Part shown: positions 1-55,355 of the stretch, piece after piece | Layout: every line of letters starts with the position of its first letter | How positions within the stretch are numbered: position 1 is the first letter of the stretch | Assembly: GCA_947473305.1 (NCBI GenBank) | Contig: CANJCB010000026.1 | Coordinates: forward strand, 1-55,355 | Direction: 5' to 3' | Source: Rhodospirillales bacterium | GTDB lineage: Bacteria; Pseudomonadota; Alphaproteobacteria; ATCC43930; CGMCC-115725 | Length of the DNA stretch: 55,355 bases | Program-made: the position numbers and the translations under genes | The notes under the pieces: generated by a model | Told to the model about the DNA's origin: nothing | Databases searched by the model: none | What the model saw: the letters and a program-made list of their open reading frames with translations, nothing else

Positions 1-2
1 AC

Positions 3-59
3 ACCTTCATGTCCGCCATCTGCATCGCCGCAACCCTCATCTTCTGGCTTAATCAATGA
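3..59 (+). mobile_element. IS5-family transposase, C-terminal tail (cut by window edge)
   Basis: The last 18 codons of an open frame end in TGA at 57-59 and read TFMSAICIAATLIFWLNQ. This hydrophobic tail resembles the conserved C-terminus of IS5-family (IS427-like) transposases, which often end in SAICIAA(T/V)xxFWL. The stop is followed at once by GAGTCCTGACCCTAG (58-72), which fits the terminal inverted repeat expected at the end of such an element. Only the tail is inside the window, so neither integrity nor subgroup can be judged. A membrane-protein C-terminus is the main alternative. Confidence 0.5.
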
Positions 60-944
60 GTCCTGACCCTAGCATGCCAAAGGCTTGATTTCGCCGCCGT
101 GACGCTATTGCAGAACGGCTAGCGCCATGTCTTTTGGACCTTTCGCGGTCTCAGCCATGCTGGTGTGCCACGCCCTTGAAGGCTGAAGATTCTAGTTTGT
201 GCTATCCTTCGCCACTTCGTGCGTCCGAGGCTCCGCCGCTCCCTTTTCGACTTGATCGTGGAGAGGAAGGGCGTCGGTTCCGAAGTCTGACAGAGCCGAT
301 CGACACTGCGAGTTCGGGTGGCCGTGGTCTTCAACATCTTCGGGTCCTTGCTAAGTTCGAACCGCCGATCATTCGGGAATGGACGAACGCGGAACTTCCG
401 GCCGCCGGCTAGTGGCGCTTAAGCGGAGGTCACCCTCGATCGATGACGTCCGGCAAGCTCGAAGCTGGGAGAAAGCTCCTGGCACGAGAGGTCGTAGAGG
501 TTACCGGCACTTCCATCCGAACACCATATTGGTGGGGACCCTTCGAACTAAGCGACACAGGCCTTATCTGCAAGTCTTCCCATTGACAAGCTCATTCAAA
601 ATGTAGACGGATCACACCTACTGCTCCTGACACGTTTACGTCGACCGTTGGCAGGTTCTGTGCATTTGTGCGAAGCCCAACCCACCCAGTGCCTCCAGGT
701 AGCTCGACGAGACTGCCCTGATAAGTCGGAATACTAGAGGCCGGCCGCCGACACTGAGGAAGTCAAAAGCGCTCTGCGCAGCTTGCGCTCCGCCAGGAAG
801 CATTCGCACATCAACGTTGCCCCCAATGGCTGCCCCCTCCTCCGCAGACATACAGTTCAAGCTCTCCAGCCATCGGCGTGAGCCCACGTTTGAACGCCCC
901 AATAACAGACGTTGTGATGCCTGAAGAGTGCCAGTCCATCCCCA
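60..944. other. no recognisable gene; apparent decayed DNA
   Basis: About 885 bases between the transposase tail and the czcC remnant hold only short open frames (up to about 90 codons) on both strands, and none resembles a known protein. The stretch ends at the point where the czcC similarity stops (about 945). It is probably debris from insertions or deletions next to the IS element. No RNA gene or terminator was recognised. Confidence 0.5.
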
Positions 945-1403
945 TTATGCCTGCCGCTTCAGCTTCCACATAGGCCTGAGCGAGGTCGAACGCCAAAGCC
1001 GCTTTCGCCTCGGCATAACGTACGCGTGTCGCATCGACCTCGGCCGATCCCGCCAATTGACGGGCTCCCCGCTTCCTGCCCAATTCCAGCGGCTGGTTGA
1101 TCTGAAAGGTGGTTTCCAACCGGTCGAAGCCGGTGAAGGAACGCGAGCCGGCGAAGTTTTCCGGAAGGATACTAACGGTCGGATTCGGAATAGTTCCGGC
1201 TTGCTGGGCCAGTTCCTGGGCGCGAGCGATCTAGGCCTCGACCGCAGCCAAGCGGGGGACGCGGCCTCTGCTTGACGCAAGAGGTCGGGAAAGGCCCGCG
1301 CTGTTTCCGCGAAAGCCGACGACAAGAAAGCCGTAGCCAACAATATGGGCATCGCCACCGTCAGCGCTGCACGCGGCAGCAACCGACAGGATGCGGTTCG
1401 CAT
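945..1403 (-). pseudogene. czcC-like outer-membrane efflux protein remnant (frameshift, nonsense, 3' truncation)
   Basis: CzcC is the TolC-family outer-membrane channel of Czc-type RND metal exporters. The reading starts at 1403 with a signal peptide (ILLATAFLSSAFAETA) and an N-terminal segment FPDLLRQAEAASP. It then jumps frame near 1260. The next frame gives RLAAVEA, an in-frame TAG at about 1231, then IARAQELAQQAGTIPNPTVS, FTGFDRLETTFQINQPLELG and AEAKAALAFDLAQAYVEAEA, all typical of the first third of CzcC. Similarity stops near 945, so roughly two thirds of the gene is missing. A frameshift, a stop and a truncation together make it a pseudogene. No czcA or czcB remnant is visible next to it. 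Confidence 0.75.
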
Positions 1404-1451
1404 TCTGATTCTCCATGGGTCAGACGATAAGCGGGCTAATGCCCGGATCGC

Positions 1452-1835
1452 TCAGACCCTTGGAGGTTTTTCCCGCATCGGCGGCTGGAGGGAGACATAG
1501 GTCGGCGTGGCGATCGACCTCCATCGGGTTTCAACAAAGGCAGGCCGATGGATGTGGGAGTAATCGGGCGGGGTGCTGACGAGATGAAGCGACGCATGGC
1601 CCGATCCCAGGTCATGCCCGGCGATATCGTCAAGAAGCCCATGCCCCAATCCAGCGCCTCCCATCTCGATATGATCGGGTTCATCGATCAGGTCGGGATG
1701 GTCGAGATGTGTGCCGCTGAGGAAGGTGAGGCTCAGAACCGCTAGAGCGCAGAAGGAAAATCGCAGCCACCTGAGCGGGCCACGCCAATTCCATCCTGCA
1801 TTCCGCAGCGTCGAGAGGAGCAACAATTGAGCCAT
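1452..1835 (-). CDS. small His-rich exported or membrane-anchored protein
   Basis: I do not recognise a named family. The 127-residue product has a basic N-terminus, one hydrophobic segment (FSFCALAVLSLTFLSG, about residues 27-42) and then a His/Asp-rich stretch (THLDHPDLIDEPDHIEMGG) followed by more His. It looks like a signal-anchored periplasmic protein that could bind metal. It lies just upstream of the czcC remnant on the same strand and is divergent from the metal sensor at 1938, so it may have opened the old czc-like operon and shared the sensor's operator region. The start at 1835 puts the hydrophobic segment at the N-terminus; a frame open to 2006 would run through the operator. Function is inferred from context only. 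Confidence 0.5.
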   Translation of the reverse strand: MAQLLLLSTLRNAGWNWRGPLRWLRFSFCALAVLSLTFLSGTHLDHPDLIDEPDHIEMGGAGLGHGLLDDIAGHDLGSGHASLHLVSTPPDYSHIHRPAFVETRWRSIATPTYVSLQPPMREKPPRV

Positions 1836-1903
1836 CTTCCTTGGATTTCGTAACTCGGTCAGCGCGTTCACGCAAAGACCCTCTAAATTGTCAGTACAGG
1901 CCC

Positions 1904-1931
1904 TTGACGATCCTCCCCGGGGGGATAGGAT
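1904..1931 (+). promoter_or_regulatory. candidate CsoR/RcnR-family operator and promoter
   Basis: A G-tract dyad TCCTCCCCGGGGGGATAGGA (1911-1930) lies between a TTGACG (1904-1909) and a TAGGAT (1926-1931), spaced 16 bp. GC-tract inverted repeats are the usual operators of CsoR/RcnR/InrS repressors, and this one sits directly before such a gene. The dyad is imperfect. A transcript from this -10 would start close to the ATG at 1938, giving a leaderless mRNA; otherwise AGGA at 1927-1930 is its ribosome site. Confidence 0.55.
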
Positions 1932-1937
1932 ATGTCC

Positions 1938-2216
1938 ATGACTGATTCGTATCTTCACGAAACTCACCCCGAAATTATCAAGCGTCTGAAGCGGGCGGTC
2001 GGACATCTTTCGGGCGTTATCGAGATGATAGAGGCCGGACGGTCCTGTCTCGACCTAGCCCAGCAACTCCACGCTGTGGAAAGTGCCATAGCCAACGCCA
2101 AGCGCACCTTGATCCACGACCACCTCGATCATTGTCTCGAAAACGCGATCGCACCAGGAACACGGACCGATCGGAAGCCGATCGAAGAGTTCAAGCAGAT
2201 TACGAAATATCTTTGA
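1938..2216 (+). CDS. CsoR/RcnR-family metal-sensing repressor (Cys-His-Cys type)
   Basis: This 92-residue all-helical repressor belongs to the DUF156 (CsoR/RcnR/InrS/FrmR) family. Such proteins bind an operator when metal-free and release it on metal binding. C37, H62 and C66 have the spacing of the Cys-His-Cys ligand set of CsoR and InrS. E. coli RcnR has His at the last position, so the ligand set is not RcnR-like. The next gene, 7 bp downstream, is an RcnA/NicO-type Ni/Co exporter, so a nickel sensor of the InrS kind is the best guess, with Cu(I) as the alternative. I chose ATG 1938 because AGGA lies 7 nt upstream; ATG 1932 would add two residues. It probably autoregulates through the dyad at 1911-1930. 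Confidence 0.85.
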   Translation: MTDSYLHETHPEIIKRLKRAVGHLSGVIEMIEAGRSCLDLAQQLHAVESAIANAKRTLIHDHLDHCLENAIAPGTRTDRKPIEEFKQITKYL

Positions 2217-2223
2217 GGATGCC

Positions 2224-3330
2224 GTGACACCCTTCGCCGAGCTTATCCAGCAGGGCGCCGCCAACGCTTGGCTTTTCATCCCTTCCGCGATCTTTCTCGG
2301 CGTGCTGCACGGGCTGGAACCCGGACACAGCAAGACGATGATGGCCGCCTTCATCATTGCCGTACGAGGTACGGTCTGGCAGGCGGTCCTCTTAGGTCTT
2401 ACGGCGACGATCTCCCACACGCTTGTCGTCTGGGCGGTGGCGCTGCTCGGCCTGCACTACGCCAGTCAATTCAATGCGGAGACGACCGAGCCTTATTTCC
2501 AGGTTGCTTCCGCCATCCTCATCATCGGCATCGCCGTCTGGATGATTTTCCGAACCACGGCATCGACCCAGGCCGAGGAATCCAAGCATCATCACCACGA
2601 CGACGAGACGCGCCGGATTGACACCGATCGCGGCACTCTCGCCCTCACGATTTTCGAGGACGGGGTTCCTCCCCGTTGGCGGATCTCGTCACACGGCTCG
2701 GGCCATTGGCTGGCCGAGGCGGTGATGCTCGAAACATTAAGGCCAGATGACTCCAGGCAATCTTTCGCCTTCGCCGACAGAGGCGCGTATCTCGAATCCC
2801 TTGAGGAGATCCCCGAGCCGCACGAGTTCAAAGCGGAACTGAGGCTCGGCCACGGCGATCGTATCTACAACTATGACCTCTCCTTTGCCGAGCGCGATCA
2901 CGCTCATGATCAGGGACTCGATGTGACCGACGGTTCGTCGCAGGATGCTCACCAGCGCGCCCATGCCAGCGACATACAGCGGCGCTTTGCCTCGCGGAAC
3001 GTTACCACAGGCCAGATCGTGATGTTCGGCCTCACGGGCGGTCTCATCCCTTGTCCCGCCGCCATAACGGTCCTACTCCTATGCCTTCAACTGAAGCAAT
3101 TCACGCTTGGTGTCGCGCTAGTGCTCTGCTTCAGCATCGGCTTGGCGATCACCATGGTTTCGAGTGGCATAATCGCGGCGGTGAGCGTCCGCCACATCTC
3201 GAAACGCTGGTCAGGATTTGGGCAAATGGCCCAACGGGCACCCTACCTCTCAGGCGCTCTCATCATCTGTGTAGGGCTCTATGTAGGTTGGCAGGGACTG
3301 ATCGGGTTATCGCATGCTGGAGTGATGTAG
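2224..3330 (+). CDS. RcnA/NicO-family nickel-cobalt efflux protein with a large hydrophilic insert
   Basis: An inner-membrane exporter of Ni(II)/Co(II). The N-terminal part carries the family motif LHGLEPGHSKTMMAAF in the first membrane helices. The C-terminal part has the second signature GGLIPCPAAITVLLLC and several helices, ending near residue 368. Between them (about residues 125-240) is a long soluble stretch with a His cluster (SKHHHHDDE) and a folded-looking segment (LTIFEDGVPPRWRIS... RLGHGDRIYNYDLSF), much longer than the His-rich loop of E. coli RcnA. The start is GTG at 2224, 7 bp after the sensor stop, so the two genes form an operon controlled by the sensor. Ni/Co is inferred from family; substrate specificity is unproven. 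Confidence 0.85.
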   Translation: MTPFAELIQQGAANAWLFIPSAIFLGVLHGLEPGHSKTMMAAFIIAVRGTVWQAVLLGLTATISHTLVVWAVALLGLHYASQFNAETTEPYFQVASAILIIGIAVWMIFRTTASTQAEESKHHHHDDETRRIDTDRGTLALTIFEDGVPPRWRISSHGSGHWLAEAVMLETLRPDDSRQSFAFADRGAYLESLEEIPEPHEFKAELRLGHGDRIYNYDLSFAERDHAHDQGLDVTDGSSQDAHQRAHASDIQRRFASRNVTTGQIVMFGLTGGLIPCPAAITVLLLCLQLKQFTLGVALVLCFSIGLAITMVSSGIIAAVSVRHISKRWSGFGQMAQRAPYLSGALIICVGLYVGWQGLIGLSHAGVM

Positions 3331-3402
3331 CCGGTGCGCTCGCCGACCCGCTATTGCGCTGTATATATTGAACCCAAGGGGATGCAGGCTCCCCCTTAGA
3401 CG

Positions 3403-3744
3403 ATGGCCGTCCAAGCACTGCTTCAACCGATGCCGTTCGCGGGGTTGGCCGATATGCGGCATGAATCGGCCGATCAAGCCCCGGATAGCAACATCGCGGG
3501 AGCCATTCAACGCGTTTCCGAACGGGTCGCCGAGTGGAGCAGCGCTTTAGAAAAGGACTGTTCCATGGTCGGCTATTGCGTCCATGTACGCGAAGTCAGC
3601 CAGAGCGTCGCCACCGAGCTGGGACGTGAGAGCCTTATCCCCCGCATCGTCGGCGGCGGCTTTGAGGCTTGGCGAGAAGGACGGTTGCCCATCGGACAAA
3701 AACGCCTGCTGACCAACGTGCCTACCACTATGAGAGCTTCATGA
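3403..3744 (+). CDS. single-domain rhodanese (sulfurtransferase) of a chromate cluster
   Basis: The 113-residue product has the rhodanese layout: LADMRHESAD stands where the family has LIDVRREPAF, then AGAIQRVSERVAEWSSAL, then the active-site loop YCVHVREVSQSVA with the catalytic Cys, then FEAWREGRLPI. It resembles the rhodanese proteins encoded beside chromate transporters. Its stop overlaps the ATG of chrA (3741) by 4 nt, so it was translationally coupled to it. Substitutions at usually invariant places (DMRH for DVRR, GGGFEAW for EGGIEAW) and decay of the next gene suggest relaxed selection, but the frame is open. A stop lies just upstream of the ATG. Confidence 0.6.
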   Translation: MAVQALLQPMPFAGLADMRHESADQAPDSNIAGAIQRVSERVAEWSSALEKDCSMVGYCVHVREVSQSVATELGRESLIPRIVGGGFEAWREGRLPIGQKRLLTNVPTTMRAS

Positions 3745-4199
3745 TCGTGAATGTCGCTGCACAACGGTCCCGCGTCGAACCGGCCGAGGATGTCGGTCAC
3801 TGGGTCTCCTTTCGGGAAGCCCTGCTCGTCTGGATCCGAGTGGCCGCCTTGAGCTTCGGTGGTCCCTCAGGACAGATCGCCGCGATGCATTGTATCCTCT
3901 TTGAGGACAAGCGATGGATCGGCGAGACCGGTTCTTGCAGGCGCTCAATTACTGCATGCTGCTGCCCGCGCCGGAACCCCATCAGCTTGCGATCTATATC
4001 GGATGGCTTCTCCACCGGACGCGGGGAGGTATTGTCGCCGGGACGCTATTTATTCTGCCGGGGCTGCTATGCCTAGGGTTACTTAGCTGGATTTATGGTA
4101 GGCATAATCCAGGCCCTGTTCTTCGGCCTGAAGGCCGCCGTCTTATCAGTCGTGCTCGAAGCGGTCGCGTCGGTAAACGGGCCTCGAAGAGCAAAGCCA
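3741..4199 (+). pseudogene. chrA chromate transporter, N-terminal half, multiply frameshifted
   Basis: ChrA (CHR family) exports chromate across the inner membrane. The frame opens at 3741 and gives VSFREALLVWIRVAALSFGG, the usual first helix, then EDKRWIGE. A one-base loss near 3927 shifts the frame. The next frame continues [20 protein letters not shown] and [21 protein letters not shown] second shift near 4095 moves to [20 protein letters not shown], and a third near 4165 returns to [13 protein letters not shown]. At about 4200 the chrA similarity ends and P-type ATPase sequence begins. The second half of ChrA is absent, so no functional transporter can be made. Confidence 0.8.
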
Positions 4200-4446
4200 T
4201 GGTGGCGGTCGCCGACGTGGCCGCGATGGTCAATCTCTCCAAGCGCACTTTGAGCAATATTCGGCAGAACATCACAATTGCCCTCGGGCTCAAAGGCGTA
4301 TTCCTGGTCACCACAATTGCCGGACTCACCTGACTATGGCCGGTCATTCTCGCAGACACGGGCGCGACCGTGTTGGTCACGATGAATGCGCTGCGGTTGT
4401 TGAAACTACAAGATGCTTGGCCCAGCGAAGCAGGCGCTGGTGGTTG
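4200..4446 (+). pseudogene. heavy-metal P1B-type ATPase, C-terminal fragment
   Basis: From about 4215 the frame that carried chrA reads [20 protein letters not shown] and [17 protein letters not shown], then a TGA at 4331-4333, then LWPVILADTGATVLVTMNAL ending at the TGA at 4444-4446. This is the last two-helix segment of ZntA/CadA-type Zn/Cd/Pb ATPases, where GLTGLW is normal, so the internal TGA appears to replace a Gly codon. Everything upstream (CPC motif, phosphorylation site, nucleotide domain) is missing. The junction with chrA at about 4200 looks like a deletion that joined two metal-resistance genes. Confidence 0.75.
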
Positions 4447-4745
4447 AGAAAAAGTCCATTAATAGCCGTCTATGTCCAACGCGCTAGGAATATCAGCCTT
4501 AGTCAGAGCTTGCCATTGTAAATGAACCATCATTGGCAGCATGCAAAATTTTGACGTCCTCTATCCTCCCGCGACTGGTGCCTCCGCCGGATTCGAACGC
4601 TCGACGGTCGGTAACGGACAACGCGGGACTCACGGCCAGCCGCCTGGAGGCGAATTGGAGGTCGTAGTCGACTGAATACGCCGCAAAGGCTCGCACCTGG
4701 GCGCAACCCCGGCGGGCGATATGCCAGCACAGGAGGTCGCAGAAG
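4447..4745. other. gap without a recognised gene
   Basis: About 300 bases between the ATPase fragment and the end of cusA. No convincing open frame is present. A stretch at about 4576-4602 resembles the 3' end of a tRNA read on the minus strand, but its stems do not pair. No clear terminator was seen for cusA. Confidence 0.5.
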
Positions 4746-7700
4746 TTATTGGCCCTTCCATTCCGCGCGATATCCTTCCCTTCCCTCGAATGGAGCGGCA
4801 CGCCATCCCTTGATGAGGCCATAGATCGCCGGAATCACCACGAGCGTCAGGATCGTCGAGGAGATCATGCCCCCGATCATCGGCACGGCGATGCGTTGCA
4901 TGACCTCGGACCCGGTGCCGGTGCTCCACAGGATCGGCACCAGCCCGGCCATAATAGCAACGACCGTCATCATCTTCGGTCGCACCCGGTCGACTGCTCC
5001 CCGCATTATAGCCTCATAAAGATCGGCCCGCGTGAAGGCTTGGCCCCGCTCCGCTCGTTCCTTCTTCACCTCAGCAGCGGCCTGATCGAGATAGATCAGC
5101 ATCACGACGCCGGTCTCTGCAGCAACGCCGGCAAGCGCGATGAAGCCCACCGCGACCGCAACTGACATGTTGAAGTCAAGCCACCACATCAGCCATATCC
5201 CGCCAACCAGAGCGAAGGGGAGCGAGAGCATCACAATCAGGGTCTCGGTCAAGGCGCGGAAGTTGAGGTAGAGAAGCAGAAAAATGATCACCAACGTGAC
5301 TGGCACAACAATTTTCATGCGGGCTTCCGCCCGCTCCAAATACTCGTACTGGCCGCTCCAGCCGACCGAATAGCCCAGTGGCAGCTTCACGGTCGCTGCG
5401 ACCGCCTTCCGGGCGTCGGCGACATAACCGCCGAGATCGCGTCCGCTGATATCGACATAGATGTAGGTCGCAAGCTGCCCATTCTCGGTACGTATCGAAG
5501 TGGCTCCCCGTGTCAATTCGATCATCGCGACCTCACCAAGTGGGACGGTTCCTCCGCCTGGCAGTGGAACCTCGACCTCGGTGGCGATCAGCCGTGGGCT
5601 CGACCGCAGACCGCGGGGATAGCGGATGTTGACGCCGTAGCGCTCGCGTCCCTCGACCGTTGTGACGACCGTCTCGCCACCCAGTGCCGTCGCTATGACG
5701 TCCTGCACATCGCCGATACTCAGACCGTATCGTCCCAGGCCGTCTCGATCGGGCACGATATCTAGATAATAGCCACCGATGACCCGCTCCGCATAAGCGC
5801 TGGACGTGCCTGGAACGGTCCGGAGCAAGGCTTCGATCTGCCGAGCGATCTTCTCCATCTCGATGAGGTCGGTGCCAAAGACTTTGACGCCGACCGGAGT
5901 GCGGATGCCGGTCGAAAGCATATCGATCCGGGCACGGATCGGCATGGTCCAGGCATTCGAAACACCGGGGAACTGCAAGGCTTTGTCCATCTCGGCTTTG
6001 AGGCTGTCGCTGGTGACACCTGGGCGCCACTCTTCCTTCGGCTTGAGGTTGATGATCGTTTCGAACATCTCCATCGGCGCGGGATCGGTCGCGGTCGCGG
6101 CACGTCCGGCCTTTCCGTAAACGGACTCAACCTCCGGGAAGGACTTGATAATGCGATCCTGCGTCTGGAGGAGTTCCGCCGCCTTCGTCACCGATATTCC
6201 CGGCAGCGTCGTCGGCATGTAGAGCAAGGTTCCTTCGTCGAGATTCGGCATGAACTCCGAACCTAGCTGACGGGCGGGCCAGATACTGACCGCAAGCACC
6301 AGGACTGCGAGGACAATGGTGAATGCCTTCCTCTTCAGAACGCTCCGGATGATGGGGCGGTAAACCCAAATCAGGAACCGGTTGATCGGGTTCTTTCGTT
6401 CGGGGATGATCCGTCCTCTCACAAAGACCACCATCAGCGCCGGCACAAGCGTCACCGAGAGAATAGCTGCGGCCGCCATCGCAAATGTCTTGGTGAACGC
6501 CAGCGGTCCGAATAGCCGCCCTTCCTGCGATTCCAGCGTGAAGATCGGCAGGAATGAGATGGTGATGATCAGCAGGCTGAAGAACAGCGCCGGGCCGACC
6601 TCGCTTGCTGCTTCGACGAGGATCGCTATGCGAGGCTTATCCGGCGGCGAACGTTCCAGATGCTTATGCGCGTTCTCGATCATGACGATGGCGGCATCGA
6701 TCATCGCACCGATCGCTATGGCGATGCCACCCAGGCTCATAATGTTGGAGCCCAGACCGATCAGTTTCATGCCGACGAAGGCGATCAGAACGCCGATGGG
6801 AAGCATTAAGATCGCGACGAGAGCACTTCTAAGGTGAAGCAAGAACACGACGCAAACGATCGCAATGATGATCGTTTCCTCGATCAGTGTGTGTCTCAAG
6901 GTGTCGATCGCCGCTTCGATCAGATGGGACCGATCGTAAACTGGGAAGATTTCGGCGCCCTTCGGGAGGCTCTCCGCGACGTCGGCGAGACGCTGCTTGA
7001 CGTTCTCGATTACGGTCATCGCGTTCGCACCGAATCGTTGCAGGACGATGCCGCTCGCGACCTCGCCGTCGCCGTTGAGATCGGTGATCCCGCGCCTCTC
7101 ATCCGGGCCGATCTCGACACGAGCGACATCCTTCAATCGCAGGGGAACGCCCTGATCGGTTCTCAGGACGATGCTTTCGATATCGGCCGACGATTTGATG
7201 TATCCCCTTCCCCGGACCATAAATTCGAACTCGGAAAGTTCGAGCGTTCGGCCGCCGACATCCCGATTGCTTGCACGCACCGCGTCCCGCACCATCGACA
7301 GAGAGATGCCTTGCGCCCTCAGCCGCAGCGGATCGACGACGATATTGTATTGTTTGACAAAGCCGCCGACGCTCGCGACCTCCGCGACCCCTTCGGCCTT
7401 CGAGGCTGAAAAGCGGATGACCCAATCCTGCAAGGACCGCAGTTCGGCCAGGGTCATATCCTTGGCGACAACCGCATATTGGTAGACCCAGCCAACGCCG
7501 GTCGCATCCGGCCCGAGCGCCGGTGTGACACCCGCAGGGAGGCGTTTTGCCGCCGAATTGAGATATTCGAGGACCCGACTCCTCGCCCAATAGGGGTCGG
7601 TGCCATCTTCGAATATAACGTAGACGAAGGAGACCCCGAAGAATGAGAAGCCCCGCACAACCTTGGACTTCGGCACGGTCAGCATGGCCGTCGTCAGGGG

Positions 7701-7901
7701 ATAGGTGACCTGATCCTCGACCACCTGCGGTCCTTGACCAGGATAGTCGGTATTGATGATGACCTGGACGTCGGAGAGGTCCGGAATGGCGTCGAGCGGC
7801 AGGGTTTTCACCGAATAGACACCAGCGGCGATCGCGAAGACCGCACCGATGAAGATCAGGACAAGGTTCCCGGCGGACCAGCCAATAAGTCGAGCGATCA
7901 T
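4746..7901 (-). CDS. cusA: CusA-type Cu(I)/Ag(I) RND efflux pump
   Basis: The inner-membrane, proton-driven pump of a tripartite CusCBA-like exporter; 1051 residues, full length for the HME-RND family. It begins MIARLIGWSAGNLVL and contains the family segment TLPLDAIPDLSDVQVII. The TM4 motif GAMIDAAIVMIENAHKHLE carries the acidic proton-relay residues. Segments LLYMPTTLPGIS, APMEMFETIINL and ARIDMLSTGI hold methionines at places that match, from memory, the three-Met copper site of E. coli CusA. This argues for Cu/Ag rather than Zn/Co/Cd (CzcA). The ATG at 7901 overlaps the cusB stop by 4 nt, so the genes are translationally coupled. It is the last gene of its operon. Confidence 0.93.
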   Translation of the reverse strand: MIARLIGWSAGNLVLIFIGAVFAIAAGVYSVKTLPLDAIPDLSDVQVIINTDYPGQGPQVVEDQVTYPLTTAMLTVPKSKVVRGFSFFGVSFVYVIFEDGTDPYWARSRVLEYLNSAAKRLPAGVTPALGPDATGVGWVYQYAVVAKDMTLAELRSLQDWVIRFSASKAEGVAEVASVGGFVKQYNIVVDPLRLRAQGISLSMVRDAVRASNRDVGGRTLELSEFEFMVRGRGYIKSSADIESIVLRTDQGVPLRLKDVARVEIGPDERRGITDLNGDGEVASGIVLQRFGANAMTVIENVKQRLADVAESLPKGAEIFPVYDRSHLIEAAIDTLRHTLIEETIIIAIVCVVFLLHLRSALVAILMLPIGVLIAFVGMKLIGLGSNIMSLGGIAIAIGAMIDAAIVMIENAHKHLERSPPDKPRIAILVEAASEVGPALFFSLLIITISFLPIFTLESQEGRLFGPLAFTKTFAMAAAAILSVTLVPALMVVFVRGRIIPERKNPINRFLIWVYRPIIRSVLKRKAFTIVLAVLVLAVSIWPARQLGSEFMPNLDEGTLLYMPTTLPGISVTKAAELLQTQDRIIKSFPEVESVYGKAGRAATATDPAPMEMFETIINLKPKEEWRPGVTSDSLKAEMDKALQFPGVSNAWTMPIRARIDMLSTGIRTPVGVKVFGTDLIEMEKIARQIEALLRTVPGTSSAYAERVIGGYYLDIVPDRDGLGRYGLSIGDVQDVIATALGGETVVTTVEGRERYGVNIRYPRGLRSSPRLIATEVEVPLPGGGTVPLGEVAMIELTRGATSIRTENGQLATYIYVDISGRDLGGYVADARKAVAATVKLPLGYSVGWSGQYEYLERAEARMKIVVPVTLVIIFLLLYLNFRALTETLIVMLSLPFALVGGIWLMWWLDFNMSVAVAVGFIALAGVAAETGVVMLIYLDQAAAEVKKERAERGQAFTRADLYEAIMRGAVDRVRPKMMTVVAIMAGLVPILWSTGTGSEVMQRIAVPMIGGMISSTILTLVVIPAIYGLIKGWRAAPFEGREGYRAEWKGQ

Positions 7902-9328
7902 GGGCTAGCCCCGGCTGCGGTCATGCCGTCCAGGGCCGCCTTCAGATTGCTTTCCGCATCGATCAGGAAGTTCGCTGCGACGACGACGCGGTCGCCCGGT
8001 GCGATGCCATAGCGAATCTCGGTAAACCCGCCACCTTGAATGCCGATCTTCACCGAGCGTGGTTCGAACCGGCCGTCGCCCTTGTCGAGGATGACGACTT
8101 GGCGGGTGCCGGTGTCGATCACCGCGCTGTCCGGAACCGCGACCATGGGGTTGCGTTCGCCGACAGTGATTTCAACATCGGCGTACATGCCGGGGCGCAG
8201 TGCGTTTTCCGGATTGGGCATCTCGATCCTGATCTTCGTGGTGCGCGTTTCCTTCGCGACTTGGGGATAGATCAAGGTGACACGTCCTTCGAATATCTGC
8301 CCCGGCAGGCTCCGGACCCGGATCGTCGCCACTTGGCCCGTCTGGACGTTGGCAAGGGCGTATTCGGACACGTCCGCTAGCACCCAGATCATCGACAGGT
8401 CGGCGATGCGAAAGAGGACAGCCCCCCAAGCCATCTTCATGCCTTCGATGGCGTTTCGTTCGAGCACGGTACCGTCCCGGGGCGATGGCCAGACGAACGC
8501 CGCCGGTACCTGACGCGTCCGTTCGATCTCGCCGATCACTTCGCCGGGGACGCCGAGGTTTTCCAGTCGCCTGTGGGTGCCCTCGAAGCCGGGATTGATC
8601 ACGAGCTGGACCGCCGCCGCAGCGATCTCCGGGGAGCGGATTTGGAGGAGAGGCTGACCTTTACGGACCCGGTCGCCCGTCGTGACGTTTTCGACCTTGC
8701 CGACGAAAGCGTCGGTCGGGACGGACACGACCGAGATGCGACGCTCGTCTGGTTGTACCGTGCCCGGCGCCCGGACCCGCTGTACGATCACGCGATCTGA
8801 AACCACCTCCGACCGGACGCCGGTCCTTTGCAACTTAGCCGGGGCGATCTTGACGGCGGAGCCACCGTCGTCATCGCCGACGTAGACGGCAAGATAGTCC
8901 ATTCCCATGGAATCTTTCTTCGGCACGGGAGAGGTGTCAGCCAACCCCATGGGATTGCGATAGTAGAGAATTTTCTTCGGTTGGCCCGTCCTCGGTGCCA
9001 CTGCGATGGCCATGGGCTTGTCATCGAAGTTTACGTCTTCGCTCTGGTAGACGGGCAGAAAGTCCTTTCCGCGGGCCGTTTTTGTTGGAACCGCCGAATA
9101 GGATGGTCCGCCGTCCGGGTCTCGATAGTAGATGACCGGTCCTGAAGGTCTCGTTTGGCTCGATGGGAACGTGTCCCGGCGCCCGACCCAGGGGACAAAG
9201 GACAGCCACGAAGTGAGGGATGTCGTAGAGGCCGATATCGCGACATCGCGATGCCCGGCCCAAAAGCCGGCAACCCCCGCCGCCACGATTGCGGCGAGGG
9301 CGAGGCCGGTGCGGCCTGATCGCTTCAT
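7898..9328 (-). CDS. cusB: CusB-type periplasmic adaptor (membrane fusion protein)
   Basis: This adaptor links CusA to the outer-membrane channel and passes on metal; 476 residues. It has an N-terminal membrane anchor (about residues 8-22) and a heavy-metal-binding domain at about 120-149 (ILYYRNPMGLADTSPVPKKD plus MGMDYLAVY). The lipoyl/barrel-sandwich halves (RAPGTVQPDERR, VGKVENVTTGDRVRKGQPLL) flank a short helical hairpin, followed by beta-barrel segments. A second, weaker copy of the metal-binding segment (VIYYRDPDGGPSYSAVPTKT) lies at about 65-94 and lacks the Met residues. Its start overlaps the stop of the FixH-like gene (9325-9328), and its stop overlaps the start of cusA, both as ATGA. 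Confidence 0.92.
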   Translation of the reverse strand: MKRSGRTGLALAAIVAAGVAGFWAGHRDVAISASTTSLTSWLSFVPWVGRRDTFPSSQTRPSGPVIYYRDPDGGPSYSAVPTKTARGKDFLPVYQSEDVNFDDKPMAIAVAPRTGQPKKILYYRNPMGLADTSPVPKKDSMGMDYLAVYVGDDDGGSAVKIAPAKLQRTGVRSEVVSDRVIVQRVRAPGTVQPDERRISVVSVPTDAFVGKVENVTTGDRVRKGQPLLQIRSPEIAAAAVQLVINPGFEGTHRRLENLGVPGEVIGEIERTRQVPAAFVWPSPRDGTVLERNAIEGMKMAWGAVLFRIADLSMIWVLADVSEYALANVQTGQVATIRVRSLPGQIFEGRVTLIYPQVAKETRTTKIRIEMPNPENALRPGMYADVEITVGERNPMVAVPDSAVIDTGTRQVVILDKGDGRFEPRSVKIGIQGGGFTEIRYGIAPGDRVVVAANFLIDAESNLKAALDGMTAAGASP

Positions 9329-9732
9329 GGGACTGCCTTGAACTCAAGCTTGTTCTCGACCGTGCCCGTCTCGCCCTGCACCTTGGCGCCGAGCGAAAGC
9401 CGCCATCCTCCGGCCATGACAAGAGCGACCTTGAATCGATAGACACCGGGCTCCGTCGAGGGTAGTTGCTCGATCGGTTCCGCCATGTCGGGCATTCCGT
9501 CCGGTGCCATATCAACTCGCTTTGCGATGATTACCGCGTCCGGCACGGCCTTGCCGGAACGTTTGTCGATGAGGCGAACGGCGACGACCGCACTGTCGCC
9601 CTTTTTGAATTCCTTCTGTGCCAGTTGGAATTCGTAGTCCTTGATGCCTGCCCAGGCCGGTAATCCAATTCCAAAACAGGCAAGACCAATAAGCGCTCGG
9701 GCACCGAAGCGCCTGATACTGATGATCGTCAT
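9325..9732 (-). CDS. FixH/YtkA-like exported protein of the cus operon
   Basis: A small periplasmic or membrane-anchored protein with an N-terminal hydrophobic signal (ALIGLACFGIGLPAWA) and an immunoglobulin-like YtkA/FixH domain (YEFQLAQKEFKKGDSAVVAV, then MPDMAEPIEQLPSTEPGVYR). Proteins of this kind often open Cus/Cop operons and may help metal handling in the periplasm; the biochemical role is unknown. It is the first gene of the run FixH-like/cusB/cusA and overlaps cusB by 4 nt. I chose the ATG at 9732, which gives 135 residues with the signal at the N-terminus; ATG 9756 is possible but has no visible ribosome site. Confidence 0.75.
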   Translation of the reverse strand: MTIISIRRFGARALIGLACFGIGLPAWAGIKDYEFQLAQKEFKKGDSAVVAVRLIDKRSGKAVPDAVIIAKRVDMAPDGMPDMAEPIEQLPSTEPGVYRFKVALVMAGGWRLSLGAKVQGETGTVENKLEFKAVP

Positions 9733-9816
9733 ATCGAAGATTCCCAAGTCCATCATTCGGCCACGCAGATGCGAAGCCTTCCAGCGACCTGCCTGAAAGG
9801 CGGGTCACGCGGATTC

Positions 9817-9861
9817 GCCGCTTGCATTTGATAAGCGGCTTGATCCGGCTCCTGAGGAGCC
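9817..9861. other. two adjacent hairpins between the Cys-rich gene and the cus operon
   Basis: GCCGCTT (9817-9823) pairs perfectly with AAGCGGC (9833-9839) around a 9-nt loop. Eight bases later GGCTCCTGAGGAGCC (9847-9861) forms a 6-bp stem with a 3-nt loop. No T-run follows on either strand, so a classical intrinsic terminator is not supported. Lying between the minus-strand genes ending at 9872 and starting at 9732, they could limit read-through or stabilise mRNA ends. Confidence 0.45.
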
Positions 9862-9871
9862 AGCAATGAAC

Positions 9872-10234
9872 TCAGGTTCTGGGAGGTCGGGGCGGGGGAG
9901 GCTCGATCAGACGATCACGCCAGATTTCATTGTCACGGACCCTGGTCTCAATTATGGCGAGACGAAACGGAATGAAGGTCGGCGTGGTCAAGGCACTTGG
10001 CAGACAACCAGCCATGCAGAGCGCGGCCAAAGGGCATGATTTCGGACAGAGGGGAGCGGCAGAGTTCTGGTCGGGGCAGCAGGGCATCGCCTCCGACATA
10101 GAAGCGACATTTTCCGGTTGCACAGCCGCCCGGGTTATCGAGGACGACGGTGATGCCACCGGACCGATCAACAGGCCCACGATCGCCAGGATCGAGAGCA
10201 TACGGGGAAAGAAAGCGAGGCGTATCACAGTCAC
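9872..10234 (-). CDS. Cys-rich small secreted protein of a copper operon
   Basis: The 120-residue product has a signal peptide (MLSILAIVGLLIGPVASPSS) and then a six-Cys cluster (MPCCPDQNSA, LCPKSCPLAALCMAGC). Its C-terminus is Pro/Arg-rich. Small proteins with this Cys pattern are common conserved hypotheticals beside alphaproteobacterial cus/cop genes. Periplasmic Cu(I) binding is a reasonable inference but not shown. It precedes the FixH-like gene on the same strand by about 140 nt containing two hairpins. It is divergent from another Cys-rich protein at 10380. Confidence 0.65.
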   Translation of the reverse strand: MTVIRLAFFPRMLSILAIVGLLIGPVASPSSSITRAAVQPENVASMSEAMPCCPDQNSAAPLCPKSCPLAALCMAGCLPSALTTPTFIPFRLAIIETRVRDNEIWRDRLIEPPPPRPPRT

Positions 10235-10291
10235 AATATCTCATATGCTGCGACACCCGGAAAGGGCCGCTGTCAGATATCTTCTTTCCGC

Positions 10292-10322
10292 TTGACGTTA
10301 CAGGGGTGGAAAGGTTCACGAT
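10292..10322 (+). promoter_or_regulatory. CueR/MerR-type promoter-operator
   Basis: TTGACG (10292-10297) is followed by a 19-bp spacer and the -10-like CACGAT (10317-10322). The spacer region GTTACAGGGGTGGAAAGGTT lines up with the E. coli copA CueR site, in which CCTTCC...GGAAGGT sits between over-spaced -35 and -10 elements. CTTTCC (10284-10289) and GGAAAG (10308-10313) form an additional inverted pair. It points to the plus-strand copper genes starting at 10380. No cueR gene lies in the window, so the activator would act from elsewhere. Confidence 0.55.
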
Positions 10323-10379
10323 CGGCGAAAGATAAGCGGGCACCTCACCATTGAGGGCCCAATATGATATAAAGGGAAA

Positions 10380-10835
10380 GTGTTCGGTTCCGTCACCATG
10401 GTAAAACCACCAGGCGAGCTATCGTCGATAAGACGAGTTCTATGGGCGTTGCTCGTGGCGCTGATGGTTTGTAGTGCCTGGGCTTCCGACGCATTCGCAC
10501 ATGGGGCCGGGCATTCACACTCCACGAACGTTCGTGGGCTCCATGAGATCGAGTCGAAAGGCAACGACCACGCCATTGTCTCAATAGAGCCTGCGGGCTA
10601 TGCAAAGATCGTCGCGAATATGCCGTGTGGGAATGGCCGGGAATCTCCTGGCGACCATAGAGGTTGCTGCGGAACATTGTGTTGCTCGATGGGCTGCGGG
10701 TCTCCGCTGGCAACGCTCCCCACGGACATAGATCCCGATCCGCCTGGGAGGCTATTCGTTAAGAATAGTCGCGTCGTGCTCAAAGCCGGGCGTTACATAC
10801 CCCCGGTCGCTCCCCCTCCCAAACCTTCGGTCTAA
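10380..10835 (+). CDS. Cys/His-rich exported protein opening the copper envelope gene run
   Basis: Not a family I can name. The 151-residue product has a signal peptide (VLWALLVALMVCSAWASDAF), a His-rich start of the mature part (AHGAGHSHS), and a six-Cys cluster (ANMPCGNGRESPGDHRGCCG, TLCCSMGCGS). The cluster resembles in layout that of the divergent protein at 9872-10234, so the two may be distant paralogues. It lies about 60 bp downstream of the CueR-like promoter. The start GTG at 10380 has AGGGA just upstream; ATG 10398 is the alternative. A periplasmic copper-binding role is inferred from context and Cys/His content. Confidence 0.6.
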   Translation: MFGSVTMVKPPGELSSIRRVLWALLVALMVCSAWASDAFAHGAGHSHSTNVRGLHEIESKGNDHAIVSIEPAGYAKIVANMPCGNGRESPGDHRGCCGTLCCSMGCGSPLATLPTDIDPDPPGRLFVKNSRVVLKAGRYIPPVAPPPKPSV

Positions 10836-10984
10836 CCGACCAAGAGAAGACGTCCCGGCAGTTTTAGGTCGGGCGGGAATGGATCGCCTTGTCGATCCTC
10901 CTATCTTGGAGCATCAGGTCCGTCATCGGGTGACGGCACTCCCACCGAATCCGCGATCGGTCATATTTCCATCAGGAGATTGCT

Positions 10985-11479
10985 ATGATTTTTCGTCCTC
11001 TTCTTTCCGCCTTCGTAATGTTGTCGGTGGCCTCTTACGGCGCACATCCCGCGTTCGCCCATGATGACGCCGAACACAAACATGAAGGCGCCGCGCACGG
11101 GGCCACCGATACGGATGGCACTCCTGGCAAGCCCGCCGATGTAAAGCGGACCGTCCGGATCGAGGCGACCGACAACGCCTTCAACGTGAAGCAGATTCAA
11201 GTTCGCGCGGGCGAGACCATCAAGTTCATCATTTCCAATGCCGGGTATGCGACCCACGAATTCGCGATCGCGAGCCGGAAGGAAAATGAAGAGCATCGCG
11301 AGATGATGCGGCAGATGCCGAACATGGTTCACCACGACCCGAACGTGATCACAATCGAGCCGGGTGAAACCAAGGAACTCCTCTGGAAATTTGGGAAGGA
11401 CAGGAATGTCGAATTCTCCTGCAATATCCGGAATCACGCCGAACAGGGCATGCACGGCGTCTTCCGTGTAATGCAGTGA
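10985..11479 (+). CDS. cupredoxin-domain periplasmic copper protein
   Basis: A blue-copper (cupredoxin) fold protein of 164 residues exported to the periplasm. A signal peptide ends near FAHDDAEHKHEG, a His/Asp-rich start of the mature protein. The type 1 copper ligands are visible: H91 (ATHEF) and C146-x4-H151-x4-M156 (CNIRNHAEQGM). A Met/His-rich loop (REMMRQMPNMVHHD, about 105-118) sits between them and could bind extra copper, as in CopI-like proteins. Its stop overlaps the GTG start of the next gene, so it belongs to the run cupredoxin/lipoprotein/outer-membrane channel/multicopper oxidase. Either electron transfer or copper buffering is possible. Confidence 0.88.
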   Translation: MIFRPLLSAFVMLSVASYGAHPAFAHDDAEHKHEGAAHGATDTDGTPGKPADVKRTVRIEATDNAFNVKQIQVRAGETIKFIISNAGYATHEFAIASRKENEEHREMMRQMPNMVHHDPNVITIEPGETKELLWKFGKDRNVEFSCNIRNHAEQGMHGVFRVMQ

Positions 11480-11787
11480 GCAGGTCGATGCTCTCGCCCT
11501 CGCCCCTTGCAGCGCTGATCCTCATACTGGGTCTGACCGCCTGCACGACTCCGCCGATGCTTGAGCTTTCGAGCGTTCATCCAGCCAATCCAAAGGCAGC
11601 GGAAGGGCTCGTCGACGCCCCAACTGCTCTCGCCAGCTACCGAACCGCCGAAGACTTCGGAGCAAGCGCAGCGACGGACGGCCCGGCGGACCGCATGGAA
11701 AATATGCCAGGAATGAGCCATGGCAACATGCAGGGGATGGCCGGCATGCAACATCAGGGAGCCCCTTCTGCGGGCAAAGCCCAATGA
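11476..11787 (+). CDS. small Met-rich lipoprotein
   Basis: The 103-residue product carries a lipoprotein signal (LAALILILGLTAC, lipid Cys at about 23) and a C-terminal Met/His-rich tail (MENMPGMSHGNMQGMAGMQH), a common Cu(I)-binding composition. It is probably anchored in the envelope and buffers copper between the cupredoxin and the efflux channel. GTG at 11476 overlaps the upstream TGA; ATG 11488 is a possible alternative. The stop overlaps the next ATG (11784) as ATGA. No family name is assigned. Confidence 0.7.
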   Translation: MSRSMLSPSPLAALILILGLTACTTPPMLELSSVHPANPKAAEGLVDAPTALASYRTAEDFGASAATDGPADRMENMPGMSHGNMQGMAGMQHQGAPSAGKAQ

Positions 11788-13172
11788 TCGCCGCCCGCTT
11801 CGGTGTCATTCTGGTCGTTACTCTTGCCCTCGGCGGATGTGCCGCTCCCGATCCGTCAGGGCCGTTTACGGATATCGCGAACACTGCCTCAGAGCGATTG
11901 GGAGGCAGCGAGGTCCGCTGGGCGCGCAATGGGAAAGACGAGACCGCAGCCCAGGAAGCTATTGCCCGTCTTCTCGAAGCTCCGCTTTCGGAAGCCAGTG
12001 CGGTTCGGATCGCCCTGCTGAACAACCAACGGCTTCAGGCCGAATATGAGGAAATCGGTATAGCCCATGCCGACTTGGTGCAGGCCGGTCTCTTGGAGAA
12101 CCCCTCAGTCTCCGTCGATATCTTGGCCGGCAACGGTGCGGTGAGCCCCGCCTTCTCAATCGTGGAGAACGTCTTTGGCCTCCTTACCATGCCGGCCCGT
12201 CGGACCATGGCATCGAGCACCCTCGACCGGACGAAATACGCAGTCGGAGCAAAGATTCTCAATACCGCCGCCGAGGTTCGGAGCGCCTACTACAAGCTTG
12301 TCGGAGACCAGCAGGCCGCAGACCTATTCCACCAGGTCGTCTCCGCCACCGAGGCTGCCGCCGATCTCGCGGGCCGCCAAGTCACGGCGGGAAATCTCAA
12401 TCGCCGGGACCAAGCCTTGCAACAGGCTCAATATGCCGAATCGCTCGTCGAACTTGCCCGCATCGAGGCGCAACTCGCCGTCGATCGCGAAGGGTTGAAC
12501 CGATTGCTCGGCCTCTATGGCGAGCAGATCGCCTGGAATCTGCCAGATCGCTTGCCCGATGTTGCAGGCGCCAAGCCGGAACTGGAAGGTCTCGAAACGC
12601 TCGCCATCGAACACCGCCTCGATCTGGCGGGCGCCCGTGCAGATGTTCAGACCGCCACCTACGCGCTCGAACTTGGGCAACAGCTTCGATGGCTTACCGC
12701 ACTCGGCCTCGGGGTTACTATCGAGCGCGATCCGGGAGGAAGTGGGGCATGGCTCAAAGGTCCCAAGGTAGAATTCAGCCTCCCCATCTTCGATCTCGGG
12801 ACGGCCCGGATAACCTCTCTCGAAGCTCAACAGCGAAAGACCGGAAAGCTCTTCGTCGGGCTCGCCGTGGATGTCCGGTCCGAGGTTCGTGAAGCCTATC
12901 TCCGCCTCGCTGCCGCCCAGGATGCCGCCACGTTCTACCGGACAAAGGTCTTGCCCTTGAAGCAGCAGATCGTCGCGGAGAATCAGCGGCTTTATAACGG
13001 CATGCTGGTGGGTGTTTACGACCTTCTCCGCAGTCGCCAGGACCAGATCAACTCGGCCCGCGATTACATCGGTACGCTGAAGGACTATTGGATCGCGCGA
13101 TCCCAGATGGAGAGAGCCCTCGCCGGTCCGCTGCCCATCGCATCTGCCGACCCACCGCCTAAATCACCCTGA
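11784..13172 (+). CDS. CusC/TolC-family outer-membrane efflux lipoprotein
   Basis: The outer-membrane channel expected to complete the CusBA pump, although it is encoded on the other strand with the oxidase. The 462-residue protein has a lipobox (LALGGC, Cys19) and two TolC-type repeats: first half SEASAVRIALLNNQRLQAEY and QAGLLENPSVSV, second half LETLAIEHRLDLAGARADVQ and GPKVEFSLPIFDLG. Lipidated N-termini are typical of CusC. It overlaps the lipoprotein gene by 4 nt and precedes the multicopper oxidase by 13 bp. With the czcC copy at 945-1403 broken, this is the only intact channel of the window. Confidence 0.88.
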   Translation: MIAARFGVILVVTLALGGCAAPDPSGPFTDIANTASERLGGSEVRWARNGKDETAAQEAIARLLEAPLSEASAVRIALLNNQRLQAEYEEIGIAHADLVQAGLLENPSVSVDILAGNGAVSPAFSIVENVFGLLTMPARRTMASSTLDRTKYAVGAKILNTAAEVRSAYYKLVGDQQAADLFHQVVSATEAAADLAGRQVTAGNLNRRDQALQQAQYAESLVELARIEAQLAVDREGLNRLLGLYGEQIAWNLPDRLPDVAGAKPELEGLETLAIEHRLDLAGARADVQTATYALELGQQLRWLTALGLGVTIERDPGGSGAWLKGPKVEFSLPIFDLGTARITSLEAQQRKTGKLFVGLAVDVRSEVREAYLRLAAAQDAATFYRTKVLPLKQQIVAENQRLYNGMLVGVYDLLRSRQDQINSARDYIGTLKDYWIARSQMERALAGPLPIASADPPPKSP

Positions 13173-13185
13173 TCGGAAATTCCTC

Positions 13186-14535
13186 ATGACCACTCGTCGA
13201 AACTTCTTATCCCTTACCGGCACATTGGCTGCGGCCGGGTCCGCGCTCGGCCTTACGCGAGGGGCTGCGGCACAGGATCATAGCGGCCACGGCGGGCATG
13301 ATACCAAGGCGTCCCCGCCTTCTGGCAGGGCTCCGCAACTCTCGGCCGGACCCGCTCCATCTGCACGGACCCAGATTCCCCCAATACCGGGCGACGGCTC
13401 TTTGCGACCGGTCGTCACCCTAAACGGCAGTTCGTTGTCGTGGCGTATGAATGGGACGGTCAAGGAGTTCCGCCTCGTCGCCGAGCCGGTGAGACGGGAA
13501 TTCGCACCGGGCATGGTGGTGAATGCCTGGGGCTACAACGGCCAAACCCCTGGGCCGACCATCGAGGCCGTCGAGGGAGATCGCGTCCGGATCTTCGTCA
13601 AAAACGCGCTACCCGAATGGACGACGGTCCACTGGCACGGGATGAGGTTGCCGAATGGGATGGACGGGGTCGGTGGGTTGACCCAGCCGCATATCCCTGT
13701 GGGCAAGACGGGCGTCTATGAATTCACCTTCGAGGAGAGCGGAACCTATATGTACCATCCCCATGCGGATGAGATGGTGCAGATGGCGATGGGCCTCATG
13801 GGCTTCGTCATCGTTCACCCGAAGGATCCGAACCAGTACCGCGCCGACCGGGACTTCGCGATCATGCTGCATTCCTGGGACATCAAGCCGGGCACCGGAA
13901 CGCCCAATCCGGCGACGATGCTGGATTTCAACATGTGGACGTTCAACAGCCGAGTGTTCCCTGGCATCGATCCGATGCCGGTGAGGCTCGGTGACCGGGT
14001 CCGCATGCGCTTCGGAAACCTCAGCATGACCTCGCATCCCATCCATCTGCATGGTCATCACATGGTCCAGACCGCCACGGACGGCGGCTGGATCACGGAA
14101 TCGGCGCAAACGCCGATGAACACCGTCAACGTTCCGGTGGGCTCCACAGTGACCGTCGAGTGGGTCGCCGACCGGCCCGGCGATTGGGCGCTGCATTGTC
14201 ACAAGGCTCATCACGCGATGAACGCCATGGCGCACGACGCCCCTAATATGATCGGCGTCGCTCAGGGCGGCGATCTTCAAAAGCGGATCGCGAACCTCCT
14301 GCCGGAGTACATGGCGATGGGGGCGGGCGGTATGGCCGAGATGGCTGAGATGCAGATGCCTCTGCCGCCCAACACCCTTCCCATGATGACCGGAAATGGC
14401 CCCTTCGGTCCCATAGAAATGGGAGGAATGTTCACGGTCGTGAAGGTGCGGGATGGCCTCGCAATTGGGGACTACCGGGATCCCGGCTGGTACAAGCATC
14501 CTGCCGGGACCGTCATGCGGCTGATTGACGGATAA
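13186..14535 (+). CDS. Tat-exported multicopper oxidase (copper resistance)
   Basis: Oxidises Cu(I) to less toxic Cu(II) in the periplasm using O2. The 449-residue protein starts with a Tat signal (TTRRNFLSLTG) and a His-rich start of the mature protein (HSGHGGHD). Copper-ligand motifs appear in order: HWHGMRLP (about 149-156), MYHPHADE (about 190), HPIHLHGH (about 285) and HCHKAHHAMNAM (about 338), which supply the type 1 and trinuclear sites. A Met-rich C-terminal section (MAMGAGGMAEMAEMQM) may bind Cu(I). It is shorter than CopA/PcoA-type oxidases and of the compact periplasmic kind. It is the last gene of the plus-strand copper run. Confidence 0.92.
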   Translation: MTTRRNFLSLTGTLAAAGSALGLTRGAAAQDHSGHGGHDTKASPPSGRAPQLSAGPAPSARTQIPPIPGDGSLRPVVTLNGSSLSWRMNGTVKEFRLVAEPVRREFAPGMVVNAWGYNGQTPGPTIEAVEGDRVRIFVKNALPEWTTVHWHGMRLPNGMDGVGGLTQPHIPVGKTGVYEFTFEESGTYMYHPHADEMVQMAMGLMGFVIVHPKDPNQYRADRDFAIMLHSWDIKPGTGTPNPATMLDFNMWTFNSRVFPGIDPMPVRLGDRVRMRFGNLSMTSHPIHLHGHHMVQTATDGGWITESAQTPMNTVNVPVGSTVTVEWVADRPGDWALHCHKAHHAMNAMAHDAPNMIGVAQGGDLQKRIANLLPEYMAMGAGGMAEMAEMQMPLPPNTLPMMTGNGPFGPIEMGGMFTVVKVRDGLAIGDYRDPGWYKHPAGTVMRLIDG

Positions 14536-14569
14536 GAATCCGCAATAGTTCAGGGCTTCCGCGTCCCGC

Positions 14570-15211
14570 TCATATCAAGTTCATGCCATGGACAAGTTGG
14601 TCGGCCATTTTCTTCTGCTCGATCGAGAGCGAGGCATAGAGCGGTGCGAAAGCTCCCTTGACCGTGCGAACCGCATCAAGCCGATGTGTCAGCATTTGTT
14701 CGTCGCGGTCAAAACGCGCGGTTGCCGTTTGCGCACCCGCCGCCATCATCCCACTACCCTGCATCATCTGGCCATGCATGGCCTTCATGGATTGGGCTAC
14801 AGAGCGAACCACATCGGCGAATTTGCTCCAATGGGGCTCTTGCGCCGGGACGATCTTCAATTCGGCCTTCAGGAAGGCGAGACGGCCTTCGACATGCTCG
14901 AACGGCATGCCGCCCATCATTCCGTGTTCGCTGTGCATCATGGCCATCATCCGGTCCATGTCACCGTTCATCATGCCACCCATCGATGCGCCGCCGGGAT
15001 GCGCCATCATCATCTCCCGCGACATGCCGGGCGTCGGGGCAGGGCTGGCGGAAACGCCCGGTACCGAGGCTGCTGTTTCAGGATGATGAGCGCTATGGTC
15101 CTGCTCGGATTGAGGAGGCGACGCTGCGGGCTGGGCACGGAGGCTGACCGCCGGGACGGTGAAACCCACCGAGAGCGCAATGATGGCCGGGATAACCAGG
15201 GACTGCTTCAC
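14570..15211 (-). CDS. Spy/CpxP-like Met-rich periplasmic protein
   Basis: The 213-residue product has a signal peptide and a linker rich in Pro, Met and His (PTPGMSREMMMAHPGGAS, MDRMMAMMHSEHGMMGGM). The helical domain resembles the LTxxQ/Spy family (RLAFLKAELKIVPAQEPHWS, then ASLSIEQKKMADQL). Family members act as periplasmic chaperones or metal-stress sensors (CpxP, Spy, CnrX). The Met-rich stretches suggest Cu(I) binding. It starts at GTG 15211 with a strong ribosome site AAGGAGG 6 nt upstream. It is convergent with the oxidase gene and divergent from copA, sharing a 214-bp intergenic region with an FNR/FixK-like box. Confidence 0.78.
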   Translation of the reverse strand: MKQSLVIPAIIALSVGFTVPAVSLRAQPAASPPQSEQDHSAHHPETAASVPGVSASPAPTPGMSREMMMAHPGGASMGGMMNGDMDRMMAMMHSEHGMMGGMPFEHVEGRLAFLKAELKIVPAQEPHWSKFADVVRSVAQSMKAMHGQMMQGSGMMAAGAQTATARFDRDEQMLTHRLDAVRTVKGAFAPLYASLSIEQKKMADQLVHGMNLI

Positions 15212-15288
15212 GGGTTGCCTCCTTGAAATGACGACCGTCGAAAGATTCGACTATGCCAGGAGACATCCCATATGGAAGGCGTACAGCA

Positions 15289-15302
15289 TTGATTTAAGTC
15301 AA
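15289..15302. promoter_or_regulatory. FNR/FixK-like binding site between the Spy-like gene and copA
   Basis: TTGATTTAAGTCAA matches the TTGAT-N4-GTCAA form used by FixK and is one base from the FNR consensus. Its centre is about 85 bp from the Spy-like start and 130 bp from the copA start. For a class II promoter toward copA, AATAAA (15325-15330) is correctly placed as a -10. This predicts low-oxygen control, sensible because Cu(I) predominates without oxygen. The regulator is not in the window. Confidence 0.6.
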
Positions 15303-15425
15303 TGACACCCGGAATTTCCTAAGAAATAAACATAGCCCTATATTACCATTGGCGAGCGGATTACACGAAAAAGCAACCTTCCTCCAACTGTAGACTTTGA
15401 CCTAGATGAAAGTGATTGGCTTCTG

Positions 15426-17786
15426 ATGGATCAACGGAAACACAAAGAAGAAGCGCAAGGCCCCGCCATCACGCTTCGATCGGATGGCATGGTGCTGGAC
15501 CCGGTTTGCGGAATGGCCGTGGACCCGGCGTCCTCGAAGCAGCAGGCGGAGTTTCGTGGGGCGACCTACCATTTTTGTAGCGCCGGCTGCCGAGCGAAAT
15601 TTATCACCGACCCGGCTAAATACCTGCAGTCTCCCGAGAAGCCCCCGTCGAAAGCCATCGCTACGCCGGGCAGGATCTACACCTGTCCCATGCACCCGCA
15701 AGTTCGCCAGGACCATCCCGGTAATTGTCCTATCTGCGGCATGACGCTTGAACCTTTGCAGGTGTCCGGAGAGGCGGAACCTAACGATGAACTCGCCGAC
15801 ATGAGCCGGCGTTTCTGGGTCGGGCTTGGGCTTACCCTGCCGGTGTTCATCCTCGAGATGGGTGGCCATATTCCGTGGCTCGGTCTGCACGACCTCGTGC
15901 CAGAACGTATTTCGATATGGATCCAGTTTGCCCTATCGACCCCAGTCGTCCTTTGGGCGGGGTGGCCCTTCTTCCAGCGTGCCGTGGCGTCGGTACGCTC
16001 TGGCCATCTCAACATGTTCACGCTGATCGCGCTCGGCACGGGTGCGGCTTACCTGTACAGCCTGGCTGCGACCTTCGCGCCGGCTCTGTTCCCGGCCGGG
16101 TTCCAGATGATGGGCGGGACGGTCGCCGTCTACTATGAGGCAGCCGCAGTCATCACAGTGCTTGTCCTGCTCGGCCAAGTGTTGGAGCTAAGAGCGCGCG
16201 ATCAGACGGGAGGAGCGATCCGTGCCTTGCTCAACCTCGCCCCAAAAACAGCGCGACGCCTGCGCGAAGGCGGCGAAGACGAGGAGATCGCCCTTGATGA
16301 GGTGCAGGTTGGGGACCGTCTCCGCGTCCGGCCGGGCGAAGGCGTGCCGGTCGACGGCACCGTGGTGGATGGCAGAAGCGCCGTGAACGAATCCATGGTC
16401 ACGGGCGAATCGATGCCGTCGCCAAAGGAGGCCGATGACAAGGTCATCGGAGGTACAGTCAATGGAACAGGCTCTCTCGTCGTGCGCGCCGACGCGCTCG
16501 GTGCGGGCGGAATGCTGTCGCGTATCGTGGCCATGGTCGCCGAGGCGCAGCGCAGCCGGGCTCCGATCCAGAAGTTGGCAGACTCGGTCGCCGGCTACTT
16601 CGTACCGGCGGTGCTAGTCATCTCCGTTCTCGCTTTCATCGCATGGGCGATCTGGGGTCCGACGCCCGCGCTTGCCTATGGTCTGATCGCGGCGGTATCG
16701 GTCGTCATCATCGCCTGCCCCTGCGCTCTCGGTCTCGCTACACCCATGTCGATCATGGTTGGGGTGGGGAAAGGGGCTGGAGCTGGCGTCCTTATCAAGT
16801 CGGCCGAGAGCCTGGAGCGCATGGAGAAGGTCGACACCCTGGTGGTGGACAAGACCGGTACGCTGACCGAGGGCAAACCCCGCATCACGTCGGTCGTCCC
16901 CTACGCCGAGTTGACTGAAGATGACCTGCTGCGGCTGGCATCCAGCCTCGAACGGTCGAGTGAGCATCCGCTTGCCGCCGCCGTCATGGCCGATGCCAAG
17001 GCGAAGAACCTCATGGTCGAGGAACCTTCCGACTTCGCATCGGTAACCGGGAAAGGCATCACCGGGAAGGTCGGTGGGCGATCCGTGGCGCTGGGCAATG
17101 CCAAGCTCATGACAGACCAGGGGATCGATCTCGGCGAATTGGCCGCGAAGGCGGACCAACTGCGGGGCTCCGGCGCCACGGCATTATTCCTGTGCGTGGA
17201 TGGTAAGCCGGGAGGGATCATCGCGATTGCCGATCCGATCAAGACGACGACGCGCGCGGCGCTGGACAGCCTACGAGCTGACCATATCCACATCGTCATG
17301 CTAACGGGCGATAACAAAACGACCGCTCTGGCGGTGGCTCGCCAACTCGGCATAGACGACGTCGAGGCGGACGTGCTGCCAGAGGACAAGAACCGCATCG
17401 TGAAGAAACTGCGTGCCGAGGGGAAGATCGTCGCCATGGCGGGCGACGGCGTGAACGACGCGCCGGCTTTGGCCGAGGCCGACGTGGGCATTGCGATGGG
17501 GACGGGCACGGAAGTCGCGATCCAGAGCGCCGGGGTGACGCTGGTCAAGGGCGACCTCGCCGGAATTGCGCGAGCCCGAGCACTTAGCCGTATGACCATG
17601 CGCAACATTCGACAGAACCTAGTGTTCGCCTTCGCCTACAACGTGATCGGCATTCCGGTGGCCGCGGGCGTGCTCTATCCGACTTTTGGCATTCTGCTCA
17701 GCCCGGTGGTCGCGGCCCTCGCCATGTCACTGAGTTCCGTGTCCGTCATTGCCAATGCGTTGCGGCTTCGCGCGGCGCACCTCTGA
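15426..17786 (+). CDS. copA: Cu(I)-exporting P1B-type ATPase with N-terminal YHS domain
   Basis: Pumps Cu(I) from the cytoplasm at the cost of ATP; 786 residues. Instead of a CxxC ferredoxin-like domain it has a YHS domain (about 23-67: DPVCGMAVDP, YHFCSAGCRAKF) followed by a heavy-metal-binding segment (about 84-111: YTCPMHPQV, CPICGMTLEPL). The core is complete: translocation motif IACPCALGLATP (CPC at about 430), actuator motif VTGESMP, phosphorylation site DKTGTLTEGKP (D475), SSEHPLAAAV, and the hinge GDGVNDAPAL. A FixK-like box lies upstream. The LemA and two TPM-domain genes follow closely on the same strand, probably in one transcript. Confidence 0.93.
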   Translation: MDQRKHKEEAQGPAITLRSDGMVLDPVCGMAVDPASSKQQAEFRGATYHFCSAGCRAKFITDPAKYLQSPEKPPSKAIATPGRIYTCPMHPQVRQDHPGNCPICGMTLEPLQVSGEAEPNDELADMSRRFWVGLGLTLPVFILEMGGHIPWLGLHDLVPERISIWIQFALSTPVVLWAGWPFFQRAVASVRSGHLNMFTLIALGTGAAYLYSLAATFAPALFPAGFQMMGGTVAVYYEAAAVITVLVLLGQVLELRARDQTGGAIRALLNLAPKTARRLREGGEDEEIALDEVQVGDRLRVRPGEGVPVDGTVVDGRSAVNESMVTGESMPSPKEADDKVIGGTVNGTGSLVVRADALGAGGMLSRIVAMVAEAQRSRAPIQKLADSVAGYFVPAVLVISVLAFIAWAIWGPTPALAYGLIAAVSVVIIACPCALGLATPMSIMVGVGKGAGAGVLIKSAESLERMEKVDTLVVDKTGTLTEGKPRITSVVPYAELTEDDLLRLASSLERSSEHPLAAAVMADAKAKNLMVEEPSDFASVTGKGITGKVGGRSVALGNAKLMTDQGIDLGELAAKADQLRGSGATALFLCVDGKPGGIIAIADPIKTTTRAALDSLRADHIHIVMLTGDNKTTALAVARQLGIDDVEADVLPEDKNRIVKKLRAEGKIVAMAGDGVNDAPALAEADVGIAMGTGTEVAIQSAGVTLVKGDLAGIARARALSRMTMRNIRQNLVFAFAYNVIGIPVAAGVLYPTFGILLSPVVAALAMSLSSVSVIANALRLRAAHL

Positions 17787-17833
17787 GACTTAGCGAACAA
17801 GCCTGGGCAAATTGCCCATTTTGGAGAAACACC

Positions 17834-18445
17834 ATGCCCGGCTCACATTCACGCACGTCGCTCCCGTTCCGCATAGCGTTCCTTGTGCCCCTTCTCTGCC
17901 TTTTGCTGACAGGTTGCGGGTTCAACAACATCCCGACCTACGAGGAACAGGCGAAGGCCAAGTGGTCGGATGTGCTGAACCAGTATCAACGTCGGTCGGA
18001 TCTCATTCCGAACCTGGTTGAAACGGTGAAGGGCTTTGCTAAGCAGGAGAGCGGCGTGCTGGAGGCGGTGACGTCGGCACGTGCGGCAGCCACGTCGGTA
18101 AAAGTCGACGCGAGCACCATCACGGATCCCGAAACATTCAAGAAATTCCAGGAAGCTCAGGCGCAGCTATCCGGCTCGCTCGGCCGCCTGCTCGCCATTA
18201 CCGAGAACTATCCGAACCTCAAGTCCAACCAGAACTTTCTGGCCCTCCAGTCACAGCTTGAGGGTACGGAGAACCGCATCGCCGTCGCGCGCCGCGACTA
18301 CATTGAGGCTGTGCGGGTCTACAACACCGAACTGAAGACATTTCCCGGTTCGGTCTGGGCGCGCATTTTCTACACGAGCAACAAGCCGATGGAGGAATTC
18401 ACGGTGGCCGACAGCGTGAAGACTGTTCCCGCCGTCAAGTTCTAG
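17834..18445 (+). CDS. LemA-family lipoprotein
   Basis: LemA proteins are membrane-anchored, mostly coiled-coil proteins of unclear function. The 203-residue product has a lipobox (LLLTGC, Cys28) and the diagnostic segments YEEQAKAKWSDVLNQYQRRS, LIPNLVETVKGF, AITENYPNLKSNQNFLALQS and RRDYIEAVRVYN. It starts 47 bp after copA and ends 10 bp before a TPM-domain gene. LemA next to YgcG/TPM genes is a frequent pairing in bacteria, and here the pair is attached to a copper ATPase. A role in envelope maintenance under copper stress is inference only. Confidence 0.9.
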   Translation: MPGSHSRTSLPFRIAFLVPLLCLLLTGCGFNNIPTYEEQAKAKWSDVLNQYQRRSDLIPNLVETVKGFAKQESGVLEAVTSARAAATSVKVDASTITDPETFKKFQEAQAQLSGSLGRLLAITENYPNLKSNQNFLALQSQLEGTENRIAVARRDYIEAVRVYNTELKTFPGSVWARIFYTSNKPMEEFTVADSVKTVPAVKF

Positions 18446-18455
18446 GCGGCCTCCG

Positions 18456-19226
18456 GTGATCCACCGCGCTGTCGTCACGCTGGTCGCTTGGCTCTGCCTC
18501 ACCTGCGTCGGTGTGGCCCAGACGCCGGCGACCACATCGTTGACCTTTCCAACGCTTACCGGACGGGTCGTGGACGAGGCTGGGCTGCTTTCGGCGGGAG
18601 ATCGCGCATCGCTCACCACCTCTCTCGCAGATCTTGAGGCGAGGACGATGGACCAGCTTGTAATTGTCACGCTGAAGTCGCTCCAGGGGACGACGATCGA
18701 GGACTACGGCTATCAGCTTGGGCGGCAGTGGGGGATTGGACAGAAAGTTAAGGATAACGGCGTCCTGCTGATCGTCGCACCCACCGAGCGCAAAGTGCGG
18801 ATCGAGGTGGGTTACGGCCTCGAAGGCACGCTCACCGACGCCATGACGAAAGTGATCATCGAGAACGCGATCCTCCCCTCGTTCAAAGCGGGAGATTTCG
18901 CGGGTGGCATTAAGAATGGCACCGGTCAGATTATCCAGTTGCTCGTCGGGGATGCGGGGAGCGTCCCCACCGCAGCGACAAAGACAGCAACACCCGCCGG
19001 ATCGAGCGCGGACACGCCTGTCTGGCTTGTCATTCTTCTGGGTGTCGGAGGAGTGGGAGTGCTGATCTTTTGCGCCGTCACGGGCGGAGCTGCCTGCCGG
19101 GGGATTATCCAGATCCTTTTCCTGCTCGCCCTGTCGGGGAGGGGCGGATCCTCGCGCGACAGATCGTCTTCGTTTTCCGGAGGCGGTGGCTCCTTCGGAG
19201 GGGGCGGAAGCTCTGGAAGCTGGTGA
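18456..19226 (+). CDS. TPM-domain (YgcG-type) membrane protein
   Basis: The 256-residue product has a signal peptide, then a TPM/DUF477 domain ([70 protein letters not shown]). A Thr/Pro-rich linker leads to a single membrane helix ([20 protein letters not shown]), and the end is a Gly/Ser-rich tail ([18 protein letters not shown]), the usual YgcG architecture. The start is GTG at 18456, 10 bp after lemA, and the next TPM gene begins 11 bp after its stop. TPM proteins are linked to photosystem repair and respiratory complexes in other organisms; the role here is unknown. Confidence 0.88.
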
Positions 19227-19237
19227 GGAAAGAGACA

Positions 19238-19846
19238 ATGATCAGCGAATCTGACAAAGCCCGTGTCACGGTGGCGATCCGCGAGGCGGAGTCGCACACC
19301 GCCGGAGAGATCTTTTGCGTTATCGCCCAGCACTCTGGGGACTATCGGCTTGTTCCCATCGCATGGGCGGCAGCGGTGGCTTTGTTCGCTCCGCTCCCCT
19401 TGCTTGGCCTCACAAACTGGTCCGCGCCGGTCGTCTACCTCCTGCAAATCATCGTCTTCCTGCTGGTGGCTATGGCCCTGTCACACTCGCAGTTCCGGTT
19501 TAGGATCGTGCCACGCCAGACCCAGCACGACCGCGCCCATGCCGAAGCGATGCGCCAGTTTTACGCGCAGGGGATCGACAAGACCGAACACCGCACGGGT
19601 GTGCTTATCTTCGCTTCGGCTGCCGAACGGTATGTGGAGGTCGTTGCCGATGCTGGGATCAACGACAAGGTCCCTTCAACCGTCTGGGACGAAGCGGTTC
19701 ACGCGCTGGTGTCGGCTGTAAAGGACGGCCGCCCAGCGGACGGTTTCGTGGCTGCGGTGGAGCGATGCGGGGCGGTTCTTGCTGAACATTTTCCGCCCGG
19801 TGCCCTGAAACGCGACGAACTGACTGATAAGCTATTGGAGATTTGA
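19238..19846 (+). CDS. second TPM-domain membrane protein
   Basis: The 202-residue product begins with a short helix ([20 protein letters not shown]) and [16 protein letters not shown], the start of a TPM domain interrupted by two membrane helices ([32 protein letters not shown]). The rest of the domain follows ([36 protein letters not shown]). This matches the cytoplasm-facing TPM proteins found as a second copy beside YgcG and LemA. The ATG at 19238 has AGGAAAGAG upstream. It is the last gene of the copA-lemA-TPM-TPM run. Confidence 0.85.
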
Positions 19847-20449
19847 TCGGGGACGCTCGAACAGGGTCCATAGAAGCGTGCTTTGTTATCGTATGAGTTT
19901 ACGCCGGCGCGCTGCACCTATCCCGAGCGGCTAGATATCAAGGATGAGTTCCTCCGCCGTTTCGAGAAAGCCTCCCTGCCGGAGCATCGGCTCTTGACTT
20001 TGGGCCTTCATAATCGGGCGCATTCCGTCAGAAGAGCCAGCGACCTTCTTGCCGATTTCCTGCGTTCCACCTGGCGTCCAATCTACAGGACGCGGCGGCA
20101 AACCAAGCAAGCGGCCAGACACGCTCGCTAGCTGGGTCAGTACGCCGTCGCGCAAGACTTGAGGCGTAGCGCGAGTACGATGGCGGCTTACACCCATATG
20201 GGGTGGACCAGTCCTCTCCATTTATCGACGCCTACGGATCCCTGCGCGTCGCTGCGGCCGGTTTGTTGCCCGCAGGGTACCTTTTGCATCGCAGCGCCAG
20301 TTCTTCAAAATCCCATTCGAGGTGCTGAGCGCCGGTTTGCTCGGGATGTTTCGGTCATGGATCATCGTCTGAACGCGCTTGCTGACCGAATCCGATTTAC
20401 ATGATCCTCCACTGGGCTTGGGCCTCGATGCCGAGGCCCTTCTTGAGCA
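19847..20449. other. gene-poor stretch with one doubtful minus-strand frame (19931-20221)
   Basis: About 600 bases between the TPM gene and the HTH gene. A minus-strand frame of 96 codons (19931-20221) ends ELILDI and contains GRLLGLPPRPVDWTPGGTQE, which reads like the C-terminal end of a real protein, but a stop sits directly before its ATG and there is no ribosome site. It may be the remnant of a longer gene. No family is recognised. No RNA gene or terminator was seen. Confidence 0.3.
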
Positions 20450-20917
20450 CTATCCGGGGGAATTATGTTGATGCTCACGCTTTCGCCAGCCGACATGCCC
20501 ATCTATCACCGCGGGAACCTCTTCCCTCCCAACCAGCAGCCCTGCATCGCTGAGGTTCTGGGCAGTAAGCTTCGCCAAACGGAAGGCTTGGCGATGTTCG
20601 ACCTCCGGGATCATGACCTTTATCTTGTCAAGGATGATCCCAGCCGTCGGGCTGAGATAGGCCAACTTCCGCACCACCCGCGCCAGTTCTGGACTGATGT
20701 GACACCTTCCGATGAGGAACTGATGGATGAGGCTCGCATTACACCCGAGCGCACGGGCAAGTGGTAGCCGCCATCGCTTCCCGAATATCACCTCGCCAGC
20801 GGCGGTGAGCATCGCGGGCGTCATCGGTCCATCACATTCGGCAGCCATGAGCGACACTTTCTCGATGTGACCAAAACGACCGGCAGGCTCGAGGATGGCG
20901 GTCGGCATTGCTGCCAC
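20450..20917 (-). CDS. HTH-domain protein, probable regulator of the mobile element
   Basis: The 155-residue product contains a helix-turn-helix near the middle (FGKRWRLPLARALGCNASLI followed by HQFLIGRCHISPELARVVRK), similar in layout to phage-type and plasmid-type DNA-binding proteins. The C-terminal part is unrecognised. The start is uncertain: GTG 20917 gives the full frame, while ATG 20848 would begin just before the conserved-looking MTPAMLTAAGEVIFG. It is divergent from the XRE-type regulator at 20978, across about 60 bp that is AT-rich and carries GTTTAA/TTAAAC-like repeats. A role in controlling excision or transfer genes is inferred from position only. Confidence 0.6.
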   Translation of the reverse strand: MAAMPTAILEPAGRFGHIEKVSLMAAECDGPMTPAMLTAAGEVIFGKRWRLPLARALGCNASLIHQFLIGRCHISPELARVVRKLAYLSPTAGIILDKIKVMIPEVEHRQAFRLAKLTAQNLSDAGLLVGREEVPAVIDGHVGWRKREHQHNSPG

Positions 20918-20977
20918 AATCGTTTAAGAATATGTCGTCTGTAAACCGTTGTTTAATAGCCTTCAAGATGATTCGGT

Positions 20978-21247
20978 TTGGGCGTGGACGCTCGAGCGCT
21001 GGTGGCGCGCAATTTACGACGGCTGCGTGTTAGGCGCGGGCTGTCTCAGGAATCCTTGGCGGTCGATGCCGGTATCGATCGCACCTATGTCAGCGGCCTA
21101 GAACGGGGCCTTGAAAATCCGACTGTGGCCGTTCTTGAGCGATTGGCGACCGCGCTCAATTCGGAAATTGTTGAGTTCTTTGTTGTACCCGGCCCGGACG
21201 ATCCGGTCCCCTCACCGCTTCCTAGCGGCAGGCGACGGAGGACCTGA
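20978..21247 (+). CDS. XRE/Cro-type transcriptional regulator
   Basis: The 89-residue protein is a single HTH domain: VARNLRRLRVRRGLSQESLA, VDAGIDRTYVSGLERG, NPTVAVLERLATALN, then a short tail. It is probably a DNA-binding repressor, as is common in mobile elements. The start is TTG 20978 or GTG 20984; neither has a strong ribosome site. Its last 36 bases overlap the 3' end of the TetR gene on the other strand, so the two are convergent and could interfere with each other. Confidence 0.82.
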   Translation: MGVDARALVARNLRRLRVRRGLSQESLAVDAGIDRTYVSGLERGLENPTVAVLERLATALNSEIVEFFVVPGPDDPVPSPLPSGRRRRT

Positions 21248-21850
21248 GGCATTTTTGCGGAGAGCCTTTCTAGGCGTAAGTGCCGCGGTCGCTGCCTCGG
21301 TAAGGACCTCAACCCAATCTATGGAAATGCCTCCCGCGCCACGCGGCTCCGCTCCGGCGTCTACCGCGATCATCGCAGGCCCCAACATAACCGCATAAAG
21401 CTGGCTCGGCGAAAGGGACACGATTTCCTTCGGAGCCCGTTTGGCTGCCCAGCCCGCTAACACAAGTGCAAGGCGCCGCTGGAGGCGCAGGCTCCGGCCG
21501 TTCCAGTTGGCCGGGGTGAACGGTTCCAGGTTTCCGATCAGCTTCCCGAAATGCGGATAGAGCTTTGGCCACATCAGGCAGTTGGAAATCACAGAGCGCA
21601 GATCGCTCTTTACATCCGCCTGGCCTGCCGCCAAGGCCTTCGAGGTCGCGTCGGCGAGCCGCTCGAGGACGCGGTCGAGGACCGCCGCGGCGAGCCCGGG
21701 CTTCTTCCCGAAATTGTGTCTCGCCACAATGACTCCCAACCCGGATTGCAGCGCGATTTTTTCGAAAGTAGCCCCGTTGAAACCGTCGTGAAGAAAGAGG
21801 CTCTCCGCCGCATCTAGGATCTTGTTGCGGTTATTTGCCGAGGCAGACAT
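21212..21850 (-). CDS. TetR-family transcriptional regulator
   Basis: The N-terminal HTH reads NKILDAAESLFLHDGFNGAT then FEKIALQSGLGVIVARHNFG, with GVIVARHNF in place of the usual GVSxGTxYxHF, so the recognition helix is divergent. The C-terminal helical ligand domain is about 150 residues and ends with a basic tail (LTPRKALRKNA). ATG 21850 (212 residues) is preferred; ATG 21874 would lie inside the putative operator. The gene upstream is divergent and distant, so the main target may be its own promoter. The effector is unknown. Confidence 0.85.
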   Translation of the reverse strand: MSASANNRNKILDAAESLFLHDGFNGATFEKIALQSGLGVIVARHNFGKKPGLAAAVLDRVLERLADATSKALAAGQADVKSDLRSVISNCLMWPKLYPHFGKLIGNLEPFTPANWNGRSLRLQRRLALVLAGWAAKRAPKEIVSLSPSQLYAVMLGPAMIAVDAGAEPRGAGGISIDWVEVLTEAATAALTPRKALRKNASGPPSPAARKR

Positions 21851-21867
21851 TGGGGCTTTTCCGGTGA

Positions 21868-21910
21868 TTAGCATATTATGCTAGCATGACATGTTAACAT
21901 TAGCCAGCCA
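21868..21910. promoter_or_regulatory. palindrome cluster, candidate TetR operator
   Basis: GCATATTATGC (21871-21881) is a perfect 5+1+5 palindrome just upstream of the TetR start. It is followed by GCTAGC and then ACATGT and GTTAAC within the next 25 bases. This AT-rich group stands out from the GC-rich surroundings and is a plausible autoregulatory site. Confidence 0.4.
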
Positions 21911-22114
21911 CGGGTCCCCTTAGGCGCAGGTTTGGCGCTTTGTTGCCTGGACGAGATAGGCATGCCTGAGGTAAAAGACGACATAGATTCAATAGGTTAA
22001 TAACGCTGCGGAACCCCGGCGGTTTGCGCCTTCTGGCGAGACAGCACGGAAGTTCGGCCGCCCGCCGTGTCGTGATTTCATCATCTGGGACGTCACAACG
22101 ACGAGGGCGCAGTC

Positions 22115-22336
22115 ATGTATCCCACCCCAGACATCAGCGACGCTGGCGCATCCAGGCCCGCTGCATCATCGGTGAACCGGCTCGATCTGACGACGCCGTG
22201 GACCCGTCCGGCTCAGCCGGTGGTCAATATCAGGTTGCTCGATCTGGTGAAGCTTTTGGCGCGCCAGGCTGCCGCCGAGTTCCTTCCGCCGGGCGGCCAT
22301 GTCGTAGCCGCCGTTGTATCCGGAGCGGGGGCATGA
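22115..22336 (+). CDS. small protein coupled to the excisionase-like gene
   Basis: The 73-residue product has no recognised family. It reads DISDAGASRPAASSVNRLDL and ends with a probable helix (IRLLDLVKLLARQAAAEFLP). Its TGA overlaps the ATG of the next gene (22333-22336) as ATGA, which supports real translation. It is likely part of the recombinase module; its function is unknown. Confidence 0.45.
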   Translation: MYPTPDISDAGASRPAASSVNRLDLTTPWTRPAQPVVNIRLLDLVKLLARQAAAEFLPPGGHVVAAVVSGAGA

Positions 22337-22518
22337 GCCCGCAGCCGAAACTTTCCCCCTTGATCAGCATCAAAGAAGCCGCCCAGAGGCTCGCCGTCTC
22401 AGTAAAGACCGTACGGCGCATGATCAAACGCGGTGACCTTAAGGTCTATCGCATGTGCCGTGATATTCGCATCTCCGAAGACGACCTTATCGTCTTCGCA
22501 GCAAGGAATTACGGGTAG
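22333..22518 (+). CDS. excisionase-like MerR/AlpA-type HTH protein
   Basis: The 61-residue protein is a winged-helix DNA-binding domain of the excisionase/HTH_17 type: LISIKEAAQRLAVSVKTVRR then MIKRGDLKVYRMCRDIRISE. Such proteins bind near attachment sites and control the direction of recombination, or activate integrase genes. It is coupled by a 4-nt overlap to the small gene upstream and lies 144 bp before a large tyrosine recombinase, so a recombination-directionality role is the best inference. Confidence 0.78.
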   Translation: MSPQPKLSPLISIKEAAQRLAVSVKTVRRMIKRGDLKVYRMCRDIRISEDDLIVFAARNYG

Positions 22519-22662
22519 TGAATAATCGTCCACAAATGTCCATGTCAGCCAACTACTTCTGTATTCGTCGTTAATACATGTATCCACTTACGTAATAACT
22601 AACTGTGTTGCTGTATTCACGAAAACTACCTAATGTCCACTTCAGACCTCACGAGGACAACT
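22519..22662 (+). promoter_or_regulatory. AT-rich leader with short direct repeats ahead of the recombinase genes
   Basis: This 144-bp stretch is clearly AT-richer than its surroundings. ATGTCCATGTCAG (22536-22548) recurs as ATGTCCACTTCAG (22633-22645), and CTGTATTC occurs at 22559-22566 and 22611-22618. Repeats about 50 and 97 bp apart beside an excisionase gene could be recombinase or Xis arm sites, or promoter elements. No intrinsic terminator was seen. Confidence 0.4.
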
Positions 22663-24489
22663 ATGACCACAGCATCTTACTCACGAGCCCACCTCGATTG
22701 GACCACAATTCGGACCTTGGCCGACCTTTTGGCCCTTGTCCTTGCGGACCCGAGCCTCTCCACGAAGATGAAGCAGGAGCGGGCATCGGCTATCCGCGCC
22801 ATCGGCAAGATCTATGACAAGCCGCTCAACGAAATCCCGGCACATGCTGGTTTGATCGCGAAGCGCCTGAAGACCTTCACGCCGGTCATGGCGGGAATGA
22901 CGTCCTCGCGCTTTGCCAATGTGAAGAGCCTCCTGCGGGCCGCGCTGAAGTATGCCGGCCTGACCCACATGCCGGGCCGCCATACCGAACCTCTCAGTCC
23001 TGCCTGGACCGCGCTGATGGTTGGGCGCGACCGCGACGTCCGTATCAGTCTTTCGCGCTTCAGCCATGATTGCACCTCGCGGGGGATCAGCCCGGAGGAT
23101 GTGACCGACGAGGTCATGTCGTCGTTCCGTCACCGCATGGAAACGGAGGGAATGATCAAGGATCCGAAAAACAATCACCGGAGGGCCTGCCTGGCCTGGA
23201 ACATCTTGGCTCCCCAGGTACCGAGCCTGAGGCCGGTGACCGTCCCCTCCGCGCTGCGGACCTATGCCTATGAGCCTGCGGACCTGCCCCAGACCCTTTG
23301 CGCGGACATTGAGGCGTACCTGGCGCATCTGGGCGATCCCGACATCTTCATGAAGAAGTCGTTCAATCCGTTGAGGCCGGCCTCTATCGCAACGCGGCGC
23401 CGCCAGCTCTTCGAATATGTCTCGGCCCTGATCCGGTCCGGCTATCCGGTCGAAACCCTTCTTACCCTCGCGGACGTGACCGATCCGGAGATGATGGTCG
23501 CGGCGCTCCGCTTCATCATGAACCATGCTAAATCTGCCCCGGGCAACACCAATGAGGATGCCGGCCGCGTCCACGCTTGCGGCGTTGCCGGCATGGTCTC
23601 CAAGCTGGCGAAGCATTGGGTCGAGAATACGCCCCCGACCGTGATCCAGGCGAAGGCGCAGGCCGAGCGTGGGAATATCTGCCGCAAGTTGAAGCCTCGG
23701 TATACGGGCCTTCGCGACGGCAACCGTGCCAAGCTGCGCCAGCTCGATGACGACGCGCTCGTGGAACGGTTCCTGACCATGCCCCCGCGTCTCCTGGAGA
23801 TGGCGCGTCGGGCTAAGGTTCCCACGCTCAAGATGGCCCGCCTGGTACAGCTCGCGGTCATCGTCGAGATCCTGCTGATGATCCCGATCCGGCTTACGAA
23901 CCTTGCCGGGCTGAAGATCGACAGCACGATCCTGCGCTCGCGGGCTGGCGCCTGGCACATCTCTATCCCGGGTAACCAGGTCAAGAACGGATCCCCGATC
24001 GAGGCGACGCTTCCGAAGGAGTGCCAGCCCCTTCTGGATCTCTATCTTGAAAAATACCGCCCGCTCCTGCTGGTGGGTACCTCCGATTGGTTCTTCCCCG
24101 GCCGCTTTGCCGGAGAGGCAAAGAGCCCGGACTCGCTTCGTGATGTCATTGTCGGCGGCGTCGCCAAGCACTGCGGGTTGCGGTTGCACCCCCATCTCTT
24201 CCGCCACATCTGCGCCCTCCTCTATCTCCGGGCCAACCCGGGGGCCTATGGGGTCATCCGCAACGTGCTCGGGCATAAGTCCCTGAATACGACGATCGCG
24301 AATTACTGCGGCACCGAAAGCGCCCAGGCGCTCCAGCACTATGAGCAGATGATCCTCCGTAAGCGGGAAGAGGCCACCAAGCCCATCCGCCGCCGCATCC
24401 GGAAGCCTACCGCGCCCGCCAAGATGGTCCGGACCGCGACGAAGCGCCCCCCGTCCTCCAATGCCCCGGAGGGCCATCATGGCGCCTAA
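22663..24489 (+). CDS. large tyrosine recombinase (integrase family)
   Basis: A site-specific DNA recombinase of 608 residues, unusually long; typical phage integrases are about 400. The C-terminal catalytic domain has the full set: R410 (IPIRLTNLAGL), H511-x-x-R514 (LHPHLFRHICA), H538 (VLGHKSL) and Tyr548 (IANYCG). The N-terminal 330 residues are probably an extended core-binding part. The C-terminus is basic (KPIRRRIRKPTAPAK). ATG 22663 has GAGG at the right distance; ATG 22633 lies in a repeat without one. The stop overlaps the start of the second tyrosine recombinase by 11 nt, so the two are made together, somewhat as with TnpB/TnpA of Tn554. Confidence 0.9.
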   Translation: MTTASYSRAHLDWTTIRTLADLLALVLADPSLSTKMKQERASAIRAIGKIYDKPLNEIPAHAGLIAKRLKTFTPVMAGMTSSRFANVKSLLRAALKYAGLTHMPGRHTEPLSPAWTALMVGRDRDVRISLSRFSHDCTSRGISPEDVTDEVMSSFRHRMETEGMIKDPKNNHRRACLAWNILAPQVPSLRPVTVPSALRTYAYEPADLPQTLCADIEAYLAHLGDPDIFMKKSFNPLRPASIATRRRQLFEYVSALIRSGYPVETLLTLADVTDPEMMVAALRFIMNHAKSAPGNTNEDAGRVHACGVAGMVSKLAKHWVENTPPTVIQAKAQAERGNICRKLKPRYTGLRDGNRAKLRQLDDDALVERFLTMPPRLLEMARRAKVPTLKMARLVQLAVIVEILLMIPIRLTNLAGLKIDSTILRSRAGAWHISIPGNQVKNGSPIEATLPKECQPLLDLYLEKYRPLLLVGTSDWFFPGRFAGEAKSPDSLRDVIVGGVAKHCGLRLHPHLFRHICALLYLRANPGAYGVIRNVLGHKSLNTTIANYCGTESAQALQHYEQMILRKREEATKPIRRRIRKPTAPAKMVRTATKRPPSSNAPEGHHGA

Positions 24490-25612
24490 GCGGATCGCGA
24501 TGGGTCTTGACGGCTGGCCCCGTCCTGATCGTCTCGCTTGGGATAGGGCGCTGGCGTCAGGTGATATCTTCGAGGCCGGCGGCCTCGGCGCGGCCTGGGC
24601 GCCGACCACTCGCTCCGGTGTCGCCGCCAGCTTTGGCCGGTGGCTTGCTTGGCTCGCTGCTCGGGGTCTCTTCGACCCCGAGCGGTCGGCGATGACACAT
24701 GCCACCCGTGAGAACCTGGAGGCCTATATAGAGCATCTTCGCACCCGGTATGCCTCCAGTACGGCATCGACCTATCTGTCCTTCCTCGCGATGGCTCTTC
24801 ACGTACTGGTGCCAAGCAGCGATTGGACCTGGCTCAACCCGGCCGTTGCGGCGCTCCGACGGCGGGCAACATCTGTTCGGAACAAGCGGTCGCGTCTTCA
24901 GATGGCAGATGACCTCTACGCCCTGGGGCTCGAGTTGATGGAGGCCGCGGCCGAGGGCAATACGGAAGCCGCCCCGGGGGCCACGACCTGGGAAAGCGCA
25001 ACCAAATTCCGCGATGGCCTTATCATTTCGCTCCTCGCCCTCTGTCCCTTCCGCCGCCGGAACTTTGGTTCGATAGAAATCGGGCGGAACCTCACCCACC
25101 GTGCCGGTGCCTATTGGCTCCTCTTCGAACGCGATGAGACCAAGAACCGCCAGCCGATCGAGGTGCCTTTCCCGGCAGTACTAGTCCCTGCCCTTGAACG
25201 GTACCTTAAGGTCTATCGTCCCTGGCTCGGCAGCCAGACCAGCAATCGGGATCCGCGCTACCCCTTCAAGCCCGCGGGCAAGCGCCTCTGGGTATCGAAG
25301 ACCGGCTCATCATTGAGTCCGGAAAGCTTTTATCAATCGGTTCTTTCGCGCACCGCCGCCAAGTTCGGCCGGTCAGTGAACCCGCATCTCTTTCGGGACT
25401 GCGCTGCGACGACGATCGCCACCTCGGATCCCGAGCATGTACGGATCACAACGAGCGTGCTCGGTCATAGCAGTCTCGCCACGTCGGAAAACTCCTATAA
25501 CCATGCGCAAGCGCTCGAAGCCTGCCGGCGGGTCCAGGATGGAATAATCGCCTTCCGTCGGTCCTTGGGAGCCCGCCAGAAAATCCAGAAACCCGATATC
25601 GAGGAGATCTAA
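24479..25612 (+). CDS. second tyrosine recombinase
   Basis: The 377-residue protein has the catalytic residues of the family: an Arg at about 192 (CPFRRRNFGSI), H303-x-x-R306 (NPHLFRDCAAT), H330 (VLGHSSL) and Tyr340 (ENSYNHA). The core-binding domain includes YIEHLRTRYASSTASTYL. It starts inside the end of the first recombinase gene and stops 3 bp before the serine recombinase. The pair differ strongly in length and sequence, so they are not a recent duplication. Joint action on one element is inferred from coupling. Confidence 0.9.
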   Translation: MAPKRIAMGLDGWPRPDRLAWDRALASGDIFEAGGLGAAWAPTTRSGVAASFGRWLAWLAARGLFDPERSAMTHATRENLEAYIEHLRTRYASSTASTYLSFLAMALHVLVPSSDWTWLNPAVAALRRRATSVRNKRSRLQMADDLYALGLELMEAAAEGNTEAAPGATTWESATKFRDGLIISLLALCPFRRRNFGSIEIGRNLTHRAGAYWLLFERDETKNRQPIEVPFPAVLVPALERYLKVYRPWLGSQTSNRDPRYPFKPAGKRLWVSKTGSSLSPESFYQSVLSRTAAKFGRSVNPHLFRDCAATTIATSDPEHVRITTSVLGHSSLATSENSYNHAQALEACRRVQDGIIAFRRSLGARQKIQKPDIEEI

Positions 25613-25615
25613 GCT

Positions 25616-27232
25616 ATGCGGGCAGCGCTCTATTCCAGGTACAGCACAGAGCTGCAGCGGGACGCATCGATCGAAGATCAGGTGCGCCGTTGCACCGCCC
25701 GTGCCGCGGCCGAAGGCTGGGAAGTCGTCGGGACGTTCAACGATCACGCGCGGAGCGGCGCCGATCGCTTCCGGCCAGCCCTCCAGGAGCTGATGCAGGC
25801 GGCACGCGACGGCCAGTTCGATATCGTGGTGAGCGAGGCGATCGATCGCCTCTCGCGCGACCAGGAGGACATCGCTGCCTTCTATAAGCAGCTCTCGTTC
25901 CTTGGCATCAAGATCGTCACGTTGGCCGAAGGCGAGATCAACGAGCTTCACATCGGGATGAAGGGCAGTATGAACGCCCTCTTTCTGAAAGACCTCGCGA
26001 TGAAAACCCATCGCGGTCTTGAAGGACGCGTCAGGAAGGGCCGCTCCGCCGGCGGCAGGGCCTTTGGATACGATATTGTTCGAGAGATGGATGCGCGGGG
26101 AGAACCGGTCCGCGGCGGGCGCACGATCGATGACGCCGAGGCCGTTATCGTCCGTCGGATATTCAAGGACTTTGCAGCCGGGCGATCACCCGCCGTTATC
26201 GCCCGCGAGCTGAACCAGGAGGGCATCGCCGGTCCAGACGGGCGCCCCTGGCAGCGCAGTGCCATGACCGGTCATAGCCGGCGCCGCAGCGGGGTTCTCC
26301 GCAACGAGATCTATATCGGTCGTCTGATCTGGAACCGTCAGCGCTTCCTGAAAGACCCCAGGACGGGCAAGCGCGTTTCTCGGATCAATCCTGAAAGTGA
26401 ATGGATCATTGAGCCGGTACCGGAATTGCGCATCGTCGATGACGACCTCTGGGCCCTGGTGGCCGAGCGGCTCGGCGACATCGAACAATCCCCACGGGTG
26501 CGAAAGCTTCGCGCTTCCCGCTTCTGGGAACGGCGACGGCCTGGCCATCTGCTCACCGGTCTTGTGCGCTGTGGGTGCTGCGGAGGCGCCGTCATCTCCA
26601 CGGGGGGTGATTATCTCGCCTGTTCAGCGGCACGGAGGATGGCTACATGCGAGAACAGGCGGGGGATCCCCCGCCGGCTTCTGGAGGAGTTCATCCTCGA
26701 CAATCTGCGCCATCACCTGATGGCGCCGGAACTCGTCAAAGCCTTCATCGCCGAGTTCACCATCGAGACCAACCGCCGAGCTTCCGATCAGGAGGTTCGT
26801 ACTAAGCACAAGGGCAAGGAGCTTGCCGACGTGACGCGCCAGATCGATGGCTTGATCTCAGCCATCGCGGACGGGCTGCGCACATCGGGCATCAAGGCGA
26901 AGCTTGAGGAGCTGGAACATCGCCATGCGTCGCTCGAAGCCGAAATCTCGGCGGCGCCGGTATCCGTCCCGCGGCTCCATCCGAACCTCGCGGAGCTTTA
27001 CCGCCGCAAGGTGGCCGATCTCAGCAAGGCGCTAGAGGACCCGTCCTGCCGCGATGAAGCCCTCGGCATTCTTCGCGGGTTGATCGAGGCCGTCGAAGTC
27101 CACCCATCAGCCGATGGCATCGAGATCGAGTTCAAGGGCGCGATCGCCAACATGATCACCCTGACCACCCCGTCCCGGCAGAAACCAGACGACCAATTCG
27201 CGATTGCGGTTAAGCAGGTAGCGGGGACTTGA
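25616..27232 (+). CDS. large serine recombinase
   Basis: The 538-residue protein has an N-terminal resolvase domain with the catalytic Ser10 (ALYSRYSTELQ), VSEAIDRLSRDQEDIAAFYK, and the following recombinase domain (GRAFGYDIVREMD, FAAGRSPAVIARELNQEGI). A zinc-ribbon (LVRCGCCGGAV ... CENRRGI) and a coiled-coil region (LADVTRQIDGLISAIADGLR and after) follow. This is the architecture of large serine integrases. It starts 3 bp after the second tyrosine recombinase and is the last gene before the backbone. A serine recombinase in one transcript with two tyrosine recombinases is unusual. Confidence 0.92.
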   Translation: MRAALYSRYSTELQRDASIEDQVRRCTARAAAEGWEVVGTFNDHARSGADRFRPALQELMQAARDGQFDIVVSEAIDRLSRDQEDIAAFYKQLSFLGIKIVTLAEGEINELHIGMKGSMNALFLKDLAMKTHRGLEGRVRKGRSAGGRAFGYDIVREMDARGEPVRGGRTIDDAEAVIVRRIFKDFAAGRSPAVIARELNQEGIAGPDGRPWQRSAMTGHSRRRSGVLRNEIYIGRLIWNRQRFLKDPRTGKRVSRINPESEWIIEPVPELRIVDDDLWALVAERLGDIEQSPRVRKLRASRFWERRRPGHLLTGLVRCGCCGGAVISTGGDYLACSAARRMATCENRRGIPRRLLEEFILDNLRHHLMAPELVKAFIAEFTIETNRRASDQEVRTKHKGKELADVTRQIDGLISAIADGLRTSGIKAKLEELEHRHASLEAEISAAPVSVPRLHPNLAELYRRKVADLSKALEDPSCRDEALGILRGLIEAVEVHPSADGIEIEFKGAIANMITLTTPSRQKPDDQFAIAVKQVAGT

Positions 27233-27235
27233 TGC

Positions 27236-27288
27236 GGGCATCTGTGTGGGACTTCGCAGAGATGCCCAGATCAAGTCCGGGCATGACG
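27236..27288. repeat. palindromic repeat at the island/backbone junction
   Basis: GGGCATCT (27236-27243) pairs with AGATGCCC (27260-27267), and a 28-bp unit (27261-27288, core ATCAAGTCCGGGCATGACG) follows. The same 28-bp unit occurs in reverse orientation, with one mismatch, at 37802-37829 in the backbone. It starts 4 bp after the serine recombinase stop, so the island edge lies in or next to it. No direct-repeat attachment site could be identified, because the left edge is outside or decayed. Confidence 0.7.
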
Positions 27289-27334
27289 CTGATAACGATA
27301 TAATGGCTCGGGCGGAGAAGGACTTTATACCGTC

Positions 27335-27766
27335 CTACACCAAATCCCGCAGCATCGCGACCAGCGGCTTGTCCGCCGCCGGCATCGGATAGTCCCCCAT
27401 CTTCTGCGGCCGGACCCAGGCGAGTTGCTGGCCCTCCAGCGCCGTCACCGTCCCCTGCCAGACCCGGCAGACATAAAGCGGCATCAAGAGGTGGAACCGC
27501 TCGTAGCTATGCGACGCGAAGGTGAAGGGGGCGAGGCAGCTTTCCGCCACGTCGATGGCGAGTTCTTCCTTCAATTCCCGGATCAGGGCCGCCTCGGGGG
27601 TCTCGCCGGGATCGACCTTGCCGCCGGGGAACTCCCAGAGGCCCGCCATGGGCTTCCCCTCCGGCCGCCGCGCCAGGAGCACGCGGCCGTCAGGGTCCAC
27701 CAGGGCGACGCAGACGACGAGGACGACCGGCAAGGCCGGCGGCGTCTCAGCTCCGGTAGCTGCCAT
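27335..27766 (-). CDS. mutT: MutT-type 8-oxo-dGTP diphosphatase
   Basis: A Nudix hydrolase that removes oxidised dGTP from the nucleotide pool. The 143-residue product has the full Nudix box (GGKVDPGETPEAALIRELKE then EELAI), the substrate-side segment LLARRPEGKPMAGLWEFPGG, and FASHSYERFHLLMPLYVC typical of MutT. It overlaps the 3' end of argJ by 20 nt, and an argJ-mutT order is common in Rhodospirillales-like genomes. It is the first backbone gene after the island and looks undamaged, so the insertion spared it. Confidence 0.92.
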   Translation of the reverse strand: MAATGAETPPALPVVLVVCVALVDPDGRVLLARRPEGKPMAGLWEFPGGKVDPGETPEAALIRELKEELAIDVAESCLAPFTFASHSYERFHLLMPLYVCRVWQGTVTALEGQQLAWVRPQKMGDYPMPAADKPLVAMLRDLV

Positions 27767-28979
27767 TGATGTCGATATAGCGATGGGTGAGGTCGCAGGT
27801 CCAGACCGTGGCCTTGCCGTGGCCCACGCCCAGGTCCACGTCGATGCGGATGTCGCGGCCCTTCATATGGGCGGCGACCGGCGTCTCGTCGTAGCCCGCC
27901 ACCGGCCCGCCCTTTTCGGCGATGAGGGTGCCGCCGATGGCAATGGCCAGGGTGTCGCGGTCGGCCTTCTCGCCCGCCCGGCCCACGGCGGCCGCGATCC
28001 GGCCCCAATTGGCGTCGCCCGCCGCGATGGCGGTCTTCACCAGGGGTGAATTGCCGATGGTGAGCCCGACCCGCCGCGCCGCCGCCGAGGAGGTCGCCCC
28101 GGTCACGGAGATGGTGACGAAGCGCTCCGCCCCCTCGCCGTCCCGGACGATCTGCTGGGCGAGGTCGATCATCACCCGGTCCAAAGCCGCCTTGAAGCTC
28201 TTTAGCTTCGGATCCTCCGCCGAGGCGATGTCCGGGTTTCCGGCCTTGCCCGTGGCGAAGATCAGCACCGTGTCGCTGGTCGAGGTATCGCCGTCCACGG
28301 TGATCGAATTGAAGGAGCGCTCGTTGGCCGGGGACAGCAGTTGCTGCAAGACCGCCGCCGGCAGCTTCGCGTCGGTGAAGAGATAGCCCAGCATGGTCGC
28401 CATATCGGGCGCGATCATGCCGGAGCCCTTGCAGAAACCATTGAGCGTCACCGGCACCCCGCCGATCTCGGCTGTGGCGGTCGAGCCCTTGGGGAAGGTG
28501 TCGGTCGTCATGATCGCCTGGGCCGCCGCCGCGAAATTGGCGGGCGCCAGGCTCTTGGCCACCTCGGGCAGGGCGGCTTCGATCTTTTCGACGGCCAGGG
28601 CCTCGCCGATCACGCCGGTGGAGGAGATGAAGACCTCCTGCTCCGCGCAGCCGACAAGCTTCGCCGCCGCCGCCGCCGTGCGCTGCACCGCCTCGCGCCC
28701 GGCCTGGCCGGTGAAGGTATTGGCATTGCCCGAATTGACGACAAGCGCCCGCGCCGTGCCGCCCGGCAGGCAATCGCGGCACCAGCCGACCGGCGCGCCA
28801 TAGCTCTTGGAGCGGGTCAGCACGCCCGCGACCGTCGTGCCCGGATCGAGGGTCGCGATCATCAGGTCGGTGCGGCCCTTGTAGCGGATGCCGGCGCTGC
28901 CGGCGGCGAGCCTGACGCCGGCGATGGCGGGAAGTTCGGGGAATTTGGCGGGCGCCAGGGGAGATTTCGTCTCGGACAT
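27747..28979 (-). CDS. argJ: bifunctional ornithine acetyltransferase / N-acetylglutamate synthase
   Basis: ArgJ moves the acetyl group from N-acetylornithine to glutamate in the cyclic arginine pathway. The 410-residue precursor is self-cleaved at the conserved motif; here GMIAPDMATML places the nucleophile at Thr195. Other family segments are VVNSGNANTFTG, FISSTGVIGE, MTTDTFPKGS, NSITVDGDTSTSDTVL and the C-terminal THRYIDINGSYRS. It is 33 bp downstream of the PpiC isomerase gene on the same strand and overlaps mutT. Confidence 0.96.
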   Translation of the reverse strand: MSETKSPLAPAKFPELPAIAGVRLAAGSAGIRYKGRTDLMIATLDPGTTVAGVLTRSKSYGAPVGWCRDCLPGGTARALVVNSGNANTFTGQAGREAVQRTAAAAAKLVGCAEQEVFISSTGVIGEALAVEKIEAALPEVAKSLAPANFAAAAQAIMTTDTFPKGSTATAEIGGVPVTLNGFCKGSGMIAPDMATMLGYLFTDAKLPAAVLQQLLSPANERSFNSITVDGDTSTSDTVLIFATGKAGNPDIASAEDPKLKSFKAALDRVMIDLAQQIVRDGEGAERFVTISVTGATSSAAARRVGLTIGNSPLVKTAIAAGDANWGRIAAAVGRAGEKADRDTLAIAIGGTLIAEKGGPVAGYDETPVAAHMKGRDIRIDVDLGVGHGKATVWTCDLTHRYIDINGSYRS

Positions 28980-29012
28980 CTCGTCTCGTCCTCAGCCTTT
29001 ATGTCTTAAGCT

Positions 29013-29885
29013 TTATTTTCCGGGGAGCGGCGCGAGCCGGCTCCCGTCGATCGCATAGGTCTCGATCTTGCCGGCGGATCGGAGTTCCTTGACCTTGGCG
29101 CTGACGATCTCGCGGGCGATGTCGTCGGCGATCTTCTCCCGCGCCTCCTCGTATTTGGGGGCGGGCGCGGCGCGGCGTTCCTGGACCTGGATGACGTGCC
29201 AGCCGAACTTGGTCTGGACGGGCTCCTGCGAGATCTCGCCGGGCTTCAGCTTGAAGGCGGCGTCGGCGAATTCCGGCACCATCTCCTCCTTGGTGAAATA
29301 CCCGAGGTCCCCGCCCGCCTTGCCGGCGGGATCGGTCGAACGCTGCTTGGCAAGCTCGGCGAAATCCATGCCCTTCTTGAGATCGGCGATGACGGCCTGC
29401 GCCTCTTCCTTCTTGGCGAGAAGGATGTGGCGGGCATGGACCTGCTCGCGCGGGGCCTGGGTCTTCGACCAGCTGTCGTAGCGCGCCTTGAGCTTGTCCT
29501 CGGTGGTCGCGTCGTCGACGATCCGGGCGAGATAGGCTTCCTCGATCACATTGTCGATCGCCTGCTGGGTGCGGCGCTTCACTTCCGCATCGGCCTCGAG
29601 CTTCAGCTTGCGGCCCGCCTGGGCGAGCAGGGTCCGGCTCACCATCTGGTCGAGAAGCTGCGGATAGAGCTGTTCCGGCGGCATCTGCTGCGCCTGGGGC
29701 GGCAGGTAGCGTTGGGCGTCGATCACGTCGGACCGATGGATCTCCGTGCCGTTGACCCGGGCCACGACCGGATCGGCCATGGAAGCCGGCTGGGTCGCGG
29801 GCTTCGGCTGCGCGAGGGCCGGCCCCGCGGCGGCGGCGACCAGACCCAGAAGCGCCAGCATCGGAAGAGTGGGACGGAACGACAT
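29013..29885 (-). CDS. PpiC/parvulin-type periplasmic peptidyl-prolyl isomerase
   Basis: A folding helper for exported proteins. The 290-residue product has a signal peptide ending LVAAAAGPALAQ, an N-terminal helical region (VARVNGTEIHRSDVIDAQRY, QLLDQMVSRTLLAQAGRKLK), and a parvulin domain (QVHARHILLAKKEEAQAVIA, FAELAKQRSTDPAGKAGGDL, KFGWHVIQVQ). I chose ATG 29885, with GGGGG upstream and the signal peptide at the N-terminus; the frame is open further upstream but without a signal. It is divergent from secA across about 300 bp with no other gene, a frequent alphaproteobacterial arrangement. Confidence 0.9.
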   Translation of the reverse strand: MSFRPTLPMLALLGLVAAAAGPALAQPKPATQPASMADPVVARVNGTEIHRSDVIDAQRYLPPQAQQMPPEQLYPQLLDQMVSRTLLAQAGRKLKLEADAEVKRRTQQAIDNVIEEAYLARIVDDATTEDKLKARYDSWSKTQAPREQVHARHILLAKKEEAQAVIADLKKGMDFAELAKQRSTDPAGKAGGDLGYFTKEEMVPEFADAAFKLKPGEISQEPVQTKFGWHVIQVQERRAAPAPKYEEAREKIADDIAREIVSAKVKELRSAGKIETYAIDGSRLAPLPGK

Positions 29886-30191
29886 GAGACCCCCGATTTC
29901 CTCAAGGCCGGGAACGAGGCGCCGCGCACCCGCGCAGCCCCCACGGCCAGGGCTGCCATAAAGCACAACCCCCCGCCGCCTGTACAGGGAGCGGAGCCGG
30001 TCCGGTTGCGAATCCATCGCGACTGTCGCACCTCGGTAACAGCCGGCTCCCTCCCCCGACGGACAAGCCCCTCGAATTGACCGCGTGAATTGGCCGCACG
30101 AATTGACACTGGGGGTCCTTCCCCCTATCTCTCCTGCAGTCGCCGAAGGTATCTCCGGCGCGTCCCGCCGCGAGAAAGCTTCGAGGTTTTG

Positions 30192-32876
<2,685 letters not shown>

Positions 32877-32898
32877 GGGGGGCTTCCGCTCCCCACAT

Positions 32899-33160
32899 TA
32901 CTCCTTCTCCGCCCTTCAGGGGGAGAAGGTCGGGATGAGGTGGGGCTAGAGCGATTTCCATCTTGATGGAAACGCGACAGCCGAAGCGGCGCTTGAGCGG
33001 CCGGAGGCCCTATTACCTAGAGCGATTCCACGTGAGTGGAAATCGCTCTAGGGCGCTGAGGCGCCCGAGCGTCTTGCCGCCCGCGAAACCCTACCTCACC
33101 CTTCCCACTCGGTGGGCCCTTTCCCTCTCCCTCCCTGAAGGGCCGGAGAGGGAAAGCTCT
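32899..33160. repeat. composite of palindromic intergenic repeats after secA
   Basis: Two repeat kinds are nested. The outer unit begins CTCCTTCTCCGCCC...GGGGGAGAAGG (from 32901) with GATGAGGTGGGG, and ends near 33155 with CTACCTCACCCTTCCCACT and CCCTCTCC...GGAGAGGG. The same outer arms flank 36598-36845. Inside are CTAGAGCGATTTCCATCTTG (from 32946) and a clean palindrome CTAGAGCGATTCCACGTGAG (33017-33036), which continues to its complement at 33051, a repeat common in alphaproteobacteria. No gene is present. Confidence 0.8.
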
Positions 33161-33162
33161 CC

Positions 33163-33438
33163 TCAATCCGTGCAGGTCGGCTGGGTTTCCTTGATGAGCT
33201 GCTTCACGGCCGCATCGGCGTTGCCGATGATCATGGTCACGAAATGGGTCGGGTTCTGCTTGCCGATGCAGGCGTTGCTGCCGCCCAGGATCGACTTCAG
33301 CTGAGCCTTGATGTCGCCCTTGCCGATATAAACCCAAGTCCCCGGCCGGAAGAGGCCGAAGACGCCTTGCTGGCCGTCGGCGAGGCGGGAGACGACATCC
33401 CTGGCGAAGACCTGTGGTGCTTGTTGTGGAAACGGCAT
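33163..33438 (-). CDS. small protein with GIY-YIG-like motif
   Basis: The 91-residue product contains GVFGLFRPGTWVYIGKGDIK, with GVF and YIG spaced as the two strands of a GIY-YIG nuclease core, then QLKSILGGSNACIGKQNPTH. The usual catalytic Arg of the helix after YIG is not obvious and a full domain would be longer, so activity is doubtful. GGGGAG lies upstream of ATG 33438. It is convergent with secA, separated by repeats. Function is unknown. Confidence 0.6.
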   Translation of the reverse strand: MPFPQQAPQVFARDVVSRLADGQQGVFGLFRPGTWVYIGKGDIKAQLKSILGGSNACIGKQNPTHFVTMIIGNADAAVKQLIKETQPTCTD

Positions 33439-33597
33439 CCAAACTCCCCGGTATTCCTGTTCAAAATTCTTTTAGCCAAACTCTGCGGCTGGCTATCGAG
33501 ATACCCTGCGCCGCGCGAAATCCCTTGTAAACGCATCTTTCTTTCCTAATTATTTATAACCAGGTAAAAATCCGACTGTGACCTCCAAGGTTTTTCG

Positions 33598-33816
33598 ATG
33601 CAGATCGCGCCCATCCAGTCCCCGATCCAGCAGCAGGTGATCCCGCCGCAGGCGATCCCTGTGACCGAGCGTGTGACACCTGTGGAACCGTCGCGGCGCG
33701 TGACCCAGAACCGGGAGCCGGGGAACAACAACCTCGCCGGCCAGTCGCGGGATTATCATTCGTCTTCCGCTTCGGCCCGTCATGCCCGTGGCCAGCACGT
33801 CGACGTCACCGTCTAA
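33598..33816 (+). CDS. small hypothetical Gln/Pro-rich protein
   Basis: The 72-residue product (MQIAPIQSPIQQQVIPPQAI at the start, SRDYHSSSASARHARGQHVD near the end) has low complexity and no recognised domain. AAGG lies 7-10 nt before the ATG, and GC-rich third positions look coding. It sits alone between repeats and a Nudix gene. It could be a disordered structural or flagellum-associated peptide, but nothing here proves that. Confidence 0.45.
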   Translation: MQIAPIQSPIQQQVIPPQAIPVTERVTPVEPSRRVTQNREPGNNNLAGQSRDYHSSSASARHARGQHVDVTV

Positions 33817-33894
33817 GCCTTTCTAACAAATTCGTCATTTCCCGCGACGCGATCCGCGCTTGCGGCTCTCTGCCCTCTCGGCCATCCTTGGGGG

Positions 33895-34470
33895 ATGACC
33901 GCGCGCGGGCCTATAGTCGTGACCATCCCCGAAGGCGACAACCGGGAACGCCTGACTTGCCCCGATTGCGGCTTCATTAATTACGAGAATCCCAAGATCG
34001 TTGTGGGCTCGGTCGCCGCTTGGGAAGACCGAATCCTGCTCTGCCGCCGCGCCATCGAGCCGCGCCGGGGCTTTTGGACCCTGCCGGCGGGCTATCTGGA
34101 ACTCAACGAGACCACCGACGCCAGCGCCGCCCGCGAGGCGCTGGAAGAGGCCTGCGCAGAGATCGCCATCGAAGGGCTGCTCGCGGTCTATAGCGTCCCG
34201 CGCATCAGCCAGATCCAACTGATCTATCGCGCGCGGCTTGTCTCGCCTAATGTGGCGGCGGGGGAGGAGAGCCTGGAGGTCGGTCTTTTCCGCTGGGAGG
34301 AGATCCCCTGGAAGGACATCGCCTTCCCCTCCGTCCATTGGGCGCTCAACCATTTCCGCGATTTCCGCAGCGACGGGGACACCGCCGCGCGGACCAACCC
34401 GCCCGGCGAGCTGGGCAATGCGACGCCGGATGGGCATAGAGGTCCCGGGCGCGCGACAGAGGGAGTTTAG
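33895..34470 (+). CDS. Nudix hydrolase with N-terminal zinc-ribbon motif
   Basis: The 191-residue product begins with [20 protein letters not shown], the half zinc-ribbon seen in NudC-like and ADP-ribose-type Nudix proteins. A Nudix box follows: [20 protein letters not shown] plus ACAEI, where Cys stands at the usual Gly of the EExG part. It probably hydrolyses a nucleotide-linked substrate such as ADP-ribose or NADH-type dinucleotides; the exact one cannot be told. It ends 5 bp before frmA and probably shares its transcript. Confidence 0.82.
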
Positions 34471-34475
34471 GAGAC

Positions 34476-35585
34476 ATGGACGTAAAGGCCGCGGTGGCCC
34501 ATAAGGCGGGCGCGCCCCTCACCATCGAAACGGTGCAGCTGGAGGGTCCCCGCGCAGGCGAGGTGCTGGTCGAGATCAAGGCCACCGGCATCTGCCACAC
34601 CGACGAATTCACGCTGTCCGGCAAGGATCCCGAGGGTCTCTTCCCGGCGATCCTGGGCCATGAGGGCGCCGGGATCGTGGTGGACATCGGCCCCGGCGTG
34701 ACGAGCCTGAAGAAAGGCGACCATGTCATCCCGCTCTACACGCCGGAATGCCGGCAATGCGAATACTGCCTGAGCCAGCGCACCAACCTCTGCCAGGCGA
34801 TCCGGGTGACGCAGGGCCAGGGCCTGATGCCGGACGGGACGAGCCGCTTCTCGATCGGCGGCAAGCCGATCCTCCATTACATGGGCACCTCTACCTTCGC
34901 CAATTACACGGTGGTGCCGGAGATCGCGCTGGCAAAGATCCGCGAGGACGCGCCCTTCGACAAGGTCTGCTACATCGGCTGCGGCGTGACGACCGGCATC
35001 GGCGCGGTCATCAACACGGCGAAGGTCCGCCCCGGCGACCGGGTCGTCGTCTTCGGATTGGGCGGCATCGGCCTCAACGTCCTCCAAGGCGCCAGGATGG
35101 CGGGCGCGGAGATGATCGTCGGCGTCGATTTGAACCCGGGCCGCAAGGAGATGGCCGAGCGCTTCGGCATGACCCATTTCGTCAACCCCAAGGAGGTCGA
35201 GGGCGACCTCGTCCCCTATCTCGTGAACCTGACCAAGGGCGGGGCCGACTACAGCTTCGAATGCATCGGCAATGTGGATGTGATGCGCCAAGCGCTGGAA
35301 TGCTGCCACAAGGGCTGGGGCCAGAGCATCATCATCGGCGTCGCCCCGGCGGGTGCCGAGATCAAGACGCGGCCTTTCCAGCTCGTGACCGGCCGGGTCT
35401 GGAAGGGCACGGCCTTCGGCGGCGCGCGCGGCCGCACGGATGTGCCGAAGATCGTGGACTGGTATATGGACGGCAAGATCGAGATCGATCCGCTGATCAC
35501 CCATGTCCTGCCGCTCCAGGATATCAACAAGGGCTTCGACCTGATGCACGAGGGCAAATCGATCCGCGCCGTGGTCACGTTTTGA
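34476..35585 (+). CDS. frmA: S-(hydroxymethyl)glutathione dehydrogenase / class III alcohol dehydrogenase
   Basis: Oxidises the glutathione adduct of formaldehyde with NAD+. The 369-residue protein has the catalytic zinc site ([35 protein letters not shown]) and the four-Cys structural zinc lobe ([20 protein letters not shown]). The NAD fold reads [25 protein letters not shown] precedes the ATG. It sits between a Nudix gene (5 bp) and an HtrA-like gene (20 bp), suggesting one operon. No S-formylglutathione hydrolase gene is near. Confidence 0.95.
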
Positions 35586-35605
35586 ACGAATTAGAAGAAG
35601 AGACA

Positions 35606-36583
35606 ATGTTCCAGAAAACCGAATGGGAAATCCCGCCGCAGGCCCAGCCCAGGCCCGACGATTTCGGCTTCAACCTCGACGAGGCCCTGCGCTCGGTGGT
35701 GACGGTCCGGAGCAGCGTGCCGGGCGATGCCTTCACCGCCGGGACCCTCGGGACCGATCGCGCGGGAAGCGGCGTCGTCATCCGGACCAGCGGCCTCATC
35801 CTGACCGTGGGCTATCTCATCACCGAGGCGGAGACGATCTGGCTCGGCACCTCGGACGGCCGCGCGATCCAGGGCCATGCGCTCTGCCATGACCCGGAAA
35901 CCGGTTTCGGCCTGATCCAGGCCCTGGGCAAGCTCGACCTGCCGGCCCTGAAGCTCGGGCATTCGCGCGACGTGAAGCTCGGCGATCCGGTGATCCTGGC
36001 GGCCGGCGGCGGAAGGCGGCACGCGATCCGCGCCACGGTCATGGCCCGGCAGGAATTCGCGGGCTATTGGGAATACCTCATCGAGGACGCGCTCTTTACC
36101 GTGCCGGCCCATCCCTTCTGGGGCGGGGCTCCGCTCATCGGCGGCACGGGCGAGGTCCTGGGCATCGGCTCGCTGCATATCCAGCAATCCACCGCCGAAA
36201 ACCCCAAGACCAATGTGAACATGGTGGTGCCGGTGGATCTGCTGCATCCGGCGCTGGACGACCTTTTGACCTATGGGCGGCGCAACCACCCACCCCGCCC
36301 CTGGCTCGGGGTCTATACCAACGAGCAGGACGGGCGCGTGATCGTCACCGGCCTCGCCGACAACGGCCCCGCCGATGCGGCGGGCGTTCGGGTCGGCGAC
36401 GTGATTCGCGCCATCAAGGACGAACCGATCCCGAACCTCGGGACCTTCTATCGCAAGCTCTGGGGCTGCGGGCAGGCGGGGATCTTGATCCCGCTGGAAC
36501 TCGTGCGCGACGGCAAGCATCTGATCGTCGGCGTGCGGTCGACGGATCGCGGCGCATTGCTGAAGGCGCCCAGGCTGCATTAG
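35606..36583 (+). CDS. HtrA/DegP-like PDZ protein lacking the catalytic triad (pseudoprotease)
   Basis: The 325-residue product follows the trypsin-like plus PDZ layout of HtrA. GSGVVIRTSGLILTVGYLI aligns with the His region, DPETGFGLIQ with the Asp region, FWGGAPLIGGTGEVLGI with the Ser region, and a PDZ domain lies at about 231-300 (RPWLGVYTNEQDGRVIVTGL, AAGVRVGDVIRAIKDEPIP). By alignment to DegP the His is Tyr70, the Asp is Gly100 and the Ser is Gly173, so no triad residue remains. No signal peptide is seen, so it is probably cytoplasmic. It lies 20 bp after frmA. A binding or scaffold role is inferred. Confidence 0.85.
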   Translation: MFQKTEWEIPPQAQPRPDDFGFNLDEALRSVVTVRSSVPGDAFTAGTLGTDRAGSGVVIRTSGLILTVGYLITEAETIWLGTSDGRAIQGHALCHDPETGFGLIQALGKLDLPALKLGHSRDVKLGDPVILAAGGGRRHAIRATVMARQEFAGYWEYLIEDALFTVPAHPFWGGAPLIGGTGEVLGIGSLHIQQSTAENPKTNVNMVVPVDLLHPALDDLLTYGRRNHPPRPWLGVYTNEQDGRVIVTGLADNGPADAAGVRVGDVIRAIKDEPIPNLGTFYRKLWGCGQAGILIPLELVRDGKHLIVGVRSTDRGALLKAPRLH

Positions 36584-36597
36584 GGGGTGGGGCGTCT

Positions 36598-36845
36598 CAG
36601 TAAAGTCCTTCTCCGTCCCCTCTCGCGGAGACGGAGTTTCCGCTGTCGGCAGGCGAAGCTAAGCTTCGCCGAGAGACAGGGGGGAGAAGGACTTAGGATG
36701 AGGTGGGGCGAGGGCGCTGAGGCGCCCGAGCATCTGGCCGCACGGTATCTTCCGTTACATCTCGCTGGTGGCGCGGCCCTACCTCACCCTTCCCACTACG
36801 TGGGCCCCTTCCCTCTCCCTCCCTAAAGGGCCGGAGAGGGTTTTG
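36598..36845. repeat. composite palindromic intergenic repeat
   Basis: Starts AGTCCTTCTCCGTCCCCTCT, contains the palindrome GGCGAAGCTAAGCTTCGCC, continues GGGGAGAAGGACTTAGGATG and AGGTGGGGCGAGGGCGCTGA, and ends CTACCTCACCCTTCCCACTA with CCCTCTCCCT...GGCCGGAGAGGG. It shares its outer arms with 32899-33160 and its middle block with 52233-52410. No gene is present between 36584 and 36857. Confidence 0.8.
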
Positions 36846-36857
36846 CGACCAGTCCCC

Positions 36858-37793
36858 TCACCCCACCGGAAACCTCGGCGGCTTCCCGGCGAGCACTTCC
36901 AGCACCTGGTCCACCACGAGGAGCCCGACCTTGTCGAGCGCCTCCTGCGTCGCGGCCCCGATATGGGGCGTGGCGATGAAATTCGCCTGGCACAGCAGGG
37001 GATGATCGCGCGGGGCGGGCTCGACCTCGAAGGCGTCGAAGGCCGCCGCGGCAGGCCGCCCCCGGTCAAGCGCCTCGGCCAGCGCCACCTCATCCACCAG
37101 CCCGCCGCGCGCGGCATTCACCAGGATGCTGCCGTGCCGCATAAGGCCTAATTCCCTCGCCCCGATCAGATGCCTCGTGGCCGCGCTCAAAGGAAGATGC
37201 AGGCTCAGAATATCGACCCTCGGCAGGAGATCGCCAAGGGAGCCCATGACCTCCATGCCCTCCGGGGCGGCCGTCAAACCGGGTTTGAAGATCAGCACCG
37301 GCGAGCGGAACGCCCGATGGAAGAGATCCGCCGTCCGCCGCCCGGTCTCGCCGAAGCCCACCACGCCCAGTGTGCATCCCATCAGTTCCCGCCCCGAGGG
37401 GATCGCGCCCAGGGTCCCGGCCCGGAGCGCCCGGTCGAGGCTCACCACATGCCGCGCCGCCGCCAACGCCAGGGTCAGCACCAGTTCGGCCACCCCATCG
37501 GCATTGGCGCCCGGCGTATTGACCACGGGGATGCCCTTCGCCCGGGCCGCCGCCAGCGGGATGTTGTCGGTGCCGACGCCATGCTTGCCGATGACCTTGA
37601 GGCGCCGGGCTCGGGCCACATCGGCCTCGGCCACGGGCTGGGTGCGGACGATGAGCCCGTCCGCCTCCTCGGGCCAGCGCGTCACCCGGGGATCGCGCCA
37701 ATCGACCACCTCGGCCCCCTCCGAGAGGCGGGCAAGGGCGGCGGCGCTGATCGGCTCTAACACATGGACCCGCAAGGGATGCTCCGATTTCAT
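36858..37793 (-). CDS. D-isomer-specific 2-hydroxyacid dehydrogenase
   Basis: An NAD-dependent dehydrogenase of the phosphoglycerate/glyoxylate type, 311 residues. The NAD fold reads LGVVGFGETGRRTADLFHRA. The catalytic Arg, Glu and His lie in VNAARGGLVDE, FDAFEVEPAP and IATPHIGAAT. The N-terminal substrate domain contains RTQPVAEADVARARRLKVIG and GVGTDNIPLAAARAKGIPVV. No ACT domain is present, so it is not the long SerA form. The substrate is unknown. ATG 37793 is used; GTG 37796 directly precedes it. It is flanked by repeats on both sides and appears to be transcribed alone. Confidence 0.88.
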   Translation of the reverse strand: MKSEHPLRVHVLEPISAAALARLSEGAEVVDWRDPRVTRWPEEADGLIVRTQPVAEADVARARRLKVIGKHGVGTDNIPLAAARAKGIPVVNTPGANADGVAELVLTLALAAARHVVSLDRALRAGTLGAIPSGRELMGCTLGVVGFGETGRRTADLFHRAFRSPVLIFKPGLTAAPEGMEVMGSLGDLLPRVDILSLHLPLSAATRHLIGARELGLMRHGSILVNAARGGLVDEVALAEALDRGRPAAAAFDAFEVEPAPRDHPLLCQANFIATPHIGAATQEALDKVGLLVVDQVLEVLAGKPPRFPVG

Positions 37794-37801
37794 CACTTAC
37801 A

Positions 37802-37875
37802 CGTCATGCCCGGACTTGATCCGGGCATCTTTCTCCGGCGGAGGGAGATGGCCGGGTCAAGCCCGGCCATGACGA
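37802..37875. repeat. pair of inverted GGGCAT-type repeats
   Basis: CGTCATGCCCGGACTTGATC (37802-37821) continues to GGGCATC at 37829. After 18 bp a variant in opposite orientation follows (37848-37875, ATGGCCGGGTCAAGCCCGGC). Each unit is itself a hairpin and the two face each other. The first unit equals, in reverse, the repeat at 27261-27288 with one mismatch. Confidence 0.8.
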
Positions 37876-37953
37876 CGTAAGGAAAGACAACTCTGCCGCG
37901 CTTGACCCCCTCCCGCAAGCCTCCTACCGTCTCGCCGCAAAGCGGGGGCGGGC

Positions 37954-39534
37954 ATGGCGGCGAAGCGGAACGGCGGCGTGGCGAAGGCATCGGGAGAGCG
38001 CTGGGTCGCCTCCTCGGGCAGCCTCCAGGCGAGCCAGGCGGCCATCGACTGCCTGAAGACGGGCGGCAATGTGGTAGACGCGGCGCTGGCGGCGGCGGCG
38101 GTCAATTGCGTGGTGCTGCCCCAGGCGACCAGCATCGGCGGCGACCTCTTCGCGCTGGTGAAATTGAAAGGCCAGCCGGTCGTCTCCATCAATGCCACAG
38201 GGGCAGCCCCCGCCCAGGCGGATATCGCCGCCTATAAGAAGCTCGGGCACGATTTCGTGCCGCGCTTCGGGGCGCTGGGCGTCCAGGGGCCGGGGTTCGT
38301 CGCGGGCTGGGAGGCGATGCGGACAGGCTGGGGCTCCAGGTCCAGGGCGGAACTCCTGGAACCCGCCATCGCCTTCGCCAAGGCAGGCTTCCCGGTCGGC
38401 TGGAAGCTCGCCGAGGCCATCGCCGCCTATCGCGACGAGATGGCCAGGCTGCCGGGCTTCGGCTCGGTCTTCCTCGACAACGGCAGGCCCCTCGGCCAGG
38501 GCCGGGTGCTGCGCCAGCCGCAGCTTGCCGCGACCCTCGCCTCCATCGCCCAGGAGGGTCCCCGCGCCTTCTACAGCGGCCCGGTGGCGCGCGACATCGC
38601 CCGTGCTGTCAAGGCCGGCGGCGGCTTCCTCCACGAGGGGGATCTGGCCTCCATTTCCGCCGATATCGACCCAGCCCTGAGCGTCCGCTACCGGGGGTTG
38701 GAGATCCTGAGCCAGCCGCCGATCACCCAGGGCGTGATCCTGCTCCGCGCGCTGGGACTGCTGGAGGCGGCGTCCCCCAAGCCGGCGAACATGGCCGAGG
38801 GCGATCTCTGGGCGGTGGCCGCGAAATGCCTGCGCCGCGCCTTCGACGAGCGGCTGTCCTTGCTGCGCGACGGGCCGGACCGGCGGCAGCTGGCTGAGGA
38901 CATGCTGGCGGGCAAGGCCCCCCTGCCCGAGCCGGGCGCCGCCCATCCCCCCTCCGGCCCCCATACCACCACGGTCGCGGTGATGGACGACCAGGGCAAC
39001 GCCGTCTCGCTGATCCAGAGCGTCTTTTCGGAACTGGGATCCGGGGTCGTGGCTGAGGAGAGCGGCGTCCTCCTCAACAACCGGCTGATGGGTTTCTTCC
39101 TGGATCCTTCGCAGCCCAACGCGCTCGCCCCCCGGCGGCGCTCAATGCATACGCTGCACAGCTATCTCGTGCTGGACGGCGAGGAGGTGCGTTTCGCCGG
39201 GGCCTCGCCGGGAGCCGACCAGCAGCCCCAGGTCAACCTCCAGGTTTTGAGCCGGATGATCGACCTCGGCCAATCGCCCGAGGCCGCCATCGACGCCCCG
39301 CGCTGGGCGCTCGTTCCCGGCACAAGGCCCGAGGACATCGCCAAGGTCCCGCCCGGCATCGAGGCCGAAGCGGGCCTGCCCGAGGCTACCCGCGAGGCCT
39401 TCGAGGCGGCGGGCCTGCGCGTCAAGTCCAAGACGGCCCAGCGCATCGGCAGCAGCAAGCTCGTCGGGCGGTGGAAAGGCGGCCTCGGCGCCTGGGCCGA
39501 CTGGCGGCGCGAAGGCGATGTGGCGGCGGGGTAG
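37954..39534 (+). CDS. gamma-glutamyltransferase family protein
   Basis: The 526-residue product belongs to the gamma-glutamyltranspeptidase Ntn-hydrolase family, made as a precursor that self-cleaves before a Thr. The cleavage region reads PHTTTVAVMDDQGNAVSLIQ, with Thr338 as the likely nucleophile and N-terminus of the small chain. Large-chain segments are QAAIDCLKTGGNVVDAALAA, QATSIGGDLFALV and GVQGPGFVAGWEAM; small-chain ones are GVLLNNRLMGFFLDP and PRRRSMHTLHSYLVLDG. No signal peptide is visible, so a cytoplasmic role (glutathione or gamma-glutamyl amide metabolism, or cephalosporin-acylase-like activity) is more likely than the periplasmic enzyme. Confidence 0.88.
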   Translation: MAAKRNGGVAKASGERWVASSGSLQASQAAIDCLKTGGNVVDAALAAAAVNCVVLPQATSIGGDLFALVKLKGQPVVSINATGAAPAQADIAAYKKLGHDFVPRFGALGVQGPGFVAGWEAMRTGWGSRSRAELLEPAIAFAKAGFPVGWKLAEAIAAYRDEMARLPGFGSVFLDNGRPLGQGRVLRQPQLAATLASIAQEGPRAFYSGPVARDIARAVKAGGGFLHEGDLASISADIDPALSVRYRGLEILSQPPITQGVILLRALGLLEAASPKPANMAEGDLWAVAAKCLRRAFDERLSLLRDGPDRRQLAEDMLAGKAPLPEPGAAHPPSGPHTTTVAVMDDQGNAVSLIQSVFSELGSGVVAEESGVLLNNRLMGFFLDPSQPNALAPRRRSMHTLHSYLVLDGEEVRFAGASPGADQQPQVNLQVLSRMIDLGQSPEAAIDAPRWALVPGTRPEDIAKVPPGIEAEAGLPEATREAFEAAGLRVKSKTAQRIGSSKLVGRWKGGLGAWADWRREGDVAAG

Positions 39535-39570
39535 GGCCGCTCTGGATATCCCTTCCGCGCCCGACTAAGT

Positions 39571-39599
39571 CCCTCTCCGCCCCTTGTGGGGGGAGAGGG
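39571..39599. repeat. short palindromic repeat CCCTCTCC/GGAGAGGG
   Basis: CCCTCTCC and GGAGAGGG form a perfect 8-bp stem around a GC-rich loop. It is the minimal form of the outer arms of the larger intergenic repeats at 43295 and 45629. It lies between the gamma-glutamyltransferase gene and the FMN reductase gene and could act as a transcription barrier. Confidence 0.7.
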
Positions 39600-39685
39600 A
39601 ACTACAGAAACCCCAACCATTCCTTGAGTTCCCTCCGCCGGCCCCTTACGCTGCGCCGCAACATTCAATCCCTGGAGGGGCTCTC

Positions 39686-40252
39686 ATGGCGGACAAGGAA
39701 CTGAAGATCCTCGGCATTTGCGGGAGCCTGCGGAAGGGCTCGTTCAACCGGCTGGCGCTGGTCAACGCCCAGAAGCTCGTGCCGGCCAATATGAGCCTCG
39801 AGATCTTCGATATCGGCGAGATCCCGGTCTATAACGAGGATGTCCGGGCCGAGGGCTTTCCCGCTCCGGTGCAGGCGTTGCGCGACAAGATCAAGGCCGC
39901 CGACGCGCTGCTCTTCTGCACGCCCGAATACAACTACTCGATCTCCGGCGTCTTGAAGAACGCCATCGACTGGGCGTCACGGCCGCCGGATCATCCCTTC
40001 GACGGCAAGCCCGCCGCGATCATGGGCGCCTCGGGCGGCATCCTGGGCACGGCGCGGGCGCAGTATCATCTGCGCCAGATCTGCGTCTTCCTGAACATGT
40101 TCCCGATCAACAAGCCCGAGGTCTTCATCGGCCAGGCGCAGAACAAGTTCGACGCCCAAGGCAATCTCACCGACGACATGGCCAAGGGGCTGATCGGGGA
40201 CCTGTTGAAGAACCTCGGCATCTGGACGCGGCGGCTCCAGGCGAGCGCCTGA
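39686..40252 (+). CDS. NADPH-dependent FMN reductase
   Basis: A flavodoxin-fold reductase of 188 residues. The FMN phosphate loop reads GICGSLRKGSFNRLALVNA. The second flavin-contact region is LLFCTPEYNYSISGVLKNAI followed by DWASRPPDHPFDGKPAAIMG. It resembles chromate/quinone reductases of the YieF/ChrR group. ATG 39686 has GGAGGGG upstream, and the frame before it is repeat DNA. It is followed 30 bp later by a small exported protein on the same strand. Soluble, cytoplasmic; substrate unknown. Confidence 0.92.
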   Translation: MADKELKILGICGSLRKGSFNRLALVNAQKLVPANMSLEIFDIGEIPVYNEDVRAEGFPAPVQALRDKIKAADALLFCTPEYNYSISGVLKNAIDWASRPPDHPFDGKPAAIMGASGGILGTARAQYHLRQICVFLNMFPINKPEVFIGQAQNKFDAQGNLTDDMAKGLIGDLLKNLGIWTRRLQASA

Positions 40253-40282
40253 ACCGCGATACCAGCGACGGAGAACAACATC

Positions 40283-40720
40283 ATGCTGCGCGCCCTCCTG
40301 GCCGCGCTGCTGCTGGTCACGGCGAGCGCCGGGGCCGAGGCGCGCGACACCGAATACATGCTGAAGCTCGACGAGTTGACCCGCACCCAGGAATACCGCC
40401 AGAAGGTCGGCAGCGACATCGCCTTCTCTTTCGGCAAGCAGGCGACCCCACCCGTCCTGGAGAAGCTCGGCCAGTTCGTCGCCAACAGGAAGTCGAATTC
40501 CTTCGGCCGGCCCGACGAGGTCGCCTGCGAGCGGGCGGCGCTCTCGGCCTTGATCGAGCTCCGCGAATACGCCCGTAAGCTGGGCGGCAACGCGGTCATC
40601 AATATCGAGAGCTACTACAAGAAGACTTCCAACCCGTCGGAGACCCAATACGAATGCCACGCGGGCGGCGTGATCGCCGGCGTCGCCTTCCGGGGCGAGG
40701 TCGTCAAGCTCAAGAAATAG
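40283..40720 (+). CDS. exported protein with YbjQ-like C-terminal segment
   Basis: The 145-residue product has a signal peptide (MLRALLAALLLVTASAGAEA), a charged middle, and a C-terminal segment ACERAALSALIELREYARKL then GGNAVINIESYYKK. The pattern of a helix with Ala repeats and GxNAVxxI resembles YbjQ/heavy-metal-binding-like domains. Two Cys are present (ACERAA, YECHAGG). Such proteins are often misnamed excinuclease subunits. It lies 30 bp after the FMN reductase and meets the CoA transferase gene tail to tail with a 3-bp gap. Function unknown. Confidence 0.75.
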   Translation: MLRALLAALLLVTASAGAEARDTEYMLKLDELTRTQEYRQKVGSDIAFSFGKQATPPVLEKLGQFVANRKSNSFGRPDEVACERAALSALIELREYARKLGGNAVINIESYYKKTSNPSETQYECHAGGVIAGVAFRGEVVKLKK

Positions 40721-40723
40721 GGC

Positions 40724-41929
40724 TCAGGCCCCTTTGCCGAGCGCCACCGCGCCGGCAGCCACCCAGCCGTCGATCCGGGCCTTGTCGGCGCCCAGGACCT
40801 CGCGCAGCACCTCCTCGGTGTGCTGGCCCAGGAGCGGCGGGGCCACGGGGGCTCTCACCGGCGTGTCCGACAGCCGCAGCGGCGAGGCGATCATCGTCAC
40901 CTCCCCGCCGGTCGGATGGGGCGCACGGGTCACGAGGCCGCGCTCCAGCGCCTCCGGGGCGGTGAAGACCTGGCCGACATTGCGCACCTGGCCGTTGGGG
41001 ATGCCCGCCGCGACGAGGCGGGGAACCCATTCCTCGGTGGTCTTGTCGCGAAACCGCGCGGCGATCAGCGGCACCAGCACCTTCCGATTGACCACCCGGT
41101 CGTGGTTCTTGAGGAAGCGCGGATCGGTGCCGAGGTCCGGGCGCTCCAGGACCTCGCCGCAGAGCTTCCTGTACTGGCCGTCGTTGCCGACCGCGACCAC
41201 CACCGCGCCATTGCTGGTCGGGAAGCTCTGATAGGGCACGATGGTCGGATGGGCATTGCCCGCCCGCCCCGCCACCAGCCCCGCGTTGAGATAGGAAGAC
41301 CCGATATTGGCGAGCGTCGCCACGGCGCAATCGTAGAGCGCCATGTCGAGATGCTGGCCCTTGCCCGTCGTGGCTCGCGCAATGAGCGCCGCCAGGATCG
41401 CCTGGACCGACGCCATGCCGGTGACGAGATCGGTGATCGCCATGCCGTGCTTCATGGGCTCGCCGTCGGGCAGGCCGGTGATCGACATGAGGCCGCTTTC
41501 CGCCTGGATCACCAGGTCGTAGCCCGGCCGGTCCTTCAGGGGGCTTTCCCGCCCATAGCCCGAGACCGAACAATAGATGAGCCGGGGATTGATCTTGCGC
41601 GCATGCTCCCAGCCGAGGCCGAAACGCTCCAAGGTTCCGGTCTTCATGTTCTCGACGAGCACGTCCGCATGGGTCATGAGCTGGCGGACGATCTCCTGCC
41701 CCTCGGGGGACTTCAGGTTGACGATGACGCTCTTCTTGTTGCGGTTGGCCGAAAGGTAATAGGTCGATTCCCCCGCCAGATCCGGCGGCGTCCAGGACCG
41801 GGTATCGTCACCCTCCGGCGCCTCGATCTTCCAGACCTCCGCGCCCAGGTCGCCCAGGGTCTGGGTGCAGGTGGGAGCAGCCAGAACCCGGCTGAGATCG
41901 AGCACCTTTATTCCGTCGAGCGGCGACAT
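40724..41929 (-). CDS. CaiB/BaiF (class III) CoA transferase
   Basis: Moves CoA between carboxylic acids; 401 residues, normal length for the family. N-terminal signature GIKVLDLSRVLAAPTCTQTL, then GAEVWKIEAPEGDDTRSW, then NRNKKSVIVNLKSPEGQEIV. The catalytic Asp is D138 in DRPGYDLVIQAESG. The C-terminal half contains KHGMAITDLVTGMASVQAIL and VPLIAARFRDKTTEEWVPRL. The acceptor is not predictable; the group includes formyl-CoA, carnitine and succinyl-type enzymes. Confidence 0.92.
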   Translation of the reverse strand: MSPLDGIKVLDLSRVLAAPTCTQTLGDLGAEVWKIEAPEGDDTRSWTPPDLAGESTYYLSANRNKKSVIVNLKSPEGQEIVRQLMTHADVLVENMKTGTLERFGLGWEHARKINPRLIYCSVSGYGRESPLKDRPGYDLVIQAESGLMSITGLPDGEPMKHGMAITDLVTGMASVQAILAALIARATTGKGQHLDMALYDCAVATLANIGSSYLNAGLVAGRAGNAHPTIVPYQSFPTSNGAVVVAVGNDGQYRKLCGEVLERPDLGTDPRFLKNHDRVVNRKVLVPLIAARFRDKTTEEWVPRLVAAGIPNGQVRNVGQVFTAPEALERGLVTRAPHPTGGEVTMIASPLRLSDTPVRAPVAPPLLGQHTEEVLREVLGADKARIDGWVAAGAVALGKGA

Positions 41930-41990
41930 TCCCGTGGATCCCCTGCGCTATCGGCGACAGGGCTTCCTATCATGGGCGCGGGGGTCGGCG

Positions 41991-42093
41991 GTAGCGCGGA
42001 AAAGCGGAGCGCATTCCGCCGCATTCCATCAACCGCGAGGTGGCGGCCATCGACCGCCAGGTGGCGGAATGCGCTGGCGCTTTTCCGCCCTAC
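41991..42093. repeat. inverted pair of a 31-bp GGCGGAATGCGCT-type repeat
   Basis: GTAGCGCGGAAAAGCGGAGC (from 41991, to ATTCCGCC at 42020) faces its near complement GGCGGAATGCGCTGGCGCTT (from 42063, to CCCTAC at 42093). Two imperfect GGTGGCGG...CGACCGCC copies lie between. A single related copy occurs at about 49830-49859. It fills the gap between the CoA transferase start and the small membrane protein. Confidence 0.8.
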
Positions 42094-42100
42094 CGGATTC

Positions 42101-42436
42101 CTAAACCAGCGCCTCGACCGTCAGCCGCGCGAGCACGAAGATCAGCACGGTTTCGCCGATCCAGAGGGCGAGGCCCAGGAAGCTCACCAATTGCCCCACG
42201 ACCAGACCCGGGGCCTTGGCGCCCAGATACCGGCGCAACAGGAGCGCGATGCCGTATTGCAGCAGCCAGGCCCCGCCGCCGATGAAGAGCGCGGCGGCGA
42301 AAAGGCCGGGCAGGAAATAGATCGCCGCCGCCTTGGACATCACGACCGCCCCCGGCGTGGTGGCGAAGAGATAGGCGCCCGAGGCGATCCAGATCATCGC
42401 CGCCCACCAGATCTGCTTTTCCTTCGCTGACTGCAC
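42101..42436 (-). CDS. small four-helix membrane protein
   Basis: The 111-residue product has about three to four hydrophobic helices: WAAMIWIASGAYLFATTPGA, AAIYFLPGLFAAALFIGGGA, LLQYGIALLLRRYLG and GQLVSFLGLALWIGETVLIF. No family is recognised. GTG 42436 is chosen because GGGGGAGGG lies about 7 nt upstream; ATG 42397 would remove part of the first helix. It has its own promoter region and no close co-directional partner. Function unknown. Confidence 0.65.
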   Translation of the reverse strand: MQSAKEKQIWWAAMIWIASGAYLFATTPGAVVMSKAAAIYFLPGLFAAALFIGGGAWLLQYGIALLLRRYLGAKAPGLVVGQLVSFLGLALWIGETVLIFVLARLTVEALV

Positions 42437-42501
42437 GCCGGCCCTCCCCCAAGTTCGGGCGAGCTTACCTAGGGAATGAGGCGATGCAAAGGCGTCGGCG
42501 G

Positions 42502-43164
42502 TCAGTCCAGCGCCGTCAGCACATCCTTCACCTGCTCGCGCAGGCTGTCCTTGCCGGGGGAGAAGCGGCGCTCGAAGAGGGCGCTGCCGATGGTGAAGGC
42601 GTCCACACCCGCCGCCTTGAGGTCCCGGACCCGCTCCGGCGAGGCGATGGAGCCTGCCACCAGGAGCGTGCCGGTGACGCAGCCCCGCGCGGCGCGGATG
42701 AGATCGACCGGATCGGCGTCCACCGCGCGATAGGCCAGGAGATCGACGCCCGCGCAGCCGAGCGCCTCGGCCTGGCGGCAGCCTTCGGCGATATCGCTCG
42801 CCGCGCCGCGCAGAGCGGTCGGATGCCCCTCGGGCCTGCCGACGAAGGGGTAATAGGGCAGCCGTCCGCCCGTCTCGGCAACCACCGCGCCGGGATCGTC
42901 GCCGCCCAGGAGCCGGTCCACCCCCAGGCGCAGCGCCGCGCGCGCCGACTGGCGGGCGGATTCCGTCGAAAGGCTCACGACTTCCAGATAGCTCGTGGCG
43001 CCGGTGGCCTTGATGCGGCGGTTCAATTCCGCCAGCACGGGCTCCGGCTGGCCGATATCCTTGAAGCCGATGTGCTTCAGGCCGAGGTCGGCGACCGTCT
43101 CCAGCACCGCGAGGCAATCCTCGACGGTGCGGTCGGCGCAGGTCAGCATGAAGATGAAATCCAA
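42502..43164 (-). CDS. TIM-barrel protein of unknown activity
   Basis: The 220-residue product opens MDFIFMLTCADRTVEDCLAV and shows beta-alpha repeats: LKHIGFKDIGQP, TSYLEVVSLSTESARQSARA, CAGVDLLAYRAVDADPVDLI, TGTLLVAGSIASPERVRDLK and AGVDAFTIGSALFERRF. The last two resemble the phosphate-binding loops of HisA/NanE/TrpC-type barrels, so a phosphorylated substrate is likely. No exact family is recognised. It is the downstream neighbour of a repeat block and appears to be transcribed alone. Confidence 0.72.
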   Translation of the reverse strand: MDFIFMLTCADRTVEDCLAVLETVADLGLKHIGFKDIGQPEPVLAELNRRIKATGATSYLEVVSLSTESARQSARAALRLGVDRLLGGDDPGAVVAETGGRLPYYPFVGRPEGHPTALRGAASDIAEGCRQAEALGCAGVDLLAYRAVDADPVDLIRAARGCVTGTLLVAGSIASPERVRDLKAAGVDAFTIGSALFERRFSPGKDSLREQVKDVLTALD

Positions 43165-43294
43165 GGGCGGGCTCGCTTGATGGGTAGAGACGGCGAGGAT
43201 AGACGGGAAGCGCCTCGCCGCGAAGGGTCATACGAAGGGCTCTTGCCAGGAACGCGGGGCTCACGCTTACTGCGGGCTCCAGTTCATGACTATT

Positions 43295-43503
43295 TACCCT
43301 CTCCGCCCCCTGGGGGGAGAGGGAGGGGACCCGCGAAAGCGGGGAGGGTGAGGTGGGCGGCTCAGCTCGCAAGATTTTCGAGGTCGGTATGTTCGGCAGA
43401 CACCCACCTCATCCTAAATCCTTCTCCCCCCTGCCTTTCGCGCAAGCAAGCTTGCGCTGTCGGCGGGCGAAGCAACGCTTCGCCCGGAGCGGAGAAGGAC
43501 TTA
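43295..43503. repeat. composite repeat running into the DUF2147 gene
   Basis: CCCTCTCCGCCCCCTGGGGG with GAGAGGG (from 43297), then GTGAGGTGGG, then ACCCACCTCATCCTAAATCC with CTTCTCC (43400-43424). The palindrome CGCGCAAGCAAGCTTGCGC (about 43439) and GGGCGAAGCAACGCTTCGCC follow, ending GGAGAAGGACTTA at 43502. The last arms also occur at 52370-52400. Its right edge lies directly against the hydrophobic signal sequence of the next gene. Confidence 0.75.
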
Positions 43504-43973
43504 TCTGTGTTCTTCTTGCCGCTCTCCTCCTCCTCGCGCTACCCGCCCAGGCGGCCGACGATCCCGTCTTCGGCACCTGGCTTACCCAGGACGGCGAGGC
43601 CTGGATCGGCATCGAGCCTTGCGGAGCCGAGCTTTGCGGCAAGATCGTCTGGGTCGCGGATCCCTTCAACGACGACGGCAGCGTCGCGCGGGACGACAAC
43701 AATCCGGACCCGGCGCGTCGCAATCAGACCATCGTCGGCCTGCCGCTCCTCAAGGGGTTCCGCCGGCACGACGACGGCTATTGGCGGGGCGGGACGATCT
43801 ACAACCCGGAAAACGGCAAGGACTATCACTGCAACATCCGGATGCAGGACCCCGACACCTTGCATCTGCGCTGCTTCGTCGGCATCCCGCTCTTCGGCGC
43901 GACCCAGCTCTGGAAGCGCACCTCCGGGCCGATCCCGCCCGAGCCGCCCGCCAAGCCCGGCAAAAGGCCTTGA
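43389..43973 (+). CDS. DUF2147 exported protein with repeat-encoded N-terminus
   Basis: The mature part is a clear DUF2147 domain: FGTWLTQDGEAWIGIEPCGA, ELCGKIVWVADPFN, LLKGFRRHDDGYWRGGTIYN, PENGKDYHCNIRMQ. The signal core CVLLAALLLLALPAQA lies just before it. No ATG, GTG or good start exists between the repeat and this core, so translation must begin inside the repeat: ATG 43389 (AGGT upstream) or GTG 43353 (GGGAGG upstream). Either adds about 40 basic, repeat-coded residues (FAQASLRCRRAKQRF) ahead of the signal. The gene may work, or may have lost its true start. DUF2147 function is unknown. Confidence 0.7.
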   Translation: MFGRHPPHPKSFSPLPFAQASLRCRRAKQRFARSGEGLICVLLAALLLLALPAQAADDPVFGTWLTQDGEAWIGIEPCGAELCGKIVWVADPFNDDGSVARDDNNPDPARRNQTIVGLPLLKGFRRHDDGYWRGGTIYNPENGKDYHCNIRMQDPDTLHLRCFVGIPLFGATQLWKRTSGPIPPEPPAKPGKRP

Positions 43974-44024
43974 TTCGGGGTCGGCGCTGACGTTCACTCG
44001 GGGCTCTCAAGGAGACAAGGGCCC

Positions 44025-44222
44025 ATGGACGACAAGACCCTCGAAGTGCTCGCCAAGCAGGCGGGGCTCGACCTCTATCTGAAAGAGTTCCCGGAAGACC
44101 TCCGGGCCGCTGCCGAACAGGTCGAGGCGCAACGCAAAGCCCTGCCCTCCCATTTCACGGCGAGCGACGAGCCCTGGCCCGGCATGGCCTTCGGGAAACG
44201 GTCATGCCGGAGCACGCCATGA
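44025..44222 (+). CDS. small GatC/AtzG-like protein coupled to an amidase
   Basis: The 65-residue product reads LEVLAKQAGLDLYLKEFPED and LRAAAEQVEAQRKALPSHFT, a short helical pattern like the AtzG/DUF4089 partners of AtzE-type amidases. GGAG lies upstream of the ATG. Its TGA overlaps the ATG of the amidase (44219-44222) as ATGA, so the two are translationally coupled. A stabilising subunit role is inferred from this coupling. Confidence 0.6.
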   Translation: MDDKTLEVLAKQAGLDLYLKEFPEDLRAAAEQVEAQRKALPSHFTASDEPWPGMAFGKRSCRSTP

Positions 44223-45619
44223 CTGAGTTGCACTGGCTGACCGCCGCCGAGGCGGGCCGCGGGTTCCGGGACCGCACGCTCTCGCCGGTCGAGTTGCTCA
44301 AGGCGCTGCTGGAGCGCGCGGAAAAACTCAACCCGACCCTCGACATCTATGTGGCGCTGGACGCCGACCGCGCCCTGGCCCAGGCCAAGATCGCCGAGAC
44401 CGAGATCGCCGCCGGCAAGGCGCGCGGGCCGCTCCACGGCGTGCCCGTGGGGTTGAAGGACATCATCGATCTGGAAGGCCTGCCGACCACCTGCGGGTCG
44501 AAGATCCTGCAGGACAATGTGGCCAAGGCCGATGCCCATGGGGTGGCGTTGCTGCGCGAGGCGGGCATGGTCTTCCCCGGCAAGGTCCAGACCCTGGAGT
44601 TCGCGCTCGGCGGCCCGAGCTTCGACCTGCCGAAGCCGCCCAGCCGCAATCCCTGGAACCGCGACCATCATCCGGGCGGCTCGTCCTCGGGATCGGGGGC
44701 GGGCGTGGCGGCGGGCTTCTTCCCGGTGGCGCTGGGCAGCGACACGGGCGGTTCGATCCGCAATCCCGCGAGCTGCTGCGGCGCGGTGGGGTTGAAGCCG
44801 ACCTATGGGCTGGTTTCCCGGCGTGGCGTCTTCCCCTTGGCCTTCAGCCTCGACCATCTCGGCCCCTTGAGCCGGACGGTGGAGGATTCGGCACTGGTGC
44901 TGGATGCCTTGGCTCAGCAGGACCCGCTCGATCCCGCGAGCCGCCCCCGGCCCGACGCGGCCTCCTATGCGCGGGATCTCTGGCGCGGGGTGAAGGGTAT
45001 GAAGATCGGCTTCGTCCGCCATTTCCACGAACGCGACATGCCCGCCGATCCGGAGATGGCGGCTTCCCTGGAAGAGGCCGCGAGGTTCTTCGCGGCGGAA
45101 GGGGCGACGGTGCGCGACGTGACCCTGCCCGACCTCAACGAGTTCTCGGCCGTCAACCGCAACATCCTCCAGGCGGAGGCCTGGACGATCCACCAGAATT
45201 GGATGCGGACGCGGCCGGGGGATTACGGCCAGATCGGGCGGCGGAGACTAGCCTCGGGAGCCTTCCTGACCGCGTCGGATTATCTCGACGCCCAGCGCCG
45301 CCGGCTCAAGATGATCGAAGCGAATGCGGCGGTCTTCCGCGAGGTGGATGTGCTGCTCTGCGCCAGCTCCATGGATCCCCCCTGCCGGATCGACGATCTG
45401 GGGGCCATCGCCAAGACCTATCCAAGACAGGCTCGCACCCCCTTCAACGTGACGGGCGAGCCCGCGATCACGCTCATGTCTGGGCTTTCGAAAGGCGGGC
45501 TGCCGCTGTCGATCCAGATCGCGGGTCCCCATTGGGGCGAGGCGAAGATCCTCCAGGCCGCCGCAGCCTATGAGCGCGCCACCCAATGGCATAAGATGAG
45601 GCCGAAGGAAGCGGCATAA
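44219..45619 (+). CDS. amidase-signature family hydrolase
   Basis: The 466-residue protein has the Ser-cisSer-Lys triad: K80 in GVPVGLKDIIDLEG, a Ser at about 155 in HHPGGSSSGSGAGVAAG, and the nucleophile S179 in SDTGGSIRNPAS. It hydrolyses an amide bond; the substrate cannot be told (GatA, AtzE, allophanate and aryl-amidase types share these motifs). ATG 44219 is chosen because it overlaps the stop of the small upstream gene; ATG 44204 would add five residues. A repeat separates it from the monooxygenase gene. Confidence 0.92.
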   Translation: MTELHWLTAAEAGRGFRDRTLSPVELLKALLERAEKLNPTLDIYVALDADRALAQAKIAETEIAAGKARGPLHGVPVGLKDIIDLEGLPTTCGSKILQDNVAKADAHGVALLREAGMVFPGKVQTLEFALGGPSFDLPKPPSRNPWNRDHHPGGSSSGSGAGVAAGFFPVALGSDTGGSIRNPASCCGAVGLKPTYGLVSRRGVFPLAFSLDHLGPLSRTVEDSALVLDALAQQDPLDPASRPRPDAASYARDLWRGVKGMKIGFVRHFHERDMPADPEMAASLEEAARFFAAEGATVRDVTLPDLNEFSAVNRNILQAEAWTIHQNWMRTRPGDYGQIGRRRLASGAFLTASDYLDAQRRRLKMIEANAAVFREVDVLLCASSMDPPCRIDDLGAIAKTYPRQARTPFNVTGEPAITLMSGLSKGGLPLSIQIAGPHWGEAKILQAAAAYERATQWHKMRPKEAA

Positions 45620-45628
45620 GAGCGTCGA

Positions 45629-45708
45629 CCCTCACCCTTCCCGCTGACGCGGGTCCCTTCCTTCTCCCAGGCTTGGGAGAGGGTGCCCGATAGGGCGGGT
45701 GAGGGTTG
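45629..45708. repeat. palindromic repeat between amidase and monooxygenase genes
   Basis: CCCTCACCCTTCCCGCTGAC at the left faces GGGCGGGTGAGGGTTG at the right. CTTCTCCCAGGCTTGGGAGA forms an inner hairpin. The same plan recurs at 49876-50006 and 53145-53235. Confidence 0.75.
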
Positions 45709-45739
45709 CCAGACGCAGCACGCCGAGGAGGGCCGCCCC

Positions 45740-46972
45740 ATGACCGAAACGCTCCATGTGAAATGCTGCATCGCCGGGGGTGGGCCGGCGGGTATGATGC
45801 TTGGCTTCCTGCTCGCCCGCGCCGGGATCGAGGTGGCCGTGCTGGAAAAGCATGGGGATTTCTTGCGCGATTTCCGGGGCGACACGATCCATCCCTCGAC
45901 CTTGGAGGTGATGCATGAGCTGGGCCTTCTCGACCAATTCCTGAAGCGGCCGCATCAGGAGGTCCCGCAGCTCGGTGGCAAGATCGGCCAAACCGAAGTC
46001 GTCATCGCCGATTTCCGCCATCTGCCGACCCGCTGCAAATTCATCGCGCTGATGCCGCAATGGGATTTCCTCGATTTCCTCGCCGAGGCGGGGCAGGCCT
46101 ATCACGGCTTCCACGTCATGATGGACACGGAAGTCACCGGCCTGATCGAAGACGGCGGCAAGGTCCTGGGCGGCAAGGCTCGCACCCCGCGCGGCGAGCT
46201 TGAGATCCGCGCCGATCTGACCGTGGGCGCGGACGGGCGCCATTCGGTGGTGCGGGCGGCGGCGGGGCTGGCGAGCACCGACCTCGGCGCGCCTATCGAC
46301 GTTTTCTGGATGCGGATTTCCAAGCAGCCCGGCGACGTCAACCAGTCGCTCGGGCGCTTCGATGCCGGCGTGATCTTGGTGACCATCGACCGGGGCGATT
46401 ATTGGCAATGCGCCTATGTCATCCCCAAGGGCGGGGCCGAGAAGATCCGCGCCCAGGGCCTGCCCGCCTTCCGCGAGAAGATCGTGAAGCTCGTCCCCGA
46501 TCTTGCCGACCGGATGGGGGAACTGGCGAGCTGGGACGACATCAAGCTTTTGACCGTGGCGGTGGACCGGCTGGAGCGCTGGCACAAGCCGGGGCTTCTC
46601 TGCATCGGGGACGCGGCTCATGCCATGTCGCCGGTCGGCGGCGTCGGCATCAACCTCGCGGTCCAGGACGCGGTGGCCTCCGCCAATATCCTCTGGCAGC
46701 CGCTGAGTTCCGGGCGGCTCCAGGAAAGCGACCTCGCGGCGGTGCAGAAGCGCCGGATGCTGCCCACCCGCTTCATGCAACGCATCCAGGTCTTCATGCA
46801 GAACCGGGTGATCAGCGCCGTGCTGGCGAGCGACAAGCCGATCTCCGCCCCCTTGCCGATCCGGCTGCTGAACCTCTTCCCGGTGCTGCGCCGCTTCCCC
46901 GCAAGGCTCGTCGGCATGGGGATCCGGCCGGAGCATGTCCATTCCCCGGCGGAACATGGGCCGTTGAGTTAG
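45740..46972 (+). CDS. FAD-dependent monooxygenase (PHBH-like)
   Basis: The 410-residue flavoprotein has the dinucleotide fold CCIAGGGPAGMMLGFLLARA, the second FAD motif GADGRHSVVRAAAG, and the C-terminal motif CIGDAAHAMSPVGGVGINLA. This is the layout of single-component aromatic hydroxylases and related geranylgeranyl-reductase-like enzymes. The substrate is not predictable. The ATG at 45740 follows GGAGGGC. It is the only gene between two repeats, so probably monocistronic. Confidence 0.9.
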   Translation: MTETLHVKCCIAGGGPAGMMLGFLLARAGIEVAVLEKHGDFLRDFRGDTIHPSTLEVMHELGLLDQFLKRPHQEVPQLGGKIGQTEVVIADFRHLPTRCKFIALMPQWDFLDFLAEAGQAYHGFHVMMDTEVTGLIEDGGKVLGGKARTPRGELEIRADLTVGADGRHSVVRAAAGLASTDLGAPIDVFWMRISKQPGDVNQSLGRFDAGVILVTIDRGDYWQCAYVIPKGGAEKIRAQGLPAFREKIVKLVPDLADRMGELASWDDIKLLTVAVDRLERWHKPGLLCIGDAAHAMSPVGGVGINLAVQDAVASANILWQPLSSGRLQESDLAAVQKRRMLPTRFMQRIQVFMQNRVISAVLASDKPISAPLPIRLLNLFPVLRRFPARLVGMGIRPEHVHSPAEHGPLS

Positions 46973-46998
46973 GGACCGAAATGCCGCGACTTCCCCAC

Positions 46999-47114
46999 CG
47001 TCATCCTAGGGCTTGGCCCGAGGATCCACGACTAAGTAGCTGCTAAAGCCGGGCTCGATGTCGGGCACACACCTTCGTGGATCCTCGGGCCAAGTGTTTA
47101 GCCCGGGGGTGACG
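46999..47114. repeat. 19-bp perfect inverted repeat element
   Basis: CTTGGCCCGAGGATCCACG (47012-47030) is exactly complementary to CGTGGATCCTCGGGCCAAG (47076-47094). Outside it, CGTCATCCTAGGG (46999-47011) roughly matches CCCGGGGGTGACG (47102-47114). The 45-bp centre is not repeated. It lies between two convergent genes and could form a long cruciform or act as a two-way terminator. Confidence 0.8.
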
Positions 47115-47143
47115 CTGAGAGGGGGCGAGAGCTACCCCGCCCC

Positions 47144-48136
47144 CTACCCCGGCAGCAGCACCGCGCGGCCCCGCACCTTGCGGTCGCGGATATCGGTCAG
47201 GGCCTGGCCGAAGCCCTGGAGCGGATAGGTGGTGGGCGTCGGGACTTTCAGCTTGCCCGCCTCGTAAAGCTCGAACAATTCGCGGAAACACTCGTCGAGC
47301 ATTGCCGGCATGCGCTTGCGGTAATCGCTGATCTGGAGGCCCGTCACCTCGATGTTCTTCACCAGGATGTAATTGGCCTTCACGGAAGGAATGCGCCCCG
47401 CCGCGAAGCCGATCACCACCAGTCGGCCGCGCCAGGCCAGGGCGCGTAAGGCCGCGTCGAAGATATCGCCGCCCAGGGGGTCGAGGACGATATCCGCCCC
47501 CTTGCCGCCCGTGGCCGCATAGACCTGGGCGCGCAGGCTCTCCTTAAGATCCGGCTGGGAAAGATCGATGATCGCATCGGCCCCGGCCTCTTTTACCTGA
47601 TCGGCCTTGGCGGGGGTCGAGACGCCGGCCAGGACCTTGGCCCCCAGGGCATGGGCGATCTGTACCGCCGCGATCCCCACCGCGCCGGTAGACCCCAGGA
47701 CCAGCACGGTCTCGCCCGGCTGGAACCGGCCCCGCTCGCGCAGCGCGAACCAGGCGGTGTCATAGGCGAGGCTGAAGGCCGCGGCCTCGGTGAAACTCAT
47801 GGCCTCGGGCAGCGCGTAGCAGAGCTTTTCCGAGACCGCGACCTTCTGGGCATAGCCCCCCTGCTCCGCCATGGTCAGCACCCGGTCGCCCGCGTTGAAG
47901 CGGGTCACGCCCTCGCCCAGCGCCGTCACAATCCCGGCCGGCAGCTTCCCCGGCACGAAGGGGCGCGGCGGCAGGAATTGATAGGTCCCGCCGATTACCA
48001 AAAGATCGACGAAATTGGCCGCCGCCGCCTTGGTCTCGACGAGGATCTCGCCGGGGCCGGGCACGGGATCGGGCCAGTTTTCCTCGACGGTCGGCGAGGT
48101 CGGCTCACCATGTTCCCGGACGACGACGGCACGCAT
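47144..48136 (-). CDS. NADPH:quinone oxidoreductase (zinc-free MDR family)
   Basis: The 330-residue protein reads EILVETKAAAANFVDLLVIG, FVPGKLPAGIVTALGEGVTR, and the NADPH fold ETVLVLGSTGAVGIAAVQIA. It lacks the zinc-binding Cys cluster of alcohol dehydrogenases, as in quinone oxidoreductases and some enoyl-thioester reductases. It begins 12 bp downstream of the acyl-CoA synthetase gene on the same strand, so the pair probably act on one pathway, perhaps by reducing an enoyl or quinone intermediate. Confidence 0.9.
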   Translation of the reverse strand: MRAVVVREHGEPTSPTVEENWPDPVPGPGEILVETKAAAANFVDLLVIGGTYQFLPPRPFVPGKLPAGIVTALGEGVTRFNAGDRVLTMAEQGGYAQKVAVSEKLCYALPEAMSFTEAAAFSLAYDTAWFALRERGRFQPGETVLVLGSTGAVGIAAVQIAHALGAKVLAGVSTPAKADQVKEAGADAIIDLSQPDLKESLRAQVYAATGGKGADIVLDPLGGDIFDAALRALAWRGRLVVIGFAAGRIPSVKANYILVKNIEVTGLQISDYRKRMPAMLDECFRELFELYEAGKLKVPTPTTYPLQGFGQALTDIRDRKVRGRAVLLPG

Positions 48137-48148
48137 GCGTGTTCTCCC

Positions 48149-49807
48149 TTACTTCTTGGCGGGCCAGCGGACGGGGACGGGGGTCAGGCTCCCCTGCCGC
48201 ACCCGGTCGATCAACTCGCGCTTCAGGATCTTGCCGCTATTGGTCAAGGGCAGAGCCTTTAGCTCCAGATAGAATTCCGGCATGTCGTAGCGCGAGAGCC
48301 CGGCCTCGGCCAGATGGGCCAGCAGAGCCTCGGGTTCCAGCGTGATTTCCGGGCGCAGGACCACCGCGACGCAGACCTTTTCCCCTAAGCGCGGGTCGTC
48401 CACCGGGAAGATCGCGACCCGGTCGATGGCGGGATGCTGCATCACCAGAGCTTCGATCCTCACGGGGAAGATCTTGTGGCCGCCCCGGTTGATGACGTCC
48501 TTCTTGCGGCCTGTTATGCGCAGATAGCCCTGGGCGTCGAGCCTCCCTAAGTCGCCGGTCATGAACCAGCCCTTGGAATTGAAGCTGTCCTCGGTCGCGG
48601 CCTGGTCGTCGAAATAGCCGAGCATCAGGCTGCAACCCCGCCCGCCGATCTCGCCGATCTCGCCCACGGGCATCTCGATTTCGCGATCCTCTTCCTTCCA
48701 GATGCGGATCTCGTAGCCGGGAGCGGCGCGGCCCGAGGTCTCGATCACCAGTTCCGGGGCGTCGTCGGGCCGCGTGTATTGATGGGAGCAGGTCTCGGTC
48801 ATGCCATAGCCGCTCTGGGGCTTGATGCCGTGGCGCAGGAGTTCGGCCACCACCTCCCCCGGCACGGCAGCGCCCGAGACGCGGAAACCCCGGATCGCGC
48901 CGGTGTCGGAGGATGTCCTGGTCCGCAGTTCCGCCAGCAGGTCCATGGCATGGGCAGGCACGCCGAAGAGGAGGTTGGCCTTGACCTCCACGAGCCGGTC
49001 CATGAGGGACGCCTTCTTCGGCAGATCGTGGAGCACCAGTTCCGCCCCCGTCGCCATGGCGATCACCAGCGCGCCGAAGCCGAGGTTGTGGCTCAAGGGC
49101 GAGAGGGTATAGAGCACGGTTTCGGACGTGATCTTCCAATCCGCCGCCATGGCCCTGGCATTGGAGAGGAGGGTGTTGTCGCTGTGCAAAACGCCCTTCG
49201 GCACGCCCGTCGTGCCTGAAGTGAAGGCGAGATAGGCGACGTGGTTCGGGTCCTTGTCGGGGGCGAGTGCCTTGACCCCGGCATAGAGCACGCCCTGGAA
49301 GGGCGCGCCGCTCTTCCCCTCCAAGGGCTCCAGGCAATAGGCGTGGCGGATATGGGGGAGCGCCCTCGCGGCCTCGAAGACATCGCGCTTGTCGGCATCC
49401 GCGCCGTAGCCCCGCTCGCCGATCAGGATGACCGCGCGGGTGCGCTCCATGAGCGAGCCGATCGCGCGCACCGTATGATCGCGATGGAGCGAGGGGCAGC
49501 AGACATAGGAATTGCGCGAGCAGGCCAGGAGCGCCACCGCCGTCTCGATCCGGCTCGGCAGCCAGACCATGACCCGCTGCCCCGGCCGCACGCCCCGTGC
49601 CGCGAGGTCGGCGGCGAAATCGTCCGCCGATTGGATCAGATCGCCGAAAGTGATGGTGCGGTTTCTCTCGCGGATCGCGACCTTGCCGGGTGTGCGCTCG
49701 GCATGGGACCGGGCCAGCGAATAGATCGTGTCATCGCGCCAGGTACCCTCGGCGTAATGCTGCCTGAGCCGCTCGGCGCTGAGGGTGGTGAGGAGGGTGT
49801 TCGTCAT
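48149..49807 (-). CDS. AMP-forming acyl-CoA synthetase
   Basis: The 552-residue adenylate-forming enzyme activates a carboxylic acid with ATP and CoA. Motifs: P-loop LAFTSGTTGVPKGVLHS, GYGMTETCS, GWFMTGDLGRLDAQGYLRIT, GRKKDVINRGGHKIFP, and the catalytic Lys region LTNSGKILKREL. Its length and motifs fit the medium-chain or cyclic-acid ligases (AliA/BadA-like); the substrate is unknown. It is upstream of the quinone oxidoreductase in a two-gene operon. No CoA-transfer partner is adjacent. Confidence 0.93.
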   Translation of the reverse strand: MTNTLLTTLSAERLRQHYAEGTWRDDTIYSLARSHAERTPGKVAIRERNRTITFGDLIQSADDFAADLAARGVRPGQRVMVWLPSRIETAVALLACSRNSYVCCPSLHRDHTVRAIGSLMERTRAVILIGERGYGADADKRDVFEAARALPHIRHAYCLEPLEGKSGAPFQGVLYAGVKALAPDKDPNHVAYLAFTSGTTGVPKGVLHSDNTLLSNARAMAADWKITSETVLYTLSPLSHNLGFGALVIAMATGAELVLHDLPKKASLMDRLVEVKANLLFGVPAHAMDLLAELRTRTSSDTGAIRGFRVSGAAVPGEVVAELLRHGIKPQSGYGMTETCSHQYTRPDDAPELVIETSGRAAPGYEIRIWKEEDREIEMPVGEIGEIGGRGCSLMLGYFDDQAATEDSFNSKGWFMTGDLGRLDAQGYLRITGRKKDVINRGGHKIFPVRIEALVMQHPAIDRVAIFPVDDPRLGEKVCVAVVLRPEITLEPEALLAHLAEAGLSRYDMPEFYLELKALPLTNSGKILKRELIDRVRQGSLTPVPVRWPAKK

Positions 49808-49824
49808 GGTGCCTCAAGCAAAGC

Positions 49825-50006
49825 ACCGTAGGGTGGAAAAGCGAAGCGCATTCCGCCGGGGGACCTCAGAGGCCCTAACCTCACCCTCACCCTCCCGCTA
49901 ACGCGGGTCCCGCCCTCTCCCAGGTCTGGGAGAGAGGTTTTAGATTTGGGCTCGGTCTTTGGACTCTCTCTCCCAAGCTTGGGAGAGGGTCGGGGTGAGG
50001 GTTGGC
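49825..50006. repeat. two adjoining intergenic repeats
   Basis: First CGTAGGGTGGAAAAGCGAAG (from 49829) with GCATTCCGCC, a copy of the 41991 family. Then from 49876 CTAACCTCACCCTCACCCTC, CCCTCTCCCAGGTCTGGGAG, CTCTCCCAAGCTTGGGAGAG (about 49969) and GGGGTGAGGGTTGG. The block fills the space between two minus-strand genes and probably separates their transcripts. Confidence 0.75.
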
Positions 50007-50013
50007 CGGAACC

Positions 50014-51018
50014 TCAGACCTTCGGAATATCCCCGAGATTCAATTCCGGAATAAACGGCTCCCGCGCCCGCAAGCGTTCCCGTGACGACAGATGATCCGC
50101 AACCCCATAGGACATCCAGGTCGTGTACCCCAAGAGCTCCAGCAGCCGGTCCGACGCCTCGTCCAGCACCTTGGGATCGAGACCGATGAAGTAATTGTGC
50201 AACTGCCGGAACTGCGGCCCGCAGTAATAGGCCAGGAGGCCGATGCGTCCCTCCGCCGCCGTGGACCGGCCCGAGGCGTGCCAGAGCCGCCCGTCGAAGA
50301 CCATGGCCGTGCCCGCCTTGCCCTCGGCCGCCACGGTCGGGATCTTGTGGGGGATCGAGCTGTCCGGGTTACGGTTCACCAGATGCGTGCCCGGCACCAG
50401 CCGCGTCGCCCCGTTCTCCTCGGTGAAATCGGTGACCATCCAGATGACGTTGGCGGCGCAGGCCGGGACCAGCACCTGATCGGCCTCGGCCTTCTGGGCG
50501 CCGTCGGCCAGGTCGTAGCGCTGGGTCTCGCCCACCTTGCGGAAGGGCTCGCCGCGGTTATAGGGCAGCGGCGACCACCAGTTGTCGCGATGGAGGCCCT
50601 GCTCCACGCAGCCGCCCTTGACGATATTGGCGCTGTAGGAACTCAAGAGGAAATGCCGGCCCAGGGCATGTTCCATCATCTCGATGGCCACGGGATGGGT
50701 CACGAGATCGCGCAGCACCTTGCCCTTGTTCACGAGGAAGGCCACGCGCTGGTTGACGCCCCCCGCCATATAGCTGCGCTGCGCCCCCAATTGGTCGCCA
50801 TAGAGCTGCGCCACCTGATCCGGGCCGCAATCCTCCCGCGCCCATCCCAAAGCCTTTTCGGCCTGGGCCTGGGCGGAGATGCGCTGGCGCACCGCTTCGT
50901 TTTCTTCCGCGCTCAGCGCGTTCTCGATGAGGCAATAGCCGTGGAGATCGTAGTCGGCCTTGGCCTGGACCATGTCGGTCGTCGCGCGCACCGGCGATTT
51001 CATCGATTGCAGCGTCAT
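50014..51018 (-). CDS. phytanoyl-CoA dioxygenase family protein
   Basis: The 334-residue protein belongs to the Fe(II)/2-oxoglutarate oxygenases of the PhyH type. The iron facial triad is H143 and D145 (GLHRDNWWSP) plus H247 (DGRLWHASGRS), with an Arg at about 258 for 2-oxoglutarate. Such enzymes hydroxylate acyl-CoA, ectoine-like or natural-product substrates; nothing here fixes which. It is divergent from an ABC substrate-binding protein across 106 bp with small palindromes, so common regulation is possible. Confidence 0.9.
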   Translation of the reverse strand: MTLQSMKSPVRATTDMVQAKADYDLHGYCLIENALSAEENEAVRQRISAQAQAEKALGWAREDCGPDQVAQLYGDQLGAQRSYMAGGVNQRVAFLVNKGKVLRDLVTHPVAIEMMEHALGRHFLLSSYSANIVKGGCVEQGLHRDNWWSPLPYNRGEPFRKVGETQRYDLADGAQKAEADQVLVPACAANVIWMVTDFTEENGATRLVPGTHLVNRNPDSSIPHKIPTVAAEGKAGTAMVFDGRLWHASGRSTAAEGRIGLLAYYCGPQFRQLHNYFIGLDPKVLDEASDRLLELLGYTTWMSYGVADHLSSRERLRAREPFIPELNLGDIPKV

Positions 51019-51069
51019 CTCGGCCTCTCATACCAGAATGTTTGGTTCTATTTCGGAACAGATTGTAGC

Positions 51070-51104
51070 ATTGTAAACACAATAGGGAATGCGGATCGAA
51101 TCCG
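51070..51104. promoter_or_regulatory. two small palindromes in a divergent promoter region
   Basis: ATTGTAAACACAAT (51070-51083) has perfect 5-bp arms around 4 bp, and CGGATCGAATCCG (51092-51104) has perfect 5-bp arms around 3 bp. Both lie between the dioxygenase and the binding-protein genes. The region is the most AT-rich nearby. No regulator gene is adjacent, so the binding factor is unknown. Confidence 0.4.
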
Positions 51105-51124
51105 AATTCGGGAGGAGCAGAATT

Positions 51125-52210
51125 ATGACAGACATGAAGCGTCCGATCACGCCCCGGCTCATCACCAGACGCGGGCTCCTACGGACGGGGGCGGCCGGGG
51201 CCACGCTGCTCGCGGCCCCCGCGATCCTCTCGCGCCGCTCGCAGGCGGCCGACGACAAGGTGATCTATGTCAATTCCTGGGGGGCGGGCTATACCCGCGC
51301 CTTGAAAGACGCGGTCTTCGGGCCTTTCACGGCCGAGACCGGGATCGAGGTCCGGGTCGTCGAGCCCGTCTCCTTCGCCAAGTTGAAAGCCACCGTCGAG
51401 GCCAAGACCTGGGACTTCGACGTGACCGCCTTCAGCTCGACGGAATATTACCGCGCCAAGGAAGTCGGGCTGGTGGAGCCGCTCGACGACAAGCTCTTCG
51501 ACCGGAGCAAGGTCAATCCCATCTGCATCTTCGACGAGGGCGTCAAAGCCGCGGTGTCGAGCGCGCAGTTGATATATCGCAAGGATAAATTCCCCAACGG
51601 CGGCCCCCGGAACTGGGCCGATTTCTGGGACGTGAAGAAGTTTCCGGGACCCCGCTCGCTCACCGCGACGCCGCAGACTTCGCTGGCCTTCGCGCTGCTG
51701 GCCGATGGGGTGCCGAAAGAGCAGCTCTTCCCCATGGACATCGACCGAGCCTTCAAGAGCCTCGACAAGATCAAGCCGCATATCAAGGTCTGGTGGACGC
51801 AGGCCGGGCAATCCGAACAGCTCATCAAGGATGGCGAGGTCGACATGATGTCGATCCTGAGCCAGCGCATGCCTTCGCTCATTCAGGCGGGCGTCCCGCT
51901 GACCGTCGTCTGGGACGGCGCGCAGAGCGACACCGGCGTCTGGTTCGCCGCCAAGGGCACGCCCCGCAAGGCGGCCGCGATGAAGTTCCTGGAGGTCTTC
52001 TCCCAGCCCAAGCCCCAGGCGGGCTTCTGCGCGGCGCAATCCCTGGGTCCGTCGAACCCCGACGCGCTGAAATTCATGACGCCCGAGGATGTCGCCAATT
52101 CCCCGACCTCGCCGGAGCACGCCAAGGTCAGCTTCACCCCCGACGCCGCCTGGCTCTCGCCGAGGCTGCCGAAGATCCAGGAACGCTTCGCGGAGTGGCT
52201 AGCGACCTGA
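51125..52210 (+). CDS. Tat-exported ABC transporter substrate-binding protein (polyamine/opine type)
   Basis: The 361-residue periplasmic binding protein has a Tat signal (LITRRGLLRTGAAGATLLAA, cleaved after SQAAD). It shows the PotD/PotF-like pattern VIYVNSWGAGYTRALKDAVF, FTAETGIEVRVVE, and FDVTAFSSTEYYRAKEVGLV. It would deliver a polyamine-like or other small cation to an ABC permease, but no permease or ATPase gene lies nearby, so it is an orphan here. GGGAGGAG precedes ATG 51125. Confidence 0.9.
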   Translation: MTDMKRPITPRLITRRGLLRTGAAGATLLAAPAILSRRSQAADDKVIYVNSWGAGYTRALKDAVFGPFTAETGIEVRVVEPVSFAKLKATVEAKTWDFDVTAFSSTEYYRAKEVGLVEPLDDKLFDRSKVNPICIFDEGVKAAVSSAQLIYRKDKFPNGGPRNWADFWDVKKFPGPRSLTATPQTSLAFALLADGVPKEQLFPMDIDRAFKSLDKIKPHIKVWWTQAGQSEQLIKDGEVDMMSILSQRMPSLIQAGVPLTVVWDGAQSDTGVWFAAKGTPRKAAAMKFLEVFSQPKPQAGFCAAQSLGPSNPDALKFMTPEDVANSPTSPEHAKVSFTPDAAWLSPRLPKIQERFAEWLAT

Positions 52211-52232
52211 GGGGCTAGTTACCTCCGAGTTG

Positions 52233-52410
52233 AAGTCCTTCTCCGCCCGCCTCTCGCGGGGGGAGAAGGATTTAGGATGAGGTGGGGCGAGGGCGCTCGG
52301 GCGTCGGAGCATCCTGCCGGTGGAGAGATGCTCGGGCAGATGGCTGCCCTCGCCCCACCTCCCCCCCAGCCTTTCGCGCAAGCAAGCTTGCGCTGTCGGC
52401 CAGGCGGAGA
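52233..52410. repeat. composite palindromic intergenic repeat
   Basis: AGTCCTTCTCCGCCCGCCTC with GCGGGGGGAGAAGGATTTAG, then GATGAGGTGGGGCGAGGGCG, then CTTTCGCGCAAGCAAGCTTG with CGCTGTCGG. The left part matches 36598-36720 and the right part matches 43433-43470. No gene is present between 52211 and 52433. Confidence 0.8.
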
Positions 52411-52433
52411 GGGAGATAAAGGGCGGCACGGAG

Positions 52434-53090
52434 CTAGCTGAGGAGAAGTTCCCTCACCTCGTGCAGATCCCGCGCGACCAACACACAGAGCGCCCGGATT
52501 TCATCCGTCGGCGCCATCAGATCCGGCACCATCACCGTCATCATCCCCGCCCCCGCCGCCGACCGCACGCCGTGGTGCGAATCCTCCAGCGCGAGGCATA
52601 GGGCGGGCGCGATCCCCAGCCGTTCGGCCGCGACCAGGAAGGGATCCGGCGCGGGCTTGCTGGCCGCGTAGTCCCCCCGCGCCACGATCTTGTGAAACCG
52701 GCCCTTCATGTCATGGGCCGCCAGATGCCGCTCCACATTCACATGGCCGGAAGACGTGGCGATGGCACGCGGCAAGCCCAATTCATCCAGCGCGTCGAGC
52801 AGTTCCAGCAAGCCGGGCTTGATCGGCGGGCGGGGCGGTCGGAGACGTTCCGCATGGGCGACGGCGGATTTCATGAAGGCATCGACCGGAAACGCTTCCC
52901 CGAAGTGGCCAAGCAGCAGCGAACGGCTCTCGGGCCAAGGGCGGCCGATCATGAAGCTGAGGATCGTGCTGACATCGTGCCCGCCCTCTTCCGCAGCGGC
53001 GGAGACGGCGCTCTGATAGAGCGACTCCGTGTCGAACATCAACCCGTCCATGTCGAAGATCACGGCCGTCGGCTTCAGGGGGAATGTCAT
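52434..53090 (-). CDS. HAD-superfamily hydrolase (beta-phosphoglucomutase-like)
   Basis: The 218-residue protein has HAD motif I AVIFDMDGLMFDTESLYQ (nucleophile D13, acid/base D15), motif II IATSSGHVNVERHL, the Lys of motif III in DYAASKPAPDPFLVAAERLG, and motif IV LALEDSHHGVRSAAGAGM. The helical cap after motif I places it with phosphoglucomutase/phosphatase group IA enzymes. The substrate is unknown. It is flanked by repeats on both sides and appears to be transcribed alone. Confidence 0.92.
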   Translation of the reverse strand: MTFPLKPTAVIFDMDGLMFDTESLYQSAVSAAAEEGGHDVSTILSFMIGRPWPESRSLLLGHFGEAFPVDAFMKSAVAHAERLRPPRPPIKPGLLELLDALDELGLPRAIATSSGHVNVERHLAAHDMKGRFHKIVARGDYAASKPAPDPFLVAAERLGIAPALCLALEDSHHGVRSAAGAGMMTVMVPDLMAPTDEIRALCVLVARDLHEVRELLLS

Positions 53091-53144
53091 CGACTGGCTC
53101 TAGCGGATTGGGCGGGGGTGCGCAATCGAAGTTGAGCCCCGCTC

Positions 53145-53235
53145 GCACCTTCAACCCTCACCCCACCCCTCTCCCAAGCTTGGGAGAGCGAGGGACCCAT
53201 CGTCTTGGCGATGGGAGGGGGAGGGTTGAAGGTGC
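53145..53235. repeat. 91-bp element with 15-bp perfect terminal inverted repeats
   Basis: GCACCTTCAACCCTC (53145-53159) is exactly complementary to GAGGGTTGAAGGTGC (53221-53235). Inside are CTCTCCCAAGCTTGGGAGAG and CCCATCGTCTTGGCGATGGG, each a hairpin. This is the best-delimited member of the CCCTCACCC...GGGTGAGGG family. It is too small to encode a transposase; it may be a mobilisable palindromic repeat. Confidence 0.8.
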
Positions 53236-53363
53236 AAGCTTCTCCCAAGAATTAACATTGGCTCCCGCGCGCCAGCCGCTATCCTGTCCCGACAAGCAAG
53301 GAGGCCAAGTCCTCCGCCCCCGGGGAACCCAGCCTAGATGCATCACCTGACGGATACCCGCGC

Positions 53364-54560
53364 ATGAATCTCTGGCGCGGACGGAAACCGCTCACTTCGG
53401 CGGGACGGCTCACGATCACCGTGGGCTTCGGGATGATCCTGCTCTATTCCGGGACCTTCTTCCTGCCCATCGTCATCGCGGACGAGGTGGCGCAGACCTT
53501 CGGAACCTCCAGGGCGGTGATCCTCGGCGCTCTCGGCTGGGGCGTCATCGTCAGCGCGTCACTCTCGCCGACCTCGGGCCGCTGGATCGAGCGGACGGGC
53601 GGCAGGAACGTCTTCGTCTTCGGCATCTGCACCCAGGTGCTGGGGCTCTGCCTCCTGTCGCAGGCGACGAACATCTATTGGTGGTTCGGGGCCTGGACCG
53701 TGCTGGGGATCGGCATGGCCTTCGGCTTTCTCGACACGGCGCAGGCGGTCATCGGGCGGCAGCTCGGCGCCCATGCGCGCACGGTCTTCGTGACCTCCTC
53801 GCTGATCAGCGGCTTCGACAGTTTCGTCGGCTGGCCCCTGAGCCATCTGCTCCATGTGGAATTCGGCTGGCGCAGCGCCGCGCTGATCTTCGCCGGGATC
53901 TATATCGCGATCTGCATTCCGCTCCATATCTGGGGCATCGCCAAGGTGCCGCCGCCCGCCCCGCCCCCGCCGCCGCCGCGCCTCAGCACCGATCCAGGGC
54001 CGTCGCGGCGCGGGATCGTCGGGCTGTTCGCCGCCCATTTCACAATGCGCGCCTTCCTGATGTCGATGATCGGGGTCCAGATCCTGGTGATCCTGGGCGG
54101 CCTTGGCCTCAGCGAAGGAGCCGCCATCGCGGTGGCGGCGCTGATGGGGCCGTCGAAGGTCGCGGGCCGGGCGCTGGACCTCATCTTCCGCCGCAGGATG
54201 ACGCCGCTGGTCGCGGGCTGGTTCAGCGCCCTGCTGCTGCCCCTGGCGCTGCTCTCGCCCCTGGCGGGAGGACCCGCGGCGGGGCTGGCCATTACCTCCG
54301 CCGTGAGCAACGGGATCCTGGCGATCAACCGGGGGACGCTGCCGCTCTATCTGCTGGGACCGGCGGGGATTTCGACCTTGCTGGGCAAGATGGCGCTGCC
54401 CTGCCTCCTGGCCTCGGCCCTGTCGCCGCCGCTCACCGCCCCGCTTTTCGCGATGTTCCCCATCGAATGGATCCTCCTCGGCATGACGGCGCTCTCGCTC
54501 GTGGCGGCCGCCTGCCTCATTCCCTTGCGCAGCCCCCGCGATCAGGCGAAGGTCGGGTGA
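53364..54560 (+). CDS. MFS transporter
   Basis: The 398-residue protein has about 12 hydrophobic helices, e.g. ITVGFGMILLYSGTFFLPIV, GALGWGVIVSASLSPTSGRW (motif-A region with IERTGGRNVFVFG) and VLGIGMAFGFLDTAQAVIGR. A Pro-rich central loop (KVPPPAPPPPPPRLSTDPGP) separates the halves. It resembles the oxalate/formate antiporter-like and YbjJ-type MFS groups; the substrate is unknown. It ends 22 bp before the SDR gene and may share its transcript. Confidence 0.9.
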   Translation: MNLWRGRKPLTSAGRLTITVGFGMILLYSGTFFLPIVIADEVAQTFGTSRAVILGALGWGVIVSASLSPTSGRWIERTGGRNVFVFGICTQVLGLCLLSQATNIYWWFGAWTVLGIGMAFGFLDTAQAVIGRQLGAHARTVFVTSSLISGFDSFVGWPLSHLLHVEFGWRSAALIFAGIYIAICIPLHIWGIAKVPPPAPPPPPPRLSTDPGPSRRGIVGLFAAHFTMRAFLMSMIGVQILVILGGLGLSEGAAIAVAALMGPSKVAGRALDLIFRRRMTPLVAGWFSALLLPLALLSPLAGGPAAGLAITSAVSNGILAINRGTLPLYLLGPAGISTLLGKMALPCLLASALSPPLTAPLFAMFPIEWILLGMTALSLVAAACLIPLRSPRDQAKVG

Positions 54561-54582
54561 CCCGGATCCTGGGAGCCCAGTG

Positions 54583-55355
54583 ATGAAACAGATCGTCATA
54601 CCCGCCGCCTTCCACGACCTCTGCCGGCGTTTCGATCACGACATGGAGTTTCTCTATCCCTCCTTCGACTTCGCCGCCGCCGCCGCGCTCGAAGCGGTGG
54701 GCGGGGAGAAGCGCCGGATCGTCGGCGATTTCCTCGATGAGGTGCTGGCCGGCGGTTACACGGCGCAGGAGCTTGCGGCCATGTGGGCGGAGACCCCTGC
54801 CCAATACGGCGTCGCCCCCGCCTCGGCGGTGGTCGAGGCCCTGGAAACCATCCGCCGTTTCGCCATCCGCGATCGGGCGGACAAGGCGGCAAAGCCGGCA
54901 GCTGCGCCGACGCTGGCAGGGCGGGGGGCGCTGGTCACGGGCGCGGGCAGCGGGCTCGGGCGGGCTATGAGCCTCGGCCTCTTGCGGCAGGGCGCGCGGG
55001 TGGTGCTGACCTCGACCGACCGCGCTTCGCTCGACGACGCGATCCGCGAGAGCGGAGCCGTCCCGGGGCAGGCGCTGGCCGTGACGGGCGATCTCAAGCG
55101 CGAGGAGGACATCCATGCCATCGCCCGGCAGGCCACCGCCTTCGGCCCCATCGATATCCTGATCAACAACGCGGCCGTGGGCGTCCAGACGATCCGTCCC
55201 CATGGGCCGGGAGAAAAGCTCTCCTTCCGGGAAATTTCGGGACCGATGCTGGAGCGGTTTTTCAAGGTCAACGCGGTGGCCCCGCACCTCCTGACGGTGG
55301 ATCTTGTCGGCGGCATGATCGAGCGCGGCTGGGGCCGCATCGTGAATATCTCCAC
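54583..55355 (+). CDS. SDR-family oxidoreductase with N-terminal helical extension (partial at window end)
   Basis: The frame opens at ATG 54583 and is still open at the window edge, about 257 codons. From about residue 110 it is a classical short-chain dehydrogenase: GRGALVTGAGSGLGRAMSLG, then ILINNAAVG, then a region leading toward the active site with GRIVNIS at the edge. The catalytic Tyr/Lys lie outside. The first 110 residues (PAAFHDLCRRFDHDMEFLYP, FLDEVLAGGYTAQELAAMWA) form a helical extension absent from ordinary SDRs. It follows the MFS gene by 22 bp. Confidence 0.82.
   Translation, partial: MKQIVIPAAFHDLCRRFDHDMEFLYPSFDFAAAAALEAVGGEKRRIVGDFLDEVLAGGYTAQELAAMWAETPAQYGVAPASAVVEALETIRRFAIRDRADKAAKPAAAPTLAGRGALVTGAGSGLGRAMSLGLLRQGARVVLTSTDRASLDDAIRESGAVPGQALAVTGDLKREEDIHAIARQATAFGPIDILINNAAVGVQTIRPHGPGEKLSFREISGPMLERFFKVNAVAPHLLTVDLVGGMIERGWGRIVNIS

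Follow-up and report, generated by a model that had tools for sequence, protein, structure and literature searches.

A serine recombinase and a tyrosine recombinase pair joined in a recurrent, nested gene block of Alphaproteobacteria

A block of five genes from a Rhodospirillales bacterium, encoding two tyrosine recombinases (TR1 and TR2) and a large serine recombinase (SR), is found again next to different cargo in many alphaproteobacteria and thus appears to be a real composite mobility module, not a chance neighbourhood. With moderate confidence, we read it as a module in which SR integrates the island while TR1 and TR2 act at an internal site of their own, most likely resolving multimers. 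The window, meaning the whole 55,355-bp stretch analysed (contig CANJCB010000026.1), has on the island side (positions 1-22114, no strand assigned) copper/metal cargo and three regulator genes adjoining the module. This cargo comprises an RND pump, a membrane fusion protein, a cupredoxin, an outer membrane factor, a multicopper oxidase, a P-type ATPase and NicO; elsewhere, cargo varies from locus to locus and includes anti-phage defence and copper resistance (the scans covered 62 of the 76 ORFs picked in one set and 45 of the 58 in another).

All five genes lie on the + strand, and the spacings given in the initial annotation were confirmed. A small ORF (22115-22336; 73 aa, motif LVKLLARQAAAEF, no Pfam match) overlaps by 4 nt the gene for a 61-aa excisionase-like helix-turn-helix protein (HTH; 22333-22518) that matches HTH_17 in Pfam and excisionase TIGR01764. 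A 144-bp leader with TGTCC repeats (22519-22662) then leads to TR1 (22663-24489; 608 aa), which overlaps TR2 (24479-25612; 377 aa, Cre/Xer-like) by 11 nt, and a 3-bp gap precedes SR (25616-27232; 538 aa). The five genes may be co-transcribed. An in-frame ATG further upstream, at 22633, would extend TR1 from 608 to 618 aa.

The complete tyrosine catalytic sets and the intact Ser10 that had been read from the sequence were likewise borne out. TR1 and TR2 match Phage_integrase in Pfam (4.4e-9 and 8.3e-9 respectively) and combine the catalytic fold with the R-K-HxxR-H-Y set of tyrosine recombinases (R410, K441, H511, R514, H538 and Y548 in TR1; R192, K222, H303, R306, H330 and Y340 in TR2). In the aligned rows, window included, R, K, the second R and Y are invariant in TR1 (n=36) and TR2 (n=35), and all six residues are the same as the window's in 26 of 36 TR1 and 34 of 35 TR2; exceptions in other rows are a Q in place of Y in TR2 of locus L036 and one differing H in L076, L101 and L103. 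Fold neighbours of the pair are Cre, XerH and XerA, with residues ~209-568 of TR1 resembling Cre/XerH and ~200 extra N-terminal residues being helical; absences in Foldseek and VIA were kept out of the evidence, and for the first 200 residues of TR1 the rows had little test value. Neither TR1 nor TR2 matched phage records at 1e-5, and viral contigs gave no confirmed match. SR has the Resolvase catalytic domain with its serine (Ser10 is invariant across the five SRs compared), the Recombinase domain and the zinc ribbon (Zn_ribbon_recom) that define large serine recombinases.

A locus search blind to SR yielded 54 TR2 loci, counted with duplicates here and below unless stated (L133 of L130; L174 of L152, also G232/G324; L165 of L073; L159 of L077); at L176, TR2 is absent by profile. 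SR of the same family follows TR2 on the same strand, 11-277 bp on, in 37 of the 54, and a distant SR lies 1.2-1.3 kb behind it in two; ten have no SR despite at least 2.5 kb downstream, and a further five could not be judged. Order, strand and short spacing are kept in the 37 at a protein identity of about 30-45%. A class sample of 385 genomes contained TR2 (E<1e-40) in ten genomes besides the window's, with SR adjacent in six, absent in three and unjudgeable in one, and SR (E<=1e-60) in 34, a pairing above chance level. The gene-order search proposed in the initial annotation thus finds the five genes together with different cargo, and refutes the idea that the serine and tyrosine enzymes never meet elsewhere. 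In the genome labelled G416, TR2 and SR are separated by 984 bp. Two Siccirubricoccus loci, L130 and L133, were considered as two cassettes with identical leaders and rejected as such: being 99.9% identical across 21.5 kb and separated by 82.7 kb on a single contig, they are probably one circle assembled twice, and give no evidence of exchange.

The gene order appears to be nested. The small-ORF motif lies directly upstream of HTH in all 26 loci that have both HTH and SR, and in none of the six where SR is missing (Fisher p 1.1e-6 counting duplicates and 8e-6 once they are removed, 24 vs 5; six of the 26 are model seeds or copies of seed loci), and it abuts SR in six of ten SR-only loci. We infer that the small ORF belongs with SR, as its conserved partner and a candidate accessory or directionality factor, and the tyrosine cassette, which HTH opens, is best read as sitting inside the integration module, with the small ORF on one side of it and SR on the other. 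The HTH-TR1-TR2 cassette also occurs by itself on plasmids, with neither small ORF nor SR around it; four of five annotated stretches list a ParA gene close by, and one R. gilardii strain has two plasmids with one cassette each. At locus L080, the small-ORF motif was seen by eye and no SR was found; TR2 is cut short there. Of the two options offered by the initial annotation, enzymes acting at different sites or two modules fused at a copper island's edge, both are partly true, since two modules are combined and the enzymes probably act at different sites; the joint, however, is not at the island edge but where the cassette enters the integration module.

SR is the likely integrase, because the SR genes of many relatives finish in half of a tRNA-Met gene, the target being elongator tRNA-Met(CAT), whose anticodon marks the position of the common core. 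In the SR-blind set this core is present at 21 of 39 SR gene ends, an intact tRNA-Met stands directly behind the SR gene at 13 of 39, and the 18 ends without the core are contig ends, frameshifts or other sequence; in our first locus set, the tRNA-Met 3' half occurred in 7 of the 10 loci with the module and at 6 of the 14 ends of SR-only loci. Since SR-only islands occupy the identical site, targeting does not require the tyrosine pair. The SR gene of the window has no tRNA tail, its end (ggtagcgggga) running straight on into a REP-like inverted repeat (27216-27287, + strand), probably the junction with chromosomal sequence; the REP unit at 27261-27287 has 15 copies in the genome at up to two mismatches. 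Neither an empty site nor the left island end was found for the window among 20 loci compared, its own included, because these relatives do not have in common the gene that lies downstream of mutT. G416 has two tRNA-Met copies 42.6 kb apart, with stacked half-sites at the hot spot. A degenerate second tRNA-Met in G412, which lies 30.2 kb upstream and points the same way, was rejected as an element end because it is nearly full length and adjoins a 5S-like remnant.

TR1 distances are correlated with TR2 distances (r 0.59, p 0.0027), and those of SR are uncorrelated with either over nine loci (r 0.03 and 0.00). AU tests nonetheless did not reject TR1 or TR2 following the SR clades (p 0.09-0.36), so that independent histories are suggested, not proven. 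The cassette is present or absent across different SR lineages, and a single origin of the module-bearing SRs as one clade was rejected (p 5.7e-5). A unit that needs both chemistries, as first envisaged, is conjectural here: SR-only and tyrosine-only versions exist, the distances are uncoupled over the nine loci, and the only ends found, at tRNA-Met, go with SR.

Within the leader, a dyad is formed by a left outer arm (TCGTTAATAC, 22568-22577) and a right outer arm (GTATTCACGA, 22613-22622), both given on the + strand, with 9 of 10 pairs and a start-to-start distance of 45. Arms of 9 or 10 out of 10 pairs at distances of 43-47 occur in 19 of 48 leaders, from which L074 and L133 were dropped as duplicates, against a mean of 1.25 and a maximum of 4 leaders in 20 dinucleotide shuffles; because the leaders are homologous, these counts are not independent. 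Arm sequences vary between leaders while symmetry stays, in near-constant geometry. Symmetry of the whole palindrome is significant in about half, 26 of the 48 being no better than 5 in 100 shuffles, and among tyrosine-only leaders 4 of 11 exceeded that level. The window leader is present once in its own genome, with no second copy there and, within loci, nothing beyond short chance-like matches, as expected of a resolution site; a symmetric site near the genes, in single copy per replicon, is what marks resolution systems. We regard the leader as a candidate site at which TR1/TR2 would bind or cross over; the dyad might instead be an operator.

Comparison with known systems gives each part a different counterpart. 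SR shares its Resolvase, Recombinase and zinc ribbon domains with large serine integrases, and its relatives share the tRNA-Met(CAT) site; to our knowledge, these integrases act without neighbouring tyrosine recombinases. Paracoccus phage vB_PamS_Pami6 is described as having a serine recombinase at tRNA-Met (PMC6536676). The tyrosine pair shares the fold of Cre, XerC/XerD and XerH and, like Cre/Xer, offers two recombinases of the same family, a dyad site adjoining their genes and, for solitary cassettes, a plasmid context; it differs in the added N-terminal part of TR1. Moreover, the candidate leader site spans ~55 bp, with 45 bp from one outer arm to the other, and is longer than dif (28 bp) or lox (34 bp). 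RIT elements, GInts and SEs likewise have several recombinase genes per block, but RIT elements have three adjacent tyrosine recombinase genes where we find two and a serine recombinase gene, and GInts and SEs have terminal inverted repeats and a catalytically dead protein of the recombinase fold, whereas both TRs here retain their predicted catalytic residues. That known multi-recombinase units use one catalytic family, as the initial annotation held, fits the portions of PMC3414803 and PMC10214605 consulted, and the literature searched gave no description of a composite serine and tyrosine block.

In the reading we lean towards, SR and the upstream small ORF would form the integration part, the SR gene ending in the attachment site, and HTH-TR1-TR2 a self-contained cassette with its own dyad site in the HTH-TR1 leader. 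TR1 and TR2 would jointly recombine at that dyad, not at the island ends, and resolve multimers or cointegrates that arise while the element is circular (or a plasmid), a task that Cre and Xer perform for other replicons; HTH may serve as an architectural or directionality factor. The resolution role is suggested by context and site. This reading is favoured by the SR-blind recurrence, the association of the small ORF with SR, the tRNA-Met ends, the SR-only islands at that target, the plasmid cassettes, the leader dyad, the single copy of the window leader, the TR1-TR2 correlation and the Cre, XerH and XerA fold neighbours; against it we count the window copy without a tRNA tail, the 18 core-less ends, the AU results, the possible operator, the homology of the leaders, the whole-palindrome results, the 984-bp interval and L080.

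Rather unlikely, though the strongest competitor, is a single mobility cycle using both chemistries, with SR integrating at tRNA-Met and TR1/TR2 plus HTH excising, circularising or copying the element for transfer. The tight conserved order with SR right behind TR2, the head-to-tail small ORF and HTH and the retained TR catalytic residues speak for it, and joining of the cassette to SRs of several lineages suggests that having both is beneficial; the SR-only islands, the plasmid cassettes, the uncorrelated SR-TR distances and the lack of any TR sites seen at the ends speak against it. We find it improbable that HTH-TR1-TR2 is a site-specific transposon of the Tn554 kind lodged between the small ORF and SR, with SR a passenger neighbour. 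A long and a normal-sized tyrosine recombinase do adjoin as in Tn554 (TnpA, TnpB, TnpC) and its relatives, as described in PMC3414803, and cassette presence differs among SR lineages. However, here the order is long-short with HTH in front, SR behind, the symmetric site internal and no TnpC-like gene seen; the junctions run from gene to gene (on the left the genes overlap or lie a few bp apart, and the right-hand gap is 11-277 bp), an unsystematic look noticed no terminal repeats, solitary plasmid cassettes lack the small ORF or SR target, and the records matched at 1e-5 (18 by TR2, 20 by TR1) include no staphylococcal plasmid. Tandem insertion of two unrelated, functionally unlinked integration modules, for which the tRNA-Met hot spot with stacked half-sites (as in G416) and the seemingly uncoupled histories could be cited, is very improbable and already hard to hold given the 37 divergent loci with the same arrangement and a cassette that parts the small ORF from SR.

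How integration and resolution are shared out among the enzymes is directly testable, because the parts are exchangeable and the candidate site is defined. As a bolder and tentative proposal, the block may represent a class of mobile alphaproteobacterial islands that unite the two chemistries in one mobility cycle: the serine integrase would target tRNA-Met, an indispensable tyrosine heteromer would act at an internal dyad, and the five genes would form an operon moving cargo for defence and metal resistance. Two catalytic families stand in one conserved order across dozens of alphaproteobacterial genomes, where the units described in the sources consulted use one. With anti-phage defence and copper resistance among the neighbouring cargo, the module would help to spread such genes, and the tyrosine pair with its site might serve as a new recombination tool.

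The five co-directional genes that the initial annotation described as a mixed-family recombinase block (22115-27232, + strand) were all borne out by an ORF check, in coordinates, overlaps, leader and gap alike, and the active-site sets of the recombinases are complete, as claimed. By Pfam and NCBIfam, a small ORF (22115-22336) matching no family in either collection is followed by an excisionase-like protein (HTH; 22333-22518), two tyrosine recombinases (TR1, 22663-24489; TR2, 24479-25612) and a large serine recombinase with a zinc ribbon (SR; 25616-27232); HTH-TR1-TR2 is here termed the cassette. AlphaFold2 gave mean pLDDT values of 89.0 for TR1 and 90.0 for TR2. Residues ~209-568 of the TR1 model align with Cre and XerH (Z ~14-15.6, rmsd 3.6-4.5, ~275-304 residues, in rows spanning both domains), from which TR1 is predicted to differ by an additional helical N-terminal part of ~200 residues, and the best Foldseek rows for the TR2 model were Cre, XerH and XerA. 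The window corresponds to an entire contig (G000:C26; 55,355 bp), with copper/metal genes in its left part and G+C per kb of 0.57-0.65 up to ~27 kb and 0.60-0.72 past it; mutT (27335-27766) adjoins SR, and beyond it lie ORFs named by eye as argJ-like and secA-like. Three regulator-like genes (YdaS-like, a weak match; XRE-type HTH; TetR) occupy 20450-21874, separating the metal cargo from the module.

Among 61 relatives, G014 is the only other family genome with HTH-TR1-TR2-SR in the same order (~33/39/49% identity), and G012 holds module remnants. Two Azospirillum plasmids also carry the module, frameshift-broken in TSH58 and, in A. oryzae plasmid unnamed6 (L041, ~11.7-33.3 kb), complete except that ~21.6 kb of other DNA splits TR1 from TR2. 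In a class sample of 385 genomes, TR2 (E<1e-40) was found in 10 besides the window's: SR adjoins it in G416 (after a 984-bp gap), G412 (frameshifted), G232 and G324 (99.99% identical in sequence), G086 and G276, was not found in G394, G079 and G055, and in G117 the contig terminates inside TR2. Since SR (E<=1e-60) occurs in just 34 of the 385, its abundance does not explain this adjacency. In a phylum sample (n=398), four further genomes have TR2 (E<=1e-25), one (G764) with all five genes in order and three without SR.

We also scanned genome contigs with a TR2 alignment, using no SR information, which yielded 55 loci (two rows, L133 and L174, being internal duplicates), with TR2 confirmed by profile in 54. 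Their record titles are mostly alphaproteobacterial, some MAGs carrying other labels (e.g. Marinimicrobia, Gammaproteobacteria, Acidobacteriia, KSB1). A same-family SR lies on the same strand, 11-277 bp downstream of TR2, in 37/54 (four frameshifted into two pieces each and a few clipped by contig ends). Two more loci have a distant large serine recombinase (scores 70-73) on the same strand 1.2-1.3 kb behind TR2 (L144:11060-12580; L158:12815-14290), where the cassette has possibly been paired independently with another SR family. The remaining 15 showed no same-strand SR, within at least 2,587 bp of downstream DNA in ten and at most 1,040 bp in five.

The small ORF, which has the short motif L..LxRLLARxAAxE, was followed with a profile built from 13 seeds. 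It lies at HTH, from 56 nt of overlap to 127 nt upstream, in all 26 HTH-bearing loci with SR (six being seeds or copies of seed loci; 20/20 seed-free loci were positive), and adjoined HTH in none of six loci that have HTH and plenty of downstream sequence but lack SR, nor was it matched next to HTH in L144 or L158. Among loci with SR and no cassette (SR-only), it is found 2-20 nt ahead of SR in 6/10, with scores of 8.3-30.3, some of them weak. This distribution indicates that the small ORF and SR go together, with HTH-TR1-TR2 lodged between them. In two loci whose contigs terminate at TR2 (L159, L164) the small ORF is present, and SR would be expected beyond the contig end; the exception is L080, with the motif by eye, no SR found and TR2 cut short.

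In a tree of 21 SRs, a single clade for the nine module SRs was rejected (AU p 5.65e-5), and the window SR clusters with a solo SR (L091; support 100/99). Distances at nine loci correlate between TR1 and TR2 (r 0.59, p 0.0027) and not between SR and TR1 (r 0.03, p 0.43) or SR and TR2 (r 0.00, p 0.50). From the SR tree and these distances, the parts therefore appear to have come together or gone missing on more than one occasion; exchange is suggested at most, the TR trees being poorly resolved and AU tests not rejecting TRs that follow SR clades (p 0.09-0.36).

The cassette also occurs alone. Searches of 72,556 plasmid records matched TR2 in 18 and TR1 in 20, mostly Roseomonas, and neither had a match at 1e-5 among 50,697 phage records. 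Five annotated tyrosine-only stretches (L012, L101-L104) have HTH-TR1-TR2 with no large SR adjoining, ParA being listed close by in four, and R. gilardii U14-5 has two plasmids with one cassette on each. On contig NZ_JAHREN010000003.1, two stretches with the cassette and no SR (L130/L133) are 99.9% identical and separated by 82.7 kb, which probably reflects double assembly of a single ~82.7-kb circular plasmid.

In many relatives, the SR gene terminates, up to TTCAGGTTATGAG, in the 3' half of a gene for elongator tRNA-Met(CAT) in reverse orientation; beyond it lies either the portion that completes an intact tRNA-Met or unrelated sequence. This half was present at 7/10 module and 6/14 SR-only ends in a first set of 24 (intact tRNA-Met by ARAGORN in L034, L041, L042, L073, L078, L087 and L091), and in the SR-blind set the tRNA-Met core was found at 21/39 ends and an intact tRNA-Met at 13/39. 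Judged from sequence, these ends are consistent with an integrase whose own gene terminates in its attachment site, and because SR-only islands have the same site, the TRs would be unnecessary for target choice. A phage with a serine recombinase at tRNA-Met is already known (PMC6536676). Unlike these relatives, the window SR gene ends ..QVAGT and runs straight into a REP-like repeat (15 genome copies, up to 2 mismatches), for which candidate explanations are a deletion, use of a secondary target, or a different att site. The window's sole ARAGORN tRNA (Arg, ccg; 37800-37878) overlaps a perfect REP unit (37803-37829), reflecting either a REP abutting the tRNA end or a spurious tRNA call. Elsewhere, tRNA-Met 3' halves at G416:C1:4918880 and 4961519 (L072, L094) share one orientation, lie 42.6 kb from each other and have non-tRNA sequence behind them; they look like islands stacked in one hot spot. 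The window genome's intact tRNA-Met (L096; G000:C84:72-148) shares the flank cagctagata with half-site L094, a hint that a further element family uses this tRNA. Two SR-only islands in different genomes (L089/L090), 99.0% identical over 10.7 kb, diverge just past the SR end, which makes this a suitable spot for mapping a junction of SR at a target other than tRNA-Met.

HTH and TR1 are ~120-260 bp apart in most loci, and this leader (144 bp in the window, 22519-22662, single copy in its genome) is enriched in TGTC (136 versus 39.7 in mononucleotide shuffles of 46 leaders). In 48 leaders, inverted 10-bp arms that pair at 9 or more positions are most frequent at start-to-start distances of 41-49, and these distances are almost always odd, a spacing that points to arms set around a fixed centre. 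Arms at 43 and 45 occur in 15 and 16 leaders (shuffles, 0.24 per offset), and at 43-47 in 19 (20 shuffles averaged 1.25 and never exceeded 4); in the window they lie at 22568-22577 and 22613-22622. Arm sequences vary with symmetry kept (TCGGGACAAC, TAGTGAAAAT, TCGTTATTAC, CGTTAATACC, TCGTGCGTCC). By whole-palindrome score, at most 5 of 100 shuffles were as good in 22/48 leaders, comprising 16/30 with SR, 4/11 without and 2/7 others.

For cargo, 14 loci were sampled (L144, L158 and 12 that have the family SR), giving 62 ORFs on the upstream side of the cassette, tallied in a pool rather than per locus. Strong PADLOC matches included MzaE, a type IIG restriction-methylase, DRT-type RTasSbcB and LmuB; AIPR was matched in Pfam, and families of metabolism and transport were present as well. 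In the literature searched, including passages of PMC3414803, PMC6536676, PMC8138268 and PMC10214605, we found no description of a tyrosine pair and a serine recombinase as a unit, which is weak evidence of novelty because subscription papers lay mostly beyond the search.

That SR is the integrase is well supported by its family and, in relatives, by the att site. For TR1 and TR2, the main rival reading is that they take part in excision or transfer. We favour a role in resolution, given the solitary plasmid cassettes, the internal single-copy symmetric site, the Cre/Xer fold and the co-evolving partners: TR1 and TR2 would act at the leader site to resolve multimers or cointegrates.
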